Shown: positions 1 through 47,434 of the stretch, piece after piece
Position numbering within the stretch: the first letter of the stretch is position 1
How the letters are laid out: every line of letters begins with the position of its first letter
Source of the DNA: a virus
IMG/VR virus record: IMGVR_UViG_3300022752_000116
Coordinates: 1 to 47,434 of that record
DNA length: 47,434 nucleotides
Strand: one strand, 5' to 3'
The notes under the pieces: generated by a model
Databases searched by the model: none
What the model was told of the DNA's origin: nothing
What the model saw: only the letters and a program-made list of their open reading frames with translations
Made by a program: the position numbers and the translations under genes

Positions 1-153
1 TTGTGCAGTTGGTAGAGTGCCTGTAGTAATATTACTTGCACTGGTTGTATCTGTAGTTGCTGATGTTGCTAGACCAGTAACGTTTGCTGCTGGGTATTGT
101 CCATTTGCAGATATATATGCCGCTGTGTTTGCAAAATTTCTAACTATGGTCAT
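1..153 (-). CDS. tail fibre-like protein, N-terminal fragment (runs off the left edge)
   Basis: The minus-strand reading frame starts with ATG at 153 and stays open to the window edge, giving 51 residues beginning MTIVRNFANTAAYISANG. Its ATG overlaps the TGA stop of the upstream S74 fibre gene (ATGA), so the two are probably translationally coupled. The visible part contains GLATSATTDTTSASNITTG, nearly the same as GLAASATTDTTNANNIASG in the S74 fibre, so this is a second fibre gene built from the same modules. Only the N-terminus is visible, so its C-terminal tip and receptor specificity are unknown. Confidence 0.7.
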   Translation of the reverse strand, partial: MTIVRNFANTAAYISANGQYPAANVTGLATSATTDTTSASNITTGTLPTAQ

Positions 154-3100
154 TTAATTTGTCCTTTTAATACTTCAACTTCAGATTTTAGTTCTTTGAT
201 TGCTTCAATTAATAAAGGAATCATTCTGTCGTATTGTACTGTTAAATATTTATTGTCAATAGGTGCAAGTACCACAACTTCAGGTAATACTTTTTGTACC
301 TCTTGTGCAGAAACACCAACCTGTTTTGATAATGTATATCCTAAATCTAATGCTAGTTGATTTGGTTCAAAATAGAAACCATTCAATGTCATTAATTTAT
401 TCAAAGCGTTGTCAATGTTACCAAGTTTTGTTTTTAATTGGTCATCAGAGTAACCTGCGGTGATTGTACCTGTTGCACGAATCTCACCAGCAGTTCCTGA
501 TGCCGCAGTATTCACACCAAGAGAGTTGACTTGATAATTATTACTTGTATTTAAACCATTTGCTGTTGTAGCAGTTGTAGCAGAACCAGCAGTTGTAGCA
601 GAACCAGCACTTGTAGCAGTTGTAGCAGAACCAGCACTTGTAGCATAACCAGCAGTTGCAGCAGAACCCGACACACTACCTGAAATAGTATTTGTTACTG
701 TCAAATTAGCCAATGTACCCACACCAGTAATATTGCCATAAGAACCAGAAAGTCTGGCTGATGGTAATGTTCCTGAAGCAATGTTATTTGCATTGGTCGT
801 ATCGGTGGTCGCTGATGCTGCCAAACCTGAAACTGAACCAGAAGCAATAGCAATTGCCACATTAGAAGCAGCTGTAATTCTACCTTGTGCATTAACATTG
901 AATGTTGGTATTGTTGAGGCATTACCATACCACTGTGGTGTAACTGCTGTACTATCTAATTGTGAATTTGTAATTACACCAGAAATTTTTGTGTTTGCAA
1001 TTGCTGTTATCCATGTTGGATTGGAATAACTTCCATTTGTATACACACCATTCGTTACTGTGCCTGCATTACCAGATGTGCTGATTGCATATGTTGAACC
1101 AGAAACTGCTGATGATTGGTTTAAAACGTTCTTAACAAACTGTGTGGTTGCAAATGATGTATTGCTTGTATTAGCATCATGTGAAATACCAGTAACATCA
1201 CCAATGAATGTTGCACCAGTCAATGCAGCTTTACTAGATTCTAGTGTATTAATTGCTAACTGAATTGTATTGCCACTAATTGTACCAGTTGGTGTAACAG
1301 GAATATTATTTGCATAATATGGATTGATAATATATCCATCAACTTCAATTAAAACAGAATCACCAACCGATGGTGGTGTTGAGAATGTAATTGTATTCGC
1401 TACCGAGTTGACGGTATATTCAGATTCAAATTGTCTTGCACCATTGATGTACGCTCTCAGTTGATTTGTTTGATTGAATACTGGTGTAGTAAATACAGTT
1501 TGTACATTGTTCCCAGAATATGATAATCTTGAAGAACTGATTGTTGTTCCTGGTTGTACAGAACCACCGCCACCACCACCTGCGGCCCAATAATAACTAC
1601 CAGCACCGCCTGTTGTCAATACTTGGCCAGATGAACCTGTTCCTGCTGCACCAGTAATGAATGTATTAAATGCACCTGATGCTGATGTTTGTCCAGATCC
1701 ACCTGAACCAGTTCCTAATGGAGTTGCTGACAAAGATAATGTAGAAAAAGAAGGAGAACCAGATGTTCTTAGGTCTTGTGATGTACTAACTGCAAAAGTA
1801 TTTGAACCAACAGGAACGATTGTTATGCCATTATTACTTGAGAAAGTTACTGTGTTAGAAGTATATGATACACCTGATGTTCCATTGAAAGTTGTCTTTG
1901 CGGCCAGTGCTGTGTTTAATGCCAAAGTACCTAAAGTGTTTAGATAGTTTGCAATATTGGCTGTTGCAACAGCTGTTGTACTTGTTGATGAAACAGTATC
2001 ATTTAAATATTCATCAGTGAGTACACGATAATATGAGCCTGATGTTACATTTTTTATTTGCCATGTTTTTGGTGTTTCAGTCCAACGAAAACTTGCTTGT
2101 GTTTGTGCAGGACCACGGTCTACATTATAATAACTATCAATAGCTGATGCAACATTTTGACTTAAAATGAATGTGTTTGATGCATATGTGGTTGTGCCAG
2201 TCAGTGTAAAGTTACCGCCAACAACTAATGATTGTGCATAAAGACTACTTAAAAAACCAGATGCTGTATTACCATCTAACAATGATGAGAGTGTAACTCT
2301 AGGAGTGATAACATTTGTGTTTGCTGATAGTGTATCTGTGTATGCAGTACCGGAGTTGTTAACTGTAGTAGATGAAACTAATGGTGTACTTAATGTAGTT
2401 GCTGAAACTAATGGTGCCGATACACTTGTATTTGCTGATAATATATTTGTACGAATTGTACCTGTATTATTAACAGTTGTGGATGAAACCAACGGAGTAA
2501 TTAAGTTGGTATTTGCCGTCAATACATCAGAACGGACTGTACCAGAGTTGTTAACTGTAACTGAAGATAACAATGGAGTGATGACATTAATAGATGATGA
2601 TACTACATTTGAATAAACTGTATCAGAATTATTAATTGTATTTGAAGTTACTAATGGAGTAATTACATTGGTGTTTGCTGATAGTATATCAGTGCGAACG
2701 GTACCAGAGTTGTTAACTGTAACTGAAGATACTAATGGTGTTGTTACACTGGTATTTGCAACTACTTTATCGGTTACTGTATTGTATCTGATTGTTGTAT
2801 TACCACCAACATAAGCATTGTTTGCAACAGTAATACCTATATTTGGTCCTTGTACAACAACAAGACCATTCATATTTGCTTGGCCAGTATGAGTCAAACC
2901 CAATACGGAATTAGTAAAATATATTTGGCCGCCAACAGTTAAGTTATTTTGAACAGTTGCGGATGAACCAGCACCTTCACTTCTTAGTTGTTTATTGGCA
3001 ACAATATCACCCAAAGAACTTAAAGCCACCAATGTGGACTCACTAAGAGTCAATGTACCTGAATCTTTTGTGTAATTACCTTTGCCTAGTGTATTGTTTT

Positions 3101-3179
3101 CTCCAATTAAAACATCGGTGGCTGCAACCCATTCACCAAAAGTATTGGCATAACTTATATTTGTAACTGTATTAGCCAT
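150..3179 (-). CDS. tail fibre with C-terminal peptidase S74 (intramolecular chaperone) domain
   Basis: A 1009-residue fibre. The N-terminal part is Thr/Ser/Asn/Val-rich with tandem 27-residue repeats (residues about 148-293). The middle has a Gly-rich stretch and GLAASATTDT/GTLPSARL motifs typical of phage fibres. The last 99 residues form a peptidase S74 chaperone domain (SDDQLK, VGVSAQEVQKVLPEVV, LTVQYDRMIPLLIEAIKEL). In this family the domain trimerises the fibre and then cleaves itself off. The Ser/Lys pair with the family's S-x4-K spacing is Ser911 and Lys916, so cleavage should fall at Ser911. It lies at the distal end of the baseplate operon, downstream of the DUF4815-type protein, and overlaps the next fibre gene by ATGA. 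Its role in host recognition is inferred. Confidence 0.88.
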   Translation of the reverse strand: MANTVTNISYANTFGEWVAATDVLIGENNTLGKGNYTKDSGTLTLSESTLVALSSLGDIVANKQLRSEGAGSSATVQNNLTVGGQIYFTNSVLGLTHTGQANMNGLVVVQGPNIGITVANNAYVGGNTTIRYNTVTDKVVANTSVTTPLVSSVTVNNSGTVRTDILSANTNVITPLVTSNTINNSDTVYSNVVSSSINVITPLLSSVTVNNSGTVRSDVLTANTNLITPLVSSTTVNNTGTIRTNILSANTSVSAPLVSATTLSTPLVSSTTVNNSGTAYTDTLSANTNVITPRVTLSSLLDGNTASGFLSSLYAQSLVVGGNFTLTGTTTYASNTFILSQNVASAIDSYYNVDRGPAQTQASFRWTETPKTWQIKNVTSGSYYRVLTDEYLNDTVSSTSTTAVATANIANYLNTLGTLALNTALAAKTTFNGTSGVSYTSNTVTFSSNNGITIVPVGSNTFAVSTSQDLRTSGSPSFSTLSLSATPLGTGSGGSGQTSASGAFNTFITGAAGTGSSGQVLTTGGAGSYYWAAGGGGGGSVQPGTTISSSRLSYSGNNVQTVFTTPVFNQTNQLRAYINGARQFESEYTVNSVANTITFSTPPSVGDSVLIEVDGYIINPYYANNIPVTPTGTISGNTIQLAINTLESSKAALTGATFIGDVTGISHDANTSNTSFATTQFVKNVLNQSSAVSGSTYAISTSGNAGTVTNGVYTNGSYSNPTWITAIANTKISGVITNSQLDSTAVTPQWYGNASTIPTFNVNAQGRITAASNVAIAIASGSVSGLAASATTDTTNANNIASGTLPSARLSGSYGNITGVGTLANLTVTNTISGSVSGSAATAGYATSAGSATTATSAGSATTAGSATTATTANGLNTSNNYQVNSLGVNTAASGTAGEIRATGTITAGYSDDQLKTKLGNIDNALNKLMTLNGFYFEPNQLALDLGYTLSKQVGVSAQEVQKVLPEVVVLAPIDNKYLTVQYDRMIPLLIEAIKELKSEVEVLKGQIK
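2301..2759 (-). repeat. tandem 81-bp (27-residue) repeats in the S74 tail fibre
   Basis: Within the fibre gene, residues 141-293 are about five full repeats of 27 residues plus a shortened one (10 residues, about 256-265). Each unit starts PLV/PLL and reads roughly PLVSSVTVNNSGTVRTDILS followed by ANTNVIT. Unit starts are at residues 148, 175, 202, 229, 256, 266 and 293. The copies are diverged at DNA level. The period is long for a triple beta-spiral or beta-helix rung but suits a repeated shaft segment. Confidence 0.75.
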
Positions 3180-3182
3180 TAA

Positions 3183-3404
3183 TTAACCTTTTTCCAGTAG
3201 TTTTAACATCAAATCTTTGATTTCGGATATATCAGATTTCATATCATTTAGTTCAGACTTAATGTTATTTATTTCTCTTTTTTGTTGTTCCATTAGATTT
3301 CTTTTTAATTTATATTCTTCCAAGGCGGCCGAATCCTTATTAATTAAAGCCATCGTTTCAGTATCACGATAGAATTTTGTTCCAGTTACTTGTACTAAAC
3401 TCAT
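3183..3404 (-). CDS. small coiled-coil protein, probable virion accessory
   Basis: A 73-residue protein between the DUF4815-type baseplate protein and the S74 fibre. The N-terminus (TGTKFYRDTETMALINKD) resembles a short structural segment. Residues about 25-70 form a charged heptad-like helix (EEYKLKRNLMEQQKREINNI, then SELNDMKSDISEIKDLMLKL), consistent with a trimeric or dimeric coiled coil. Similar small proteins sit next to fibre genes in T4-like marine phages, but I know no assigned function. Its place in the late operon suggests a fibre connector or assembly factor. Confidence 0.6.
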   Translation of the reverse strand: MSLVQVTGTKFYRDTETMALINKDSAALEEYKLKRNLMEQQKREINNIKSELNDMKSDISEIKDLMLKLLEKG

Positions 3405-3416
3405 ATTAATATTCCG

Positions 3417-6400
3417 TTAGACGTTTCCTGGCAAGGCAATTGCTCTTATGTCTGTTAAGAATGGTGTATATGTAGTATCACTAGATGTTAATACCACTTT
3501 GATAGCAAATTGACTAAACGTTGTATAAGACTGGCCATTCGTACTTGTGTATGAAACATAACCTTGTGATGTTTCGCCTGAACCAGGTGCAAAAGAATAC
3601 TCATATAAATTGGATCTTGTTGCAGAATATGTAGAACTAGAACTATTAATCTTAGTCATTAATTGCCATGTACCATCACTAAAGGCTTGTGTATCATTTC
3701 TATTCAAAATTTTGTAGTACACATTAATATCTGTATTGACTGGTCTGTATGCAGTTAGATAAACATTCATATCACCTGCATCATAACCTGGTTCTAAGAT
3801 AACTTTCTTAGTTACATATTTTGCCGTTGCAGGTCCACCAATCTTAGATGTTTCACCAGTAAAGGTTGCTGAAGCACCAGTTCCTGGTGTTGTGTTTGCA
3901 TCAGTAATTGTGATTGTTGGTGTGGTAATATAACCAGAACCAACACTTGTCAAGTAGACGGACTGTACAACACCACCAACAATATTTGCAGAAGCATATG
4001 CCTGTGAAGAACCAGTACCTGTTGGTGCGGACACTGTAACAGATGTGGTATTTGCATTGTAACTAGAACCACCAGAAACAAGTGTGATTAAAGTATTAGA
4101 TAATTCACAGTTGTTGATACCCCATTTAATTGAGTATACAGAAAGACCAGCATCCGAAATCATTGGACTTACTGAATTATCCAGTGATTGTAATTGTGAA
4201 TACACAGAGAATGAAGTACTTGTATTTACAGACAGAACTCTCTTACCTAATCCATCACTTAAATATATATCATCTTGCGTTGGTGTACCAAATTTTCCAG
4301 GAGTAATTGTCTTTGTTCCTGCTGCTGTACCACCAACAAGCGTTGCATTGTAAGAATAACTTGCTTTTGTTCCAGAAGGAATAAAATCTGTTGTTGATAC
4401 ATTAAATGCATCTGCATATACATCAGCTGATGCAATTTGATTTGTAACAGATGATACATTGTTTGCGTTCAAATAATAATCAACACTTTGGTCAATAATG
4501 GCTCTTTGTGGTAGGCGTTTAGGTACAACAAATTGAAGTGTTGGTGTTGTAGTTACATCAAATACACAACGTTCCATAACAAACATTGCAGATTGATTTT
4601 GGTCTGCTTGCCATGTTTGTGCATTTTGTGACTTGAATATGCCACCAATAAATGGTGCTGTTGATATTTTTGTAATGGTAGATGGTGTGGCATCTGATGG
4701 TAGATTTTTAACAGAAGAAGCCAAAGCAATATCACCATTGTATGCGGACCATATTGTGTAATCACTAGAATCTGTTTTCAAAATAAAAGAATACAGAACA
4801 CCAGGTTGTAAATAAACAGGAACATTAAAGTCAAATGATGTTGCTGTTGTTTGATCCAAATATTGTGGTAGAGAACTTACATTAACTTTATCTGGTGTCA
4901 ATACCACAATAGAATGGTCTAATGTTTCACCATTGGGATAACCATTTAATGTTCCAACAATACTCATTTTGACAGTTGAGTTATCATTTGTTGGTTTTGA
5001 AGCAAAGAAAACTTTGATGGTTTTTAAGAATATACCATTTGGATACACATCTTTACTAATCGTAAAGGATTGTGCTAATGGATCCCTGTTTTGCTGCGGT
5101 GGTGGAGTAGCTTGGAACGTTGAAGTAATCTGTGTACTATTTTGTATTTCTGTTTTTGTAAATGTATTCTTAGCACCAGATGGAGAAGCACCAAAATCTA
5201 TATTCTGTGCTCTTGTCTGTAGACCCTCAGAGTAGAAAGAACCTTGTGAGAATGTTGTTGTGCTTGATTGATTGCCATTTGTTGAATTATCAAATCTAAA
5301 TGTTCTTTGACCATTATGAAAAGTATTTGCTGGTACATTAAAAAGTCCATAAAAAGCACCAGCTTCATTTGTTGTAAATGTACCAATAGAATAAACATCA
5401 CCATTAGCACATGTTATTGCACTTGACAATGTAATTGTTTTTGTTGTACCATTGTAAGCACTAATGATAGAAGATGAACCAGCACCAGTTCCAACACTTA
5501 TATAAACTGTATTACCATTATAGTAATTGTTAGTCGCACTTGCCAAAGGACTTAATACCAAACTTGTAGTAGTATTTGCATTAACGATACGACCAGCAAA
5601 ATGGTTTGTTGAACTTAAAGTGCCTGATGCAGTAGATGATGCTGAAGTGCCGGCAGTATTATAGTAGATATTCAACAATGTTCCTGTTGATGTATATGTG
5701 CTTTGGTTGTCACCAACGATATACAATCTTACGTTTGTTGTTCCTGAATAAACATACACACCAACAACACGGCCTGTAGGATAGTAAGAACCACCAGAAT
5801 AATATCCAACTATATCATCTTCTTTGAATGTGCCACTAACGTTAGTCAATTCAACTATGTTAGATTTTCTGATATAATTTTTAACATCAACACCATCAAA
5901 AAATGAATTGATAGTTGTTTTCAATTGCATATTTTTGGCACGTAACAATATTTCTTGTGGTCTTATGTACGGCAGAATACTTACGTCAGTAACATAACTA
6001 TTGTTCAATGCATAAGTGTTACTGATGTTATCATAATTACCAACAATATTCTGTTGTGTTTGTGTTATTGGTGTGCTTGTAGTTGTGGTTGTTCCAGCTG
6101 CAGTTGTGATTCTAGTTACAGTAGAAGTTCCAACAGTTGTTTTCCAGTCACCATATTGTAAAATATTATTAGCCGTGCCTGATTTATAAATTTTTAAATT
6201 AGGATCTGTTATTAACAGAGATGGTTCATAATTTTTATCTACCCAATTGTCCATATTAGGAGTTAAAGCCAGAACACCTTCAACATCTGATACTGAAAAT
6301 GGATTTATATTAACAGTTCTAGAAGCAAATTTTTGTATTGCAACGTTTGCTGTTGTATATGGTAGTGTAAAGTAATTAACATTACCATCAGAGTTAATTG

Positions 6401-9400
6401 AGTAACCTAAAGAAGATATTGCTGCTGCTGATAACACACCACCATTATATACTTTAGCTACTGATTGTAATGGATAATTGTTAACAGATTGTGAAGCGGT
6501 CATAGATTTTTCACGGCGATTAATTGTTGCATTATAATCGTCACTTGATGTATCTGCTGTTCCATAACCAGAAAAATCATCAACAAGAATACCATTTTTA
6601 AATCTATTCACACCATAGGCGTCAGGTATTTGTAAAGATTGAGTGTTTTGTTCCAACAAACTTAATGATGTATAGTACTCAATATTATTGATTCTGTTTT
6701 CCAAACCAGAAATATCTTGCATTGTGTATCTTTTGTGTTTAACTTTTTCAATTGATAAGTCGGCACTTGTACCTGTTGGTGTTTCTGTTGGAATATATCC
6801 AGTGTATGGATTATGTGAAAGTTTAGCAATAACCAATGAACCATCTGGTTCAGCTGGGAACAATGGTGTTGTTGATGGTGTGCCTTCAATAATAGAAAAT
6901 GACCTATCTTTACTTAAAATTAATTTGTCTTTTCTACCAAGATAATAATTGTAATCTGTGGCGTAAGTTGATAGGTCGACAGGAATAAACACACCATATC
7001 TATTGTCACCAGCATCATTGTACTTGTATGTAAACGCAGTTGTGGCATTTGTTCTTGCCGGTCTAAAGTCAACAGAATCACGGAGATAATAAACAGTACC
7101 ATAGGTACTCTTGTAGTATGGTATTTGTTGATATGTTTCTGGTTTAGTTGAATTCAAATAAGAACTCAGTGAGAAGTAACCATCACCACCAGTGTGTTGG
7201 TAATAATTAACCAACACAAGTAAGTTACCTGTTGATTTTGGTGCACCTGGTTTTAATGTAATAGACGCATGGTCATAATAACTATCTCTTTGGCCATTGT
7301 CAAAAGAATAATTGTTAGTTACATCATATGAAGAATTGGTCAACATTGAAACAGTTGGAGATGTACCAGAAGATTTTGTATCAATAATTTTAACAATAGA
7401 TTTAACATCTACCAAATACAAACTTTGTTTAACACCAGGAGAAACTAATCCAGCATTTTGAATGTATACTTGGCCAGAAGAAGTTAATGTAGTATTATCA
7501 ACAAATGTATATGTGTTTACAGATGTGCCGCTTGTAACAACCACATTTGTATTTGCTGTGATTAGGTTTTTGTATTTCAACAAATGACTGGTGTTATCAG
7601 CAGTTGAAGCATAAACTTTTTCCAAAACAGTTGCAGTAAAACCTGCTGTAACAGAAGAAGTTGGTATACTTAATGTTGCTGTAGATGAATCACCATTCAA
7701 TGTAACTGTTCCACCTTTTGTTGTCCAAGGAATAATTTCACCAACGTTTAGTGATGAAGAACCTTTTGTTGTAACAACAATCATAAAGTTTTGTTTGATT
7801 ACGTCAGCAGATAGTGATGAACCAGCTGTGCCTAAGTGTTTTATAATGCCAGCATAATCACCTGAATATGATATGGTTGCTGTAGCAGAACCACCTGAAA
7901 CACCAAATACAACACCTCTGTTTAATTGTTGTGTACTATAAGATGAATTTTGTAATGAAGCAACATATGGAGAACCAACTTTGAATAATAGTTCTGGTGT
8001 ACTTGGGTTTTGTAATACAGTATTGGTCAATATAACATTACCACCACTGTAATTTAATACAACAGTTGAACGATTAGTAGAATTAATGTTGGCACGACCT
8101 TTGATTGTTGCTGGATAAGAAGATTTATCGGCATAAAGAATAGTCTCAGTATCTTTAGTATCAAAGTTTAATTGGAATACAGATGTTGTATCTGGCGTCA
8201 CTGTCCAATTTTGGTCAACAGTTGCTACTCTTGTTGCACCATTGTATGATGCAATCGTTCTAAAATCACCAGCATCTTTACCATTTGTAATTGAGATAAC
8301 CACTCCAGTATAAGCATCAGTTGCTGATGAAAATGTTCCTGGTAATGTTATGGTGTTTGTTGTGGCTGAAATTGCATTTGCTGATTGTGTGGCATTTTGA
8401 ATGTCATTAACAAAAGCTCTGTAAACATATGTGTTTGAGTCAGCATCTGTGGTACTATTGTTAAAAACAAAATTACGGATGTAACCAGAACCAACAACAG
8501 TGGCATTATAGGTAGAAGTGTTTGTCGTATTAACGTTTGCAACAGACACACAATGTAAATCAATTTGTTGTGCTGTCGTTACATCAAAGAATGTACCAGA
8601 TGTACCACCACGAACTGTATCAACATAGAAGTATGAACCATAATCAATAAAAACTGGTGTGTTTATTTGTGAAGCGGTTGACCTTGCTCTATTGGATGTA
8701 AGATTAACATCCAATTGATTTTCTAAACGATATCCATGTACGTATGCAATGCCTTTACCAACTCCCATGTCATATGTACTAGAATTAGCAGTATTAGATT
8801 TTGGTGTTAATTTGAAATCATTAACAATATAATCACCGTTAGTTTCATAATCACGTTTAGCAAAATAATCATCAATAACATTGTACACAGAACTGTCCAC
8901 CAGTTTAGAAACAACACCATTTTCAACACGAACTAATTCGATAAAGTTTTGGTCATCTCCAAGTTGAATTGGTCTTGTACTTAATGCCAAAGAAATAACA
9001 TAACGGTCAGCTCCTGGTGCCTGATAGTTTGATGCACCTACTGCTGGATCCAATAAAGAAGAATCATTAATGTAATCATAGATTGTTTCTGTGATTGTTA
9101 AACCTATTCTTTTTGTTGGTGTATTTGAATACTTGTCTATAACAATTGTAGTTGAACTTATTTGTACAAAGTTACCGAGTACATAGAAAACACCATCTGC
9201 AATTGAAACTGCTGATGAAAGACCAGTTGAACTGGACGTGATTGCTTGTGCTGCCAAGTTGGAGTTTACAGAATAGACAACATCACTATCTGTAAATCTT
9301 GTACCTGTTTTGTACACAACTACCAATGTTGGTGGATCACCGGCACCTTCTGTACCAGTTGCAGCCTCTACAGCAATAACTCTGGCAATAACTGTACCTG

Positions 9401-9698
9401 TTGAATTTTGTACCAGTAAACCATCAAACTGTGTTACGTCAATACTGCTATTGTTGTAAGTTGTTTGTAATTTAATATAATAACAATTTAAATTTGTAGT
9501 TAACTGACCACCAGTCACTGGTGAATTTTGTTTGAAAATATTATCGGCAAATTTAGTAACTTGGTCTTGTAATATTGTTTGTGACTGTGTTAATTCTCTA
9601 GCTTGAACGGCATATCCAGGCTTAAAGAGTACACGATGAAAGTTCTTTGCTGAATCAAAGTCATCGTAGTATGGGTCAACATTAAAATTAATAGCCAT
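3417..9698 (-). CDS. giant DUF4815-type baseplate/tail-fibre-base structural protein (2093 aa)
   Basis: The N-terminus (VDPYYDDFDSAKNFHRVLFK, then PGYAVQARELTQSQTILQ) is the signature of the DUF4815 family found in T4-like phages of cyanobacteria and SAR11-type hosts. These proteins are usually annotated as virion structural proteins at the gp10 position. The protein is far longer than T4 gp10 (about 600 residues). Its long Ser/Thr/Gly/Asn-rich middle is of beta character. Near the C-terminus (residues about 1870-1945) is a beta-module with GGSSYNANTTSVTV and VGSGYITTPTITI that recurs in other baseplate proteins here. It follows gp8 in the operon, so it probably forms the wedge periphery that carries the fibres. 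The homology call is from memory of the family motif. Confidence 0.72.
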   Translation of the reverse strand: MAINFNVDPYYDDFDSAKNFHRVLFKPGYAVQARELTQSQTILQDQVTKFADNIFKQNSPVTGGQLTTNLNCYYIKLQTTYNNSSIDVTQFDGLLVQNSTGTVIARVIAVEAATGTEGAGDPPTLVVVYKTGTRFTDSDVVYSVNSNLAAQAITSSSTGLSSAVSIADGVFYVLGNFVQISSTTIVIDKYSNTPTKRIGLTITETIYDYINDSSLLDPAVGASNYQAPGADRYVISLALSTRPIQLGDDQNFIELVRVENGVVSKLVDSSVYNVIDDYFAKRDYETNGDYIVNDFKLTPKSNTANSSTYDMGVGKGIAYVHGYRLENQLDVNLTSNRARSTASQINTPVFIDYGSYFYVDTVRGGTSGTFFDVTTAQQIDLHCVSVANVNTTNTSTYNATVVGSGYIRNFVFNNSTTDADSNTYVYRAFVNDIQNATQSANAISATTNTITLPGTFSSATDAYTGVVISITNGKDAGDFRTIASYNGATRVATVDQNWTVTPDTTSVFQLNFDTKDTETILYADKSSYPATIKGRANINSTNRSTVVLNYSGGNVILTNTVLQNPSTPELLFKVGSPYVASLQNSSYSTQQLNRGVVFGVSGGSATATISYSGDYAGIIKHLGTAGSSLSADVIKQNFMIVVTTKGSSSLNVGEIIPWTTKGGTVTLNGDSSTATLSIPTSSVTAGFTATVLEKVYASTADNTSHLLKYKNLITANTNVVVTSGTSVNTYTFVDNTTLTSSGQVYIQNAGLVSPGVKQSLYLVDVKSIVKIIDTKSSGTSPTVSMLTNSSYDVTNNYSFDNGQRDSYYDHASITLKPGAPKSTGNLLVLVNYYQHTGGDGYFSLSSYLNSTKPETYQQIPYYKSTYGTVYYLRDSVDFRPARTNATTAFTYKYNDAGDNRYGVFIPVDLSTYATDYNYYLGRKDKLILSKDRSFSIIEGTPSTTPLFPAEPDGSLVIAKLSHNPYTGYIPTETPTGTSADLSIEKVKHKRYTMQDISGLENRINNIEYYTSLSLLEQNTQSLQIPDAYGVNRFKNGILVDDFSGYGTADTSSDDYNATINRREKSMTASQSVNNYPLQSVAKVYNGGVLSAAAISSLGYSINSDGNVNYFTLPYTTANVAIQKFASRTVNINPFSVSDVEGVLALTPNMDNWVDKNYEPSLLITDPNLKIYKSGTANNILQYGDWKTTVGTSTVTRITTAAGTTTTTSTPITQTQQNIVGNYDNISNTYALNNSYVTDVSILPYIRPQEILLRAKNMQLKTTINSFFDGVDVKNYIRKSNIVELTNVSGTFKEDDIVGYYSGGSYYPTGRVVGVYVYSGTTNVRLYIVGDNQSTYTSTGTLLNIYYNTAGTSASSTASGTLSSTNHFAGRIVNANTTTSLVLSPLASATNNYYNGNTVYISVGTGAGSSSIISAYNGTTKTITLSSAITCANGDVYSIGTFTTNEAGAFYGLFNVPANTFHNGQRTFRFDNSTNGNQSSTTTFSQGSFYSEGLQTRAQNIDFGASPSGAKNTFTKTEIQNSTQITSTFQATPPPQQNRDPLAQSFTISKDVYPNGIFLKTIKVFFASKPTNDNSTVKMSIVGTLNGYPNGETLDHSIVVLTPDKVNVSSLPQYLDQTTATSFDFNVPVYLQPGVLYSFILKTDSSDYTIWSAYNGDIALASSVKNLPSDATPSTITKISTAPFIGGIFKSQNAQTWQADQNQSAMFVMERCVFDVTTTPTLQFVVPKRLPQRAIIDQSVDYYLNANNVSSVTNQIASADVYADAFNVSTTDFIPSGTKASYSYNATLVGGTAAGTKTITPGKFGTPTQDDIYLSDGLGKRVLSVNTSTSFSVYSQLQSLDNSVSPMISDAGLSVYSIKWGINNCELSNTLITLVSGGSSYNANTTSVTVSAPTGTGSSQAYASANIVGGVVQSVYLTSVGSGYITTPTITITDANTTPGTGASATFTGETSKIGGPATAKYVTKKVILEPGYDAGDMNVYLTAYRPVNTDINVYYKILNRNDTQAFSDGTWQLMTKINSSSSTYSATRSNLYEYSFAPGSGETSQGYVSYTSTNGQSYTTFSQFAIKVVLTSSDTTYTPFLTDIRAIALPGNV

Positions 9699-9708
9699 TT
9701 TTATCCTT

Positions 9709-11070
9709 TTAGTAACCTAATACAAATTTAAATTGTTCTATTCCGTCTGAGCTTCTTTGTACACCGGTTCTATTTTCTATGAACGCTAAGTATCCTGAAA
9801 GTACTACAAAATTTGGACTACTAGATGACAATAATGTTCTTGTAGTTCCTGATGAATAACCAAACAGTGGTGCATTTGTTGTTATTGTTCCTTTTGTATT
9901 TAGAACTCTTACCACATTGGTTGAGGTATTAAAACTCAAAACAGAACCAACAAATGTGGCTGCCGCCAGACTGGTACCTTGATAAACATATTCATCGTTG
10001 GTGTATACACCAAATCCAGGTGCTACAATAAAATCTGTTGTAGTTCTATAGACTGAACCATTTGCATATGCGGGGCTAAGGCTCTGTGTCGTTGGATCAA
10101 TAAGCAAACCAACTTGATGATAATCAATGTCTATAGGTATTTCATCACCTTCTGTACCATTAAATTCTGCGGTATACATTACATGACTACAACCCAACTC
10201 AGAAATAGGATCAAACCCGTGGCCACCAACTGGAGATGTTGGTGCTATTGCAATAGCACTATTTCCAGACGCACTCGATATTACGACATTTGCATATGTA
10301 TAATTTGAACCGGCCGATGTAACAGCAATATCTGTAATTGCGCCATTAGACACACTAGCAGTTCCAACAAAACCAGAACCATCACCAGTAAGCGAAACAG
10401 TGATAATAGAGTTTGCTGGATCATAACCTGAACCACCACTCAATACATTGACCACATCTACACTACCATAACCAGCATCAGCCAACAATGGATTTGGCAC
10501 ATCACCAAGTGGAATAGGCATCCATGTATTGTCCATAAATTTTACTTTAGCACCAATGTCTACTGTGTAGATATACTTCCACTTGTAACCATCTGTACCA
10601 GTGAATATATTATTTGTTCCGTAAGAACCTGGTTGAAAAAATGGTTCTGATGTGGATGCTACACCATTTTTATTCCACAAACATTTAAACACTTGGTCGT
10701 ATCTATTCTTTACATAGAAATTGTATACATTATTAAAGTTTGCATCTTGTTCTAGAATATCAATATCATCACGGTAGTAATCATAAACAGTACCAGTTGT
10801 CCAATCAACTCTTGGAATTACAGGAGAAATAGAACTTGAGTTAATTAATTTGACCGCAAATATGTTTTTAAATGTACGTTTCAGACTTAATTGGTCTTGT
10901 GCTGGCAAAGGAGGATTATTTTCATCAGCCCATGGATCAACTTTGGCTAGAAAACAATATGTTGTTGCTAAAGGAACTGTACTTGGAAGAACAACTGCTG
11001 CAGGAGAATAATAATCCTGTTTAATTTGAGAGACTTTTGCTCCGTATGTGAGTATATTTTTATTTGCCAT
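9709..11070 (-). CDS. 8: baseplate wedge protein gp8
   Basis: 453 residues, longer than T4 gp8 (334). The core resembles gp8: IPRVDWTTGTVYDYYRDDID, YDQVFKCLWNKNG and TGTDGYKWKYIYTV match the positions of T4 gp8 motifs such as the DGYVWEYLF segment. The C-terminal half includes an inserted beta-module (GGSGYDPANSIITVSLTGDG) also present in gp6 and the gp7-position protein, which explains much of the extra length. gp8 is a peripheral wedge subunit binding gp7 and gp10 in T4. Gene order (gp25, gp6, gp7-position, extra gene, gp8) agrees with T4 order. Confidence 0.8.
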   Translation of the reverse strand: MANKNILTYGAKVSQIKQDYYSPAAVVLPSTVPLATTYCFLAKVDPWADENNPPLPAQDQLSLKRTFKNIFAVKLINSSSISPVIPRVDWTTGTVYDYYRDDIDILEQDANFNNVYNFYVKNRYDQVFKCLWNKNGVASTSEPFFQPGSYGTNNIFTGTDGYKWKYIYTVDIGAKVKFMDNTWMPIPLGDVPNPLLADAGYGSVDVVNVLSGGSGYDPANSIITVSLTGDGSGFVGTASVSNGAITDIAVTSAGSNYTYANVVISSASGNSAIAIAPTSPVGGHGFDPISELGCSHVMYTAEFNGTEGDEIPIDIDYHQVGLLIDPTTQSLSPAYANGSVYRTTTDFIVAPGFGVYTNDEYVYQGTSLAAATFVGSVLSFNTSTNVVRVLNTKGTITTNAPLFGYSSGTTRTLLSSSSPNFVVLSGYLAFIENRTGVQRSSDGIEQFKFVLGY

Positions 11071-11083
11071 AGTGTTCTATTTA

Positions 11084-12274
11084 TTAAGCATGTACAACGG
11101 CAACGAAAGTATTTGCAAGGTCATTACCAAAACTAAAGTATCTTGCCATGATTGTTGATGTACCTGGAATATTATATGTTGTTGAGTTGACTGTTGAATT
11201 TAATGCATTAACACCATGTGTAAATGTCTGATTTGTGCCTGCTGTGTTTGTCAACCACAACACAACTTCTTTACCTAAAGTGTAGTTCACAAATGAAACA
11301 GTACAACCAGTAGAAGTATTGGCACGAATAACAGAATTGTTTGCAAAGTCAATGGTGATGGCTGTCTGAGCACCTGGATATTGTGTTGGTGTATATATGA
11401 AACCTTTTTGTGGATTCACTGAACCTGAAATGTTTGTAGTACCATTAACAATCAAATTACCAGTTGTAATTGCACCAGTTGTTGATTGTGTACCAAATGC
11501 AATCAAGTTGCCAATTAGTGTAAGGTCACCCGCAAATGTTCCTGTTGTATTAGCAAGTGCATTGTTAGCCTTTGCAAATGCGGCCTGACCTATTGTAGTC
11601 GCTGTATTGGCTTGTGTATAGGATGCTTGTGAGAATACTGCGGGATTAGATGCTGTATTTTGTGTAGAACCATCAGCAAATTTAAGTCCTGTGGTAGTAC
11701 TCAATGCACCTCTAACACTAACATTAGATAATAAGTTGTAACCATTATTAGTGATATAACCAACCACATTCTCTGACATAGTACCACCAACCATGAATAC
11801 AATGTTTGCTCGTGTTGAAGATGTACCAAGAATTAGATTACCAGAATAACTTGTTGCAGTTGGCCCACCAACATACACATAACCATCATATGGTTTAAAT
11901 GCAGAGTAATAAACGGGGTCACTATAATCTTTACCACTAATACCCATGTCAATAAAACTATTAGCATTTGTTGAATCACTAGTAGATGCTACGTAGTCCG
12001 TTGAACCATTTGATGTAAAGTTTTGAAAATTAACTTGTAGATATGTGGTCGTAGAGGTTGAATTTCCAGAAAATTGTGCTACAACACCAGGGTAAGTAAC
12101 TGGATTTGCACCAACATTCAATATCTCATTTGAATACAGACCCTGTGCCAGTGTATGACCAGTAAATTTACCAGTTACACCAGAGGGTATATCAACCGCA
12201 ACAAACAAAGTATTACTCGTATTTGCATTTAGTTGACCGATTAAAGCTAATTCTGATATTTTTACCGTACTCAT
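11084..12274 (-). CDS. fibre-like virion structural protein
   Basis: 396 residues between the gp7-position protein and gp8. The N-terminus (MSTVKISELALIGQLNANTS) is like fibre or baseplate attachment segments. The middle carries GLKFADGSTQNTA, a motif frequent in phage fibre proteins, followed by an Ala-rich AFAKANNALANTTGTF linker. The C-terminal domain (about residues 290-396) is a compact beta region ending in AVVHA. I do not recognise a T4 equivalent. It is probably a short fibre or wedge decoration. Confidence 0.65.
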   Translation of the reverse strand: MSTVKISELALIGQLNANTSNTLFVAVDIPSGVTGKFTGHTLAQGLYSNEILNVGANPVTYPGVVAQFSGNSTSTTTYLQVNFQNFTSNGSTDYVASTSDSTNANSFIDMGISGKDYSDPVYYSAFKPYDGYVYVGGPTATSYSGNLILGTSSTRANIVFMVGGTMSENVVGYITNNGYNLLSNVSVRGALSTTTGLKFADGSTQNTASNPAVFSQASYTQANTATTIGQAAFAKANNALANTTGTFAGDLTLIGNLIAFGTQSTTGAITTGNLIVNGTTNISGSVNPQKGFIYTPTQYPGAQTAITIDFANNSVIRANTSTGCTVSFVNYTLGKEVVLWLTNTAGTNQTFTHGVNALNSTVNSTTYNIPGTSTIMARYFSFGNDLANTFVAVVHA

Positions 12275-12277
12275 TTT

Positions 12278-15115
12278 TTACCCCAATAGGATGATGTTAC
12301 CATCTTCTGTTGTTAATATTCGTGCATCTTCTGTGGTCAATTGTGGAACATATGTTATTCCAATAGGTCCATAAATTGTTACATTTGTCTGTGCAGAAAG
12401 TGTTCTGTTAACTGCCATTAATGTATTACTTGTGGTTATATTTGCATTAGAACTCAAATAAATCTTACCACCAACCCAATCAACTGCCGTAACTGTTCTT
12501 GTATTGCTTGTATTACTTCCAATTAGAATTTTATCGCCAACATATACAATGTCTTTAATTGGATATGATGTATTGCTATATTGTCCACTATTAATTATGT
12601 CGTAATTGTTGGTTACTGATAGTATATTTATGACGTTAGATGTGGTGTTTGCCGAAACATATGCAACATTTCCAAAGGTCAACCAAGTATTGCTCTTCAA
12701 TGTAACTGTATTGGCTGCACTGTTAATTGATTGTACTTGAGAACTTATGGCAGGACCATTCACAGGAATAATTTGAATAGTACTATTAGAAAATATAAAG
12801 TTTGCTATATTGGCACCAACCAAATTACTAAATGTAATTATATTGTTGCTTCTGTTATTGAAATCCGCAACCATTGAAACAGCAGATGCTGGATAACCAG
12901 TATAATTTCGTAATGTTTTGCCTTGATAAACCGCTTCTGAACCATGGAGGTTGATAGAATTGTTTGACTTCATGGCAAATCTGCCAATCAATTTTGTTCC
13001 AGTTGGATGTAATAGATTCAATAATACATCTCTGTATTTGGCAATTTCTTTTTCTACTGTTATTTCATATGTGAAATTGTTATAGTTTTGACTCTGCAAT
13101 ACATCGAATGAACTTGGTTGACCAGTTGTATTCAGGTATACACCTTCACTGATTGCCAAACCATTTAAGAATGTGGCAGTACCTCTTGCATTGCCATCGC
13201 CATAGATAATCAAACCGGAACTATTATAAGACCTTGTATATGTTGTACCGCCAGTAGTGTAACTTGATACCACACCTGGATATGGAGTGGCTGAACCAGC
13301 CGGAATCATATTAATATTTTTACCAGAAATAGTTAATTTCAATGCCGTATTTGGTAAAGTATTATAGTTATATACTCTTAGGTTGTAATTACTCAGATAA
13401 GGATTATTATCAGTAGTCAATTGTGTGATTGAATCTACATATGCTGCGTATGTGGTATTGTTACTACTTGTTCCTTGATAAACAAAATCATTCTTTTGTG
13501 GTAACATTGAAATTGCAACATTTGATACCAAAATATCTTGTATCTTAAATGATACATTTGGTGTTGAAATATAATCTTCACCAGGTTCGGTTAGTTTAAT
13601 TGTTGTAATAGAACCAGCACGGTCAGCAACAACTGAGAATGTTGCACCTTCACCTAATATACCTGGAATATATAAACTTGCGTTACTTGCGGCACCATTT
13701 GCAGAATTTACTGTTAATGTTGGTAATGCTGTTGTTTTATAACCTGCGCCACCAAGTGGATATAAAAGTCTTGGACCAGAAACATATCTAATTTCTGTGA
13801 TTGCACCAGTAGCAGAAACATTTGTTACATTGGCACGAGCACCTGTACCAGAACCACCAGAGAAAACAATTCTATCATTTGCTTGATAGCCTGCACCACC
13901 ATTAACAATTTGTATAGGTCCTAATATACCAAGTTTAGCTAAGTCATTTAAATTACCAACATCATCGGCGTATAAAGATGTAGCACTAACAGTTGGTATC
14001 TGAGTAATACCACCGCCGCCGTTTAATACTGTGACAGTAGATATAGGATAAGTTGTAAATGAAACAAATGTAAATGCATTGGCCAATGAAGTGTTCGCAT
14101 TTGCAATAGCAACATTAGCAAAATTATAGTTACTGTTACCAATTGTAATGAACCTTTTAAGTGAAATGGAATCATTAGGTATTGTAACGTCCATTTGATT
14201 AGCAGGATTTAACGTTGCAACTTCTGCTGAGGCGCCTGGAGCATTTGTTATAGTTATATAACTGTTTGGAGAATATCTATATCCATATCCACCAGTAATA
14301 ACACTGATACTTTGAATAGAACCAGATGTAGTTGATATAATTTGGCCAGAGGCACCAATACCTGTATTTGAATTCAATCCACCATATACAATAACAGGGT
14401 CACCTGGTTGATATAATAAACCTCTGTAATTTGGATTTATTTTTAATTGGCTAATCTGACCAACAATTTTTGCTCTGAGTGGTAGTCCACCAAATAGAAC
14501 TGTTTGATTATTACTGTCCACAACTCGGACAAATTCACCAGACTGAAACAGACGTTCAATATTTGATATGAAAACTTCTATTTTTGTACCAGAAACAACC
14601 GAATTCTCTACTGTAGCAATAGACTTTGTTGTTTCACCAAACAATCTTAAATTTTCAATATTTAAAAAGTTAGTATTTGATGTTGATAATCTCAAACTCT
14701 TTGCAACATACCACAATCCAGATGATGCTCTAAGCACGGCATCTCTGGTATAAAATACATCAAAGTCTGAGTTGAATAATATTCTGAATAGAAATTGATA
14801 AGAAGCAGGTGTGCCTTTAGATTGATATAGTTGTCTTGCTACCTTAATGGCTTCTCTTTTGTCTATAAGAGTCTCTTCTGGAAAATATGGCAAGAAATCA
14901 TTGATAAAATAATCTATAAATTCACTTGTTGTTGAATCAACATCTCTATATGATAATAGATTCTTAGTCCTATTAGTTACCTGATTGGTTTGTTCCATCC
15001 ATTCATAATAAGCCTGCATGAACAAAGTAAAGTTCGCATACTCAGGATTATCCCGAATAAATTCAGGAAGTTGCGATTCAACTAGAACTGAAGTTTTATT
15101 ATTACTGAAACTCAT
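12278..15115 (-). CDS. baseplate wedge protein at the gp7 position (945 aa)
   Basis: The N-terminal 120 residues carry the motif set LPEFIRDNPEYANFTLFMQA, EFIDYFINDFLPYFPEE and AREL-like QLYQSKGTPASYQFLFR, which belongs to a conserved T4-like structural family found next to gp6 in aquatic phages. The rest is mostly beta, with at least four copies of the GGxGYxxxP module (for example GGYGYRYSPNSYITI and NGGAGYQANDRIVFSGG). Its ATG overlaps the gp6 stop as ATGA. T4 gp7 (about 1030 residues) sits in the same place and is similar in size, so a gp7 role is inferred from position and length, not from clear similarity. Confidence 0.7.
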   Translation of the reverse strand: MSFSNNKTSVLVESQLPEFIRDNPEYANFTLFMQAYYEWMEQTNQVTNRTKNLLSYRDVDSTTSEFIDYFINDFLPYFPEETLIDKREAIKVARQLYQSKGTPASYQFLFRILFNSDFDVFYTRDAVLRASSGLWYVAKSLRLSTSNTNFLNIENLRLFGETTKSIATVENSVVSGTKIEVFISNIERLFQSGEFVRVVDSNNQTVLFGGLPLRAKIVGQISQLKINPNYRGLLYQPGDPVIVYGGLNSNTGIGASGQIISTTSGSIQSISVITGGYGYRYSPNSYITITNAPGASAEVATLNPANQMDVTIPNDSISLKRFITIGNSNYNFANVAIANANTSLANAFTFVSFTTYPISTVTVLNGGGGITQIPTVSATSLYADDVGNLNDLAKLGILGPIQIVNGGAGYQANDRIVFSGGSGTGARANVTNVSATGAITEIRYVSGPRLLYPLGGAGYKTTALPTLTVNSANGAASNASLYIPGILGEGATFSVVADRAGSITTIKLTEPGEDYISTPNVSFKIQDILVSNVAISMLPQKNDFVYQGTSSNNTTYAAYVDSITQLTTDNNPYLSNYNLRVYNYNTLPNTALKLTISGKNINMIPAGSATPYPGVVSSYTTGGTTYTRSYNSSGLIIYGDGNARGTATFLNGLAISEGVYLNTTGQPSSFDVLQSQNYNNFTYEITVEKEIAKYRDVLLNLLHPTGTKLIGRFAMKSNNSINLHGSEAVYQGKTLRNYTGYPASAVSMVADFNNRSNNIITFSNLVGANIANFIFSNSTIQIIPVNGPAISSQVQSINSAANTVTLKSNTWLTFGNVAYVSANTTSNVINILSVTNNYDIINSGQYSNTSYPIKDIVYVGDKILIGSNTSNTRTVTAVDWVGGKIYLSSNANITTSNTLMAVNRTLSAQTNVTIYGPIGITYVPQLTTEDARILTTEDGNIILLG

Positions 15116-17190
15116 GTTGTCTTAGCTACAATGTTAACTGTTATAGCTTCTGGATCATATGGATCAACAGTAATAATTCTATTATACGTGGATGATATGA
15201 TTGATGTTGTTGGTTTTGCTGTGATTGTTAATTGACCTAACTCATTGTCTACTTGTATTGGACCAAAAGAATTCAGTGTTACAATACCATTTGGATAATC
15301 AATAGTGCCAATATTACTATTCAATACAGTCTTTACGTATGATGTATTGTTATAATACGTTCTCAGTGTACCGTATTGTCCTTCTAATGTAACAACAGCA
15401 GCTGCTAATTGTCCTGTTGTATCACCTGATGCTGGTGTGATAGTCGCTGTAGCACTTGTGTAGTTATTGCCAGTATTTGTAACTGTGATATATTTTAATG
15501 TACCATCAGAATTAATTGTTGCAATAGCAGTGGCACCAGAACCATCGCCTTGTATAGTAACAGTTGGTTGATATTGATAACCATAACCTTTGTTAATAAT
15601 TGTGATAGATTCTACACCACCAGTTGATGTTGGAACTTCTTCTACATAAACGCCATTAATAATTTGTGATAAATTTTCTGTGTTTCTAAACTGCACAGAC
15701 GGTGAACTATTAACACCACTTTGAAACATACCTTTAGCTAATGGTGCACCAAAATAAAAATTATATGTTGATGGAGTACTTAGAGATGGATAAAACTTCT
15801 TCTGTAACTTGATATTAATTTCATTTGTAATGATTGAGTTATCAACATTGTTAACTACTGAATTGAAATTATAAGACAGGAATGTAGAATTAAAAGTATT
15901 CAAAGAATTTGTGGCAAAATTACGAACAGCTGTCTTAATATTTTCTTGTAACTGTGCCGATGTTTGTGTTGTTTTCTTTGGATCATAATATACATTTATG
16001 TCCAATTTAATGTAAGTATAATCTGGATCAACGATTGTTGGCACCACTGTCATAACCGATATTGGTTTGATAACATTTTCAATCAGTCTTGTTTTTTGTG
16101 TTGTTGTTAAACTATATGTGCCTGCTGGTTTTAAGCAAATAAAAACTTGTCCGTAAACTGGTGGATCATTTTCTTGTCCACCCCAAACATTAACAGCATC
16201 AAAAGAATAACCCAAATCATTTTGTTGAATGGCAGTAATGTAATCTTCTTTTGTTACAGAACGACCTTGTGCTGCATAATTCTTTGGTGCTTGGAATCTA
16301 ACAGATTCTATTGATTCTTTATCACCACCTTGACTTGCTGATGAGATTGGATATACTGTTGTGTTTGAATAACCGCCAACAGGATCCATCAACACAAAAC
16401 TGTTTGCGCCAGCCGCAGATGAACCATTGGTTGTTATATAAGAAAGTGTAACAATATTACCATCACTTAATTTTTTACCAAGTACATCGTTACCAAAGTA
16501 AACTTCAAAATAACCATTGACGTTTTCTTGTAAGAAATATACTATTGAACTACCAGTTAATGTTAAGTAATTTGAAGAAAGATTATAGATTTGATATTGA
16601 TTGTTTGAAGAAGATTCTCTAACACTTACCTGTAGTGTGCTTGTATCTACGTTTGTATCTGGTATTACGAATGTATATTTTGGATTTTGTATAGAATCTA
16701 CTGTATAATTGTATGTAACTGGTAGACCTTGACTGATAGTGATGTTATTAAAATTGGCTGTATTATTTGAAACGTTTACTGTTGTTGAATCTGTTGTAAC
16801 AAAATTATAGTTGACGCCATCAATTGATTCTGATAAAAAGTTTGTAAATTTAGGTAGTGTCAGAGAAGTATCTGTAACTTGATTCACTCTTAGATTAATC
16901 GTTGCACTTGGTGCTCTTGAAGAAGCAGGAATATATCCTAATTCCTTTGCATGAGAAACGACAGATGCTCTTTGGATGGCAGTGTCCAAGAATAATTCAT
17001 TTGCCACTTGATTTAAATAATAGGCATTATATTGTGTATTATATGCCAAAGTATCCAATAGAACTGACAAGGCAGAACCATCGTAATTGTAATCTTTTAA
17101 TATATCCTGCGATTGCAGAAAACTTTTCAAACTGGTTTTAATCTGGTTAAAATCTAAGTTTGTTACATTAATGCCAGTATTAGCAGCCAT
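15112..17190 (-). CDS. 6: baseplate wedge protein gp6
   Basis: 692 residues (T4 gp6 is 660). The N-terminal J-like domain is clear: LKDYNYDGSALSVLLDTLAY, NAYYLNQVANELFLDTAIQR and SVVSHAKELGYIPASSRAPS are the conserved gp6/P2 gpJ motifs. gp6 dimers form the inner ring of the baseplate wedge and contact gp25, gp53 and gp7. Compared with T4, it has an inserted beta-module near residues 525-600 (INKGYGYQYQPTVTIQGDGS). It is 3 bases after gp25 and overlaps the downstream gene by ATGA, consistent with one translationally coupled wedge operon. Confidence 0.92.
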   Translation of the reverse strand: MAANTGINVTNLDFNQIKTSLKSFLQSQDILKDYNYDGSALSVLLDTLAYNTQYNAYYLNQVANELFLDTAIQRASVVSHAKELGYIPASSRAPSATINLRVNQVTDTSLTLPKFTNFLSESIDGVNYNFVTTDSTTVNVSNNTANFNNITISQGLPVTYNYTVDSIQNPKYTFVIPDTNVDTSTLQVSVRESSSNNQYQIYNLSSNYLTLTGSSIVYFLQENVNGYFEVYFGNDVLGKKLSDGNIVTLSYITTNGSSAAGANSFVLMDPVGGYSNTTVYPISSASQGGDKESIESVRFQAPKNYAAQGRSVTKEDYITAIQQNDLGYSFDAVNVWGGQENDPPVYGQVFICLKPAGTYSLTTTQKTRLIENVIKPISVMTVVPTIVDPDYTYIKLDINVYYDPKKTTQTSAQLQENIKTAVRNFATNSLNTFNSTFLSYNFNSVVNNVDNSIITNEINIKLQKKFYPSLSTPSTYNFYFGAPLAKGMFQSGVNSSPSVQFRNTENLSQIINGVYVEEVPTSTGGVESITIINKGYGYQYQPTVTIQGDGSGATAIATINSDGTLKYITVTNTGNNYTSATATITPASGDTTGQLAAAVVTLEGQYGTLRTYYNNTSYVKTVLNSNIGTIDYPNGIVTLNSFGPIQVDNELGQLTITAKPTTSIISSTYNRIITVDPYDPEAITVNIVAKTT

Positions 17191-17192
17191 TT

Positions 17193-17585
17193 TTATCTAT
17201 TTCTCTCTAAAAGAAGTGTTACTGTTGTCGGTAACGTTGCATTTTCTATATAGAACGTGATAGTTACTTGATATTTATTTTCATCTGGCATAGCATTAAC
17301 CGTAACATCAGTAACATTAGCTCTGGGTTCATAGTTCTTTATTGTGTTTAAAATTTCTCTTTCTAATGTTGCAGAGGTCATAGGAGAAAAGTTTTCAAAC
17401 AATAATGCATCTATATTTGACCCTAATTTTGGATCAAATAATCTTTCATATCTTTTGGTTGAAAGTAAATTACGAATAGACCTAATAACGGCCTTATCGT
17501 CATAACTCAAAGCAACATCACCCGTCACCGGTTTCTTGGTGAAAGTAAAGTCTATGTCTGAGTATATCTTAGTTAAAGTTGCCAT
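17193..17585 (-). CDS. 25: baseplate wedge protein gp25
   Basis: 130 residues, close to T4 gp25 (132). It shows the gp25/gpW lysozyme-like wedge fold signature: IDFTFTKKPVTGDVALSYDD, a basic AVIRSIRNLLSTKRYERLFD stretch, LGSNIDALLFENF and a C-terminal IENATLPTTVTLLLERNR. gp25 joins the gp6 heterotrimeric core to the sheath in contractile machines and is one of their most conserved proteins. A CATAAATA late-promoter-like octamer lies at 17590-17597 on the same strand, very close to the start codon. Confidence 0.93.
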   Translation of the reverse strand: MATLTKIYSDIDFTFTKKPVTGDVALSYDDKAVIRSIRNLLSTKRYERLFDPKLGSNIDALLFENFSPMTSATLEREILNTIKNYEPRANVTDVTVNAMPDENKYQVTITFYIENATLPTTVTLLLERNR

Positions 17586-17652
17586 GTTTTATTTATGAGC
17601 GAAAAGTGGAATGACTTTTTGGAATCTTGAAAGTCGTGGAGAAAATTCTTGG

Positions 17653-17685
17653 GCCGGAACGCAAAAAATCGAAATTTTAACCGGC
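17653..17685 (-). terminator. candidate hairpin/terminator between the PAAR gene and gp25
   Basis: On the minus strand, immediately at the PAAR stop, there is an outer arm pair GCCGG/CCGGC enclosing a perfect inner stem AAAAT-TTCG-ATTTT with a UUCG tetraloop, and six T residues run out of the inner 3' arm. It could weaken transcription between the PAAR gene and gp25 or protect an RNA end. The inner stem is AT-only, so efficiency is uncertain. Confidence 0.35.
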
Positions 17686-17982
17686 AAATACATTTGGACT
17701 TCCAGATGTGATTTTACCACCATCTGTTGAGTCATCAACTCTCGCCAAGGGTATACCACCAACAAAAACAGTAGATGAACCAACATTAATCTTAGCAGAG
17801 TGCGGTACACAAACAGGACCATCCGGTATCGTGTGTGGTGCGACTGGATTTCCCTTACATTCAACAGCAATGCCATTGACGTATACTTTTTTTAATGCAC
17901 CCGTTGGACCAGTCACGGTAGAGGTCTCATCACATCCGTGGCCTGTTGTTGTAGAATCTCCATCTCTTGCTACAGCTGGCAT
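17677..17982 (-). CDS. PAAR-domain spike tip protein (gp5.4-like)
   Basis: 101 residues, Gly/Val-rich with the PAAR pattern: MPAVARDGDSTTTGHGCDET, VYVNGIAVECKGNPVAPHTI and CVPHSAKINVGSSTVFVGGI. The His/Cys residues (GHGC, PHT, CVPH) are those expected to bind the single metal ion at the cone tip. In T4, gp5.4 is the PAAR protein that sharpens the gp5 spike. Its gene directly follows the gp5-like spike gene here, supporting the same role. Confidence 0.88.
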   Translation of the reverse strand: MPAVARDGDSTTTGHGCDETSTVTGPTGALKKVYVNGIAVECKGNPVAPHTIPDGPVCVPHSAKINVGSSTVFVGGIPLARVDDSTDGGKITSGSPNVFAG

Positions 17983-17990
17983 TTTATTCC

Positions 17991-18833
17991 TTAATTTAGA
18001 TTGATTGTCTTACCATTGATAACAACGTCACCACCAACATTAAGTGTGTAATTTCCACTTACTGTTTTATTTACATTACCATTAACTTTTTCAACAACAT
18101 TACCTTTTACATACAGATTGGTATTTCCATCTATAGTAATATTACAAGTACCTTTTACATGAACATTGTTATCAGAAAGATAAACTTCATAATTCTTGCC
18201 AACCACTTTGGTAACCTTAGAACCATCCGGTGCAATCTCAAAGAACGTATTGGCCTTGTGGTTTAGGTGAATCCTCTCGTATCCTGGTGTGTCATCCAAC
18301 TCAAATACGTGTCCTGATTCAGTTTCTGTCACCCGATTGTAGGGGATTCTTGCATTATATTGAGAAGCTGGTTCACTCCATGTACTACCAGAAGCAGTCG
18401 GTACATTGGTATCTAATTTTGCATTGTGGTAACCAATTGCTGTATTAGCAATATTTTCATGTCTATGTAAACGGCTTGTGGTTGGTTCATTTACTGGATA
18501 GAACGTACCTTCAGAAAATCCTTTTGAGAAATTTGGACCATTTTTTGGTATTCCAGGAAACACACCAATAATTACAGGAGCCTGACTAGATGCACCATCA
18601 GTAAAAAATCCAAAAGCATAGTCACCTATCAAAGGCGTTCCGTCTGTCATTGTGCCATTTGGTGCAAGACAAGGAAGTGCCCAAGATAGAGCATCTGTTG
18701 GCAATTCATTTAGATTGTCTGTATGGTGTCCGAACATACGGACACGAACACGACCTAGACCTAATGGGTCATTTCTATCTTCAACGACACCAAGCCACCA
18801 AAAGAAACCATCTTTTCCAATAAAATTGTTCAT
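17991..18833 (-). CDS. 5: baseplate central spike, gp5-like (OB-fold plus beta-helix, no lysozyme domain)
   Basis: 280 residues. The N-terminal half is a gp5/VgrG OB-fold (FWWLGVVEDRNDPLGLGRVR, VRMFGHHTDN, IIGVFPG). A middle linker has the gp5-type ARIPYNRVTETESGHVFELD and ERIHLNHKANTFFEIAPDGS. The C-terminus is an octad beta-helix with VxGxxxx repeats (NVHVKGTCNITIDGNTN, VNGNVNKTVSGNYTLNVGGD). T4 gp5 is 575 residues with a lysozyme domain between the OB-fold and helix. That domain is absent here, so peptidoglycan cutting must be supplied by another virion protein. It overlaps the upstream gp27-like gene by 4 bases and is followed by the PAAR tip. Confidence 0.88.
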   Translation of the reverse strand: MNNFIGKDGFFWWLGVVEDRNDPLGLGRVRVRMFGHHTDNLNELPTDALSWALPCLAPNGTMTDGTPLIGDYAFGFFTDGASSQAPVIIGVFPGIPKNGPNFSKGFSEGTFYPVNEPTTSRLHRHENIANTAIGYHNAKLDTNVPTASGSTWSEPASQYNARIPYNRVTETESGHVFELDDTPGYERIHLNHKANTFFEIAPDGSKVTKVVGKNYEVYLSDNNVHVKGTCNITIDGNTNLYVKGNVVEKVNGNVNKTVSGNYTLNVGGDVVINGKTINLN

Positions 18834-20200
18834 GCTGATACAGCCTCTTTAGTTGTCGGACTTGTATTATCAGTCTGTGTATATGATGTTTTAGAACTGT
18901 CTTTTGCAATTTCTAAGATTGTTTGATATCTTGTTGGTTGTATAATATGTCTAACAGCAGTCACCAAGTATTTTCCGGAATAGAATTTATCAAGTTCTTT
19001 TAGATTGTCAGTTGGTTTCAATGAATACAAATCAAAATTAATTGTTCTACCAGCAGTTATACCTGGATCACCAGGTATTGATAATTTGATTGAAGTGTAA
19101 TTTGCAAGAGCAATTGCAGCGGTTCTTAATGGTAAAAATGTTTCAATAGAAATATCTTTTGCAAATCCACCTTGTTTTTCTTTAATATAAGGTATATTAC
19201 CTTGATTTGAGTTTCCTGTTGCAACTTTTAATACACCCTCAAATGCCTGACTTATATTTGTACCTAATCTATTTTGTAGGTCGTTTAACACACCTTCTGG
19301 ATTTAATTTTTCCATTTTACTTTTATTATAATCAAAGTCCGTAACATTAAAAGACCTAGTCATTGGATCAATAGACACCAAACGATTGGCAAAAGCACCA
19401 GAACTTATGTCATGCATCATATCATACACTTTATTAAACTCATATTCTAAAACCTGAGTTGTTTTATCCTGAAGGCTTTGGTTTTGATTGCTTATATTTT
19501 TAGGTTCATATCTATATGTTGCGTATATATTTTCTTTATTTAAAGATTGTATTGACCTAAAATTGAAACCATTTTTAGTTTCAAAGAACAACATATCTGC
19601 CGTACTGCCATATTTTTGTGGTCTGGCATATGTAGAAACCCAACTGATTGCTTCAAATGGCTTCATTTTTGGTATGACAAAATCATACATGCCAGTTGTT
19701 TCTTCAATTTTCTCTATATTCTGGCTTTTGATTTTTAACTTTTCTATCAATATATCTTTAACAATTTCAGATATTTTTTTACCAGTATATGATTTGCTTA
19801 TTTTTATTTGTTCAGATAACATCAGTTCTTCGGAACAGAAATATAATGTATATGGTTCTGAATTGTTGTTGCCTGATGGCTTTCTATTGCCTAGTTTATA
19901 TACTCTAAATCTTTGAATGTTTTCATTAGGCGCATCTTTAATTTTACCAAAATCTACTTCTATGAATTCATTACCAGTTAATTGTAATAATTCAATAAAA
20001 CCTTGTGCATCAATAATTGTGATATAACCAGAAGCCGCAAATGTATAAATGTCCTCGTAATAAGACATATCTATCATAAGTTTTCTGATATCAATTTTTT
20101 GACCAGCTGAATCCAAAAAATTTAATGTCTTTAATGAATAGTCCTGTGGGTAATAAACACCAGGGGTTTCTATCGCACTATTTGTTTGATTTTGTTCCAT
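18830..20200 (-). CDS. baseplate hub protein, gp27-like
   Basis: 456 residues. Features typical of contractile-tail hub proteins (T4 gp27, Mu gp44, VgrG N-terminus) are an N-terminal beta domain (SLKTLNFLDSAGQKIDIRKL, ITIIDAQGFIELLQLTGNEF), a helical segment with EIVKDILIEKLKI, and a second barrel with SWVSTYARP, ADMLFFETKNGFNFRSIQSL and KYLVTAVRHII near the C-terminus. The gene overlaps the start of the gp5-like spike by ATGA, and gp27 binds gp5 in T4. The family assignment rests on layout and motif resemblance, so other hub paralogues are possible. Confidence 0.68.
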   Translation of the reverse strand: MEQNQTNSAIETPGVYYPQDYSLKTLNFLDSAGQKIDIRKLMIDMSYYEDIYTFAASGYITIIDAQGFIELLQLTGNEFIEVDFGKIKDAPNENIQRFRVYKLGNRKPSGNNNSEPYTLYFCSEELMLSEQIKISKSYTGKKISEIVKDILIEKLKIKSQNIEKIEETTGMYDFVIPKMKPFEAISWVSTYARPQKYGSTADMLFFETKNGFNFRSIQSLNKENIYATYRYEPKNISNQNQSLQDKTTQVLEYEFNKVYDMMHDISSGAFANRLVSIDPMTRSFNVTDFDYNKSKMEKLNPEGVLNDLQNRLGTNISQAFEGVLKVATGNSNQGNIPYIKEKQGGFAKDISIETFLPLRTAAIALANYTSIKLSIPGDPGITAGRTINFDLYSLKPTDNLKELDKFYSGKYLVTAVRHIIQPTRYQTILEIAKDSSKTSYTQTDNTSPTTKEAVSA

Positions 20201-20202
20201 AA

Positions 20203-20826
20203 TTACTTCATAAGATTTTTAAATTCTTTTTCTAATTGATTTACATACACTTCATTTAATATGTTAATCGTTCTTTTAGACTCATTTGTTTCCATTTCCC
20301 AATCATAATAAGAAAGAATTTTCTTTGTGACCGAAACTGTCACAACGCCTGTTGGTAGAGTGTAAGAGTTTGTAGTTTCTTGTAAATTATTATAGTAAAG
20401 TTCATCAATTACAACAGTATTTACAGTTGTTGTTTGTGTTTCAACGTTATATTTTGTGATTATTTTTTGAAACTGATATGTTGTTGAATATGGATCAAAA
20501 ACACTCCATGTACCCAAAGATTGATTGTATCCGTATTTATCGTTGATATAAGTATTAAATGCTGCGTAATTTAATGGCCATTCCCATTGTGGATCCATGA
20601 TTTGATTTGCAAACAATACAATCCAGTAACGATAAGAGTCACCATAATACTTATAAGCAACAATTTCTGGAGTATCACCTTCTTGTAAATCATATTTGTA
20701 ATACACCATAGGATTTTTTAAAACACTCGGTATAATACTGGCCCGAGCCATCAAGTTTGTATATAATGATGAAGTTCCTTGTGAACTTCTGTAAACAATT
20801 TTAGGTAAAGTATTGAAATATTGCAT
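20203..20826 (-). CDS. 53: baseplate wedge protein gp53
   Basis: 207 residues (T4 gp53 is 196). The conserved gp53 segment is clear: YKYDLQEGDTPEIVAYKYYG, DSYRYWIVLFANQIMDPQWE and WPLNYAAFNTYINDKYG, the LysM-like core that clamps gp6 dimers in the assembled wedge. It sits between gp48-like and gp27-like genes with 1-2 base spacing, so it is part of one tightly packed baseplate operon. Confidence 0.9.
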   Translation of the reverse strand: MQYFNTLPKIVYRSSQGTSSLYTNLMARASIIPSVLKNPMVYYKYDLQEGDTPEIVAYKYYGDSYRYWIVLFANQIMDPQWEWPLNYAAFNTYINDKYGYNQSLGTWSVFDPYSTTYQFQKIITKYNVETQTTTVNTVVIDELYYNNLQETTNSYTLPTGVVTVSVTKKILSYYDWEMETNESKRTINILNEVYVNQLEKEFKNLMK

Positions 20827-20827
20827 T

Positions 20828-21874
20828 TTAGTATCCAGCGAATTCTATTTTTGCTCTATCAACAAGTTCAATTTCTTTGAAATTCAACGTTAATGTGGTT
20901 TGTACAGGTGCACCATCAGTATGTGCAGACCAACCATTAGGTGCGTAATTAACTTCAATTGATTCAATTACACTTTCACCTACCGCAGCTATATTAGAAT
21001 TTATACCACCATCTTTATAGAAACCTAGATTGAATGTTGATGGAGGAATAAAGAACATGCCAGATTGACTAATTCTAGGTGCAGCGTGTGTTTTAAATAG
21101 TTTAATTATACTTTTAACTGTATCTGCTTCTTCTTTGGAATATGGTGTAAATGTAAATGACATTGAATATGTTCTAAAATCAATACCATCAAACAGTAGT
21201 TGTTGGCCTGGATTGATTGCAAGGCCTTGTGTGGATAATAATAATTTTCCTCCACTTGATGTAGCAGCACCAATACCACCATTAATTGCACTGGCAATTC
21301 CACTTATGAATCCTTTTTGGCCTCTTTCTTTTGGTGCGAATAAACTTGACACACCTTGCAGAGCAGACTGTGCAGCATCTAATAAACTAACATTTCCATA
21401 AGATGCGTTATTTGTGAAACTTAGGCCATCTGGCATATATAGACCAATAGTAGCTGCCAATCTAGTTTTCTTTGGTTTTAAAGAAAGATTTGTTTTTTCT
21501 GTTACTTGTGCATATGCTTCTTTACCAGCATCAATTGTACCAGAAATTACATTTTTAACAGCAGCAGTTGTTGTTTTTATTCCAGCTAATGGATTTTGAG
21601 TAGTAGTGGCTGGTGCACCAGCAAAATCATTTTGTGCATCACTAACACCATTGTTAAATAAATTAGATATTTTTTCAGTATCGTATTGTGTAGGTTCAAT
21701 CTCATTAATTACAAATTGAATCCAATGACCTCTTGTGGCTGAACCTAAATCTCTAGGATAAGAGTAAGTTTCTATGTTTGAACCTCCACCAAAAAGTTTA
21801 GCTAAAGGACCTTTGAGTAGATTTCCAGGTATTGATACACCACCAATTGATGAGGGAATTGATATGATTGCCAT
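20828..21874 (-). CDS. 48: baseplate tail-tube cap/initiator protein, gp48-like
   Basis: 348 residues (T4 gp48 is 364, gp54 is 320). The N-terminus is a Gly/Ser-rich arm followed by TYSYPRDLGSATRGHWIQFV. The C-terminal half has a tube-protein-like beta domain (LLFDGIDFRTYSMSFTFTPY, SKEEADTVKSIIKLFKTHA, FFIPPSTFNLGFYKDGG). gp48 and gp54 share the gp19 tube fold and cap the baseplate hub to nucleate the tail tube. The YPRDLG segment and length favour gp48, but gp54 cannot be excluded. It is the first gene of the minus-strand late operon. Confidence 0.72.
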   Translation of the reverse strand: MAIISIPSSIGGVSIPGNLLKGPLAKLFGGGSNIETYSYPRDLGSATRGHWIQFVINEIEPTQYDTEKISNLFNNGVSDAQNDFAGAPATTTQNPLAGIKTTTAAVKNVISGTIDAGKEAYAQVTEKTNLSLKPKKTRLAATIGLYMPDGLSFTNNASYGNVSLLDAAQSALQGVSSLFAPKERGQKGFISGIASAINGGIGAATSSGGKLLLSTQGLAINPGQQLLFDGIDFRTYSMSFTFTPYSKEEADTVKSIIKLFKTHAAPRISQSGMFFIPPSTFNLGFYKDGGINSNIAAVGESVIESIEVNYAPNGWSAHTDGAPVQTTLTLNFKEIELVDRAKIEFAGY

Positions 21875-21902
21875 TTATTTTTCCATAAAAAGGTATACAT
21901 AG

Positions 21903-21910
21903 TATTTATG
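21903..21910 (-). promoter_or_regulatory. late-promoter-like CATAAATA ahead of gp48-like
   Basis: The minus strand reads CATAAATA 29 bases upstream of the gp48-like ATG, one base from the T4 late consensus TATAAATA. It overlaps the start codon of the divergent gp4 gene. It is the only such octamer in the short divergent gap and would serve the whole baseplate operon. Confidence 0.4.
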
Positions 21911-22342
21911 GCATATTCAGGAACATTTAAACCATCAAACCCACAAAAATACGTTGGGGATTACAAAAACATCATATATCGCTCAAGTTGGGAAGCAAGA
22001 GTGATGAATTGGCTCGACAAAAATACAAATATTATTTCTTGGGCTTCAGAAGAAGTTGTAATACCTTACATTTCTCCAGTTGACGGAAGATGGCACAGAT
22101 ACTTTCCAGATTTTGTTGTAAAAGTCAGAGATAAGAACGGCACACTGAAAACGATGATGTTAGAAGTGAAACCAAAAAAACAAACCAAAGAACCAGAACA
22201 ACAAAGACGAGTTACCAAAAGATATATTACCGAGGTAACTACTTGGGGTGTCAATCAGGCTAAATGGAAAGCTGCAACCGAATATTGTTTAGACCGTGGT
22301 TGGGAATTTAAATTGATTACTGAGGACCATCTTGGCTTGTAA
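21908..22342 (+). CDS. 4: head completion nuclease gp4
   Basis: 144 residues (T4 gp4 about 150). It has YRSSWEARVMNWLDKN near the N-terminus and a PD-(D/E)XK signature: Glu29, Pro67-Asp68 in YFPDFVVKV and Glu86-Val87-Lys88 in MLEVKPKKQTK, with a downstream basic helix. T4 gp4 (also called gp50/4) is needed to finish the filled head before tail joining. It is the first gene of the plus-strand late block and diverges from the gp48-like gene. Confidence 0.88.
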   Translation: MAYSGTFKPSNPQKYVGDYKNIIYRSSWEARVMNWLDKNTNIISWASEEVVIPYISPVDGRWHRYFPDFVVKVRDKNGTLKTMMLEVKPKKQTKEPEQQRRVTKRYITEVTTWGVNQAKWKAATEYCLDRGWEFKLITEDHLGL

Positions 22343-22353
22343 CTAAATAAGTC

Positions 22354-22974
22354 ATGGCAATCAAACCCTCTATTCTTACTACACTCGCTGAACAAAAATC
22401 TGCTGCTGAATTGCAGACGATGAGCCGTGAATCTTTGCAATGGGTAACCAAAAAGGTTGCAGAACTTCGTAATCCTGGTCGTTTAGCAATACCAATTACT
22501 AAAGAAAAAACCAGATTTACACCACCATCAAGCCGTCAAAAGTTTCTAATGGGTGGTCTTTATTTCTTTATGTACGATCCAAAAGGCAAAGATGATTTGC
22601 CTTATTATGACAAATTTCCATTAGTCATGCCACTTAAAAGAGAATCTGATGGTTTTCTAGGTCTGAATCTACATTATCTACCAATCAAGTATAGAATAAA
22701 TTTCATGCGTAAATTGATGCCATTGGCCATCTTTAATGATGAGGATGAGATTAAACGTATTCGTATCACCTATGCTATATTAGATGCGTCTAAGAAATTC
22801 AAAGAATTTAGACCATGTATTAAGAAATATTTGTATTCTCATGTTAAATCCAGAATACTCACAGTTGAACCTAATGAATGGGATATTGCTTTGTATTTAC
22901 CAGTTCAACAATTCAAAAAGGCTCCAGCTAGTAAAGTTTGGAGAGAATCCGTAGAAGAAATAAGGAATTCATAA
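22354..22974 (+). CDS. conserved T4-type late protein, possibly DNA-end protector or virion protein
   Basis: 206 residues starting 11 bases after gp4 and ending 1 base before the gp19-like gene. The central block QKFLMGGLYFFMYDPKGKDD, LPYYDKFPLVMPL and GFLGLNLHYLPIKYRINFMR is highly conserved in T4-like phages of aquatic bacteria. In T4, gene 2 (DNA-end protector) is next to gene 4, and that position suggests a gp2-like role. The sequence itself does not prove it. Confidence 0.6.
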   Translation: MAIKPSILTTLAEQKSAAELQTMSRESLQWVTKKVAELRNPGRLAIPITKEKTRFTPPSSRQKFLMGGLYFFMYDPKGKDDLPYYDKFPLVMPLKRESDGFLGLNLHYLPIKYRINFMRKLMPLAIFNDEDEIKRIRITYAILDASKKFKEFRPCIKKYLYSHVKSRILTVEPNEWDIALYLPVQQFKKAPASKVWRESVEEIRNS

Positions 22975-22975
22975 A

Positions 22976-23665
22976 ATGGCAGGTTCAATCAATGACTTTA
23001 AATCAAGTTTTAAGAATGATTTGGCTAGACCAAATCGTTTTGACGTTGATATTCCTATACCACTAACTCTACTACCATATCTCAAAACTTCCAATAATTT
23101 AAGATATCGTTGCGAAAACGCCAATTTACCTGGTCGTACATTGGCTACAATGGAACAAAAAACATATGGTCCTGTTGAAAAGTTTCCATATATGACAACC
23201 TACAACGATATTGATTTAACTTTTATTGTTGATGGTGATATGTCACAGAAGGTCTTTTTTGATGCATGGTTGAATTATATCAATCCATTGTATAATAACA
23301 ATTTCAGATACAAAAGTGATTATGCAACTGACCTGAGAATAACACAATATGATGTTACTAATCAAGCATCATATTCAGTTGACTTATACGAAGCATATCC
23401 TATCTCTATCAATCAATTAGACTTAGATTGGTCTAATGATTCTTATCATAAACTTACAGTAACATTTGCCTATACTAAATGGAAAAACAATTCACTGGAA
23501 GCTCTTGCAATGGAGTTTGTGGATTCTGTTATTGGGAATGTTGCAGACCGATTCGGTGGTCTTGGTGGTACTTCTGGTGGTGCCTTGGGTTCAATCACTG
23601 GTGGTGCAATTAATGGTTCTGGTATTGGATTAGGACCAAAAACACCAAACAATCCGATTGGATAA
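22976..23665 (+). CDS. tail tube protein family, gp19-like
   Basis: 229 residues with the gp19-type tube motifs NLRYRCENANLPGRTLATME, YGPVEKFPYMTTYNDIDLTF and FFDAWLNYINPLYNNNFRY, then YEAYPISINQLDLDWSNDSY. The last 40 residues are a Gly-rich tail (FGGLGGTSGGALGSITGGA). T4-like aquatic phages often carry a main gp19 next to the sheath and a second gp19-like protein in the hub region. The neighbours (gp4, gp26) suggest this is the second type, a hub or tube-end protein. It ends at 23665, directly against the convergent GIY-YIG gene. Confidence 0.72.
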   Translation: MAGSINDFKSSFKNDLARPNRFDVDIPIPLTLLPYLKTSNNLRYRCENANLPGRTLATMEQKTYGPVEKFPYMTTYNDIDLTFIVDGDMSQKVFFDAWLNYINPLYNNNFRYKSDYATDLRITQYDVTNQASYSVDLYEAYPISINQLDLDWSNDSYHKLTVTFAYTKWKNNSLEALAMEFVDSVIGNVADRFGGLGGTSGGALGSITGGAINGSGIGLGPKTPNNPIG

Positions 23666-24202
23666 CTATCTATTATAATTTCTCCAAGTAGATGCACAAG
23701 ACCGGCCACAAGTAAGTCTATTTTGGTGTTTTAATGTTGTAAATATTTTATCACAGATTGGACACTCTTTAGACAATCTAGAACCATTATTGTCATAAAA
23801 TTCATTTAATTTATTCTTTTGTTTTTGTATATGTTCTGGAGACAACTTTTTACCTAAATGTGATAAAGACATACGATTCAATGATTTTTTTGTATGTTTG
23901 CGCCCTAACATAACACCTTCACCACCAATAGTCATATTATAACCCTCATTTAAACTATTATATTCATTTATAAAATATGGTTCCATAACATTCAAACAAT
24001 GTTTTCCCTGAGTTGACTGGTATATAACTTCCCAGGTAAAATTTTCCCAACCATTTTTTCTTATTGATTGATAAAATTTTGTGTTTATTGTTTTATATTT
24101 GTGCAAATGTTGTTTTTGCCGATTTGGCCAATTGGAATCAAATCCAATATAAACTTTTCCAGTTAATTGGTTTGTTGCTTTATATATGGAATAAATAGAC
24201 AT
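23666..24202 (-). CDS. GIY-YIG homing endonuclease (copy A)
   Basis: 178 residues. The GIY-YIG nuclease domain is at residues 3-95: YSIYKATNQLTGKVYIGFDS, an Arg in NRQKQH, NGWENFTWEVIY, and the Glu in NVMEPYFINEYNSL, ending MTIGGEG. A NUMOD3-like DNA-binding helix follows (GRKHTKKSLNRMSLSHLGKK), then a C-terminal zinc-finger-like CPICDKIF with a later CGRSC. It is antisense within the plus-strand baseplate operon, between the gp19-like gene and gp26, and carries its own late promoter and structured leader. It is closely related to the gene at 41819-42394. Confidence 0.93.
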   Translation of the reverse strand: MSIYSIYKATNQLTGKVYIGFDSNWPNRQKQHLHKYKTINTKFYQSIRKNGWENFTWEVIYQSTQGKHCLNVMEPYFINEYNSLNEGYNMTIGGEGVMLGRKHTKKSLNRMSLSHLGKKLSPEHIQKQKNKLNEFYDNNGSRLSKECPICDKIFTTLKHQNRLTCGRSCASTWRNYNR

Positions 24203-24274
24203 GAGCTGGTAGTTCCTTTTAAACTATTAGAGTGGATGCGGAGGTTAGAGTCTGGCGATCCACATTTATTTATA
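24203..24274 (-). promoter_or_regulatory. late promoter and structured 5' leader of GIY-YIG copy A
   Basis: Minus strand: TATAAATA at 24274-24267, then AATGTGGATCGCC, a variable loop, CGCATCCACTCTAA, then TAGTT-TAAAAGG-AACTA and CCAGCTC before the ATG. GTGGAT/ATCCAC forms stem 1, and TAGTT/AACTA forms stem 2 with the AAGG ribosome binding site in its 7-base loop. The same architecture precedes two other GIY-YIG genes in this window. Confidence 0.75.
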
Positions 24275-24289
24275 ACAGGAGAATATAAT

Positions 24290-25024
24290 ATGGCGCTTCC
24301 ACGCTTAGACGTACCAACATATGAAATTGAATTGCCTATTTCTAAGAAGAAAGTCAAATACAGACCTTTTCTTGTAAAAGAACAAAAGAATCTGTTGATG
24401 GCTTTAGAATCCAATGAAGCAACTACGATTCAACAAAATGTTTTTGATATTCTAAACAATTGTACTTTGACAGAAGGTATTGATATTGATAAGTTACCAA
24501 TTATTGATGTTGAATATTACTTTATTAACCTTAGAGCCAAATCTGTTGGCGAAATCGTTGAAACAAAATATAAATGTAATAATGAAGTGAATGAAAAGGT
24601 TTGTGGTAATTTAATGGAATCACAAATCAATTTGACTAACATCAAACCGTTTTATGAGAACGAATCAGTTGATCCAGAAATACAGTTAACTGATAACATT
24701 TTTATTAAGATGAAATACCCAGAATTCTCTGTGGTAAAAAGTTCTATTGAAATGGAAGATATCACAGAAGTTACTTTCAATATGATTGCTGAGTCTGTAG
24801 AGTATGTTTATGATAGTGAACAAGAACAATTTCATTATGCAAGAGAAGCAGAACCTGGTGAAATGTTGGACTTTGTTGAATCCTTGAATCAACAACAGTT
24901 TGAAAAGGTAGAAAACTTCTTTAACAATCTACCAAAGTTAAAGGAAACTATTGAGATGGACTGTAGTAAATGTGGATTTCACCACAAGATAGATGTGGAG
25001 GGTCTTGAGAATTTTTTCGGGTAA
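24290..25024 (+). CDS. 26: baseplate hub assembly protein gp26 (T4_baseplate family)
   Basis: 244 residues from the ATG at 24290, chosen because AGGAG lies 8 bases upstream and the N-terminus MALPRLDVPTYEIELPISKK matches the family. The next segment, VKYRPFLVKEQKNLLMALES, is the hallmark of the T4 gp26 family, whose T4 member is 208 residues. The C-terminus holds CSKCGFHH, a possible zinc knuckle. gp26 acts in baseplate hub assembly with gp51, encoded immediately downstream in the -1 frame. The zero-frame ends ENFFG-stop directly after a slippery heptamer, so a share of ribosomes should continue into gp51. Confidence 0.85.
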   Translation: MALPRLDVPTYEIELPISKKKVKYRPFLVKEQKNLLMALESNEATTIQQNVFDILNNCTLTEGIDIDKLPIIDVEYYFINLRAKSVGEIVETKYKCNNEVNEKVCGNLMESQINLTNIKPFYENESVDPEIQLTDNIFIKMKYPEFSVVKSSIEMEDITEVTFNMIAESVEYVYDSEQEQFHYAREAEPGEMLDFVESLNQQQFEKVENFFNNLPKLKETIEMDCSKCGFHHKIDVEGLENFFG

Positions 25025-25081
25025 CGCTGCGTCACGATAATTTGAGAAATTATTACAAAACTAATTTCTCTTTGATGCAGC
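25012..25081 (+). promoter_or_regulatory. -1 programmed ribosomal frameshift signal (slippery site plus stem-loop)
   Basis: Slippery heptamer T_TTT_TTC at 25012-25018 in the gp26 frame is followed by GGG TAA. After a 7-base spacer, GCTGCGTCA (25026-25034) pairs with TGATGCAGC (25073-25081), 9 bp with one G-U. Inside it GAGAAATTA (25044-25052) pairs perfectly with TAATTTCTC (25062-25070). Slippery sequence, spacer length and stem-loop all fit a classical -1 frameshift element. Confidence 0.8.
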
Positions 25082-25206
25082 ATCACAAATATAGTTTGAC
25101 TGAACTTGAATCTATGTTGCCATGGGAACGTGACATTTATATTGCAATGTTAATACAGTATATTGAAGAAGAAAATCAAAAGATTAAAGAAAGACAAAGA
25201 AAATAA
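25018..25206 (+). CDS. 51: gp51-like baseplate hub assembly protein, made as -1 frameshift extension of gp26
   Basis: The -1 frame relative to gp26 is open from just before the slippery site (a TGA closes it at 25006-25008) to TAA at 25204. Beyond the slip it encodes 62 residues: RVTLRHDNLRNYYKTNFSLM, QHHKYSLTELESMLPWERDI, then YIAMLIQYIEEENQKIKERQ. The HHKYSLTELE...PWERDIY core is typical of the small gp51-like proteins of aquatic T4-like phages. There is no ATG or good ribosome binding site before the conserved region (first ATG at 25075 lies inside it). So the product is probably a gp26-gp51 fusion, analogous to lambda G-GT. An independent short product from 25075 is the alternative. Confidence 0.75.
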   Translation, partial: RVTLRHDNLRNYYKTNFSLMQHHKYSLTELESMLPWERDIYIAMLIQYIEEENQKIKERQRK

Positions 25207-25209
25207 TAA

Positions 25210-26763
25210 ATGGCAAGAGACACAAGTAAAGATATCACCCATGAAAATATGCGGGCTAGGTTATCTGATAAATCAAAACAAACTGCTTCTTCACTGAAAG
25301 AATCGGCTAGTCCTAAGTCATCTCCTGCCGATTCAAATTTAGATGGCGCAGAAGAAATTCTTGGTGCCATCTATGAGTTAATGGTTAAGAGTCGTGAACA
25401 GACGGTAAAAACCAGAGAAGATGAACAAACATTAAATAAAAAGAAAAAAGAACAGGATGATACTCAACATCAAGAGATATTAAAGGCTCTGACTGTTCGT
25501 AGAAAACCTGGTAAAAAGAAAAAACCAGAAGAAGCTAAGAAAGAAGAACCTAAGAAACCATCCGAAAAACCAGCTGAAAAGAAACCATCCGAAAAACCAG
25601 CTGAAAAGAAACCATCCGAAAAACCAGCTGAAAAGAAACCGGCTGAAAAGCCAGTTGAAAAGAAGCCAGCCGAAACAAAAAAAGTAGAGGAAAAGGCTAA
25701 AACTGAAGGTGAAAAAGCCAAAAAAACTGCCGAGAAAGAAGGCGAAAAGGCTAAACAAACTGCTGAGAGAGAAAGTAAAGCTGCAAAAGATAAAGTAGAA
25801 AGAGAAGCACAAGCAGCCAAAAAGAAAGCTGAACCAGTAAAAGAAAAACCTGCGGAAGCACCAAAGAAAGTTGAACCCGCACCAAAACCAGCAGAAGTAA
25901 CAAAACCTCCACCTTCAGCAATGAAGTTACCTAAAGGTATGGGTATTGCAGCTGGAGCAATTATTGGAGCTTTAGCTGCAGCAGGTATAACAAATGCATA
26001 TGCTCAAAGAGCAATTTTAGCTAATGTACAAAAAGAAACTGGTGGCACCGAACTAGAAGAAAATTTACTCAAATATAAAAATACCAGTAATAAACGTATA
26101 CGTGAAATATTTACAAAAAGAGTTGAAAAATATTCAGATGATGAATTGGATCAAATAAAAAGAGATCCATATAAATTCGGTGAATTGGTTTATGGAAAAG
26201 ATACAAAAATTGGCCAAAGTATGGGCAATACAGAAGATGGTGATGGTTACAAATACAGAGGTCGTGGTTATATACAATTAACTGGAAAAAATAATTACAA
26301 AGCTTATAGTTCAGCGGCAGGTGTTGATTTAGTAAAAAATCCAGACGCATTATTGGAACCTACAGTCGCTGCAAAAGTAACTGCTGCATTTGTTAAAAAA
26401 GGTTCTGGTAAAAAAGGTTTAGAATTTTCAAATCAAGAAGAGGCAAATAGAGCAGTTACACAATCTATAGGTGGATCTAAATTAAATTTGGATCAAGGTA
26501 TTGGTGCAGAATTATTAACAAAAGTTAACAAATATTCTACAAATTATTCTGAAGTTGGTAGTAATACAAATACCGGTAATCAAATAGACCAATCATCACA
26601 ACAAAATAAAGATTTAAAAGACCAAGCATCCAGAGATAAAGCTGCTGTAAATGTTGTCAATCAATCTACTAATGTTCAACAAGGTAGTCAAACACCAGCA
26701 CCACAACAAAAAGTTGATGACAGACCTGTATGGTATAAAAAACTTTTTACTCCAAGTGAATAA
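25210..26763 (+). CDS. virion-associated GH19-type lytic protein with Lys/Glu/Ala/Pro-rich arm
   Basis: 517 residues. Residues 45-100 form a charged helix. Residues about 100-240 are low-complexity K/E/A/P repeats. A Gly/Ala hydrophobic segment (MGIAAGAIIGALAAAGI) lies near 247-263. The C-terminal domain (about 265-450) has GH19 chitinase/lysozyme-like motifs: ANVQKETGG with Glu276 at the family's catalytic HETGG position, and YRGRGYIQLTGKNNY near 350-362. Located in the tail-hub region where T4 has genes 27-29, it is likely packaged in the tail and cuts peptidoglycan during entry, replacing the lysozyme missing from the gp5-like spike. A free endolysin is less likely, given the N-terminal arm and context. 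Confidence 0.72.
   Translation: MARDTSKDITHENMRARLSDKSKQTASSLKESASPKSSPADSNLDGAEEILGAIYELMVKSREQTVKTREDEQTLNKKKKEQDDTQHQEILKALTVRRKPGKKKKPEEAKKEEPKKPSEKPAEKKPSEKPAEKKPSEKPAEKKPAEKPVEKKPAETKKVEEKAKTEGEKAKKTAEKEGEKAKQTAERESKAAKDKVEREAQAAKKKAEPVKEKPAEAPKKVEPAPKPAEVTKPPPSAMKLPKGMGIAAGAIIGALAAAGITNAYAQRAILANVQKETGGTELEENLLKYKNTSNKRIREIFTKRVEKYSDDELDQIKRDPYKFGELVYGKDTKIGQSMGNTEDGDGYKYRGRGYIQLTGKNNYKAYSSAAGVDLVKNPDALLEPTVAAKVTAAFVKKGSGKKGLEFSNQEEANRAVTQSIGGSKLNLDQGIGAELLTKVNKYSTNYSEVGSNTNTGNQIDQSSQQNKDLKDQASRDKAAVNVVNQSTNVQQGSQTPAPQQKVDDRPVWYKKLFTPSE
25561..25668 (+). repeat. tandem 27-bp repeats encoding SEKPAEKKP units
   Basis: Two identical and one nearly identical 27-base units start at 25561, 25588 and 25615 (TCCGAAAAACCAGCTGAAAA then GAAACCA), followed by a degenerate fourth at 25642. 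They encode SEKPAEKKP repeats in the arm of the GH19-type protein. Near-identity of the DNA suggests recent slippage expansion. Confidence 0.85.
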
Positions 26764-26777
26764 TAAAAGGAAATAAA

Positions 26778-28175
26778 ATGGCTGATAAGATGACATATCA
26801 GGAAGCAAGAAGGATCCGTAATAAAGATTATTCTTTAAGCAAACTCATAACACAAAATATCAGGCGGAGTGATATGAGTGCTGGTGCAGCCATTAAAGAA
26901 GCGTTTAGAGAAAAATTTGATATTAAAACAAGAACAAAGGCTAAAATAACTGGCATCAAAGAAAAATTTGATCCACTTAATATTGCTAAATTTTTAACTT
27001 TTGGTTCTAATGTTGCGCCTGCTTTGTTGGGTAGAATGACTGGCCGTTCCAAGGCAGATATTGCCAATTTTACTGGTGGCCGTGCCAAACCATACGAATC
27101 AGCAACTAGGATTGGAAAATTAGAAGGTGACGATTCTGGAATGACTGAAATTTTGGATAAAATCTATACCTTCATGAAATCAAATCAAGAAGATGATATC
27201 AGGCATCAAGAGTTACAGAATAATCGCCGTGAAGAAGAAATGAATGAAGATGCAATACGACATAAAAAGTTATTAGAAGCACTTGCCAAATTAACTGGTA
27301 ATAAAGTTGAAGGTACAGCTGAAAAAGTAAAAGGTGAGGAAGGTTCATCTATAGCTGATATTCTTTCAGACTTATTATCTGCTTTTGGTGGACTGAAAAT
27401 GCTTAAAAATGTTGGTGGATGGTTAGTCAGATTAGCTTTAAATCCTTACATTCTTATACCACTTTTAGTTGCCGGTGGTATTTGGTATGCTATTGATTCC
27501 TTTAAAAAGAATGATGAAGAACAAAATGCGGCCGCAGCAAAAGGTGATGTTGAAACATTAAGAAAAAAAATTGAAGCTGGTTTAGGTGATGAAGCTGGCA
27601 TGTATGCAAATCAAGATGAAATGGTGAAAAATGCTTTAAAGAAAGCAAATACACCAGAATCTTTAGATGCTCTGAAAAAAATGGAAGAAGGTGAAAGACC
27701 AAAAACTAGCGCAGACAAATATGACCAATTCCTTGCTGACAAAGGTTATTATAAATCTATGGGTTATAAAAACTTAAAAGGAGAAATGGTACCTGACGAT
27801 TTGAAAAAAGCTGCCATGGAATATGCTTCAGGTCAACCAAAAGCAGAAGAAACACCCACTCAAAATACTTCTGGTACAACAGTAGAGGAAGCAGCACAAG
27901 CACGTTCTGATTTTGCTAAAACCGATCCAAGAATGGTGGGTTCAGCCACTGAAGCCGAAGCAGCTGCTGGTGCCAGTGCAAATTTGGTTAGAGCAACAAA
28001 CGAAAATAATAATTTAAAATTGGAAGATTTAACTTCTGTGCCTACCATTAATTCAGTTAATTCATCACAAACAAATCAGACAAAATCTTCCAGTAGAGCC
28101 GGAAAATTACCACCTGTTCGTAACTTGGAAGAAACATTCCAACGTATGATATTACATTCAACTAAAGTGGTTTAA
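26778..28175 (+). CDS. tail-hub/tape-measure-region protein with membrane segment
   Basis: 465 residues, start supported by AAAGGAAATAAA before the ATG. The N-terminus is basic and helical (MTYQEARRIRNKDYSLSKLI). Residues about 120-170 repeat the charged helix of the upstream gene (EILDKIYTFM, RHQELQNNRREEEMNEDAIR, LLEAL). Residues about 215-240 are a strong hydrophobic segment (LALNPYILIPLLVAGGIWYA). The C-terminal third is Ala/Thr/Ser-rich and ends ETFQRMILHSTKVV. Its place after gp26/gp51 matches T4 genes 28-29, so a hub or tape-measure role is inferred. The membrane-like segment would suit an injected protein. Confidence 0.5.
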   Translation: MADKMTYQEARRIRNKDYSLSKLITQNIRRSDMSAGAAIKEAFREKFDIKTRTKAKITGIKEKFDPLNIAKFLTFGSNVAPALLGRMTGRSKADIANFTGGRAKPYESATRIGKLEGDDSGMTEILDKIYTFMKSNQEDDIRHQELQNNRREEEMNEDAIRHKKLLEALAKLTGNKVEGTAEKVKGEEGSSIADILSDLLSAFGGLKMLKNVGGWLVRLALNPYILIPLLVAGGIWYAIDSFKKNDEEQNAAAAKGDVETLRKKIEAGLGDEAGMYANQDEMVKNALKKANTPESLDALKKMEEGERPKTSADKYDQFLADKGYYKSMGYKNLKGEMVPDDLKKAAMEYASGQPKAEETPTQNTSGTTVEEAAQARSDFAKTDPRMVGSATEAEAAAGASANLVRATNENNNLKLEDLTSVPTINSVNSSQTNQTKSSSRAGKLPPVRNLEETFQRMILHSTKVV

Positions 28176-28180
28176 CCAAT

Positions 28181-28204
28181 AAAAAACCCCGCACTAGGCG
28201 GGGT
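28181..28204 (-). terminator. rho-independent terminator after gp32
   Basis: ACCCCGC (28186-28192), loop ACTAG, GCGGGGT (28198-28204): a 7-bp GC-rich hairpin. On the minus strand it is followed by six T residues (A run at 28181-28186), so it terminates gp32 transcripts. The plus strand lacks a T run after the hairpin, but it may still slow readthrough from the opposite operon. Confidence 0.85.
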
Positions 28205-28235
28205 CTAAACAAAGTTCTGAGAAAGGAGCTTTTGT

Positions 28236-29114
28236 TTAATCTTGTGCCAACTTGGCAAAATATGCCATGTCATCTTCATCGGCCATTTCCATTTCAGGTT
28301 CAGCCACAGGTTTCTTAGGTGCAGACTTCATCTGTTCAACAGTAGTCTTAGTGACAGGTTTCTCACCATTCAACCCTAGGACCTTTTCCAAACGGTCTTT
28401 CAACGCATCATAGGTCTTGAATTCTTTATCAGCAACCAACTCTGATAAAGCGTGTTCAGATTTCCAAACCTTTTCAAGTTCATCATCGTCATCCAACAAT
28501 GCTGATGGAGATTCAAATTCAGACTTGTCATAGTTTTGGTAACCCTCAACTTTACGAATCTTCAACTTGAAGTTAGCACCTTTCCACAAATCAAATGGAT
28601 TGATTGCTTGTTCATCAGCAAACTGAGGATTCATTGCTTCGGTAATCTTATCAAAGATTTTCTTACCGAATTTGAACAACATCACTTTACCTTCATTCTC
28701 AGGATGTTTTGGATCACTGACAATGTATACGTTAGCAACATAATTCAATTTACGCTTTTGTTTGCGTACAATTTCTTTGTTAGCTTCAATGCCTGAATTC
28801 CACAAAGTAGAATTGTGTTCACACACAGGACATTGTTGATTCTTAGTTGTCAAACAGTTGTCAATAAGCCAACCGCCTGGTCCCTGGAATCCATGACCAA
28901 AGATTTTAACCCAAGGCAAACCATCTTCACCATCGGCTGGTGATGCGGGTAAGAATCGGATTATTGCGTGGCCGTTCCCTGCTTTGTCAACTTCGGGACG
29001 CCAGAATTTCTCTTTGTCGGAGGCACCTTCTGATGAAGCGTTGAGTGCTTCTACGGCTGTTTTGAGTTTGTCCAGATTGCCTGAACTCTTTTTCATTTTT
29101 GAAAAATCTACCAT
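28236..29114 (-). CDS. 32: single-stranded DNA-binding protein gp32
   Basis: 292 residues (T4 gp32 is 301). The OB-fold core carries the zinc ligands His74, Cys87, Cys95 and Cys98 (spacings 13-8-3; T4 13-10-3) within FGHGFQGPGGWLIDN and CPVCEH. The N-terminal basic segment MVDFSKMKKSSGNLDKLKTA mediates cooperative binding in the family, and the acidic tail AEPEMEMADEDDMAYFAKLA is the protein-interaction domain. It coats ssDNA in replication, recombination and repair. AGAAAGG precedes the ATG, and a consensus sigma70 promoter lies upstream. It is followed by a strong terminator, giving a defined high-level transcript. Confidence 0.95.
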   Translation of the reverse strand: MVDFSKMKKSSGNLDKLKTAVEALNASSEGASDKEKFWRPEVDKAGNGHAIIRFLPASPADGEDGLPWVKIFGHGFQGPGGWLIDNCLTTKNQQCPVCEHNSTLWNSGIEANKEIVRKQKRKLNYVANVYIVSDPKHPENEGKVMLFKFGKKIFDKITEAMNPQFADEQAINPFDLWKGANFKLKIRKVEGYQNYDKSEFESPSALLDDDDELEKVWKSEHALSELVADKEFKTYDALKDRLEKVLGLNGEKPVTKTTVEQMKSAPKKPVAEPEMEMADEDDMAYFAKLAQD

Positions 29115-29165
29115 TGTATTACCTTTCTAGTATAACGGAGTATGAACGGATTATCCACATTATTC

Positions 29166-29194
29166 ATTATATAACAATATTTAGGCGTTGTCAA
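29166..29194 (-). promoter_or_regulatory. consensus sigma70-type promoter for gp32
   Basis: Minus strand: TTGACA at 29194-29189, 17-base spacer, TATAAT at 29171-29166. Both hexamers are perfect consensus. The -35 overlaps the TGA stop of the HAD gene. It would drive gp32 from host RNA polymerase, likely early. Confidence 0.85.
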
Positions 29195-29691
29195 AGCCAA
29201 ACTTTCAACATTGCCAAGGTGGCCGGCACATTATTATGCCAAATTGCTTGACCACCTGCTCTACGCCAATCATCAATAACACTTACAGTATCATCAATAA
29301 TCAATGCAGTCGGTTCAGCAAACTTATATTTCAGTTGTTTACCTGGAACAAAGTTTTGCTTGAATGTAATACCATGAGTTTTAAGCCATTCTTCTTTCTG
29401 TTCTTTAATGGTCTCATGTCGTTTTTCGGATGCTGTAGATGAAAGAATTTCAGTTACGATACCATATTCTTCATACAATTTTTCTAGTGTATGAATTAAT
29501 GTTATTGAACCTTCCATCATATTCAAGTCGGCAAAGTTTCTGCCTTCAATAAATTTATCAAAGTTTTTGTAGAATGTTTTTGTCTTATCATCACGTTCTG
29601 GTAATGAATCAAACAATTTCTTGTATCTATCTTGAAAGTCACAGATTACGCCATCTAAATCTAAATAAATTTTTGTAATTTTCATTGACAT
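29191..29691 (-). CDS. HAD-superfamily phosphatase/5'-nucleotidase-like
   Basis: 166 residues. Motif I is DLDGVICDF near the N-terminus. A later Ser (ILSSTASEK) fits motif II. Lys residues around FVPGKQLKYKF and the acidic ALIIDDTVSVIDDW match motifs III/IV. Such small HAD proteins act on nucleotides or nucleic-acid 5'/3' phosphates, but the substrate is not visible. It lies between gp59 and gp32. Two starts are possible: ATG at 29691 inside the gp59 end, or ATG at 29685, which overlaps the gp59 TGA as ATGA and is favoured. Confidence 0.82.
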   Translation of the reverse strand: MSMKITKIYLDLDGVICDFQDRYKKLFDSLPERDDKTKTFYKNFDKFIEGRNFADLNMMEGSITLIHTLEKLYEEYGIVTEILSSTASEKRHETIKEQKEEWLKTHGITFKQNFVPGKQLKYKFAEPTALIIDDTVSVIDDWRRAGGQAIWHNNVPATLAMLKVWL

Positions 29692-30293
29692 AATTCTTTA
29701 ATACTTTCTTTAAGAATAGTTTTAAACTTCTCTTTATCGTACTGAATGAAAGGTTTATATCTCAAACATTTATCTCTATATGTAGGCCATATAATATCAT
29801 CTGATATCTTTTTGTTCCACATAGGAAAGAAATTCATAATGTCATCAAGTATCACCAATGTTTCAATACAAATCTTGTGTTGCTTTGCACCAAGTAACAA
29901 TGCAGGATATCCATTTGATGGTACTTTGATAAGTTCATCTGGATTATCCGCCTGTTCTAAGATACGTATTATATCTTGTTCAAACTCATATGTCAAGCGC
30001 TGGTTTCTTTTTTGCCATCCTTTGTAGTTTTCTTCACCTTCGGCATTCGCAATATCACCAACCCAATTTACATCCTTAACCAAAAAATTGGAGACATAAA
30101 AGTCCCTTAGGTCTTGTAGGTTGTATTTTCTGGAAAGGCGATAGAAAGTATATTTGTCCTTTCGGTTGGCAAAAGTATCCTTTGAGATATTGGTTTTACC
30201 GTTGTAACGGAAAAAATCGTAACTATCAGAAGTAAAATGTAATTTTACACTTTGAAAAAGTTTATAAGCTTCAAAACCAGTTGTTTCAGTCAT
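29682..30293 (-). CDS. 59: DNA helicase loader gp59
   Basis: 203 residues (T4 gp59 is 217). The shared pattern is FEAYKLFQSVKLHFTSDSYD, NRKDKYTFYRLSRKY, LRDFYVSNFLVKDVNWVGDI and the C-terminal ILDDIMNFFPMW and WPTYRDKCLRYKPFIQYDK. These line up with T4 gp59 segments such as KRRDKYFFQKLSEKY and DAWIGDI. gp59 loads the gp41 helicase on gp32-coated DNA. The order gp33, gp59, gp32 is that of T4, with a HAD gene added. Confidence 0.85.
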   Translation of the reverse strand: MTETTGFEAYKLFQSVKLHFTSDSYDFFRYNGKTNISKDTFANRKDKYTFYRLSRKYNLQDLRDFYVSNFLVKDVNWVGDIANAEGEENYKGWQKRNQRLTYEFEQDIIRILEQADNPDELIKVPSNGYPALLLGAKQHKICIETLVILDDIMNFFPMWNKKISDDIIWPTYRDKCLRYKPFIQYDKEKFKTILKESIKELCQ

Positions 30294-30300
30294 AATTTAT

Positions 30301-30366
30301 TATAAATAGGTGTAGGTCGCCGAGTTGGAGCTCGCACCCACTCTAACATTGTAAAGGAATGCCAGC
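30301..30366 (+). promoter_or_regulatory. late promoter and structured 5' leader of GIY-YIG copy B
   Basis: TATAAATA at 30301-30308, then GGTGTAGGTCGCC, inner hairpin CGAG-TTGGAG-CTCG, GCACCCACTCTAA, then CATT-GTAAAGG-AATG and CCAGC before ATG 30367. Stem 1 is GTAGGT/ACCCAC (one mismatch), and stem 2 CATT/AATG presents the AAAGG ribosome binding site in its loop. Homologous to the leaders at 24203-24274 and 42395-42462, with compensatory changes in stem 2. Confidence 0.75.
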
Positions 30367-31041
30367 ATGATTATTTATTCACCAAAAAATCCACCACCAA
30401 ATTCATATGTTTACAGTTATTTACGTGAAGATGGTACACCATATTATATTGGTAAAGGTCAAAAAAAGAGAGCTTGGTTGAAAACCAAAAGTGAAATTAA
30501 ACCACCAAAAGATAAATCTAGAATCATAATTATTGAAAGTAATTTAACCGAAGTTGGTTCGTTGGCATTGGAAAGAAGATTGATTCGTTGGTATGGAAGA
30601 AAAGACAAAGGTACAGGCATACTTAGAAACAAAACTGATGGTGGTGATGGAATTTCAAATTATAAGCACACCGAAAGTACTTTGAAAAAGATTTCTGGTA
30701 TTAATAGTGTACATTTTGGTAAAACTCCCTGGAATAAAGATAAAATTGGTTTACGTGGTTATAAGATAAAAAATACAGAAAAAATGCATGGGCCTATAAC
30801 AGAGGAACACAAAAGAAATATATCTTTAGCTAGAAAGGGTATAATTTTTTCAGAAGAACATAAGAAAAATATTTCTTTAGGTAAAAAAAATAAATCTTGT
30901 GTAAAAAACAGAAAAAAAATTATGACGCCTAATGGAGTATTTAACTCAATCACTGAAGCTTCTGAATATTATAAATGCAATAAATCAAATATCTCATATA
31001 AATTAAAAACAAGAACCGATTATTATTATCTCAAAGAATAG
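30367..31041 (+). CDS. GIY-YIG homing endonuclease (copy B, divergent subfamily)
   Basis: 224 residues. The catalytic domain begins [20 protein letters not shown] (GIY-YIG motif as YVY...YYIG) with Arg in KKRAWL and Glu in [13 protein letters not shown], ending [13 protein letters not shown]. Two or three NUMOD3-type repeats follow ([31 protein letters not shown]), then a C-terminal helix-turn-helix-like [20 protein letters not shown]. It differs from copies A and C in the nuclease domain yet shares their leader. It is inserted on the plus strand between gp33 and gp59, and its 3' end overlaps the gp33 3' end by 11 bases. Confidence 0.92.
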
Positions 31042-31255
31042 GTAAACGGCTCGTTTTCTTCATTAAGTTTAAATCTTCGGCTTCTTCTCTAATCTTGGCT
31101 TTTAATGCTGGTGATATCAATGAAGATGCCACATCAATTTCCATTCCAGTAGATTCACAATGATGCACAATGGCATCCATATATGAAGTACCAAGTGCAT
31201 ATGACAGTTTACCTACCATATCACTAAATTCACTTATCTCATTTTTTGTCGGCAT
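31031..31255 (-). CDS. 33: late-transcription co-activator gp33
   Basis: 74 residues from the ATG at 31255, which begins one base after the stop of the upstream hydrolase gene. A TTG further upstream is less likely. The body [20 protein letters not shown] and [20 protein letters not shown] matches the short gp33 proteins of aquatic T4-like phages (T4 gp33 is 112 residues). gp33 links the sliding clamp and gp55-loaded RNA polymerase at TATAAATA late promoters. Its location beside gp59 and gp32 repeats the T4 order. Confidence 0.78.
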
Positions 31256-31256
31256 C

Positions 31257-31742
31257 TCAAACTTTCGTATAGAACAAATGGTTTCCAATTTTTGTAACGT
31301 ACTTCAATTTCCATCGTGGATTTACCGAGGTATTATGATAGTACATTGCTTGCGTTCTGTAGATTGTATCATGTAATTTGTTTTCTGTCAAGGCCTTTTT
31401 GGCCACAATTAGGCATTCTTCCCATGCATATTTGTTTCTAACTTCGTTAACCTTTTCACCTACCCAGCTAAATTGGTAAGTCTTGTTTGTTTTTTGATAG
31501 ACCACTTCACAAATGGTCGAGGGGAATTTGGAACTATTTGCACGATTCATGGTAACCTGCGCTACTGCTAGTTTGCCTTCATATGATTCCATTGCAGCTT
31601 CATAGTAGAGGTTTTTGGCCATGCAAAGAACTTGCTTGCCAATATCTTGTGCCAATAATTGTTCGTATGAGAATGTTTGTTCTTGTGCCGATATTGGCAT
31701 AATCATTGTGATAGAAATAACAATAGATGATAAAAACTTCAT
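31257..31742 (-). CDS. secreted cell-wall hydrolase (SleB/Hydrolase_2 family)
   Basis: 161 residues from ATG 31742, chosen because AAGGAG lies 6 bases upstream. The signal peptide is MKFLSSIVISITMIMPISA. The catalytic domain has LYYEAAMESYEGKLAVAQVT, NRANSSKFPSTICEVVYQ and YQFSW, the SleB-type lytic amidase/transglycosylase pattern with the first Glu in the family's active-site position. The exported form suggests a Sec-dependent endolysin or a hydrolase acting in the periplasm. It sits directly upstream of gp33 in the same strand. Confidence 0.85.
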   Translation of the reverse strand: MKFLSSIVISITMIMPISAQEQTFSYEQLLAQDIGKQVLCMAKNLYYEAAMESYEGKLAVAQVTMNRANSSKFPSTICEVVYQKTNKTYQFSWVGEKVNEVRNKYAWEECLIVAKKALTENKLHDTIYRTQAMYYHNTSVNPRWKLKYVTKIGNHLFYTKV

Positions 31743-31781
31743 CTGTACTCCTTGTGTGTATGAGAGGATAAACCCCAACCC

Positions 31782-32060
31782 TCAGGCGTTCTTTCTGGTC
31801 ACCTTGACTTCTGGTGCCGTGGAAATGTTAGACACAAAACCATTCAAGGTCGTTGCCTTGCTGATAATGTCTGTTTCTGAGGGAATTGACGGCAAAGGCG
31901 GATGTTCAGGTGGTGTTTCACCTTTTGCTTTTGCTGTTTCACATTTGATGTTCCAATCTTGTGTGATTTTGTCACGTTCTGCATTATAAGAATCATATAA
32001 CATATCTTTAGCCATTTTTAATAACTCAAGACGAATTTCAAAAGGTGTCATGTTTGACAT
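31782..32060 (-). CDS. conserved small phage protein, function unknown
   Basis: 92 residues. The N-terminus MTPFEIRLELLKMAKDMLYD is a conserved helix seen in many T4-like aquatic phage proteins, followed by a second charged helix, a Pro-rich turn (GETPPEHPPLPSIPSETDII) and a short C-terminal helix (KATTLNGFVSNIS). CAGGAGAAAAC precedes the start; ATG 32060 begins MSNMTPF, with a second ATG three codons later. No enzymatic motif is visible. I regard it as a real, strongly conserved protein of unknown role. Confidence 0.75.
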   Translation of the reverse strand: MSNMTPFEIRLELLKMAKDMLYDSYNAERDKITQDWNIKCETAKAKGETPPEHPPLPSIPSETDIISKATTLNGFVSNISTAPEVKVTRKNA

Positions 32061-32136
32061 AGTTTTCTCCTGTGTGTGTAAGTGTTAGTGGATTATTTGA
32101 ATGGGTCCCACCGAACCCATATACTTATTTAGTAGA

Positions 32137-32580
32137 TTAGAAACCTACTTTAACTCCAGCGGTAATAATGTTACCATTGAAAGAGTTAACGCTGCTTTGG
32201 CCATATTGACGGTCAATTGATAAACCAGCAGTTACATTTTTTACAACTGGAACAGAAACGCCAGCGCCAACAGTCATGGCATAACCATCAGAACCTGTTT
32301 GGTTATTCAAGTATGCTGCACCAACACGAGCACTAACAGAAACAAAACTTGTTTTAAAAACATCATATGATGCAGTGATGCCAAATTTGTTTTGGTCATT
32401 GTCGCCTTTTGTGAAACGAGTGAAACCTGCTTCTAATCCTACTGGACCAAATTTATCACCAGCCACAAGGCTGTAACCTGTACGGTCAGTAGCTTTGTCT
32501 TGTACTGCATTTACACCAACTTCAACAGCAGATGCAGAAATAGCCAAAACGGCCAATGTCGAAAAAATAACTTTTTTCAT
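32137..32580 (-). CDS. outer-membrane beta-barrel protein (OmpX/Lom-like size)
   Basis: 147 residues. Signal peptide MKKVIFSTLAVLAISASA, then alternating amphipathic strands: TGYSLVAGDKFGPVGLEAGF, FGITASYDVFKTSFVSVSAR, VGAAYLNNQ, YAMTVGAGVSVPV, TAGLSIDRQYG and a final IITAGVKVGF. The C-terminal Phe is the classic outer-membrane insertion signal. About 127 mature residues fits an 8-stranded barrel such as OmpX or lambda Lom. AAGGAG precedes the ATG. A phage-coded porin-like protein might alter surface receptors or permeability during infection; this is inference. The gene lies just downstream of the tmRNA. Confidence 0.82.
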   Translation of the reverse strand: MKKVIFSTLAVLAISASAVEVGVNAVQDKATDRTGYSLVAGDKFGPVGLEAGFTRFTKGDNDQNKFGITASYDVFKTSFVSVSARVGAAYLNNQTGSDGYAMTVGAGVSVPVVKNVTAGLSIDRQYGQSSVNSFNGNIITAGVKVGF

Positions 32581-32603
32581 AATAACTCCTTATAATTAAT
32601 AAA

Positions 32604-32638
32604 ATGGTAATTTGATTCTGTTACGAGGACAAACTACC
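32604..32638 (-). terminator. hairpin at the 3' end of the tmRNA transcript
   Basis: Minus strand TGGTAGTTTG pairs with CAAATTACCA (10 bp, one G-U) across a 15-base loop, followed by TTTTATTAATT. It follows the tag stop codon by about 20 bases and may act as terminator or as the 3' structural element of the coding piece. Confidence 0.55.
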
Positions 32639-32919
32639 AAAAACCCTAGCAACCTTTAATTAGGCAGCAATGCGGTAACTTTCGTCATTTGCATTTATTT
32701 TGATTTAGTTTTAACATCTTCTCTGATGGGTAGCCAATTAGTTTACTGGTTTGTCAATCGAAACTGGTTCATCCCCATCAGAAACATACTGCACTAGCCA
32801 GTTGAATACAGCCGACCAATCTTCCTTATCAGTGAAGCGCAATATATTTCTGGTGGAGATGGCCGGTACTGCCCCGGCGTCTTGCCAACTTTTCAAAAAA
32901 TCAGTTTACTACCATTTTA
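32604..32919 (-). ncRNA. ssrA: permuted two-piece tmRNA
   Basis: Reading the minus strand: the acceptor piece comes first, with T-arm GCCGG-GGCAGTA-CCGGC (32877-32861), 3' acceptor strand CATCTCC, then ACCA ending at 32850. After a 74-base intervening segment the coding piece starts at 32775 with GGGGATGAACCAGTTTCGAT, the tmRNA 5' signature. GGGGATG pairs with CATCTCC over 7 bp and places a G-U at position 3-70, the alanine identity element. At 32691-32659, after AAAATAAAT, the tag frame GCA AAT GAC GAA AGT TAC ... TAA encodes ANDESYRIAA. Acceptor-before-coding order is the circular permutation known from alphaproteobacteria, some betaproteobacteria and cyanobacteria. It would rescue stalled ribosomes and tag products for proteolysis. 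I did not resolve the P2 helix or pseudoknots. Confidence 0.9.
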
Positions 32920-32925
32920 GATTCA

Positions 32926-32954
32926 CATTATACATTAAAATATTTATCTTGGCA
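32926..32954 (-). promoter_or_regulatory. sigma70-type promoter for the tmRNA
   Basis: Minus strand TTGCCA at 32954-32949, 17-base spacer ending TG, TATAAT at 32931-32926. The -10 is perfect and the -35 matches 5 of 6. Predicted start is near 32919, about 40 bases before the T-arm. Confidence 0.75.
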
Positions 32955-32962
32955 AGACTTAT

Positions 32963-33778
32963 TTAAAATTTACCAAAATCAATAGGAACCCATGTAGTAT
33001 CACCGGTTTCATGTTCAACTACTTCACAAACTGTATACTTGTCAGACCACTGAGTTACGTATTCTTCAACTGCTTTGTCTATTTGCTCTTGAGTTGCTGG
33101 TTCCTTAGTATCTTCTCTATAATAAACTAAAAATCCTTCAATTGAATGATACTTATATCCATAAATTCTGTCTTTATATTCAAAATTTTCCAACAGTAAT
33201 TTTTTATCTTCTGGTAAATCTGAAAAACTAATTCCACCTTCAATACTTAAATCTGGTGACATATTACCTTGCATATCATACTTAGCCCAAGCATAAAAAT
33301 TTGGACTGTCATAAGGAACAATATTCATGTCTTTATCTAAGGTACGATAATATTCAATTGGTTCATTTGTTTGTAAGTCATTGCTTGTCATAGTATATTC
33401 AGTTGTAGACGACCAAGGTCCACTTTGGTATTGTTCTGTAACCACACCATCAGTTATTTTTACTTCCCATGATATACCATTATTTGCGTTAAGACAAATA
33501 TAAAATGAAAATAGTTTAGACTGTGTATCAAGTTTATATCCCGAGTACATATACAGTGGTTCAGAATCATAATCGGAACCATGTTGTCTTTTTATAAATT
33601 CTCTTGCAATTCTTTTTTCTTCAACAATATATGATTTATCGTTACCAATATTTTTCATATTTTCGACATAATCTACAGCAGATTGTCTTATTAAAATATT
33701 TCTTTGTTGAATGGTTTCTTCTTTGCCTTCAACATAAGAATGTGTACCAGTTATAGGATTAAAGATTGCATATTTCAT
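32963..33778 (-). CDS. hypothetical protein downstream of glycine-rich fibre
   Basis: 271 residues, overlapping the upstream glycine-rich protein by 4 bases (ATGA). It has an acidic, Tyr-rich composition with FNPITGTHSYVEGKEE near the N-terminus, YICLNANNGISWEVKITDGV in the middle and TTWVPIDFGKF at the C-terminus. No known domain is apparent. The coupling to an adhesin-like gene suggests a virion or fibre-assembly partner, but this is only context. It ends 9 bases before the tmRNA -35 element. Confidence 0.6.
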   Translation of the reverse strand: MKYAIFNPITGTHSYVEGKEETIQQRNILIRQSAVDYVENMKNIGNDKSYIVEEKRIAREFIKRQHGSDYDSEPLYMYSGYKLDTQSKLFSFYICLNANNGISWEVKITDGVVTEQYQSGPWSSTTEYTMTSNDLQTNEPIEYYRTLDKDMNIVPYDSPNFYAWAKYDMQGNMSPDLSIEGGISFSDLPEDKKLLLENFEYKDRIYGYKYHSIEGFLVYYREDTKEPATQEQIDKAVEEYVTQWSDKYTVCEVVEHETGDTTWVPIDFGKF

Positions 33779-34611
33779 GATATTGATCCGTAAATTCTTG
33801 ATGTATCACCGCTTACAATAGTGGCTGTATAACCATTCACATTAATAGCTATACCACCAGCACCGCCATTACCACCGTTAAAATTACCGCGGCCGCCGGT
33901 ACCGCCAGAAGCACCCCAACCACCGCCGCCGCCGCCGAAACCATTACCACCTCCAGCAGTTGAACCATTAGTTCCTGTAGCAGTGCTTCCAGGGAAAGTT
34001 CTCAGTGTAGTTCCAGGTGCACCATCGCCATAACCTTGAGAACCAGATATACCGTTATTTCTTCCACCACCGCCGCCGCCGCCACCACCACCACCGCCAC
34101 CACCAATATAAGCAGAACCGTTTGTGTTATTAATTGTAGTATTGAATCCTAATTGTAAAGCAATACCACCATTGCCGCCAGGTCCACCAAAATCATTTAT
34201 ACCACCACCGTAACCACCTGCACCACCTTGACCTGTAATAAAACCATTATTTACAAGTGTAACAGTATCACCTGCCGTACCACCAACCAATGTGAGACCT
34301 GGTGTTCCCGAACTTGTTGAATAAACATATACACCACTGTTTATGGTGATTGTAATATCACTTCGGCCTGCAACGTATCCAGAAAGTGTAGTTACATTCA
34401 AGGAAGCATTAGTTGTATTGGTACCAAATGTATATGATGGAAATTGTCTCCATGATTTACCATGGCCTGTGTTCATATCAATCGCACCGCTGGCTTGACC
34501 AAATACAGCACGAACATTAGTATCATTCAAACTGATTTGTGCAGTAGCACTGTATCCTATTTCAGTGTTAATGTCACTAAACGATATTGCACCTGATGCT
34601 GGTAATGCCAT
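33775..34611 (-). CDS. glycine-rich tail adhesin-like protein (1)
   Basis: 278 residues. The N-terminus MALPASGAISFSDINTEIGY is a common start of aquatic phage fibre-tip proteins. After an Asn/Thr beta region (residues 50-130) the C-terminal half is extremely Gly-rich, including a run of 14 Gly, with motifs GGAGGYGGGINDFGGPGGNG and GGNGFGGGGGGWGASGG. The pattern resembles polyglycine-II sandwiches of T-even gp38 adhesins, where Gly cores carry variable receptor-binding loops. Receptor binding is inferred. Ends ATGA-overlapped with the next gene. Confidence 0.72.
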   Translation of the reverse strand: MALPASGAISFSDINTEIGYSATAQISLNDTNVRAVFGQASGAIDMNTGHGKSWRQFPSYTFGTNTTNASLNVTTLSGYVAGRSDITITINSGVYVYSTSSGTPGLTLVGGTAGDTVTLVNNGFITGQGGAGGYGGGINDFGGPGGNGGIALQLGFNTTINNTNGSAYIGGGGGGGGGGGGGGRNNGISGSQGYGDGAPGTTLRTFPGSTATGTNGSTAGGGNGFGGGGGGWGASGGTGGRGNFNGGNGGAGGIAINVNGYTATIVSGDTSRIYGSIS

Positions 34612-35265
34612 TTATTTTTGCTCTTTATAAAATTGAATTGCTTTTACTAGACCATCTATGTGGTCTTCCGTTTTTTCAATAAACAAGCCAGGTGGTTCAT
34701 TATCAATCGCCATAATAGTCACCAGCTGATTGATAGGTTGACCAACCAATTCTTCATACATCAACGAATATGCTGTTTCCTGCCAAAAATAATCTAAAAT
34801 ATCATCACGTTGCTTAATTCGTTTAGAGGTCTTAAAGTCAATGACTGAAAGAATACCATCAAACTCACCAATACAGTCAACACGACCTGCAAGACCTAAT
34901 TGTTCGGACCATAGTGCCTGTTCCTGATAATGTATATTGTCAATTCTGTCAAGTAATGGTACCAAAGCAATAAACATCTCTTTGGCGTCCGGCATAATGT
35001 CACCTAACTTATCGTTATTTAGGTATCTTTCGCACAGAGTATGCACATTAGTACCACGGGAACTTGCCTGTTTAGAGATTTTGTTTGCTGCTTCTTCACC
35101 CACACGTTTACGCCAAGCCATAATAGATGCCTTTTTTTGAGCACCAATGACTGTCGTTACAGATGGGAGTTTATTACCTGCTGGTGTTACATAGTAACGT
35201 TTGCCATCAGGAAATGTTTGTGAAGTTAAGTCTGGTAATACTTTAGGTGGACAATATGTGAACAT
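34612..35265 (-). CDS. PD-(D/E)XK (RecB/Cas4-like) exonuclease
   Basis: 217 residues. The nuclease signature is Glu79-containing HTLCERYL, GRVD at 127-130 and the DFK triad at 143-145 in LSVIDFKTSKRI, followed by the QETAYSLMYEE helix. This matches the RecB/Cas4/MGME1-like fold common in T4-like aquatic phages, expected to degrade or process DNA ends in recombination or host DNA recycling. It is sandwiched between two glycine-rich fibre genes, an odd location for a nucleic-acid enzyme. Confidence 0.85.
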   Translation of the reverse strand: MFTYCPPKVLPDLTSQTFPDGKRYYVTPAGNKLPSVTTVIGAQKKASIMAWRKRVGEEAANKISKQASSRGTNVHTLCERYLNNDKLGDIMPDAKEMFIALVPLLDRIDNIHYQEQALWSEQLGLAGRVDCIGEFDGILSVIDFKTSKRIKQRDDILDYFWQETAYSLMYEELVGQPINQLVTIMAIDNEPPGLFIEKTEDHIDGLVKAIQFYKEQK

Positions 35266-35295
35266 AATATACTCATAGTTAAAATTTTATTTAGA

Positions 35296-35541
35296 TTACA
35301 AAGTTTGTGATCCTGTGGTTGTTGATTGAGTTATTACTACTGGTTCTGGTTGTGGTGGTTCAACAAATTGACCATCAATATAAGACCAACCAATACTTAA
35401 CCAACCCCATTCACCGTGAATCTGTGGTGCCTCGATATTTTCATATTCATCTGGTACTATTAATGGTGAAACACCATCCCACATAATCATGTTTTCAATT
35501 AAATGAGTTGATTTGTTTACCCATGCGTAAGCCTTAACCAT
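35296..35541 (-). CDS. small fibre-associated protein, function unknown
   Basis: 81 residues from ATG 35541, chosen because GGAG lies 7 bases upstream (an in-frame ATG at 35553 overlaps the previous stop). MVKAYAWVNKSTHLIENMIM and PQIHGEWGWLSIGWSYIDGQ are Trp/aromatic-rich, and the end is PEPVVITQSTTTGSQTL. Short proteins with this W-rich form are found next to fibre genes in T4-like aquatic phages, perhaps as fibre chaperone or tip. Lies between the exonuclease and glycine-rich gene 2. Confidence 0.62.
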   Translation of the reverse strand: MVKAYAWVNKSTHLIENMIMWDGVSPLIVPDEYENIEAPQIHGEWGWLSIGWSYIDGQFVEPPQPEPVVITQSTTTGSQTL

Positions 35542-35552
35542 ATTACTCTCCA

Positions 35553-36248
35553 TTAATATTCAATTTTAACAACGCCTGCGGCACCAGAACCGCCTGTGAC
35601 GCCGACACTGCCGCCTTGAGCACCGCCGCTGCCGCCGCCGCCATATGACCTGCCAGCAGAGCCATTAGTATTATTGACCACGGCGGCACCTCCACCTCCA
35701 AGATGACTTGATCCACCACCACCACTAACCGCAACACCAAAATCACCAAAGCATAAACATGTACCACCGGCCTGACCTCCAATATTTAAATCTCCATTTG
35801 TGCCCACTCCACCAGAACTAGCTCCGCCGGCCGCAATTGTGCCGAAAGTTGATCCAGCAGTACCGCCATTGCTTCCTGCTGTAGCTGTTATGGTGGCCGC
35901 AATGGATTGAGATCCTGATGCAACAGATGATGAGGCACCGGCCGCACCAACAGTAATGTTTAGTGTACTACCAACAGTAAGACCAGATAGAGTTTTTATT
36001 GCGGTGCCTCCGCCACCACCACCAGTGCCAGCTTCAGGATAAGGGTTGCCTCCGTTTGATCCAGCGCCATTTCCACCACCACCAACAACAGTAACTCTAA
36101 TTTTAGTCGCTGGAATTGAGTATGAGGAATTAGTAGATGTTAACACAACCATATTGGAAAATCCACCAGTGCCTGTGCCCGTAAATGCTGTATTTTGTGT
36201 GGTACCGTCACCGAACAATATACCTGAAACTGAAGTTGTTGTTGACAT
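35553..36248 (-). CDS. glycine-rich tail adhesin-like protein (2)
   Basis: 231 residues. N-terminus STTTSVSGILFGDGTTQNTA carries the fibre motif (F)GDGTTQNTAF. A beta segment with RVTVVGGGGNGAGSNGGNPY starts the Gly-rich body. Three Gly blocks with intervening AIKTLSGLTVGSTLNITVG and GGTCLCFGDFGVAVSGGGGS follow, ending GAAGVVKIEY. That final strand with RVTVVGGGG is typical of Gly-rich phage fibre domains closing a beta-sandwich. It probably forms a receptor-contacting tip like glycine-rich protein 1. A Cys-x-Cys loop is unusual. Confidence 0.72.
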   Translation of the reverse strand: MSTTTSVSGILFGDGTTQNTAFTGTGTGGFSNMVVLTSTNSSYSIPATKIRVTVVGGGGNGAGSNGGNPYPEAGTGGGGGGTAIKTLSGLTVGSTLNITVGAAGASSSVASGSQSIAATITATAGSNGGTAGSTFGTIAAGGASSGGVGTNGDLNIGGQAGGTCLCFGDFGVAVSGGGGSSHLGGGGAAVVNNTNGSAGRSYGGGGSGGAQGGSVGVTGGSGAAGVVKIEY

Positions 36249-36281
36249 TTTTTTTCCTAAAAGACTTTATACGGTATTTAG

Positions 36282-37037
36282 TCAAATCCCTAACTTATCA
36301 CAGGCCACAATAAATGATTTTACCAAACTGCTACGAACAATATCATCTGGTGTAAATGTAATCTCACTGAATTCATCCATGTGTCTTGCCACATTTAGAA
36401 ATTCTTTCAATCCTGATACATCATTCTTAGATTTAATCAGGTCATTTTGTTTCAGGTCACCAATAAAGATAATCTTTGAACGATGACCAACACGGGAGAT
36501 AACCGAACTCAATTCATGGAATGTCATGGACTGTGATTCGTCTACAAGAATAATAGCATCATCAATAGAAATACCACGTATGGCAGTAGTAGAAATAAAT
36601 CTGGCATAGCCTTGTTCCTTTAGTCTATCCCAAGCATCAGAACGACCAAAGAGAGTCTCCGAGATTTCCTTGTAAGGTGTCTCGTATATCTCCATCTTTT
36701 CATCCAACGAACCAGGGACGAAACCTTGGTCTCTTACCTGAACTGCTGAACGAACTACCACAATTTGCTTGAATGGGTTTGTCCTATCTAGGACTTCTTC
36801 CAATCCACGATACATTGCCAAGAATGTTTTACCTACGCCTGGAGAACCAAATAGGCCAATGAAATAGTCTCCACGCTTATATGCATCAAAAAACTTCTGT
36901 TGATTTTCTGTTAGTGCATCAAATGTCTTTAAGTGATCCAGTTTTATTTTTAATGAATTTGAAACTGATGGTTGTCGATATTCTTCGTTTTCGTTATTTT
37001 CAACTCTTTGACGAGATGTTGTTTTTTTGGTTACCAT
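36282..37037 (-). CDS. phoH: PhoH-family ATPase
   Basis: 251 residues from ATG 37037, where MVTKKTTSRQRV follows AGGGGTCTTG; an upstream in-frame start would add only a basic extension. Walker A GSPGVGKT at 64-71, the PhoH motif VVVRSAVQVRDQGFVPGSLD, KMEIYETPY, and Walker B AIILVDESQSM are all present, then ISRVGHRSKIIFIGDLKQND. PhoH is one of the most frequent auxiliary genes in marine T4-like phages. Its biochemical role (ATPase, possible RNA-related activity) remains uncertain. Confidence 0.93.
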   Translation of the reverse strand: MVTKKTTSRQRVENNENEEYRQPSVSNSLKIKLDHLKTFDALTENQQKFFDAYKRGDYFIGLFGSPGVGKTFLAMYRGLEEVLDRTNPFKQIVVVRSAVQVRDQGFVPGSLDEKMEIYETPYKEISETLFGRSDAWDRLKEQGYARFISTTAIRGISIDDAIILVDESQSMTFHELSSVISRVGHRSKIIFIGDLKQNDLIKSKNDVSGLKEFLNVARHMDEFSEITFTPDDIVRSSLVKSFIVACDKLGI

Positions 37038-37053
37038 CAAGACCCCTGTTAGT

Positions 37054-37203
37054 TTATGCCTGCAAAAGAACTGCTTCCTTTTTAGTTTTCTTTTGCTCTT
37101 GTTTTTTATCAAACATCCGTTTTTTGGGAGTTGGTTTCACGGTGGCTTTTTTGTCATGGTCACCTTTCTTTGGAAGAAATAATACAGGGATTTGTTTTAC
37201 CAC
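37054..37203 (-). CDS. small basic protein, GTG start
   Basis: 49 residues beginning with GTG 37203, which overlaps the stop of the upstream gene (TGGTAA read as GTG GTA), indicating coupled translation. The sequence VVKQIPVLFLPKKGDHDKKA then KPTPKKRMFDKKQEQKKTKK is rich in Lys, with an IPVLFLP hydrophobic start. It fills the otherwise empty gap before PhoH, and no other frame is open across it. No function is visible. Confidence 0.5.
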   Translation of the reverse strand: MVKQIPVLFLPKKGDHDKKATVKPTPKKRMFDKKQEQKKTKKEAVLLQA

Positions 37204-37472
37204 TCTCGGATCCGCTTTGTTTTGTGGCCACTCATAGTATTTCCTGGAATAGTTTCTTGCATCCTTTGTATCACACCTGTTTCAAAGGCTGCATGAGGTT
37301 GTGCAAGACCAGGAACACTCATCCGCTGGCCATCACCGAGACCTGGAATGCCATTAGATGCAAAATATCTTTGTAAGTGGGGATTGTTTTCTTTGAACTC
37401 ATCATACTCAGCTAGGCGCATCGTATGTTCTTCAATTTCATTTGTATCTAAATTCAGAAATGTATAAATCAT
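37197..37472 (-). CDS. conserved small phage protein (FmdB-like N-terminus)
   Basis: 91 residues from ATG 37472, which overlaps the upstream TGA as ATGA. MIYTFLNLDTNEIEEHTMRL and AEYDEFKENNPHLQRYFAS resemble the conserved N-terminus of small FmdB-like or zinc-ribbon-like proteins of T4-like aquatic phages, although no Cys pairs are present. The middle GIPGLGDGQRMSVPGLAQPH and FETGVIQRMQETIPGNTM is conserved in appearance. A regulatory or nucleic-acid role has been suggested for the wider family. Nothing here proves it. Confidence 0.68.
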   Translation of the reverse strand: MIYTFLNLDTNEIEEHTMRLAEYDEFKENNPHLQRYFASNGIPGLGDGQRMSVPGLAQPHAAFETGVIQRMQETIPGNTMSGHKTKRIREW

Positions 37473-38020
37473 GCGGTTTGAAACCAATTTGGAACTGGTC
37501 GTGAGTTAATCTTTCCTTGCCATGAAGCAAGGTGCTGTTTATTATTTATATAGTAATTGTGATATGATGCCATAGAATCGCCTGCCACTTTTACTTCATC
37601 AGGCATTGCAGGTGTAGGACCTGTAAAATCACCTTTAGGTATGTTATCAGGAATTCTTGCAAGGTCAGGCACCAATCTAGCACAGGCATGGGTTTTACCA
37701 TAACGATATGTGAATTCTTCAAGCAGTTCACACCACAAATTGTAGAGCCACACATAGTTTTTATCTGACTGTCGAGACCAGATTGCAGATGGATGATTCT
37801 GCATAGTTGGTTTCATAAGACGAGTTTCACGACTATCAGGTAGTCGCCATGCTTTGATTGACCGATTGTTTGCTGTTAATCTACGGTATTCTTCGCCGTC
37901 AAGTACACGGTGAGATGTACATAACAGCTGAGCATACTCAATAACCATTTTGCAAACGTGTTTATCAACGTGCATTTCAGCACAGATTTTTGGATCGTTA
38001 TTAAGATAAAAGATGTTGAT
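37469..38020 (-). CDS. conserved phage protein with DKH motif, apparent non-ATG (ATC) start
   Basis: 184 codons from ATC 38020. Family-like N-terminus (M)NIFYLNNDPKICAEMHVDKH, then MVIEYAQLLCTSHRVLDG, NHPSAIWSRQSDKNYVWLYN, LLEEFTYRYGKTHACARLVP and ending PVPNWF. The same layout is found in many T4-like phages as a conserved protein without proven function. GAGGAG lies 7 bases before an ATC where homologues would be expected to have ATG. Upstream TTG 38035 and GTG 38086 are in frame but lack a ribosome binding site. The frame is otherwise intact. A homing endonuclease gene is inserted immediately upstream, divergently. Confidence 0.68.
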   Translation of the reverse strand: MNIFYLNNDPKICAEMHVDKHVCKMVIEYAQLLCTSHRVLDGEEYRRLTANNRSIKAWRLPDSRETRLMKPTMQNHPSAIWSRQSDKNYVWLYNLWCELLEEFTYRYGKTHACARLVPDLARIPDNIPKGDFTGPTPAMPDEVKVAGDSMASYHNYYINNKQHLASWQGKINSRPVPNWFQTA

Positions 38021-38048
38021 TTTTTTTCTCCTCAAAGATACAATTATG

Positions 38049-38056
38049 TATAAATA
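38049..38056 (+). promoter_or_regulatory. late promoter for HNH homing endonuclease
   Basis: Exact TATAAATA on the plus strand, 34 bases before ATG 38090. Only an AT-rich leader without the conserved hairpins follows, so this gene does not share the GIY-YIG leader. Confidence 0.7.
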
Positions 38057-38089
38057 ATAACATACATTGCAATAAAAGTCAAGCACAAA

Positions 38090-38725
38090 ATGGTAAACAA
38101 TTTATATTTAACTAGATACAAAAAATTAATAAATCATTATAAAAATACAACAGTTGATGGATTTTATGAAAGACACCATATTATTCCAAAATGTTTGAAT
38201 GGCACAGATGAAAAAAATAATCTAGTAATGTTACCAACTAGAGTACATTTTATTGCTCATGCTCTATTACACAAAGCATATCCCAAAGAACTAAAATTAG
38301 CTCAAGCATTTGGTATGATGGTTGCATCAAACAAATATCATAAAGGAAGAAAATATCATTCTCGCCTATATGAAATGTCCAAATTGGCCAGATCCAACGC
38401 CATGAAAGGTGTTCCTAGGCCTGAATGGGTAAAAGAAAAATTAAGAGTGCCAAAATTAAACAAAGAAAATTATAAAAAACCAAAGTCAAAAGAACATTCA
38501 AAAAACATATCAAAAAGTTTAACTGGTAAAAAGAAAACTCAAGAACACATCAACAATTTAATTCAATCACAACGAGCATTTCAAAAAAGCAGAACACAAG
38601 AAATGTTAAAAAAGAAAAAATTATATCGTGAATTATTTGTTAAATCAAATATGGCCAGAAAAGAATTTGCAGAATCTCAAAATATACCTATAGGCACTAT
38701 GAAAAGATATTTGCAAGGACTTTAA
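38090..38725 (+). CDS. HNH homing endonuclease with NUMOD3 repeats
   Basis: 211 residues. HNH core at residues about 25-62: YERHHIIPKCLNGTDEKNN then LVMLPTRVHFIAHALLHKAY, with the paired His and the Asn expected for the beta-beta-alpha-metal fold. NUMOD3-type helices follow (SKEHSKNISKSLTGKKKTQE), and the C-terminus FAESQNIPIGTMKRYLQGL looks like a helix-turn-helix. It is on the plus strand inside a minus-strand early gene block, between the DKH-motif protein and small membrane genes, with its own late promoter. Confidence 0.9.
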   Translation: MVNNLYLTRYKKLINHYKNTTVDGFYERHHIIPKCLNGTDEKNNLVMLPTRVHFIAHALLHKAYPKELKLAQAFGMMVASNKYHKGRKYHSRLYEMSKLARSNAMKGVPRPEWVKEKLRVPKLNKENYKKPKSKEHSKNISKSLTGKKKTQEHINNLIQSQRAFQKSRTQEMLKKKKLYRELFVKSNMARKEFAESQNIPIGTMKRYLQGL

Positions 38726-38761
38726 TTTCCACTTATTTTAACTTCTCAGACAACAATTTAC

Positions 38762-39052
38762 TCATGTGTTTAAATACCGAATAAAACCCACAGTGTCAAT
38801 GCAGGTAAGCAACATATAATTAGCAACCATGCCAAAACTTCTCCGAGTATAAGCAGCCCAGCTGTATATAGCGCAGCCGCTGATCCATACGGGATAGAGA
38901 ATATGGAAAGGAACATTTGGTACAGAGATGGCAAAAATGATAGCACAAAAAATAGAAGCAGCCCAAGCAAAAACTTCAAAGACAAAACGAATTTTGTTAC
39001 TCTTCCAATCATTTTTTATCCATTCAAAAATACCATAAACAATATCATTCAT
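38762..39052 (-). CDS. small multi-pass membrane protein
   Basis: 96 residues, start overlapping the previous gene end (AATGAATGA). Three hydrophobic stretches: FEVFAWAASIFCAIIFAISV, FHILYPVWISGCAIYSWAAY and MVANYMLLTCIDTVGFIRYL. The pattern WISGCAIYSWAAYTRRSFGM is conserved among T4-like aquatic phages. An inner-membrane role is expected, and the function is unknown. Confidence 0.72.
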   Translation of the reverse strand: MNDIVYGIFEWIKNDWKSNKIRFVFEVFAWAASIFCAIIFAISVPNVPFHILYPVWISGCAIYSWAAYTRRSFGMVANYMLLTCIDTVGFIRYLNT

Positions 39053-39233
39053 TGTGCGGTATCACATCCAATCTGCCATCAATAATATAACCACAACCAC
39101 GCAGGAACATGGCAAATTCATCTAGAACATTATCAATATGTTCTGCTTCAAATTCCATATTGATTTTTGTTCCTGTGTGTCTGTCGGTCATTGACAAGTA
39201 ATTGTAGTGTTGGCCTGTCAATTCAAATTTCAT
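39045..39233 (-). CDS. small conserved protein, unknown
   Basis: 62 residues: MKFELTGQHYNYLSMTDRHT then INMEFEAEHIDNVLDEFAMF and LRGCGYIIDGRLDVIP. The alternating beta-alpha-beta look and the ending LRGCGY are reminiscent of small phage proteins with an uncharacterised ferredoxin-like fold. Starts 3 bases after the upstream gene and overlaps the downstream start, so it is in a coupled cluster. Confidence 0.6.
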   Translation of the reverse strand: MKFELTGQHYNYLSMTDRHTGTKINMEFEAEHIDNVLDEFAMFLRGCGYIIDGRLDVIPHNE

Positions 39234-39235
39234 TT

Positions 39236-39535
39236 TTATCCACCAAATTTAGGAATTTCTAAGTCACCATTCTTTTTGGTTTTATGCACAGGTGTTTCTG
39301 CTTTAGGAAAACGTTTTGCGATATCATCAGCTGATACTGTTTGCATAACAAATTGCATAAATTCATTATATTCGTTTGTTACACGGAATGAAGTTTTAGA
39401 ATTCATACCTGATGAGTGTAACATTGACAATTCACAACCACCATTAAACAATGGTGCAACTTCAACAACATGGTCCAAGTTAATTATAACTGGACAACCT
39501 TTTTCAACTGAGTTAACTTCAATAAACATTGCCAT
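39236..39535 (-). CDS. small protein, unknown
   Basis: 99 residues from ATG 39535, picked because AAGGGGAAGAAA precedes it. Beta-rich first half (MFIEVNSVEKGCPVIINLDH, VVEVAPLFNGGCELSML) followed by a helix (NEYNEFMQFVMQTVSADDIA) and a basic Lys-rich tail. No motif assigned. Confidence 0.6.
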   Translation of the reverse strand: MAMFIEVNSVEKGCPVIINLDHVVEVAPLFNGGCELSMLHSSGMNSKTSFRVTNEYNEFMQFVMQTVSADDIAKRFPKAETPVHKTKKNGDLEIPKFGG

Positions 39536-39545
39536 TTTCTTCCCC

Positions 39546-39794
39546 TTATTTTCTATCACAATCAGCCACACGAATTAAATATGTTGTTTGCTCTGTGTGT
39601 GGACGTACAAAGAAACATTCGCCTTTAATAGACCATACAAGGTGGTTTTGAATACCATCTTTAAAATCTTTTATTGTATCTGGTGTAGGTTTGGTATAGT
39701 AAAGTATTGTTGAAACGACCAAGGCCATAACCAACACATAACCAAGTATATTCCAGAGTTTTTCTTTTAACCAACCTGAGTACCAAGTGTTCAT
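39546..39794 (-). CDS. small membrane-anchored protein
   Basis: 82 residues with one N-terminal transmembrane helix (WNILGYVLVMALVVSTILYY) and a 45-residue soluble part containing GECFFVRPHTEQTTYLIRVA. Signal-anchor topology would place the C-terminus in the periplasm. Overlaps the upstream gene by 4 bases. Function unknown. Confidence 0.62.
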   Translation of the reverse strand: MNTWYSGWLKEKLWNILGYVLVMALVVSTILYYTKPTPDTIKDFKDGIQNHLVWSIKGECFFVRPHTEQTTYLIRVADCDRK

Positions 39795-40039
39795 ATTTTT
39801 CCTAAATTAGATAAGAGATTATACACACCAATGCCAAAAATGGCAACAGCTGCCAACAGGATCAACAGGATTGACAATTTGGTGGATTCCTCACCATAAT
39901 AGTCAACTTCCAATTTAATCATGTCTCTTTGAGCACACAGCATCTGTGAGGATTCGGTTTCTCCACCCATCATGTGGATGGTTTTCTCGGATTCTTTTAA
40001 CCTACGCTTGGCTGATATGTAATGAATATAACTTATCAT
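39791..40039 (-). CDS. small membrane protein with cytoplasmic helix
   Basis: 82 residues from ATG 40039; a TTG four codons upstream is less likely. The N-terminal amphipathic region ISAKRRLKESEKTIHMMGGE and a charged helix precede a C-terminal transmembrane segment (LSILLILLAAVAIFGIGVYN). Tail-anchored topology. Overlaps the following gene by ATGA. Confidence 0.6.
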   Translation of the reverse strand: MISYIHYISAKRRLKESEKTIHMMGGETESSQMLCAQRDMIKLEVDYYGEESTKLSILLILLAAVAIFGIGVYNLLSNLGKI

Positions 40040-40041
40040 AA

Positions 40042-40713
40042 TCAATCCCAAAGTGAGGTATAGTACTTCCCGAATAGACGGAAACCATTTTGAATTCGTG
40101 CTTCAACAACATTCATTCCGTCATAGTCACACTTGTATGTATTATTTGGTCCATCAACCATTTGGTACATTGTGGCCTTGCCATTATCATCCCATGCACA
40201 GGCAACAGACTTTACATCAATCTCACCTGTACGGAATGCATCTTGCCACGAATCATCGTTTTTACATTCAAAGGCAAAAATCATTTCATCAAGTGCCCAA
40301 TCCCAACGCTTGAAATGGTTTTCATCGGTATCATACTCATTTTCTTTTGCTGGTGCAGATGTAGATTTCAATTCTTCTGGTACATCTGCATCATCAACAC
40401 AAGGTGCACCATGTTTAGTTAATTTCAACTGTTTCAACATAGGCAAAACAATCATACCTAGTGTGGCGTCCATTGACCATGTATCCCATTTGTCAATCTT
40501 TACATAATCAATTTTGGGATGTACAAAGTCAAGGAACTTTCTAATGGCACCACAAATAGGTGTCAATCGGTTCACCCACTTTTCATACTTGTGGTTAGGT
40601 TCATCTTCATGGTTGTAGAATACATCAGTGTCTTTCTCCCAAAAGCAAACCTTCTCCAAAATTGTATATGGAGAAATCCAATGATAACGATAAGCACTAA
40701 TATAAACTTTCAT
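40042..40713 (-). CDS. conserved T4-like phage protein, unknown
   Basis: 223 residues from ATG 40713, overlapping the GalE stop (TGATG) with AAAGGTGAT as ribosome binding site. Diagnostic block MKVYISAYRYHWISPYTILE, then VHPKIDYVKIDKWDTWSMDA and TLGMIVLPMLKQLKLTKHGA with VDDADVPEEL. This block is repeatedly found in T4-like aquatic phages but has no known activity. The second half, FKRWDWALDEMIFAFECKND, is acidic and aromatic. Confidence 0.75.
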   Translation of the reverse strand: MKVYISAYRYHWISPYTILEKVCFWEKDTDVFYNHEDEPNHKYEKWVNRLTPICGAIRKFLDFVHPKIDYVKIDKWDTWSMDATLGMIVLPMLKQLKLTKHGAPCVDDADVPEELKSTSAPAKENEYDTDENHFKRWDWALDEMIFAFECKNDDSWQDAFRTGEIDVKSVACAWDDNGKATMYQMVDGPNNTYKCDYDGMNVVEARIQNGFRLFGKYYTSLWD

Positions 40714-41537
40714 CAAATCACCTTTAGTTTTTCTTGAATTGTAAACAACTCTTTCATGTAAGGAGAAATATCACCTAACACACTTCTAGCCAAATCACCT
40801 GGCCGTTTTGGCAATACATTTACCTGAAAATCCATATCATTAACTTCTTTGAAAAAATCAACCATCTGCAATACTGAATATCCAGAACCTGTGGCCAAGT
40901 TTTGTACTGTACCATCAGATGGCAATTCAATGGCAGATTTAATTGCTTGGCAAACTTCTGATACATGAATGTAATCACGCAATGCGGTACCATCATATGT
41001 ATCATAGTCATCGCCATATACATTGAACACACCTGTTTCCATACCTGCTTTAATCAGATTGTACATCAGACCATCCATATTTGTTGGATCATAACCAGCA
41101 GAACCAATCACATTGTAGAATCTGAATATTGTACAATCTTTATTGTTCAGTCGGCAATACTGACGTACCATATCCTCGGTTACTCGTTTAGACAAAGCAT
41201 ATGGACTGTTAGGATTTTCAGCAGCACCAGTAGAAGCAAAGATAAAATGCTTGTAGTCAACGTGCTCAAGCATTTTCAATGTACCAGCCACATTTGTTTC
41301 ATAGTAACGCATTGGATTCTTTACAGAATCGCCAACATTTACTAGACCAGCCAAATGCACCACACAATCAAATTCACCCTCAACCATCTTATTCTCTAAG
41401 ATATTTTGTAGGATGAATTTGTCTGCTGATTGTGGTTTGAATTGGCAGTCCAAACCTACAGTATAACAATCAGGCAATACATCAAGTAAATGTCTGCCAA
41501 TATAACCAGAACTACCCGTTATTAGAATCTTTTTCAT
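40713..41537 (-). CDS. NAD-dependent sugar epimerase (GalE-like)
   Basis: 274 residues, shorter than bacterial GalE (about 338). Rossmann motif TGSSGYIG at 7-14, catalytic Tyr113-x3-Lys117 in SPYALSKRVTE, Ser in FASTGAAENP, and substrate loop YDTYDGTALRDYIHVSEVCQ, the UDP-glucose 4-epimerase signature. It likely converts nucleotide sugars. Phage copies may modify DNA, glycans or host surface sugars, but the target here is unknown. Overlaps the upstream gene by 26 bases. Confidence 0.85.
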   Translation of the reverse strand: MKKILITGSSGYIGRHLLDVLPDCYTVGLDCQFKPQSADKFILQNILENKMVEGEFDCVVHLAGLVNVGDSVKNPMRYYETNVAGTLKMLEHVDYKHFIFASTGAAENPNSPYALSKRVTEDMVRQYCRLNNKDCTIFRFYNVIGSAGYDPTNMDGLMYNLIKAGMETGVFNVYGDDYDTYDGTALRDYIHVSEVCQAIKSAIELPSDGTVQNLATGSGYSVLQMVDFFKEVNDMDFQVNVLPKRPGDLARSVLGDISPYMKELFTIQEKLKVI

Positions 41538-41817
41538 CTTCGTATGTGATTGTGTTAATCAATTTAAGTTTTTCTTCATCAGACCATGACTTCAAATAAT
41601 CATTATCTTGATTAAATAAATTCATATAGTCTGTTGCAGATAATTCCCTTGTTGATAGAATTACCTCATCAATGTGCTTCTGTGAGAATTCATGAAACTC
41701 ATGGTTACCTGCTTCACAAGTCACTTCATCCATGGCATGACTTTCATCACGAGCCTCTACGACATAACGCAAACGAAACATTGATACTGTTTCAACCAAA
41801 TACAATTTCTTTTCCAT
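41512..41817 (-). CDS. small conserved protein, unknown
   Basis: 101 residues from ATG 41817. The strong ribosome binding site GGAGG lies in the last codons of the upstream homing endonuclease gene (GTG GAG GTT TGA). MEKKLYLVETVSMFRLRYVV and EARDESHAMDEVTCEAGNHE suggest a small beta-alpha domain, then FSQKHIDEVILSTREL. Seen widely in T4-like phages as hypothetical. Confidence 0.65.
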   Translation of the reverse strand: MEKKLYLVETVSMFRLRYVVEARDESHAMDEVTCEAGNHEFHEFSQKHIDEVILSTRELSATDYMNLFNQDNDYLKSWSDEEKLKLINTITYEDEKDSNNG

Positions 41818-41818
41818 A

Positions 41819-42394
41819 TCAAACCTCCACAAATTTCAATTTCCAACCTTTATGTTGTTTTCTTTTACCACGTAAAACTGCATAAAGATGACTTCTGTTC
41901 AAATTATTATCAATACAGAATTGTTTTAGATTATGTACCATAATTATTTTACCATTATACTCTAGTCTATGTTCCTTGGCAAGTGTATTTGAAATTTTCC
42001 TTTTTGTTTCCTGAGGAATTGATTTACCATACCAAAATCCTTTTTCACCTTTTTGCTCTTTGGATTTCTTTTTTCTATATTCTTCTGAAGGAATCCATCC
42101 TAATGTACCATCACCACCAAGTGTTTCATTATATCCATTCAAATATGAATTATATTCATTGATAAAATATGATTCCATTACATTCAGACAATGTTTTCCA
42201 TCTTTCGACTGATATATAACTTCCCATTCAAAATTTTCCCATCCATATTTGTTGAATGCTAAATAAATTTTACTTTTTCTTGATTTCAAATAATGTTTGT
42301 GTTGGTTTTTTCTTCTTGGCCACTGTGAATCAAATCCAATGTAGTTTTTACCATTGATTTTGTTTGTTATCTTATATATTGAATAAATAGGCAT
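41819..42394 (-). CDS. GIY-YIG homing endonuclease (copy C)
   Basis: 191 residues. Catalytic domain MPIYSIYKITNKINGKNYIG, FDSQWPRRKNQH, YGWENFEWEVIYQS, NVMESYFINEYNSY and LGGDGTLG closely parallels copy A (residues 1-95 largely the same), so the two are paralogues. The C-terminal DNA-binding part differs: KKKSKEQKGEKGFWYGK, SIPQETKRKISNTLAKE, and a final helix-turn-helix-like FCIDNNLNRSHLYAVLRGKR. Inserted in the same direction as its neighbours, between the phosphoesterase and a small gene whose ribosome binding site it supplies. Confidence 0.92.
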   Translation of the reverse strand: MPIYSIYKITNKINGKNYIGFDSQWPRRKNQHKHYLKSRKSKIYLAFNKYGWENFEWEVIYQSKDGKHCLNVMESYFINEYNSYLNGYNETLGGDGTLGWIPSEEYRKKKSKEQKGEKGFWYGKSIPQETKRKISNTLAKEHRLEYNGKIIMVHNLKQFCIDNNLNRSHLYAVLRGKRKQHKGWKLKFVEV

Positions 42395-42462
42395 TGCTGA
42401 TACTCCCTTAAAGTATTAGAGTGGATGCGGGCTCTCACACCGGCGATCCACACCTATTTATA
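42395..42462 (-). promoter_or_regulatory. late promoter and structured 5' leader of GIY-YIG copy C
   Basis: Minus strand TATAAATA at 42462-42455, containing the TAA stop of the phosphoesterase, then GGTGTGGATCGCC, variable loop, CGCATCCACTCTAA, ATACT-TTAAGGG-AGTAT and CAGCA before the ATG. Stem 1 GTGGAT/ATCCAC, stem 2 ATACT/AGTAT with the ribosome binding site AAGGG in the loop. Same architecture as the leaders of copies A and B. Confidence 0.75.
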
Positions 42463-43312
42463 CATCAACATACTGTAACTTGAATTTGTCGGCTATATCT
42501 TCATATGCATCATATCCTCTTGGATTACACACGATGCGAGTTGAACCAATCATATAATCAAAATTATTGTGGCAATGGCCATGAGTCCACAATTTGATTT
42601 GTGGATGATCCATGATGAATTCATCTAATGCAGTACTGTAACCACCATTCATAATCACTTCATCCACATAACGTGGATGTGTTGACGATTTACTTGGTGC
42701 ATGGTGACCAACAACAACGAATTTCTGGTCAAACTTACCTTCAATCATCAATCGTATATATTCAATCATTTTTCTGTGGTCTTCCACAGCATCTTCTGGT
42801 GAGAATTTAGCGGTGCGAGTTGCAAACTTACCTTCATGGTCTCTGAAATTCACTACACGATTACCATTCTCGACACAACGAAAATCATTCATCATACCAG
42901 TCATAGCATTCAATGTGATTGGATCTTCTTTGTTCATGTCAGTCCACAATGTACCACCAATGAATGTTACATCACCGATTGCAATCATCTGTTTATCTAA
43001 TATGTATAGATTATCCAAATAACCAAGCTTATCACGTAGATGTGCAATAGTATCCCTAAAATCACCGTGATAATGTTCATGGTTTCCAACGATGTAGATA
43101 ACATAAGGGAATCTAAGACCGCACTCTTGAAAGAATTCATGCGCTCCAGCACTACGGTCAAACCTGTCGAAAATACCATGTTCATCCCTATTCATCAAAT
43201 CTTTAGCAACACAAATATCTCCACCAAGAATAAGCACATCAGCGCCTTCGGTGTTTTCAAGGCTGATAGGAGCAAATTCAAGGTGAATATCTGAACAAAC
43301 TGCAATCTTCAT
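42458..43312 (-). CDS. calcineurin-like metallophosphoesterase
   Basis: 284 residues. Metal-binding motifs in order: CSDIH (Asp8, His10), LILGGDICV, YIVGNHEHYHGD, VVVGHHAPS and WTHGHCHNNF. All ligands of a dinuclear centre are present. Phage relatives are annotated as generic phosphoesterases; substrates could be nucleic-acid ends, cyclic nucleotides or phosphoproteins. Its stop codon lies inside the late promoter of the downstream homing endonuclease. Confidence 0.88.
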   Translation of the reverse strand: MKIAVCSDIHLEFAPISLENTEGADVLILGGDICVAKDLMNRDEHGIFDRFDRSAGAHEFFQECGLRFPYVIYIVGNHEHYHGDFRDTIAHLRDKLGYLDNLYILDKQMIAIGDVTFIGGTLWTDMNKEDPITLNAMTGMMNDFRCVENGNRVVNFRDHEGKFATRTAKFSPEDAVEDHRKMIEYIRLMIEGKFDQKFVVVGHHAPSKSSTHPRYVDEVIMNGGYSTALDEFIMDHPQIKLWTHGHCHNNFDYMIGSTRIVCNPRGYDAYEDIADKFKLQYVDV

Positions 43313-43515
43313 TTTTTTCTTTCTACGTAAATACCTTTGTATGGTTTACACACTGTTTGATTTTCAAACAATCTAACGGTTTGGCAATCCAGTCCAGTAT
43401 TGTAACTTAACATATGGTCTGTCGGTGTTTTGTCGGTTGCAACATAAACACCAGTACTTATTACAGTTGAAGCAACAGCACAACTATTGAGCAACAATAA
43501 TAATAGATATCGCAT
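43309..43515 (-). CDS. small lipoprotein
   Basis: 68 residues: MRYLLLLLLNSCAVASTVIS with a short signal sequence and lipobox LNSC, cleavage before Cys12. The mature part ATDKTPTDHMLSYNTGLDCQ then TVRLFENQTVCKP resembles a family of small bacterial lipoproteins with a T-D-H...DC...C pattern. The two Cys (DCQ, VCK) may form a disulfide. Likely anchored in the host envelope. It could be host-derived. Confidence 0.68.
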   Translation of the reverse strand: MRYLLLLLLNSCAVASTVISTGVYVATDKTPTDHMLSYNTGLDCQTVRLFENQTVCKPYKGIYVERKK

Positions 43516-43734
43516 TTACTGAATCGTTTGATTTGGTGTGTCCATTATACTGGATTGTGCCAAAGAAAGCAACCGTTCTGTGTCGGATACACCTTCAAGT
43601 TGTCGTGAAAGAGCAACAATCCTGGCCAACACCACGGCTGTTATAACATTAAAATCAATTTCATATTTTAGGCAACTATCCATTAATAGGTCATCTATTT
43701 TTTCGGATAATTCTAATAATTTTTCATCAATCAT
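43516..43734 (-). CDS. small helical protein, unknown
   Basis: 72 residues from ATG 43734; TTG 43740 is possible but weaker. MIDEKLLELSEKIDDLLMDS then YEIDFNVITAVVLARIVALS and EGVSDTERLLSLAQSSIMDT are three predicted helices. Short conserved proteins of this shape occur in T4-like aquatic phages. It overlaps the end of the upstream acidic protein. Confidence 0.58.
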   Translation of the reverse strand: MIDEKLLELSEKIDDLLMDSCLKYEIDFNVITAVVLARIVALSRQLEGVSDTERLLSLAQSSIMDTPNQTIQ

Positions 43735-44005
43735 TTTCAATCATTTCATATGTAATATCATAGCCACCCTTGCGGTCTGTCCACCAATCATCTTCGTCCA
43801 TCCAATCCCAGTCAAAGTAGATATCATTCTCTGTAGCAGATTCAATAAAATCTTCAACTGGCAAATCACCACTTACAATATCATTGTAGATTTCTTGTGC
43901 TTCAAGTTCATCAACATCATATACAGCCATTACATCATCAACTGTAATCTCCATGTTGTATCGTTTCTCTACTTGATGCCATTCAGACTTTACGATAGTG
44001 ACCAT
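43727..44005 (-). CDS. small acidic protein, unknown
   Basis: 92 residues, highly acidic. VDDVMAVYDVDELEAQEIYN forms a helix pair, followed by IYFDWDWMDEDDWWTDRKGG, very rich in Asp and Trp. The negative surface could mimic DNA, as some phage anti-host proteins do, but no family is recognised. Overlaps the upstream membrane protein by 23 bases. Confidence 0.55.
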   Translation of the reverse strand: MVTIVKSEWHQVEKRYNMEITVDDVMAVYDVDELEAQEIYNDIVSGDLPVEDFIESATENDIYFDWDWMDEDDWWTDRKGGYDITYEMIEND

Positions 44006-44480
44006 GTTTCTTTCCTTTAAATTTAATATCTTCCAACAATTCTCTTTCTTCTTTCACTCTATCATCCCACAATTCATCACATTGTGTTTTGGTGTAGTCA
44101 GCTAGATTGATACATCTTTCCATGAATTCACCACGAATATCTCTTTTTTCTGTTAAGTCTACATGAGGCCTAACAGGTTCAGATAAGTCAACGTGAGGTT
44201 TAACAGGTTCAGAAGGTTTTACCTGATTGATAACTTCTTCTTTCTTTTGAATCACTACCTCTGGTTTCTTTTCAACCACAGGTACAGATACTGGTTCTTT
44301 AACATCACTTTTATGGTTGGCCAAAACTACTACAGCACCTAAGGCCAAACAACCAATGATGATATGTTTCCAATAAAGGAACAAAATTACACCAAAGATA
44401 AAAATACCAAGGCCAATCAATACCATCGTTTCAAGGGTATCTTGTGAAAAGCCTAATCTGTTAACAACTTCGGAATACAT
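43983..44480 (-). CDS. membrane protein with Pro/Val repeats and soluble tail
   Basis: 165 residues. Two adjacent hydrophobic helices at about 18-36 (MVLIGLGIFIFGVILFLYW) and 39-55 (IIIGCLALGAVVVLANH). Next is a Pro/Val/Lys linker with two copies of SEPV(K/R)PHVDL. The C-terminal domain DIRGEFMERCINLADYTKTQ and CDELWDDRVKEERELLEDIK is charged and helical with a Cys pair. It resembles periplasm-spanning proteins anchored in the inner membrane. No recognised family. Confidence 0.62.
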   Translation of the reverse strand: MYSEVVNRLGFSQDTLETMVLIGLGIFIFGVILFLYWKHIIIGCLALGAVVVLANHKSDVKEPVSVPVVEKKPEVVIQKKEEVINQVKPSEPVKPHVDLSEPVRPHVDLTEKRDIRGEFMERCINLADYTKTQCDELWDDRVKEERELLEDIKFKGKKHGHYRKV

Positions 44481-44489
44481 GACAATACC

Positions 44490-44789
44490 TTATTTGAATG
44501 GATCACAATGTACGTTTACTGGAATCATAACAACACCTTTGGCAGTTTTCTGTGAAAGGTATTCAACTGTAGGTTTCATTTTTGCATTAATGCAATCACG
44601 TGAACCTTCAATAACATCAATTCGTTTCATAGCGACAGGACCTGTATAGTTGCCAATCTTGGCATCTTCAACAGCAACAGCAGGCGCTTGAGCAACAGGT
44701 TTTTCTGGTGCTTCAATTTCAACAATCTGTGGTTTGCTTGCACAACCAACAACCAAAACTAAGGGTAAGAACCAAAGCTTATTCATCAT
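44490..44789 (-). CDS. Pro/Ala-rich lipoprotein
   Basis: 99 residues: signal MMNKLWFLPLVLVVGCASKP with lipobox LVVGC, then a Pro/Ala/Glu arm (EIEAPEKPVAQAPAVAVEDA), and a C-terminal domain with SRDCINAKMKPTVEYLSQKT and VVMIPVNVHCDPFK. AAGGAGAATT precedes the ATG. Probably outer-membrane anchored; paired with the neighbouring inner-membrane protein it could span the periplasm, but a spanin role is only a guess. Confidence 0.7.
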   Translation of the reverse strand: MMNKLWFLPLVLVVGCASKPQIVEIEAPEKPVAQAPAVAVEDAKIGNYTGPVAMKRIDVIEGSRDCINAKMKPTVEYLSQKTAKGVVMIPVNVHCDPFK

Positions 44790-44961
44790 AATTCTCCTTC
44801 ACACTCCATGCCATAAACAAAATAACAACAACATCAAAAATCACACCAGAAGTATTATCTATTGTGATATCAGTCAACAAACAACTGAACATGAAACCCA
44901 TGGTAAACCATGCAATCTCAAAACCATACTCATTCAAAAAATTAACTATTTTTTCCAACAT
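44779..44961 (-). CDS. small two-helix membrane protein
   Basis: 60 residues from ATG 44961. Two hydrophobic helices (YGFEIAWFTMGFMFSCLLTD and GVIFDVVVILFMAWSV) joined by a short ITIDNTS loop, hairpin topology with both ends probably cytoplasmic. Overlaps both neighbours. The size fits small phage membrane effectors, with no family recognised. Confidence 0.6.
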   Translation of the reverse strand: MLEKIVNFLNEYGFEIAWFTMGFMFSCLLTDITIDNTSGVIFDVVVILFMAWSVKENYDE

Positions 44962-45175
44962 TACGAATCCTATCAATTAACAAATTGGCTTCGGCTGTAT
45001 CAGTAACATCATCAAGCAATTCATGCTCTTGTGTTAACAATTCAGCCTTTGCCATACGAATCAAACTCAAAGCATAATCAACATCACCGTTGTCTGCTTG
45101 GTCTAACCATTCTTCAAACGATTCATCGGTTGTATTAAGAATGAAATGGAGATTATCACGGTCCCAATCGTTCAT
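44942..45175 (-). CDS. small acidic helical protein, unknown
   Basis: 77 residues: MNDWDRDNLHFILNTTDESF, EEWLDQADNGDVDYALSLIR and MAKAELLTQEHELLDDVTDT. Two long helices with a conserved FEEWLDQAD segment common in T4-like phage hypotheticals. Overlaps the upstream gene by 4 bases. Confidence 0.62.
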   Translation of the reverse strand: MNDWDRDNLHFILNTTDESFEEWLDQADNGDVDYALSLIRMAKAELLTQEHELLDDVTDTAEANLLIDRIRNVGKNS

Positions 45176-45390
45176 GCTATTTTACCCAACACAGTATAAA
45201 TCAATTGATCCAATTCATGTGAAAAGTCTTTGCCATTTCTACGATTTTGGTAAATGGCTTCTACGATTTCTTTTGAACTGGTGTCAGTCATATAACCACG
45301 ATTTTCCAATTCATCAATCAAATCATCGGTTTCAAAATAAGTAAGGTCAACATCAACCTCAACTTCTGTATAAACTGTGCGGGATACCAT
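45172..45390 (-). CDS. small conserved protein, unknown
   Basis: 72 residues beginning with a strand-rich VSRTVYTEVEVDVDLTYFET, followed by DDLIDELENRGYMTDTSSKE and a helix ending IYTVLGKIA. The DDLIDELENRGY segment is reminiscent of small host and phage regulators. No firm assignment. Confidence 0.6.
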   Translation of the reverse strand: MVSRTVYTEVEVDVDLTYFETDDLIDELENRGYMTDTSSKEIVEAIYQNRRNGKDFSHELDQLIYTVLGKIA

Positions 45391-45391
45391 A

Positions 45392-45727
45392 TCAAGCCTC
45401 AGCAGTTTCTGCTTCTTGGACTTCGGTTACTTCAGCAACAGCAGGTGATGCGGGTACAATTTTACCAACATAACGACCATCAGCATTAAACTCGGTATAA
45501 TTCAACAACTGATAAGCCTTGACGTTACGGCCTTCTTTGATAACTTTCACAATACCACCATCTTTGCGGATATTGTAAATGTTTGTGGACAAGCGATACA
45601 ACACCGCTTCTTGGTCTGTACCTTTAAAGACTGAGGCAATCTCATCAGGTGTTACAGGGTTGCCAGACAGGAGAACCTGTGTGATTTTTTCATGGCGGTT
45701 AATCTTACCTTTACGAACTGTATTCAT
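45392..45727 (-). CDS. putative winged-helix DNA-binding protein
   Basis: 111 residues. KINRHEKITQVLLSGNPVTP followed by EIASVFKGTDQEAVLYRLST and NIYNIRKDGGIVKVIKEGRN is a helix-helix-helix-wing arrangement: the ITxxLLxGNPVTxxEI segment and the DGGIVKVI wing are typical. The C-terminus is an acidic Ala/Val/Glu tail. Likely binds DNA, perhaps as a transcriptional regulator in early infection. Specificity unknown. Confidence 0.65.
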   Translation of the reverse strand: MNTVRKGKINRHEKITQVLLSGNPVTPDEIASVFKGTDQEAVLYRLSTNIYNIRKDGGIVKVIKEGRNVKAYQLLNYTEFNADGRYVGKIVPASPAVAEVTEVQEAETAEA

Positions 45728-45770
45728 AATATATTTCCTTCAAAAAAAGTTTACCAGATTCAATTATACA

Positions 45771-46334
45771 TCAAATACCGTCTGGTGGCAATACCTGATG
45801 TTTTTTTACACATTTATCATTATGATATCTACCAATATTACCTGGATTGGTTTCAAAACCACAATGAACACATTTTATTCTTTTGGATTTCATGGATTCG
45901 GAAATTAATTTCTTTTTTTCTAAACTCATTGGCTTGGACCATTTATATCCACCTAAACCAGTTTTACCTTTATTCCAAGGTTCTTTTCCTGTTTTATCAA
46001 ATGCCTTTAACCAATTTTCCCTAGATTCACCTTGAATATCTGGTCGTCCAGATTTACTTCCACCAGAACCACCTTTGTGTGAATTATATTTCGGTTTAAG
46101 TTCTTCAATCCAATATATTTCTCTTTCATCCAACAACTCCTTAGAATCCACAGTTTCAATCAATTCAATTTCAAAATTAACATATCCATGATATCTCATG
46201 GCATTGTGCAAATGATAATTTGAACCGTGATTGGCTGTATTTCTATGATTTCTCATTCTTTTCAACAAATCTTTTGTTGTTTGGCCGATATAAAAATCAC
46301 CATTGATTTTGTTAGTTATCTTGTAAATGTGCAT
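45771..46334 (-). CDS. GIY-YIG homing endonuclease (copy D) with zinc finger
   Basis: 187 residues. The catalytic domain starts MHIYKITNKINGDFYIGQTT, with Arg in KRMRNHR, HGYVNFEIELIETV, and Glu in DEREIYWIEELKPKYN, ending GGSGG. A NUMOD-like linker (PWNKGKTGLGGYKWSKPMSL, EKKKLISESMKSKR) leads to a zinc finger CVHCGFETNPGNIGRYHNDK plus Cys. It is a different lineage from copies A-C. It lies between the CobS-like and winged-helix genes, same strand, with a late promoter inside a hairpin just upstream. Confidence 0.92.
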   Translation of the reverse strand: MHIYKITNKINGDFYIGQTTKDLLKRMRNHRNTANHGSNYHLHNAMRYHGYVNFEIELIETVDSKELLDEREIYWIEELKPKYNSHKGGSGGSKSGRPDIQGESRENWLKAFDKTGKEPWNKGKTGLGGYKWSKPMSLEKKKLISESMKSKRIKCVHCGFETNPGNIGRYHNDKCVKKHQVLPPDGI

Positions 46335-46340
46335 TTAATT

Positions 46341-46374
46341 CTCCAGTAACACAATTATTTATGCGTTACTGGAG
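46341..46374 (-). promoter_or_regulatory. late promoter within RBS-sequestering inverted repeat (copy D)
   Basis: CTCCAGTAAC (minus 46374-46365) and GTTACTGGAG (46350-46341) form a perfect 10-bp stem. The loop contains CATAAATA (46363-46356), and the 3' arm contains the GGAG ribosome binding site 6 bases before the ATG. Readthrough mRNA would hide the site; a late transcript starting near 46350 would lack the 5' arm and expose it. Confidence 0.8.
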
Positions 46375-46381
46375 TTTCACA

Positions 46382-47434
46382 TCAAAATGGGATTTCTTCA
46401 TCAAGATTTGGAGAAACTATAACAGTATCAGGATTCACTGTAACATCCACTTTTGAATAAAGATCCATAAATGCTGTTTTTGTTTCATTATCAAATCTAG
46501 AAACACACAACTGAATAGCCTTCATTTTGTCACCAAAAATTTTATATGCTTTCGCAATATGTACCAGTCGCCGTGTAGAAATAACTTCGTCAACAGCACC
46601 TTGTTCAAAGGATTGCCGAACAATATCAGCCCATTGTACCAGTTTATCAACAAAATCTTTATCATCAATTAATGATGAAATAATTTTTTTCTCTACTTTT
46701 TGGTCTGGAAATTCCTGTTCAACAGTAATCGGGAAACGTTCCAAGAAAGCAGAATCTAAAATTTGTGCTAGGTATCTTCCTTCTTCGCTGCCTTGGCCTT
46801 TGGTGTTTGCAGTAGCAATCACGTTGAAGCCAGATTTTGGATAAACCATCTCACCGTTTTTCTTGTTGTAGTATGGTTTGCCCTCTAAGATACCTTGCAA
46901 ACACATTAACTTATTAGAACCACGGTCTACCTCGTCAATCAATAGAACAGCACCACGCTTCATTGCAGTAATAACAGGACCATCACGATTAACCACATTG
47001 CCGTTAACGAGAGTAGGACCACCAAGTAAATCACTTTCGTCAGTTTCGATTGAGATATTGACACGGATACATTCACGTTGGAGTGTGGCACAAACTTGCT
47101 CAACCATGAGTGTCTTGCCATTTCCTGATAGGCCAGTGATGAAAACAGGATAAAATTGACCAGACTTAACAATATTGTTAAGGTCTTTGTAAAAACCAAA
47201 AGGGACATAATCTTTATACTTTTCGGGAATTGAAACGTCAGATTCATCAACCAGTTTTGGTTGTTTGAATTCAAGTACTTGTGCAGCGAGAGCCACTTCA
47301 AATTCAGGTTCTTTGATTTGAGGTTTTGTGCCAATGTCAGGTAGTTGATACTGACCACGTTCAGCACGAAATTCAGACTTGGTTACAAACCAATAGGGGA
47401 ATGTGATGCTGTTTTCTTCCACGACACGTTGAAT
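46382..47434 (-). CDS. CobS-like MoxR-class AAA+ ATPase, possibly 5'-incomplete
   Basis: At least 346 residues counted from GTG 47422; the frame stays open to the right edge, so the real start may lie outside. Walker A GLSGNGKT (97-104 from the GTG), Walker B GAVLLIDEVDR, sensor motif FNVIATANTKGQGSEEGRY, and Arg finger DSAFLERFPITVE are present. This is the cobaltochelatase CobS-like ATPase frequent in T4-like marine phages. Its phage function is unproven: the CobN/CobT partners are not in this window, and a MoxR-like remodelling role is possible. Confidence 0.85.
   Translation of the reverse strand: MQRVVEENSITFPYWFVTKSEFRAERGQYQLPDIGTKPQIKEPEFEVALAAQVLEFKQPKLVDESDVSIPEKYKDYVPFGFYKDLNNIVKSGQFYPVFITGLSGNGKTLMVEQVCATLQRECIRVNISIETDESDLLGGPTLVNGNVVNRDGPVITAMKRGAVLLIDEVDRGSNKLMCLQGILEGKPYYNKKNGEMVYPKSGFNVIATANTKGQGSEEGRYLAQILDSAFLERFPITVEQEFPDQKVEKKIISSLIDDKDFVDKLVQWADIVRQSFEQGAVDEVISTRRLVHIAKAYKIFGDKMKAIQLCVSRFDNETKTAFMDLYSKVDVTVNPDTVIVSPNLDEEIPF

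Follow-up and report, generated by a model that had tools for sequence, protein, structure and literature searches.

Two-piece tmRNAs have already been described in phages. The case of phage Melnitz appeared in a 2022 paper whose survey of phage genomes counted 53 two-piece tmRNAs, with marine or aquatic phages accounting for 50 of them (PMC9004378). A model for the permuted form, RF04321, was published in 2025 together with a database holding 79 phage tmRNA sequences (PMC11915505), and phage tmRNAs had been listed before that in PMC4131195. Given the publications of 2022 and 2025, the gene considered here is not the first of its kind; the new detail is that its sequence suggests recombination between two related phage versions.

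The gene lies in an IMG/VR virus record of 47,434 bases, the whole of which was analysed and is referred to here as the window. The window carries T4-type genes for gp32, gp59, the baseplate wedge and hub, tail tube, head closure and PhoH, and its baseplate, tail and replication genes bear out the T4-type phage named in an earlier note on this DNA. The baseplate wedge protein is nearest, at ~41% identity, to those of the Pelagibacter phages HTVC008M and Mosig and of the Methylophilales phage Melnitz. The window phage may be of freshwater origin, going by some of the IMG/VR sample numbers of its relatives.

The ssrA gene of Melnitz (MZ577097, 45984-46436) is permuted like the window gene, and shares with it the GGCAGTA T-loop, an AA-ending tag and a position between a PDDEXK exonuclease gene and gp33/gp59/gp32. 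However, the Melnitz gene matches alpha_tmRNA, whereas the window gene scores best with beta_tmRNA, and its tag is ANDNYVPVDYALAA instead of ANDESYRIAA. Also, a glutamine riboswitch match lies directly behind the Melnitz tmRNA, whereas cmscan gives no riboswitch match in the window. The genes of Mosig (MT647606) and HTVC008M (NC_020484) are likewise permuted and occupy the same slot, but differ from the window gene in their T-loops (TGCAACT and TGCAATA, respectively) and tags (GEDNFALAA and ANFNEYALAA, respectively), and neither has DNA similarity to it by blastn. No DNA match to the window gene was found among phage records. The Melnitz and Mosig genes are annotated; that of HTVC008M (NC_020484.1, ~145,161-145,370; L413 13162-13371) is detected by both cmscan and ARAGORN and is absent from the record annotation.

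The slot order of PDDEXK exonuclease, tmRNA, gp59 and gp32 is common to the window phage, Melnitz, Mosig and HTVC008M, and shows that the tmRNA gene stays beside DNA-replication genes. Mosig additionally features a manA RNA motif (RF01745; L414 8165-8372) between genes of the gp59 and gp32 region. Four genes of the window have homing-endonuclease or GIY-YIG matches (30367-31041, 38090-38725, 41819-42394 and 45771-46334), one of them near the tmRNA.

Structure and conservation of the permuted gene

The minus strand at 32,600-32,959 is a complete circularly permuted tmRNA gene, as the earlier note had proposed. When the whole window was searched with cmscan, RF04321 tmRNA_permuted matched 32913-32660 on the minus strand with 120.4 bits (gathering 47, E 4.5e-23) over its full length (model 1-213 of 213), placing the acceptor piece before the coding piece with a spacer between them. 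RF01850 beta_tmRNA matched 32952-32600 on the same strand with 96.9 bits (gathering 84), and RF01849 alpha_tmRNA was also above its cut-off (86.3 bits, gathering 50).

ARAGORN reports no tmRNA in the window, nor in the scanned close relatives of its gene, and detects the tmRNAs of Melnitz, Mosig and HTVC008M. The GGCAGTA T-loop is ruled out as the cause of this miss, since ARAGORN detects other genes with the same loop, including that of Melnitz. This indicates that a beta-like branch of phage tmRNAs is overlooked by ARAGORN, on which the 2022 count (PMC9004378) was based. The present finding extends phage two-piece tmRNAs to this branch of the Melnitz/HTVC008M-like phages.

Table 1. Features of the tmRNA gene and of its slot (window positions)
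Feature	Position	Strand	Basis
PDDEXK exonuclease, conserved upstream neighbour of the tmRNA slot	34612..35265	-	
Promoter-like site, sigma-70 type, TTGCCA-17-TATAAT	32927..32955	-	sequence, sister locus L005
Acceptor piece: P2 5' strand, T-arm GCCGG-GGCAGTA-CCGGC, acceptor 3' strand CATCTCC + ACCA	32851..32913	-	sequence, Rfam
Intervening segment of 74 nt between the mature pieces, predicted to be excised	32777..32850	-	comparison of relatives
Coding piece: GGGGATG, D-arm-like region, P2 3' strand, first hairpin, tag frame, terminal hairpin (3' boundary approximate)	32606..32776	-	sequence, Rfam
Stretch of 57 nt identical in the window, L008 and L483; holds the mosaic junction	32675..32731	-	
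Tag reading frame, GCA resume codon to TAA, ANDESYRIAA	32660..32692	-	sequence, Rfam
3'-terminal hairpin GGTAGTTTG / CAAATTACC, conserved loop TCCTCGTAACAGAAT	32606..32638	-	Rfam, covariation
gp59 helicase loader, conserved downstream neighbour	29682..30293	-	
gp32 single-strand DNA-binding protein, conserved downstream neighbour	28236..29114	-	

The features of the gene and its slot are collected in Table 1. The acceptor strands GGGGATG and CATCTCC-ACCA form 7/7 pairs with G3-U70 and a CCA end; this pairing, the T-arm and the tag with its stop had all been named in the earlier note and can be read directly from the sequence. The tag frame is open from the resume codon GCA at 32692 to the TAA stop at 32662-32660 and ends in Ala-Ala. 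Its last residues are RIAA, as opposed to ALAA in close relatives, and the ends RLAA and AIAA occur elsewhere. Both predicted ends that face the intervening segment had been located in the earlier note, but each was one base off (32850 instead of 32851, and 32775 instead of 32776). The intervening spacer is of two dissimilar types according to subgroup, and the mature pieces that flank it are conserved. The 17-spaced promoter claimed upstream corresponds to a promoter-like site with 11/12 matches at 32955-32927, which makes it the top site of the region, and the sister locus L005 has perfect hexamers (TTGACA-17-TATAAT).

Eleven relatives from IMG/VR were found first (L001-L011), and 10 of them contain the whole gene, at 6-35 bits above the beta cut-off; the remaining one, L006, is truncated by its contig end. 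The acceptor stem varies on both strands with G3-U70 retained, as in L485 (GGGCCTG/CAGGTCC) and in further stem types, although the listing demanded 6/7 pairs and is partly circular as evidence of conservation. The tag is in frame with an AA end across relatives. Related phages thus keep both the G3-U70 acceptor and the AA-ending tag, the conservation for which the earlier note had proposed a check.

The hairpin that had been described as lying downstream of the gene exists at 32638-32606, but it belongs to the tmRNA itself, since it falls inside the RF01850 match and its arms covary. For the same reasons it is ruled out as a terminator, and no terminator-like site was found on the minus strand in a scan of the region. 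Across 134 loci, which were fetched largely via an exact match to the loop and a short upstream stretch and not via arm pairing, there are 29 distinct arm pairs with 23 distinct 5' arms. Pairing is complete over 7 positions in 28 of the 29 (mean 6.97/7), whereas re-dealing the arms lowers the mean to 4.90, with a maximum of 5.52. Furthermore, few or no shuffled sequences fold as well as the terminal hairpins. The conserved 3' hairpin region is therefore present, as judged on the terminal hairpin.

T-loop, subtype and relationships

A scan of the collection turned up the T-loop GGCAGTA adjoining CANCTCCACCA in at least 117 contigs from bacteria and at least 120 from viruses, which rules this loop out as a novelty. 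Among the matches listed, the bacterial contigs are mainly from Pelagibacteraceae and other Alphaproteobacteria, and also from Saccharibacteria. The exact loop occurs in at least 75 bacterial and at least 103 viral loci among those read as permuted; since that loop served to retrieve both sets, the counts speak of presence and not of frequency. The consensus T-loop of alpha_tmRNA reads GGCgGUA. The earlier note had mentioned similar T-loops in alphaproteobacterial permuted tmRNAs, and the contig scan and this consensus show this to be correct. The Saccharibacteria contigs with the GGCAGTA pattern include L019 and L020, and the tmRNA of L020 is of the standard form. A permuted tmRNA with the alpha-type GGCAGTA also occurs on a large gammaproteobacterial contig from a Sinobacteraceae MAG (CAIJRD010000002.1; L067 728-917).

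The window gene has an alpha kind of T-loop and scores higher with the betaproteobacterial permuted tmRNA (RF01850), its best subtype model, than with the alpha model, whose lower cut-off it exceeds by the larger margin. The beta-type bacterial genes L415 and L452-L454 feature the canonical T-loops TTCGATT, TTCGACT and TTCAATT, which differ from the GGCAGTA of the window. Judged from sequence, the window clade combines a beta-like overall score with an alpha-like T-loop. In a tree built with FastTree from 91 permuted tmRNAs, this clade lies within a large group of viral genes that is joined to these beta-type bacterial genes with a support of 0.99, and Melnitz groups with alpha-like viral genes. 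The alignment is short (247 columns) and several deeper branches have support <0.6, and the broad placement alone is meant.

No close host tmRNA was found by DNA in a class sample of 369 genomes, and a search of 150 genomes of the betaproteobacterial order, run without a positive control, gave no DNA match. The sole strong bacterial DNA match is to the Sinobacteraceae MAG gene mentioned above, whose 31-nt acceptor arm is identical to that of the window, while the remainder is dissimilar. Acetobacter malorum LMG 1746 has two permuted tmRNA genes on separate contigs (L251 on C9 and L256 on C54), both above the Rfam cut-off.

Mosaic structure and possible exchange of modules

The window gene is identical to L008 over all 205 tRNA-like positions and the next 57 (205/205 and 57/57), after which only 46/69 positions agree. 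This identity spans 262 nt, from the tRNA-like domain to tag codon 6. The comparison with L483 gives 113/205, then 57/57 and 69/69, so that the last 126 nt are identical, and L484 is identical to L483 over the part compared with the window. The switch of identity from L008 to L483 around the shared 57 nt places the junction within 32731-32675, right behind helix P2. With the switch, the tag end changes from ALAA to RIAA and the hairpin arms are exchanged for another matching pair.

Directly behind the tmRNA, 32137-32580 encodes a protein of 147 aa that has a signal-peptide-like start and no confident family match. This gene has a 77% match in L483 and none in L008, and beyond it the window is again L008-like, with genes at 85-99%. 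Apparently, the gene was exchanged together with the 3' module of the tmRNA. It is unlikely that the 3' third of the tmRNA gene is an assembly chimera and not a real recombinant, even though the junction falls within 57 nt that are repeated exactly in both parental types, a length able to mislead an assembler, and all source sequences are metagenomic. The 3' module occurs in two further contigs, L483 and L484, and there are two junctions, as the downstream gene is L483-like and the sequence behind it L008-like, which a single assembly error does not yield.

The circular permutation makes the tRNA-like domain one 5' block and the tag with the terminal hairpin one 3' block. The phages of this group may swap these contiguous blocks independently by single crossovers, the window gene being a caught example, a proposal that we make tentatively and rate at slightly under an even chance. 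In exploratory correlations over loci that had been retrieved with a pattern from either module, 77 distinct genes of the beta-like viral set gave a rho of 0.79 between similarity upstream of the T-arm and similarity at the 5' end of the coding piece, and a rho of 0.43 between the latter and the adjacent tag region. Most of the fetched pattern was excluded from this comparison, and bootstrapping puts the difference at 0.24 to 0.49. The difference is small in the bacterial set (0.02 to 0.17) and reversed in the alpha-like viral set (-0.25 to -0.03), in which modular exchange is thus unsupported. These correlations lend exploratory support to an independent exchange of both modules that would be limited to the window's own group. 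If true, tags and tRNA-like domains would be reshuffled among phages, and the mosaic makes such modular swapping testable.

Function and alternative readings

Its sequence makes it quite probable that the window gene encodes a functional two-piece tmRNA of a phage related to HTVC008M, Mosig and Melnitz, although the departure of its RIAA tag end from the ALAA of close relatives counts against this. Following general tmRNA biology, transcription would start from the host-type sigma-70 promoter, and host tRNA-processing enzymes would cut out the 74-nt segment that separates CCA from GGGG, leaving two pieces held together by the acceptor stem and P2. The RNA would be charged with alanine by host AlaRS via G3-U70. 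No SmpB was recognised among the scanned genes of the window, so host SmpB must serve; it would bring the RNA to stalled ribosomes, where ANDESYRIAA would be added. With the breakdown of host DNA and mRNA during infection, ribosomes would be kept recycling for phage translation, and the phage would most likely benefit because ribosomes stalled on broken mRNAs are rescued while the host is shut down.

Alternatively, the phage RNA could be a decoy that, when charged or bound by SmpB, mainly titrates host trans-translation or redirects tagging. The tmRNA of mycobacteriophage DS6A consists of a tRNA-like domain only, and inhibition of tmRNA has been reported for a similar molecule (PMC4131195; PMC11915505). 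However, the window gene has a full reading frame, a resume site and a 3' hairpin with compensatory changes, and a decoy would need less, which makes this reading improbable. Although ssrA is a common integration site and such an origin has been discussed for Melnitz (PMC9004378), a non-functional relic of a host ssrA, acquired by imprecise excision or transduction, is very unlikely given that the stems covary and the slot is common to divergent phages, and moreover the gene is complete and no integrase was recognised among the scanned genes.

Among other viral permuted tmRNAs, L148, L155 and L176 have long candidate tags, such as ANRKALGFADLTVGMSKMRLAA (22 residues).
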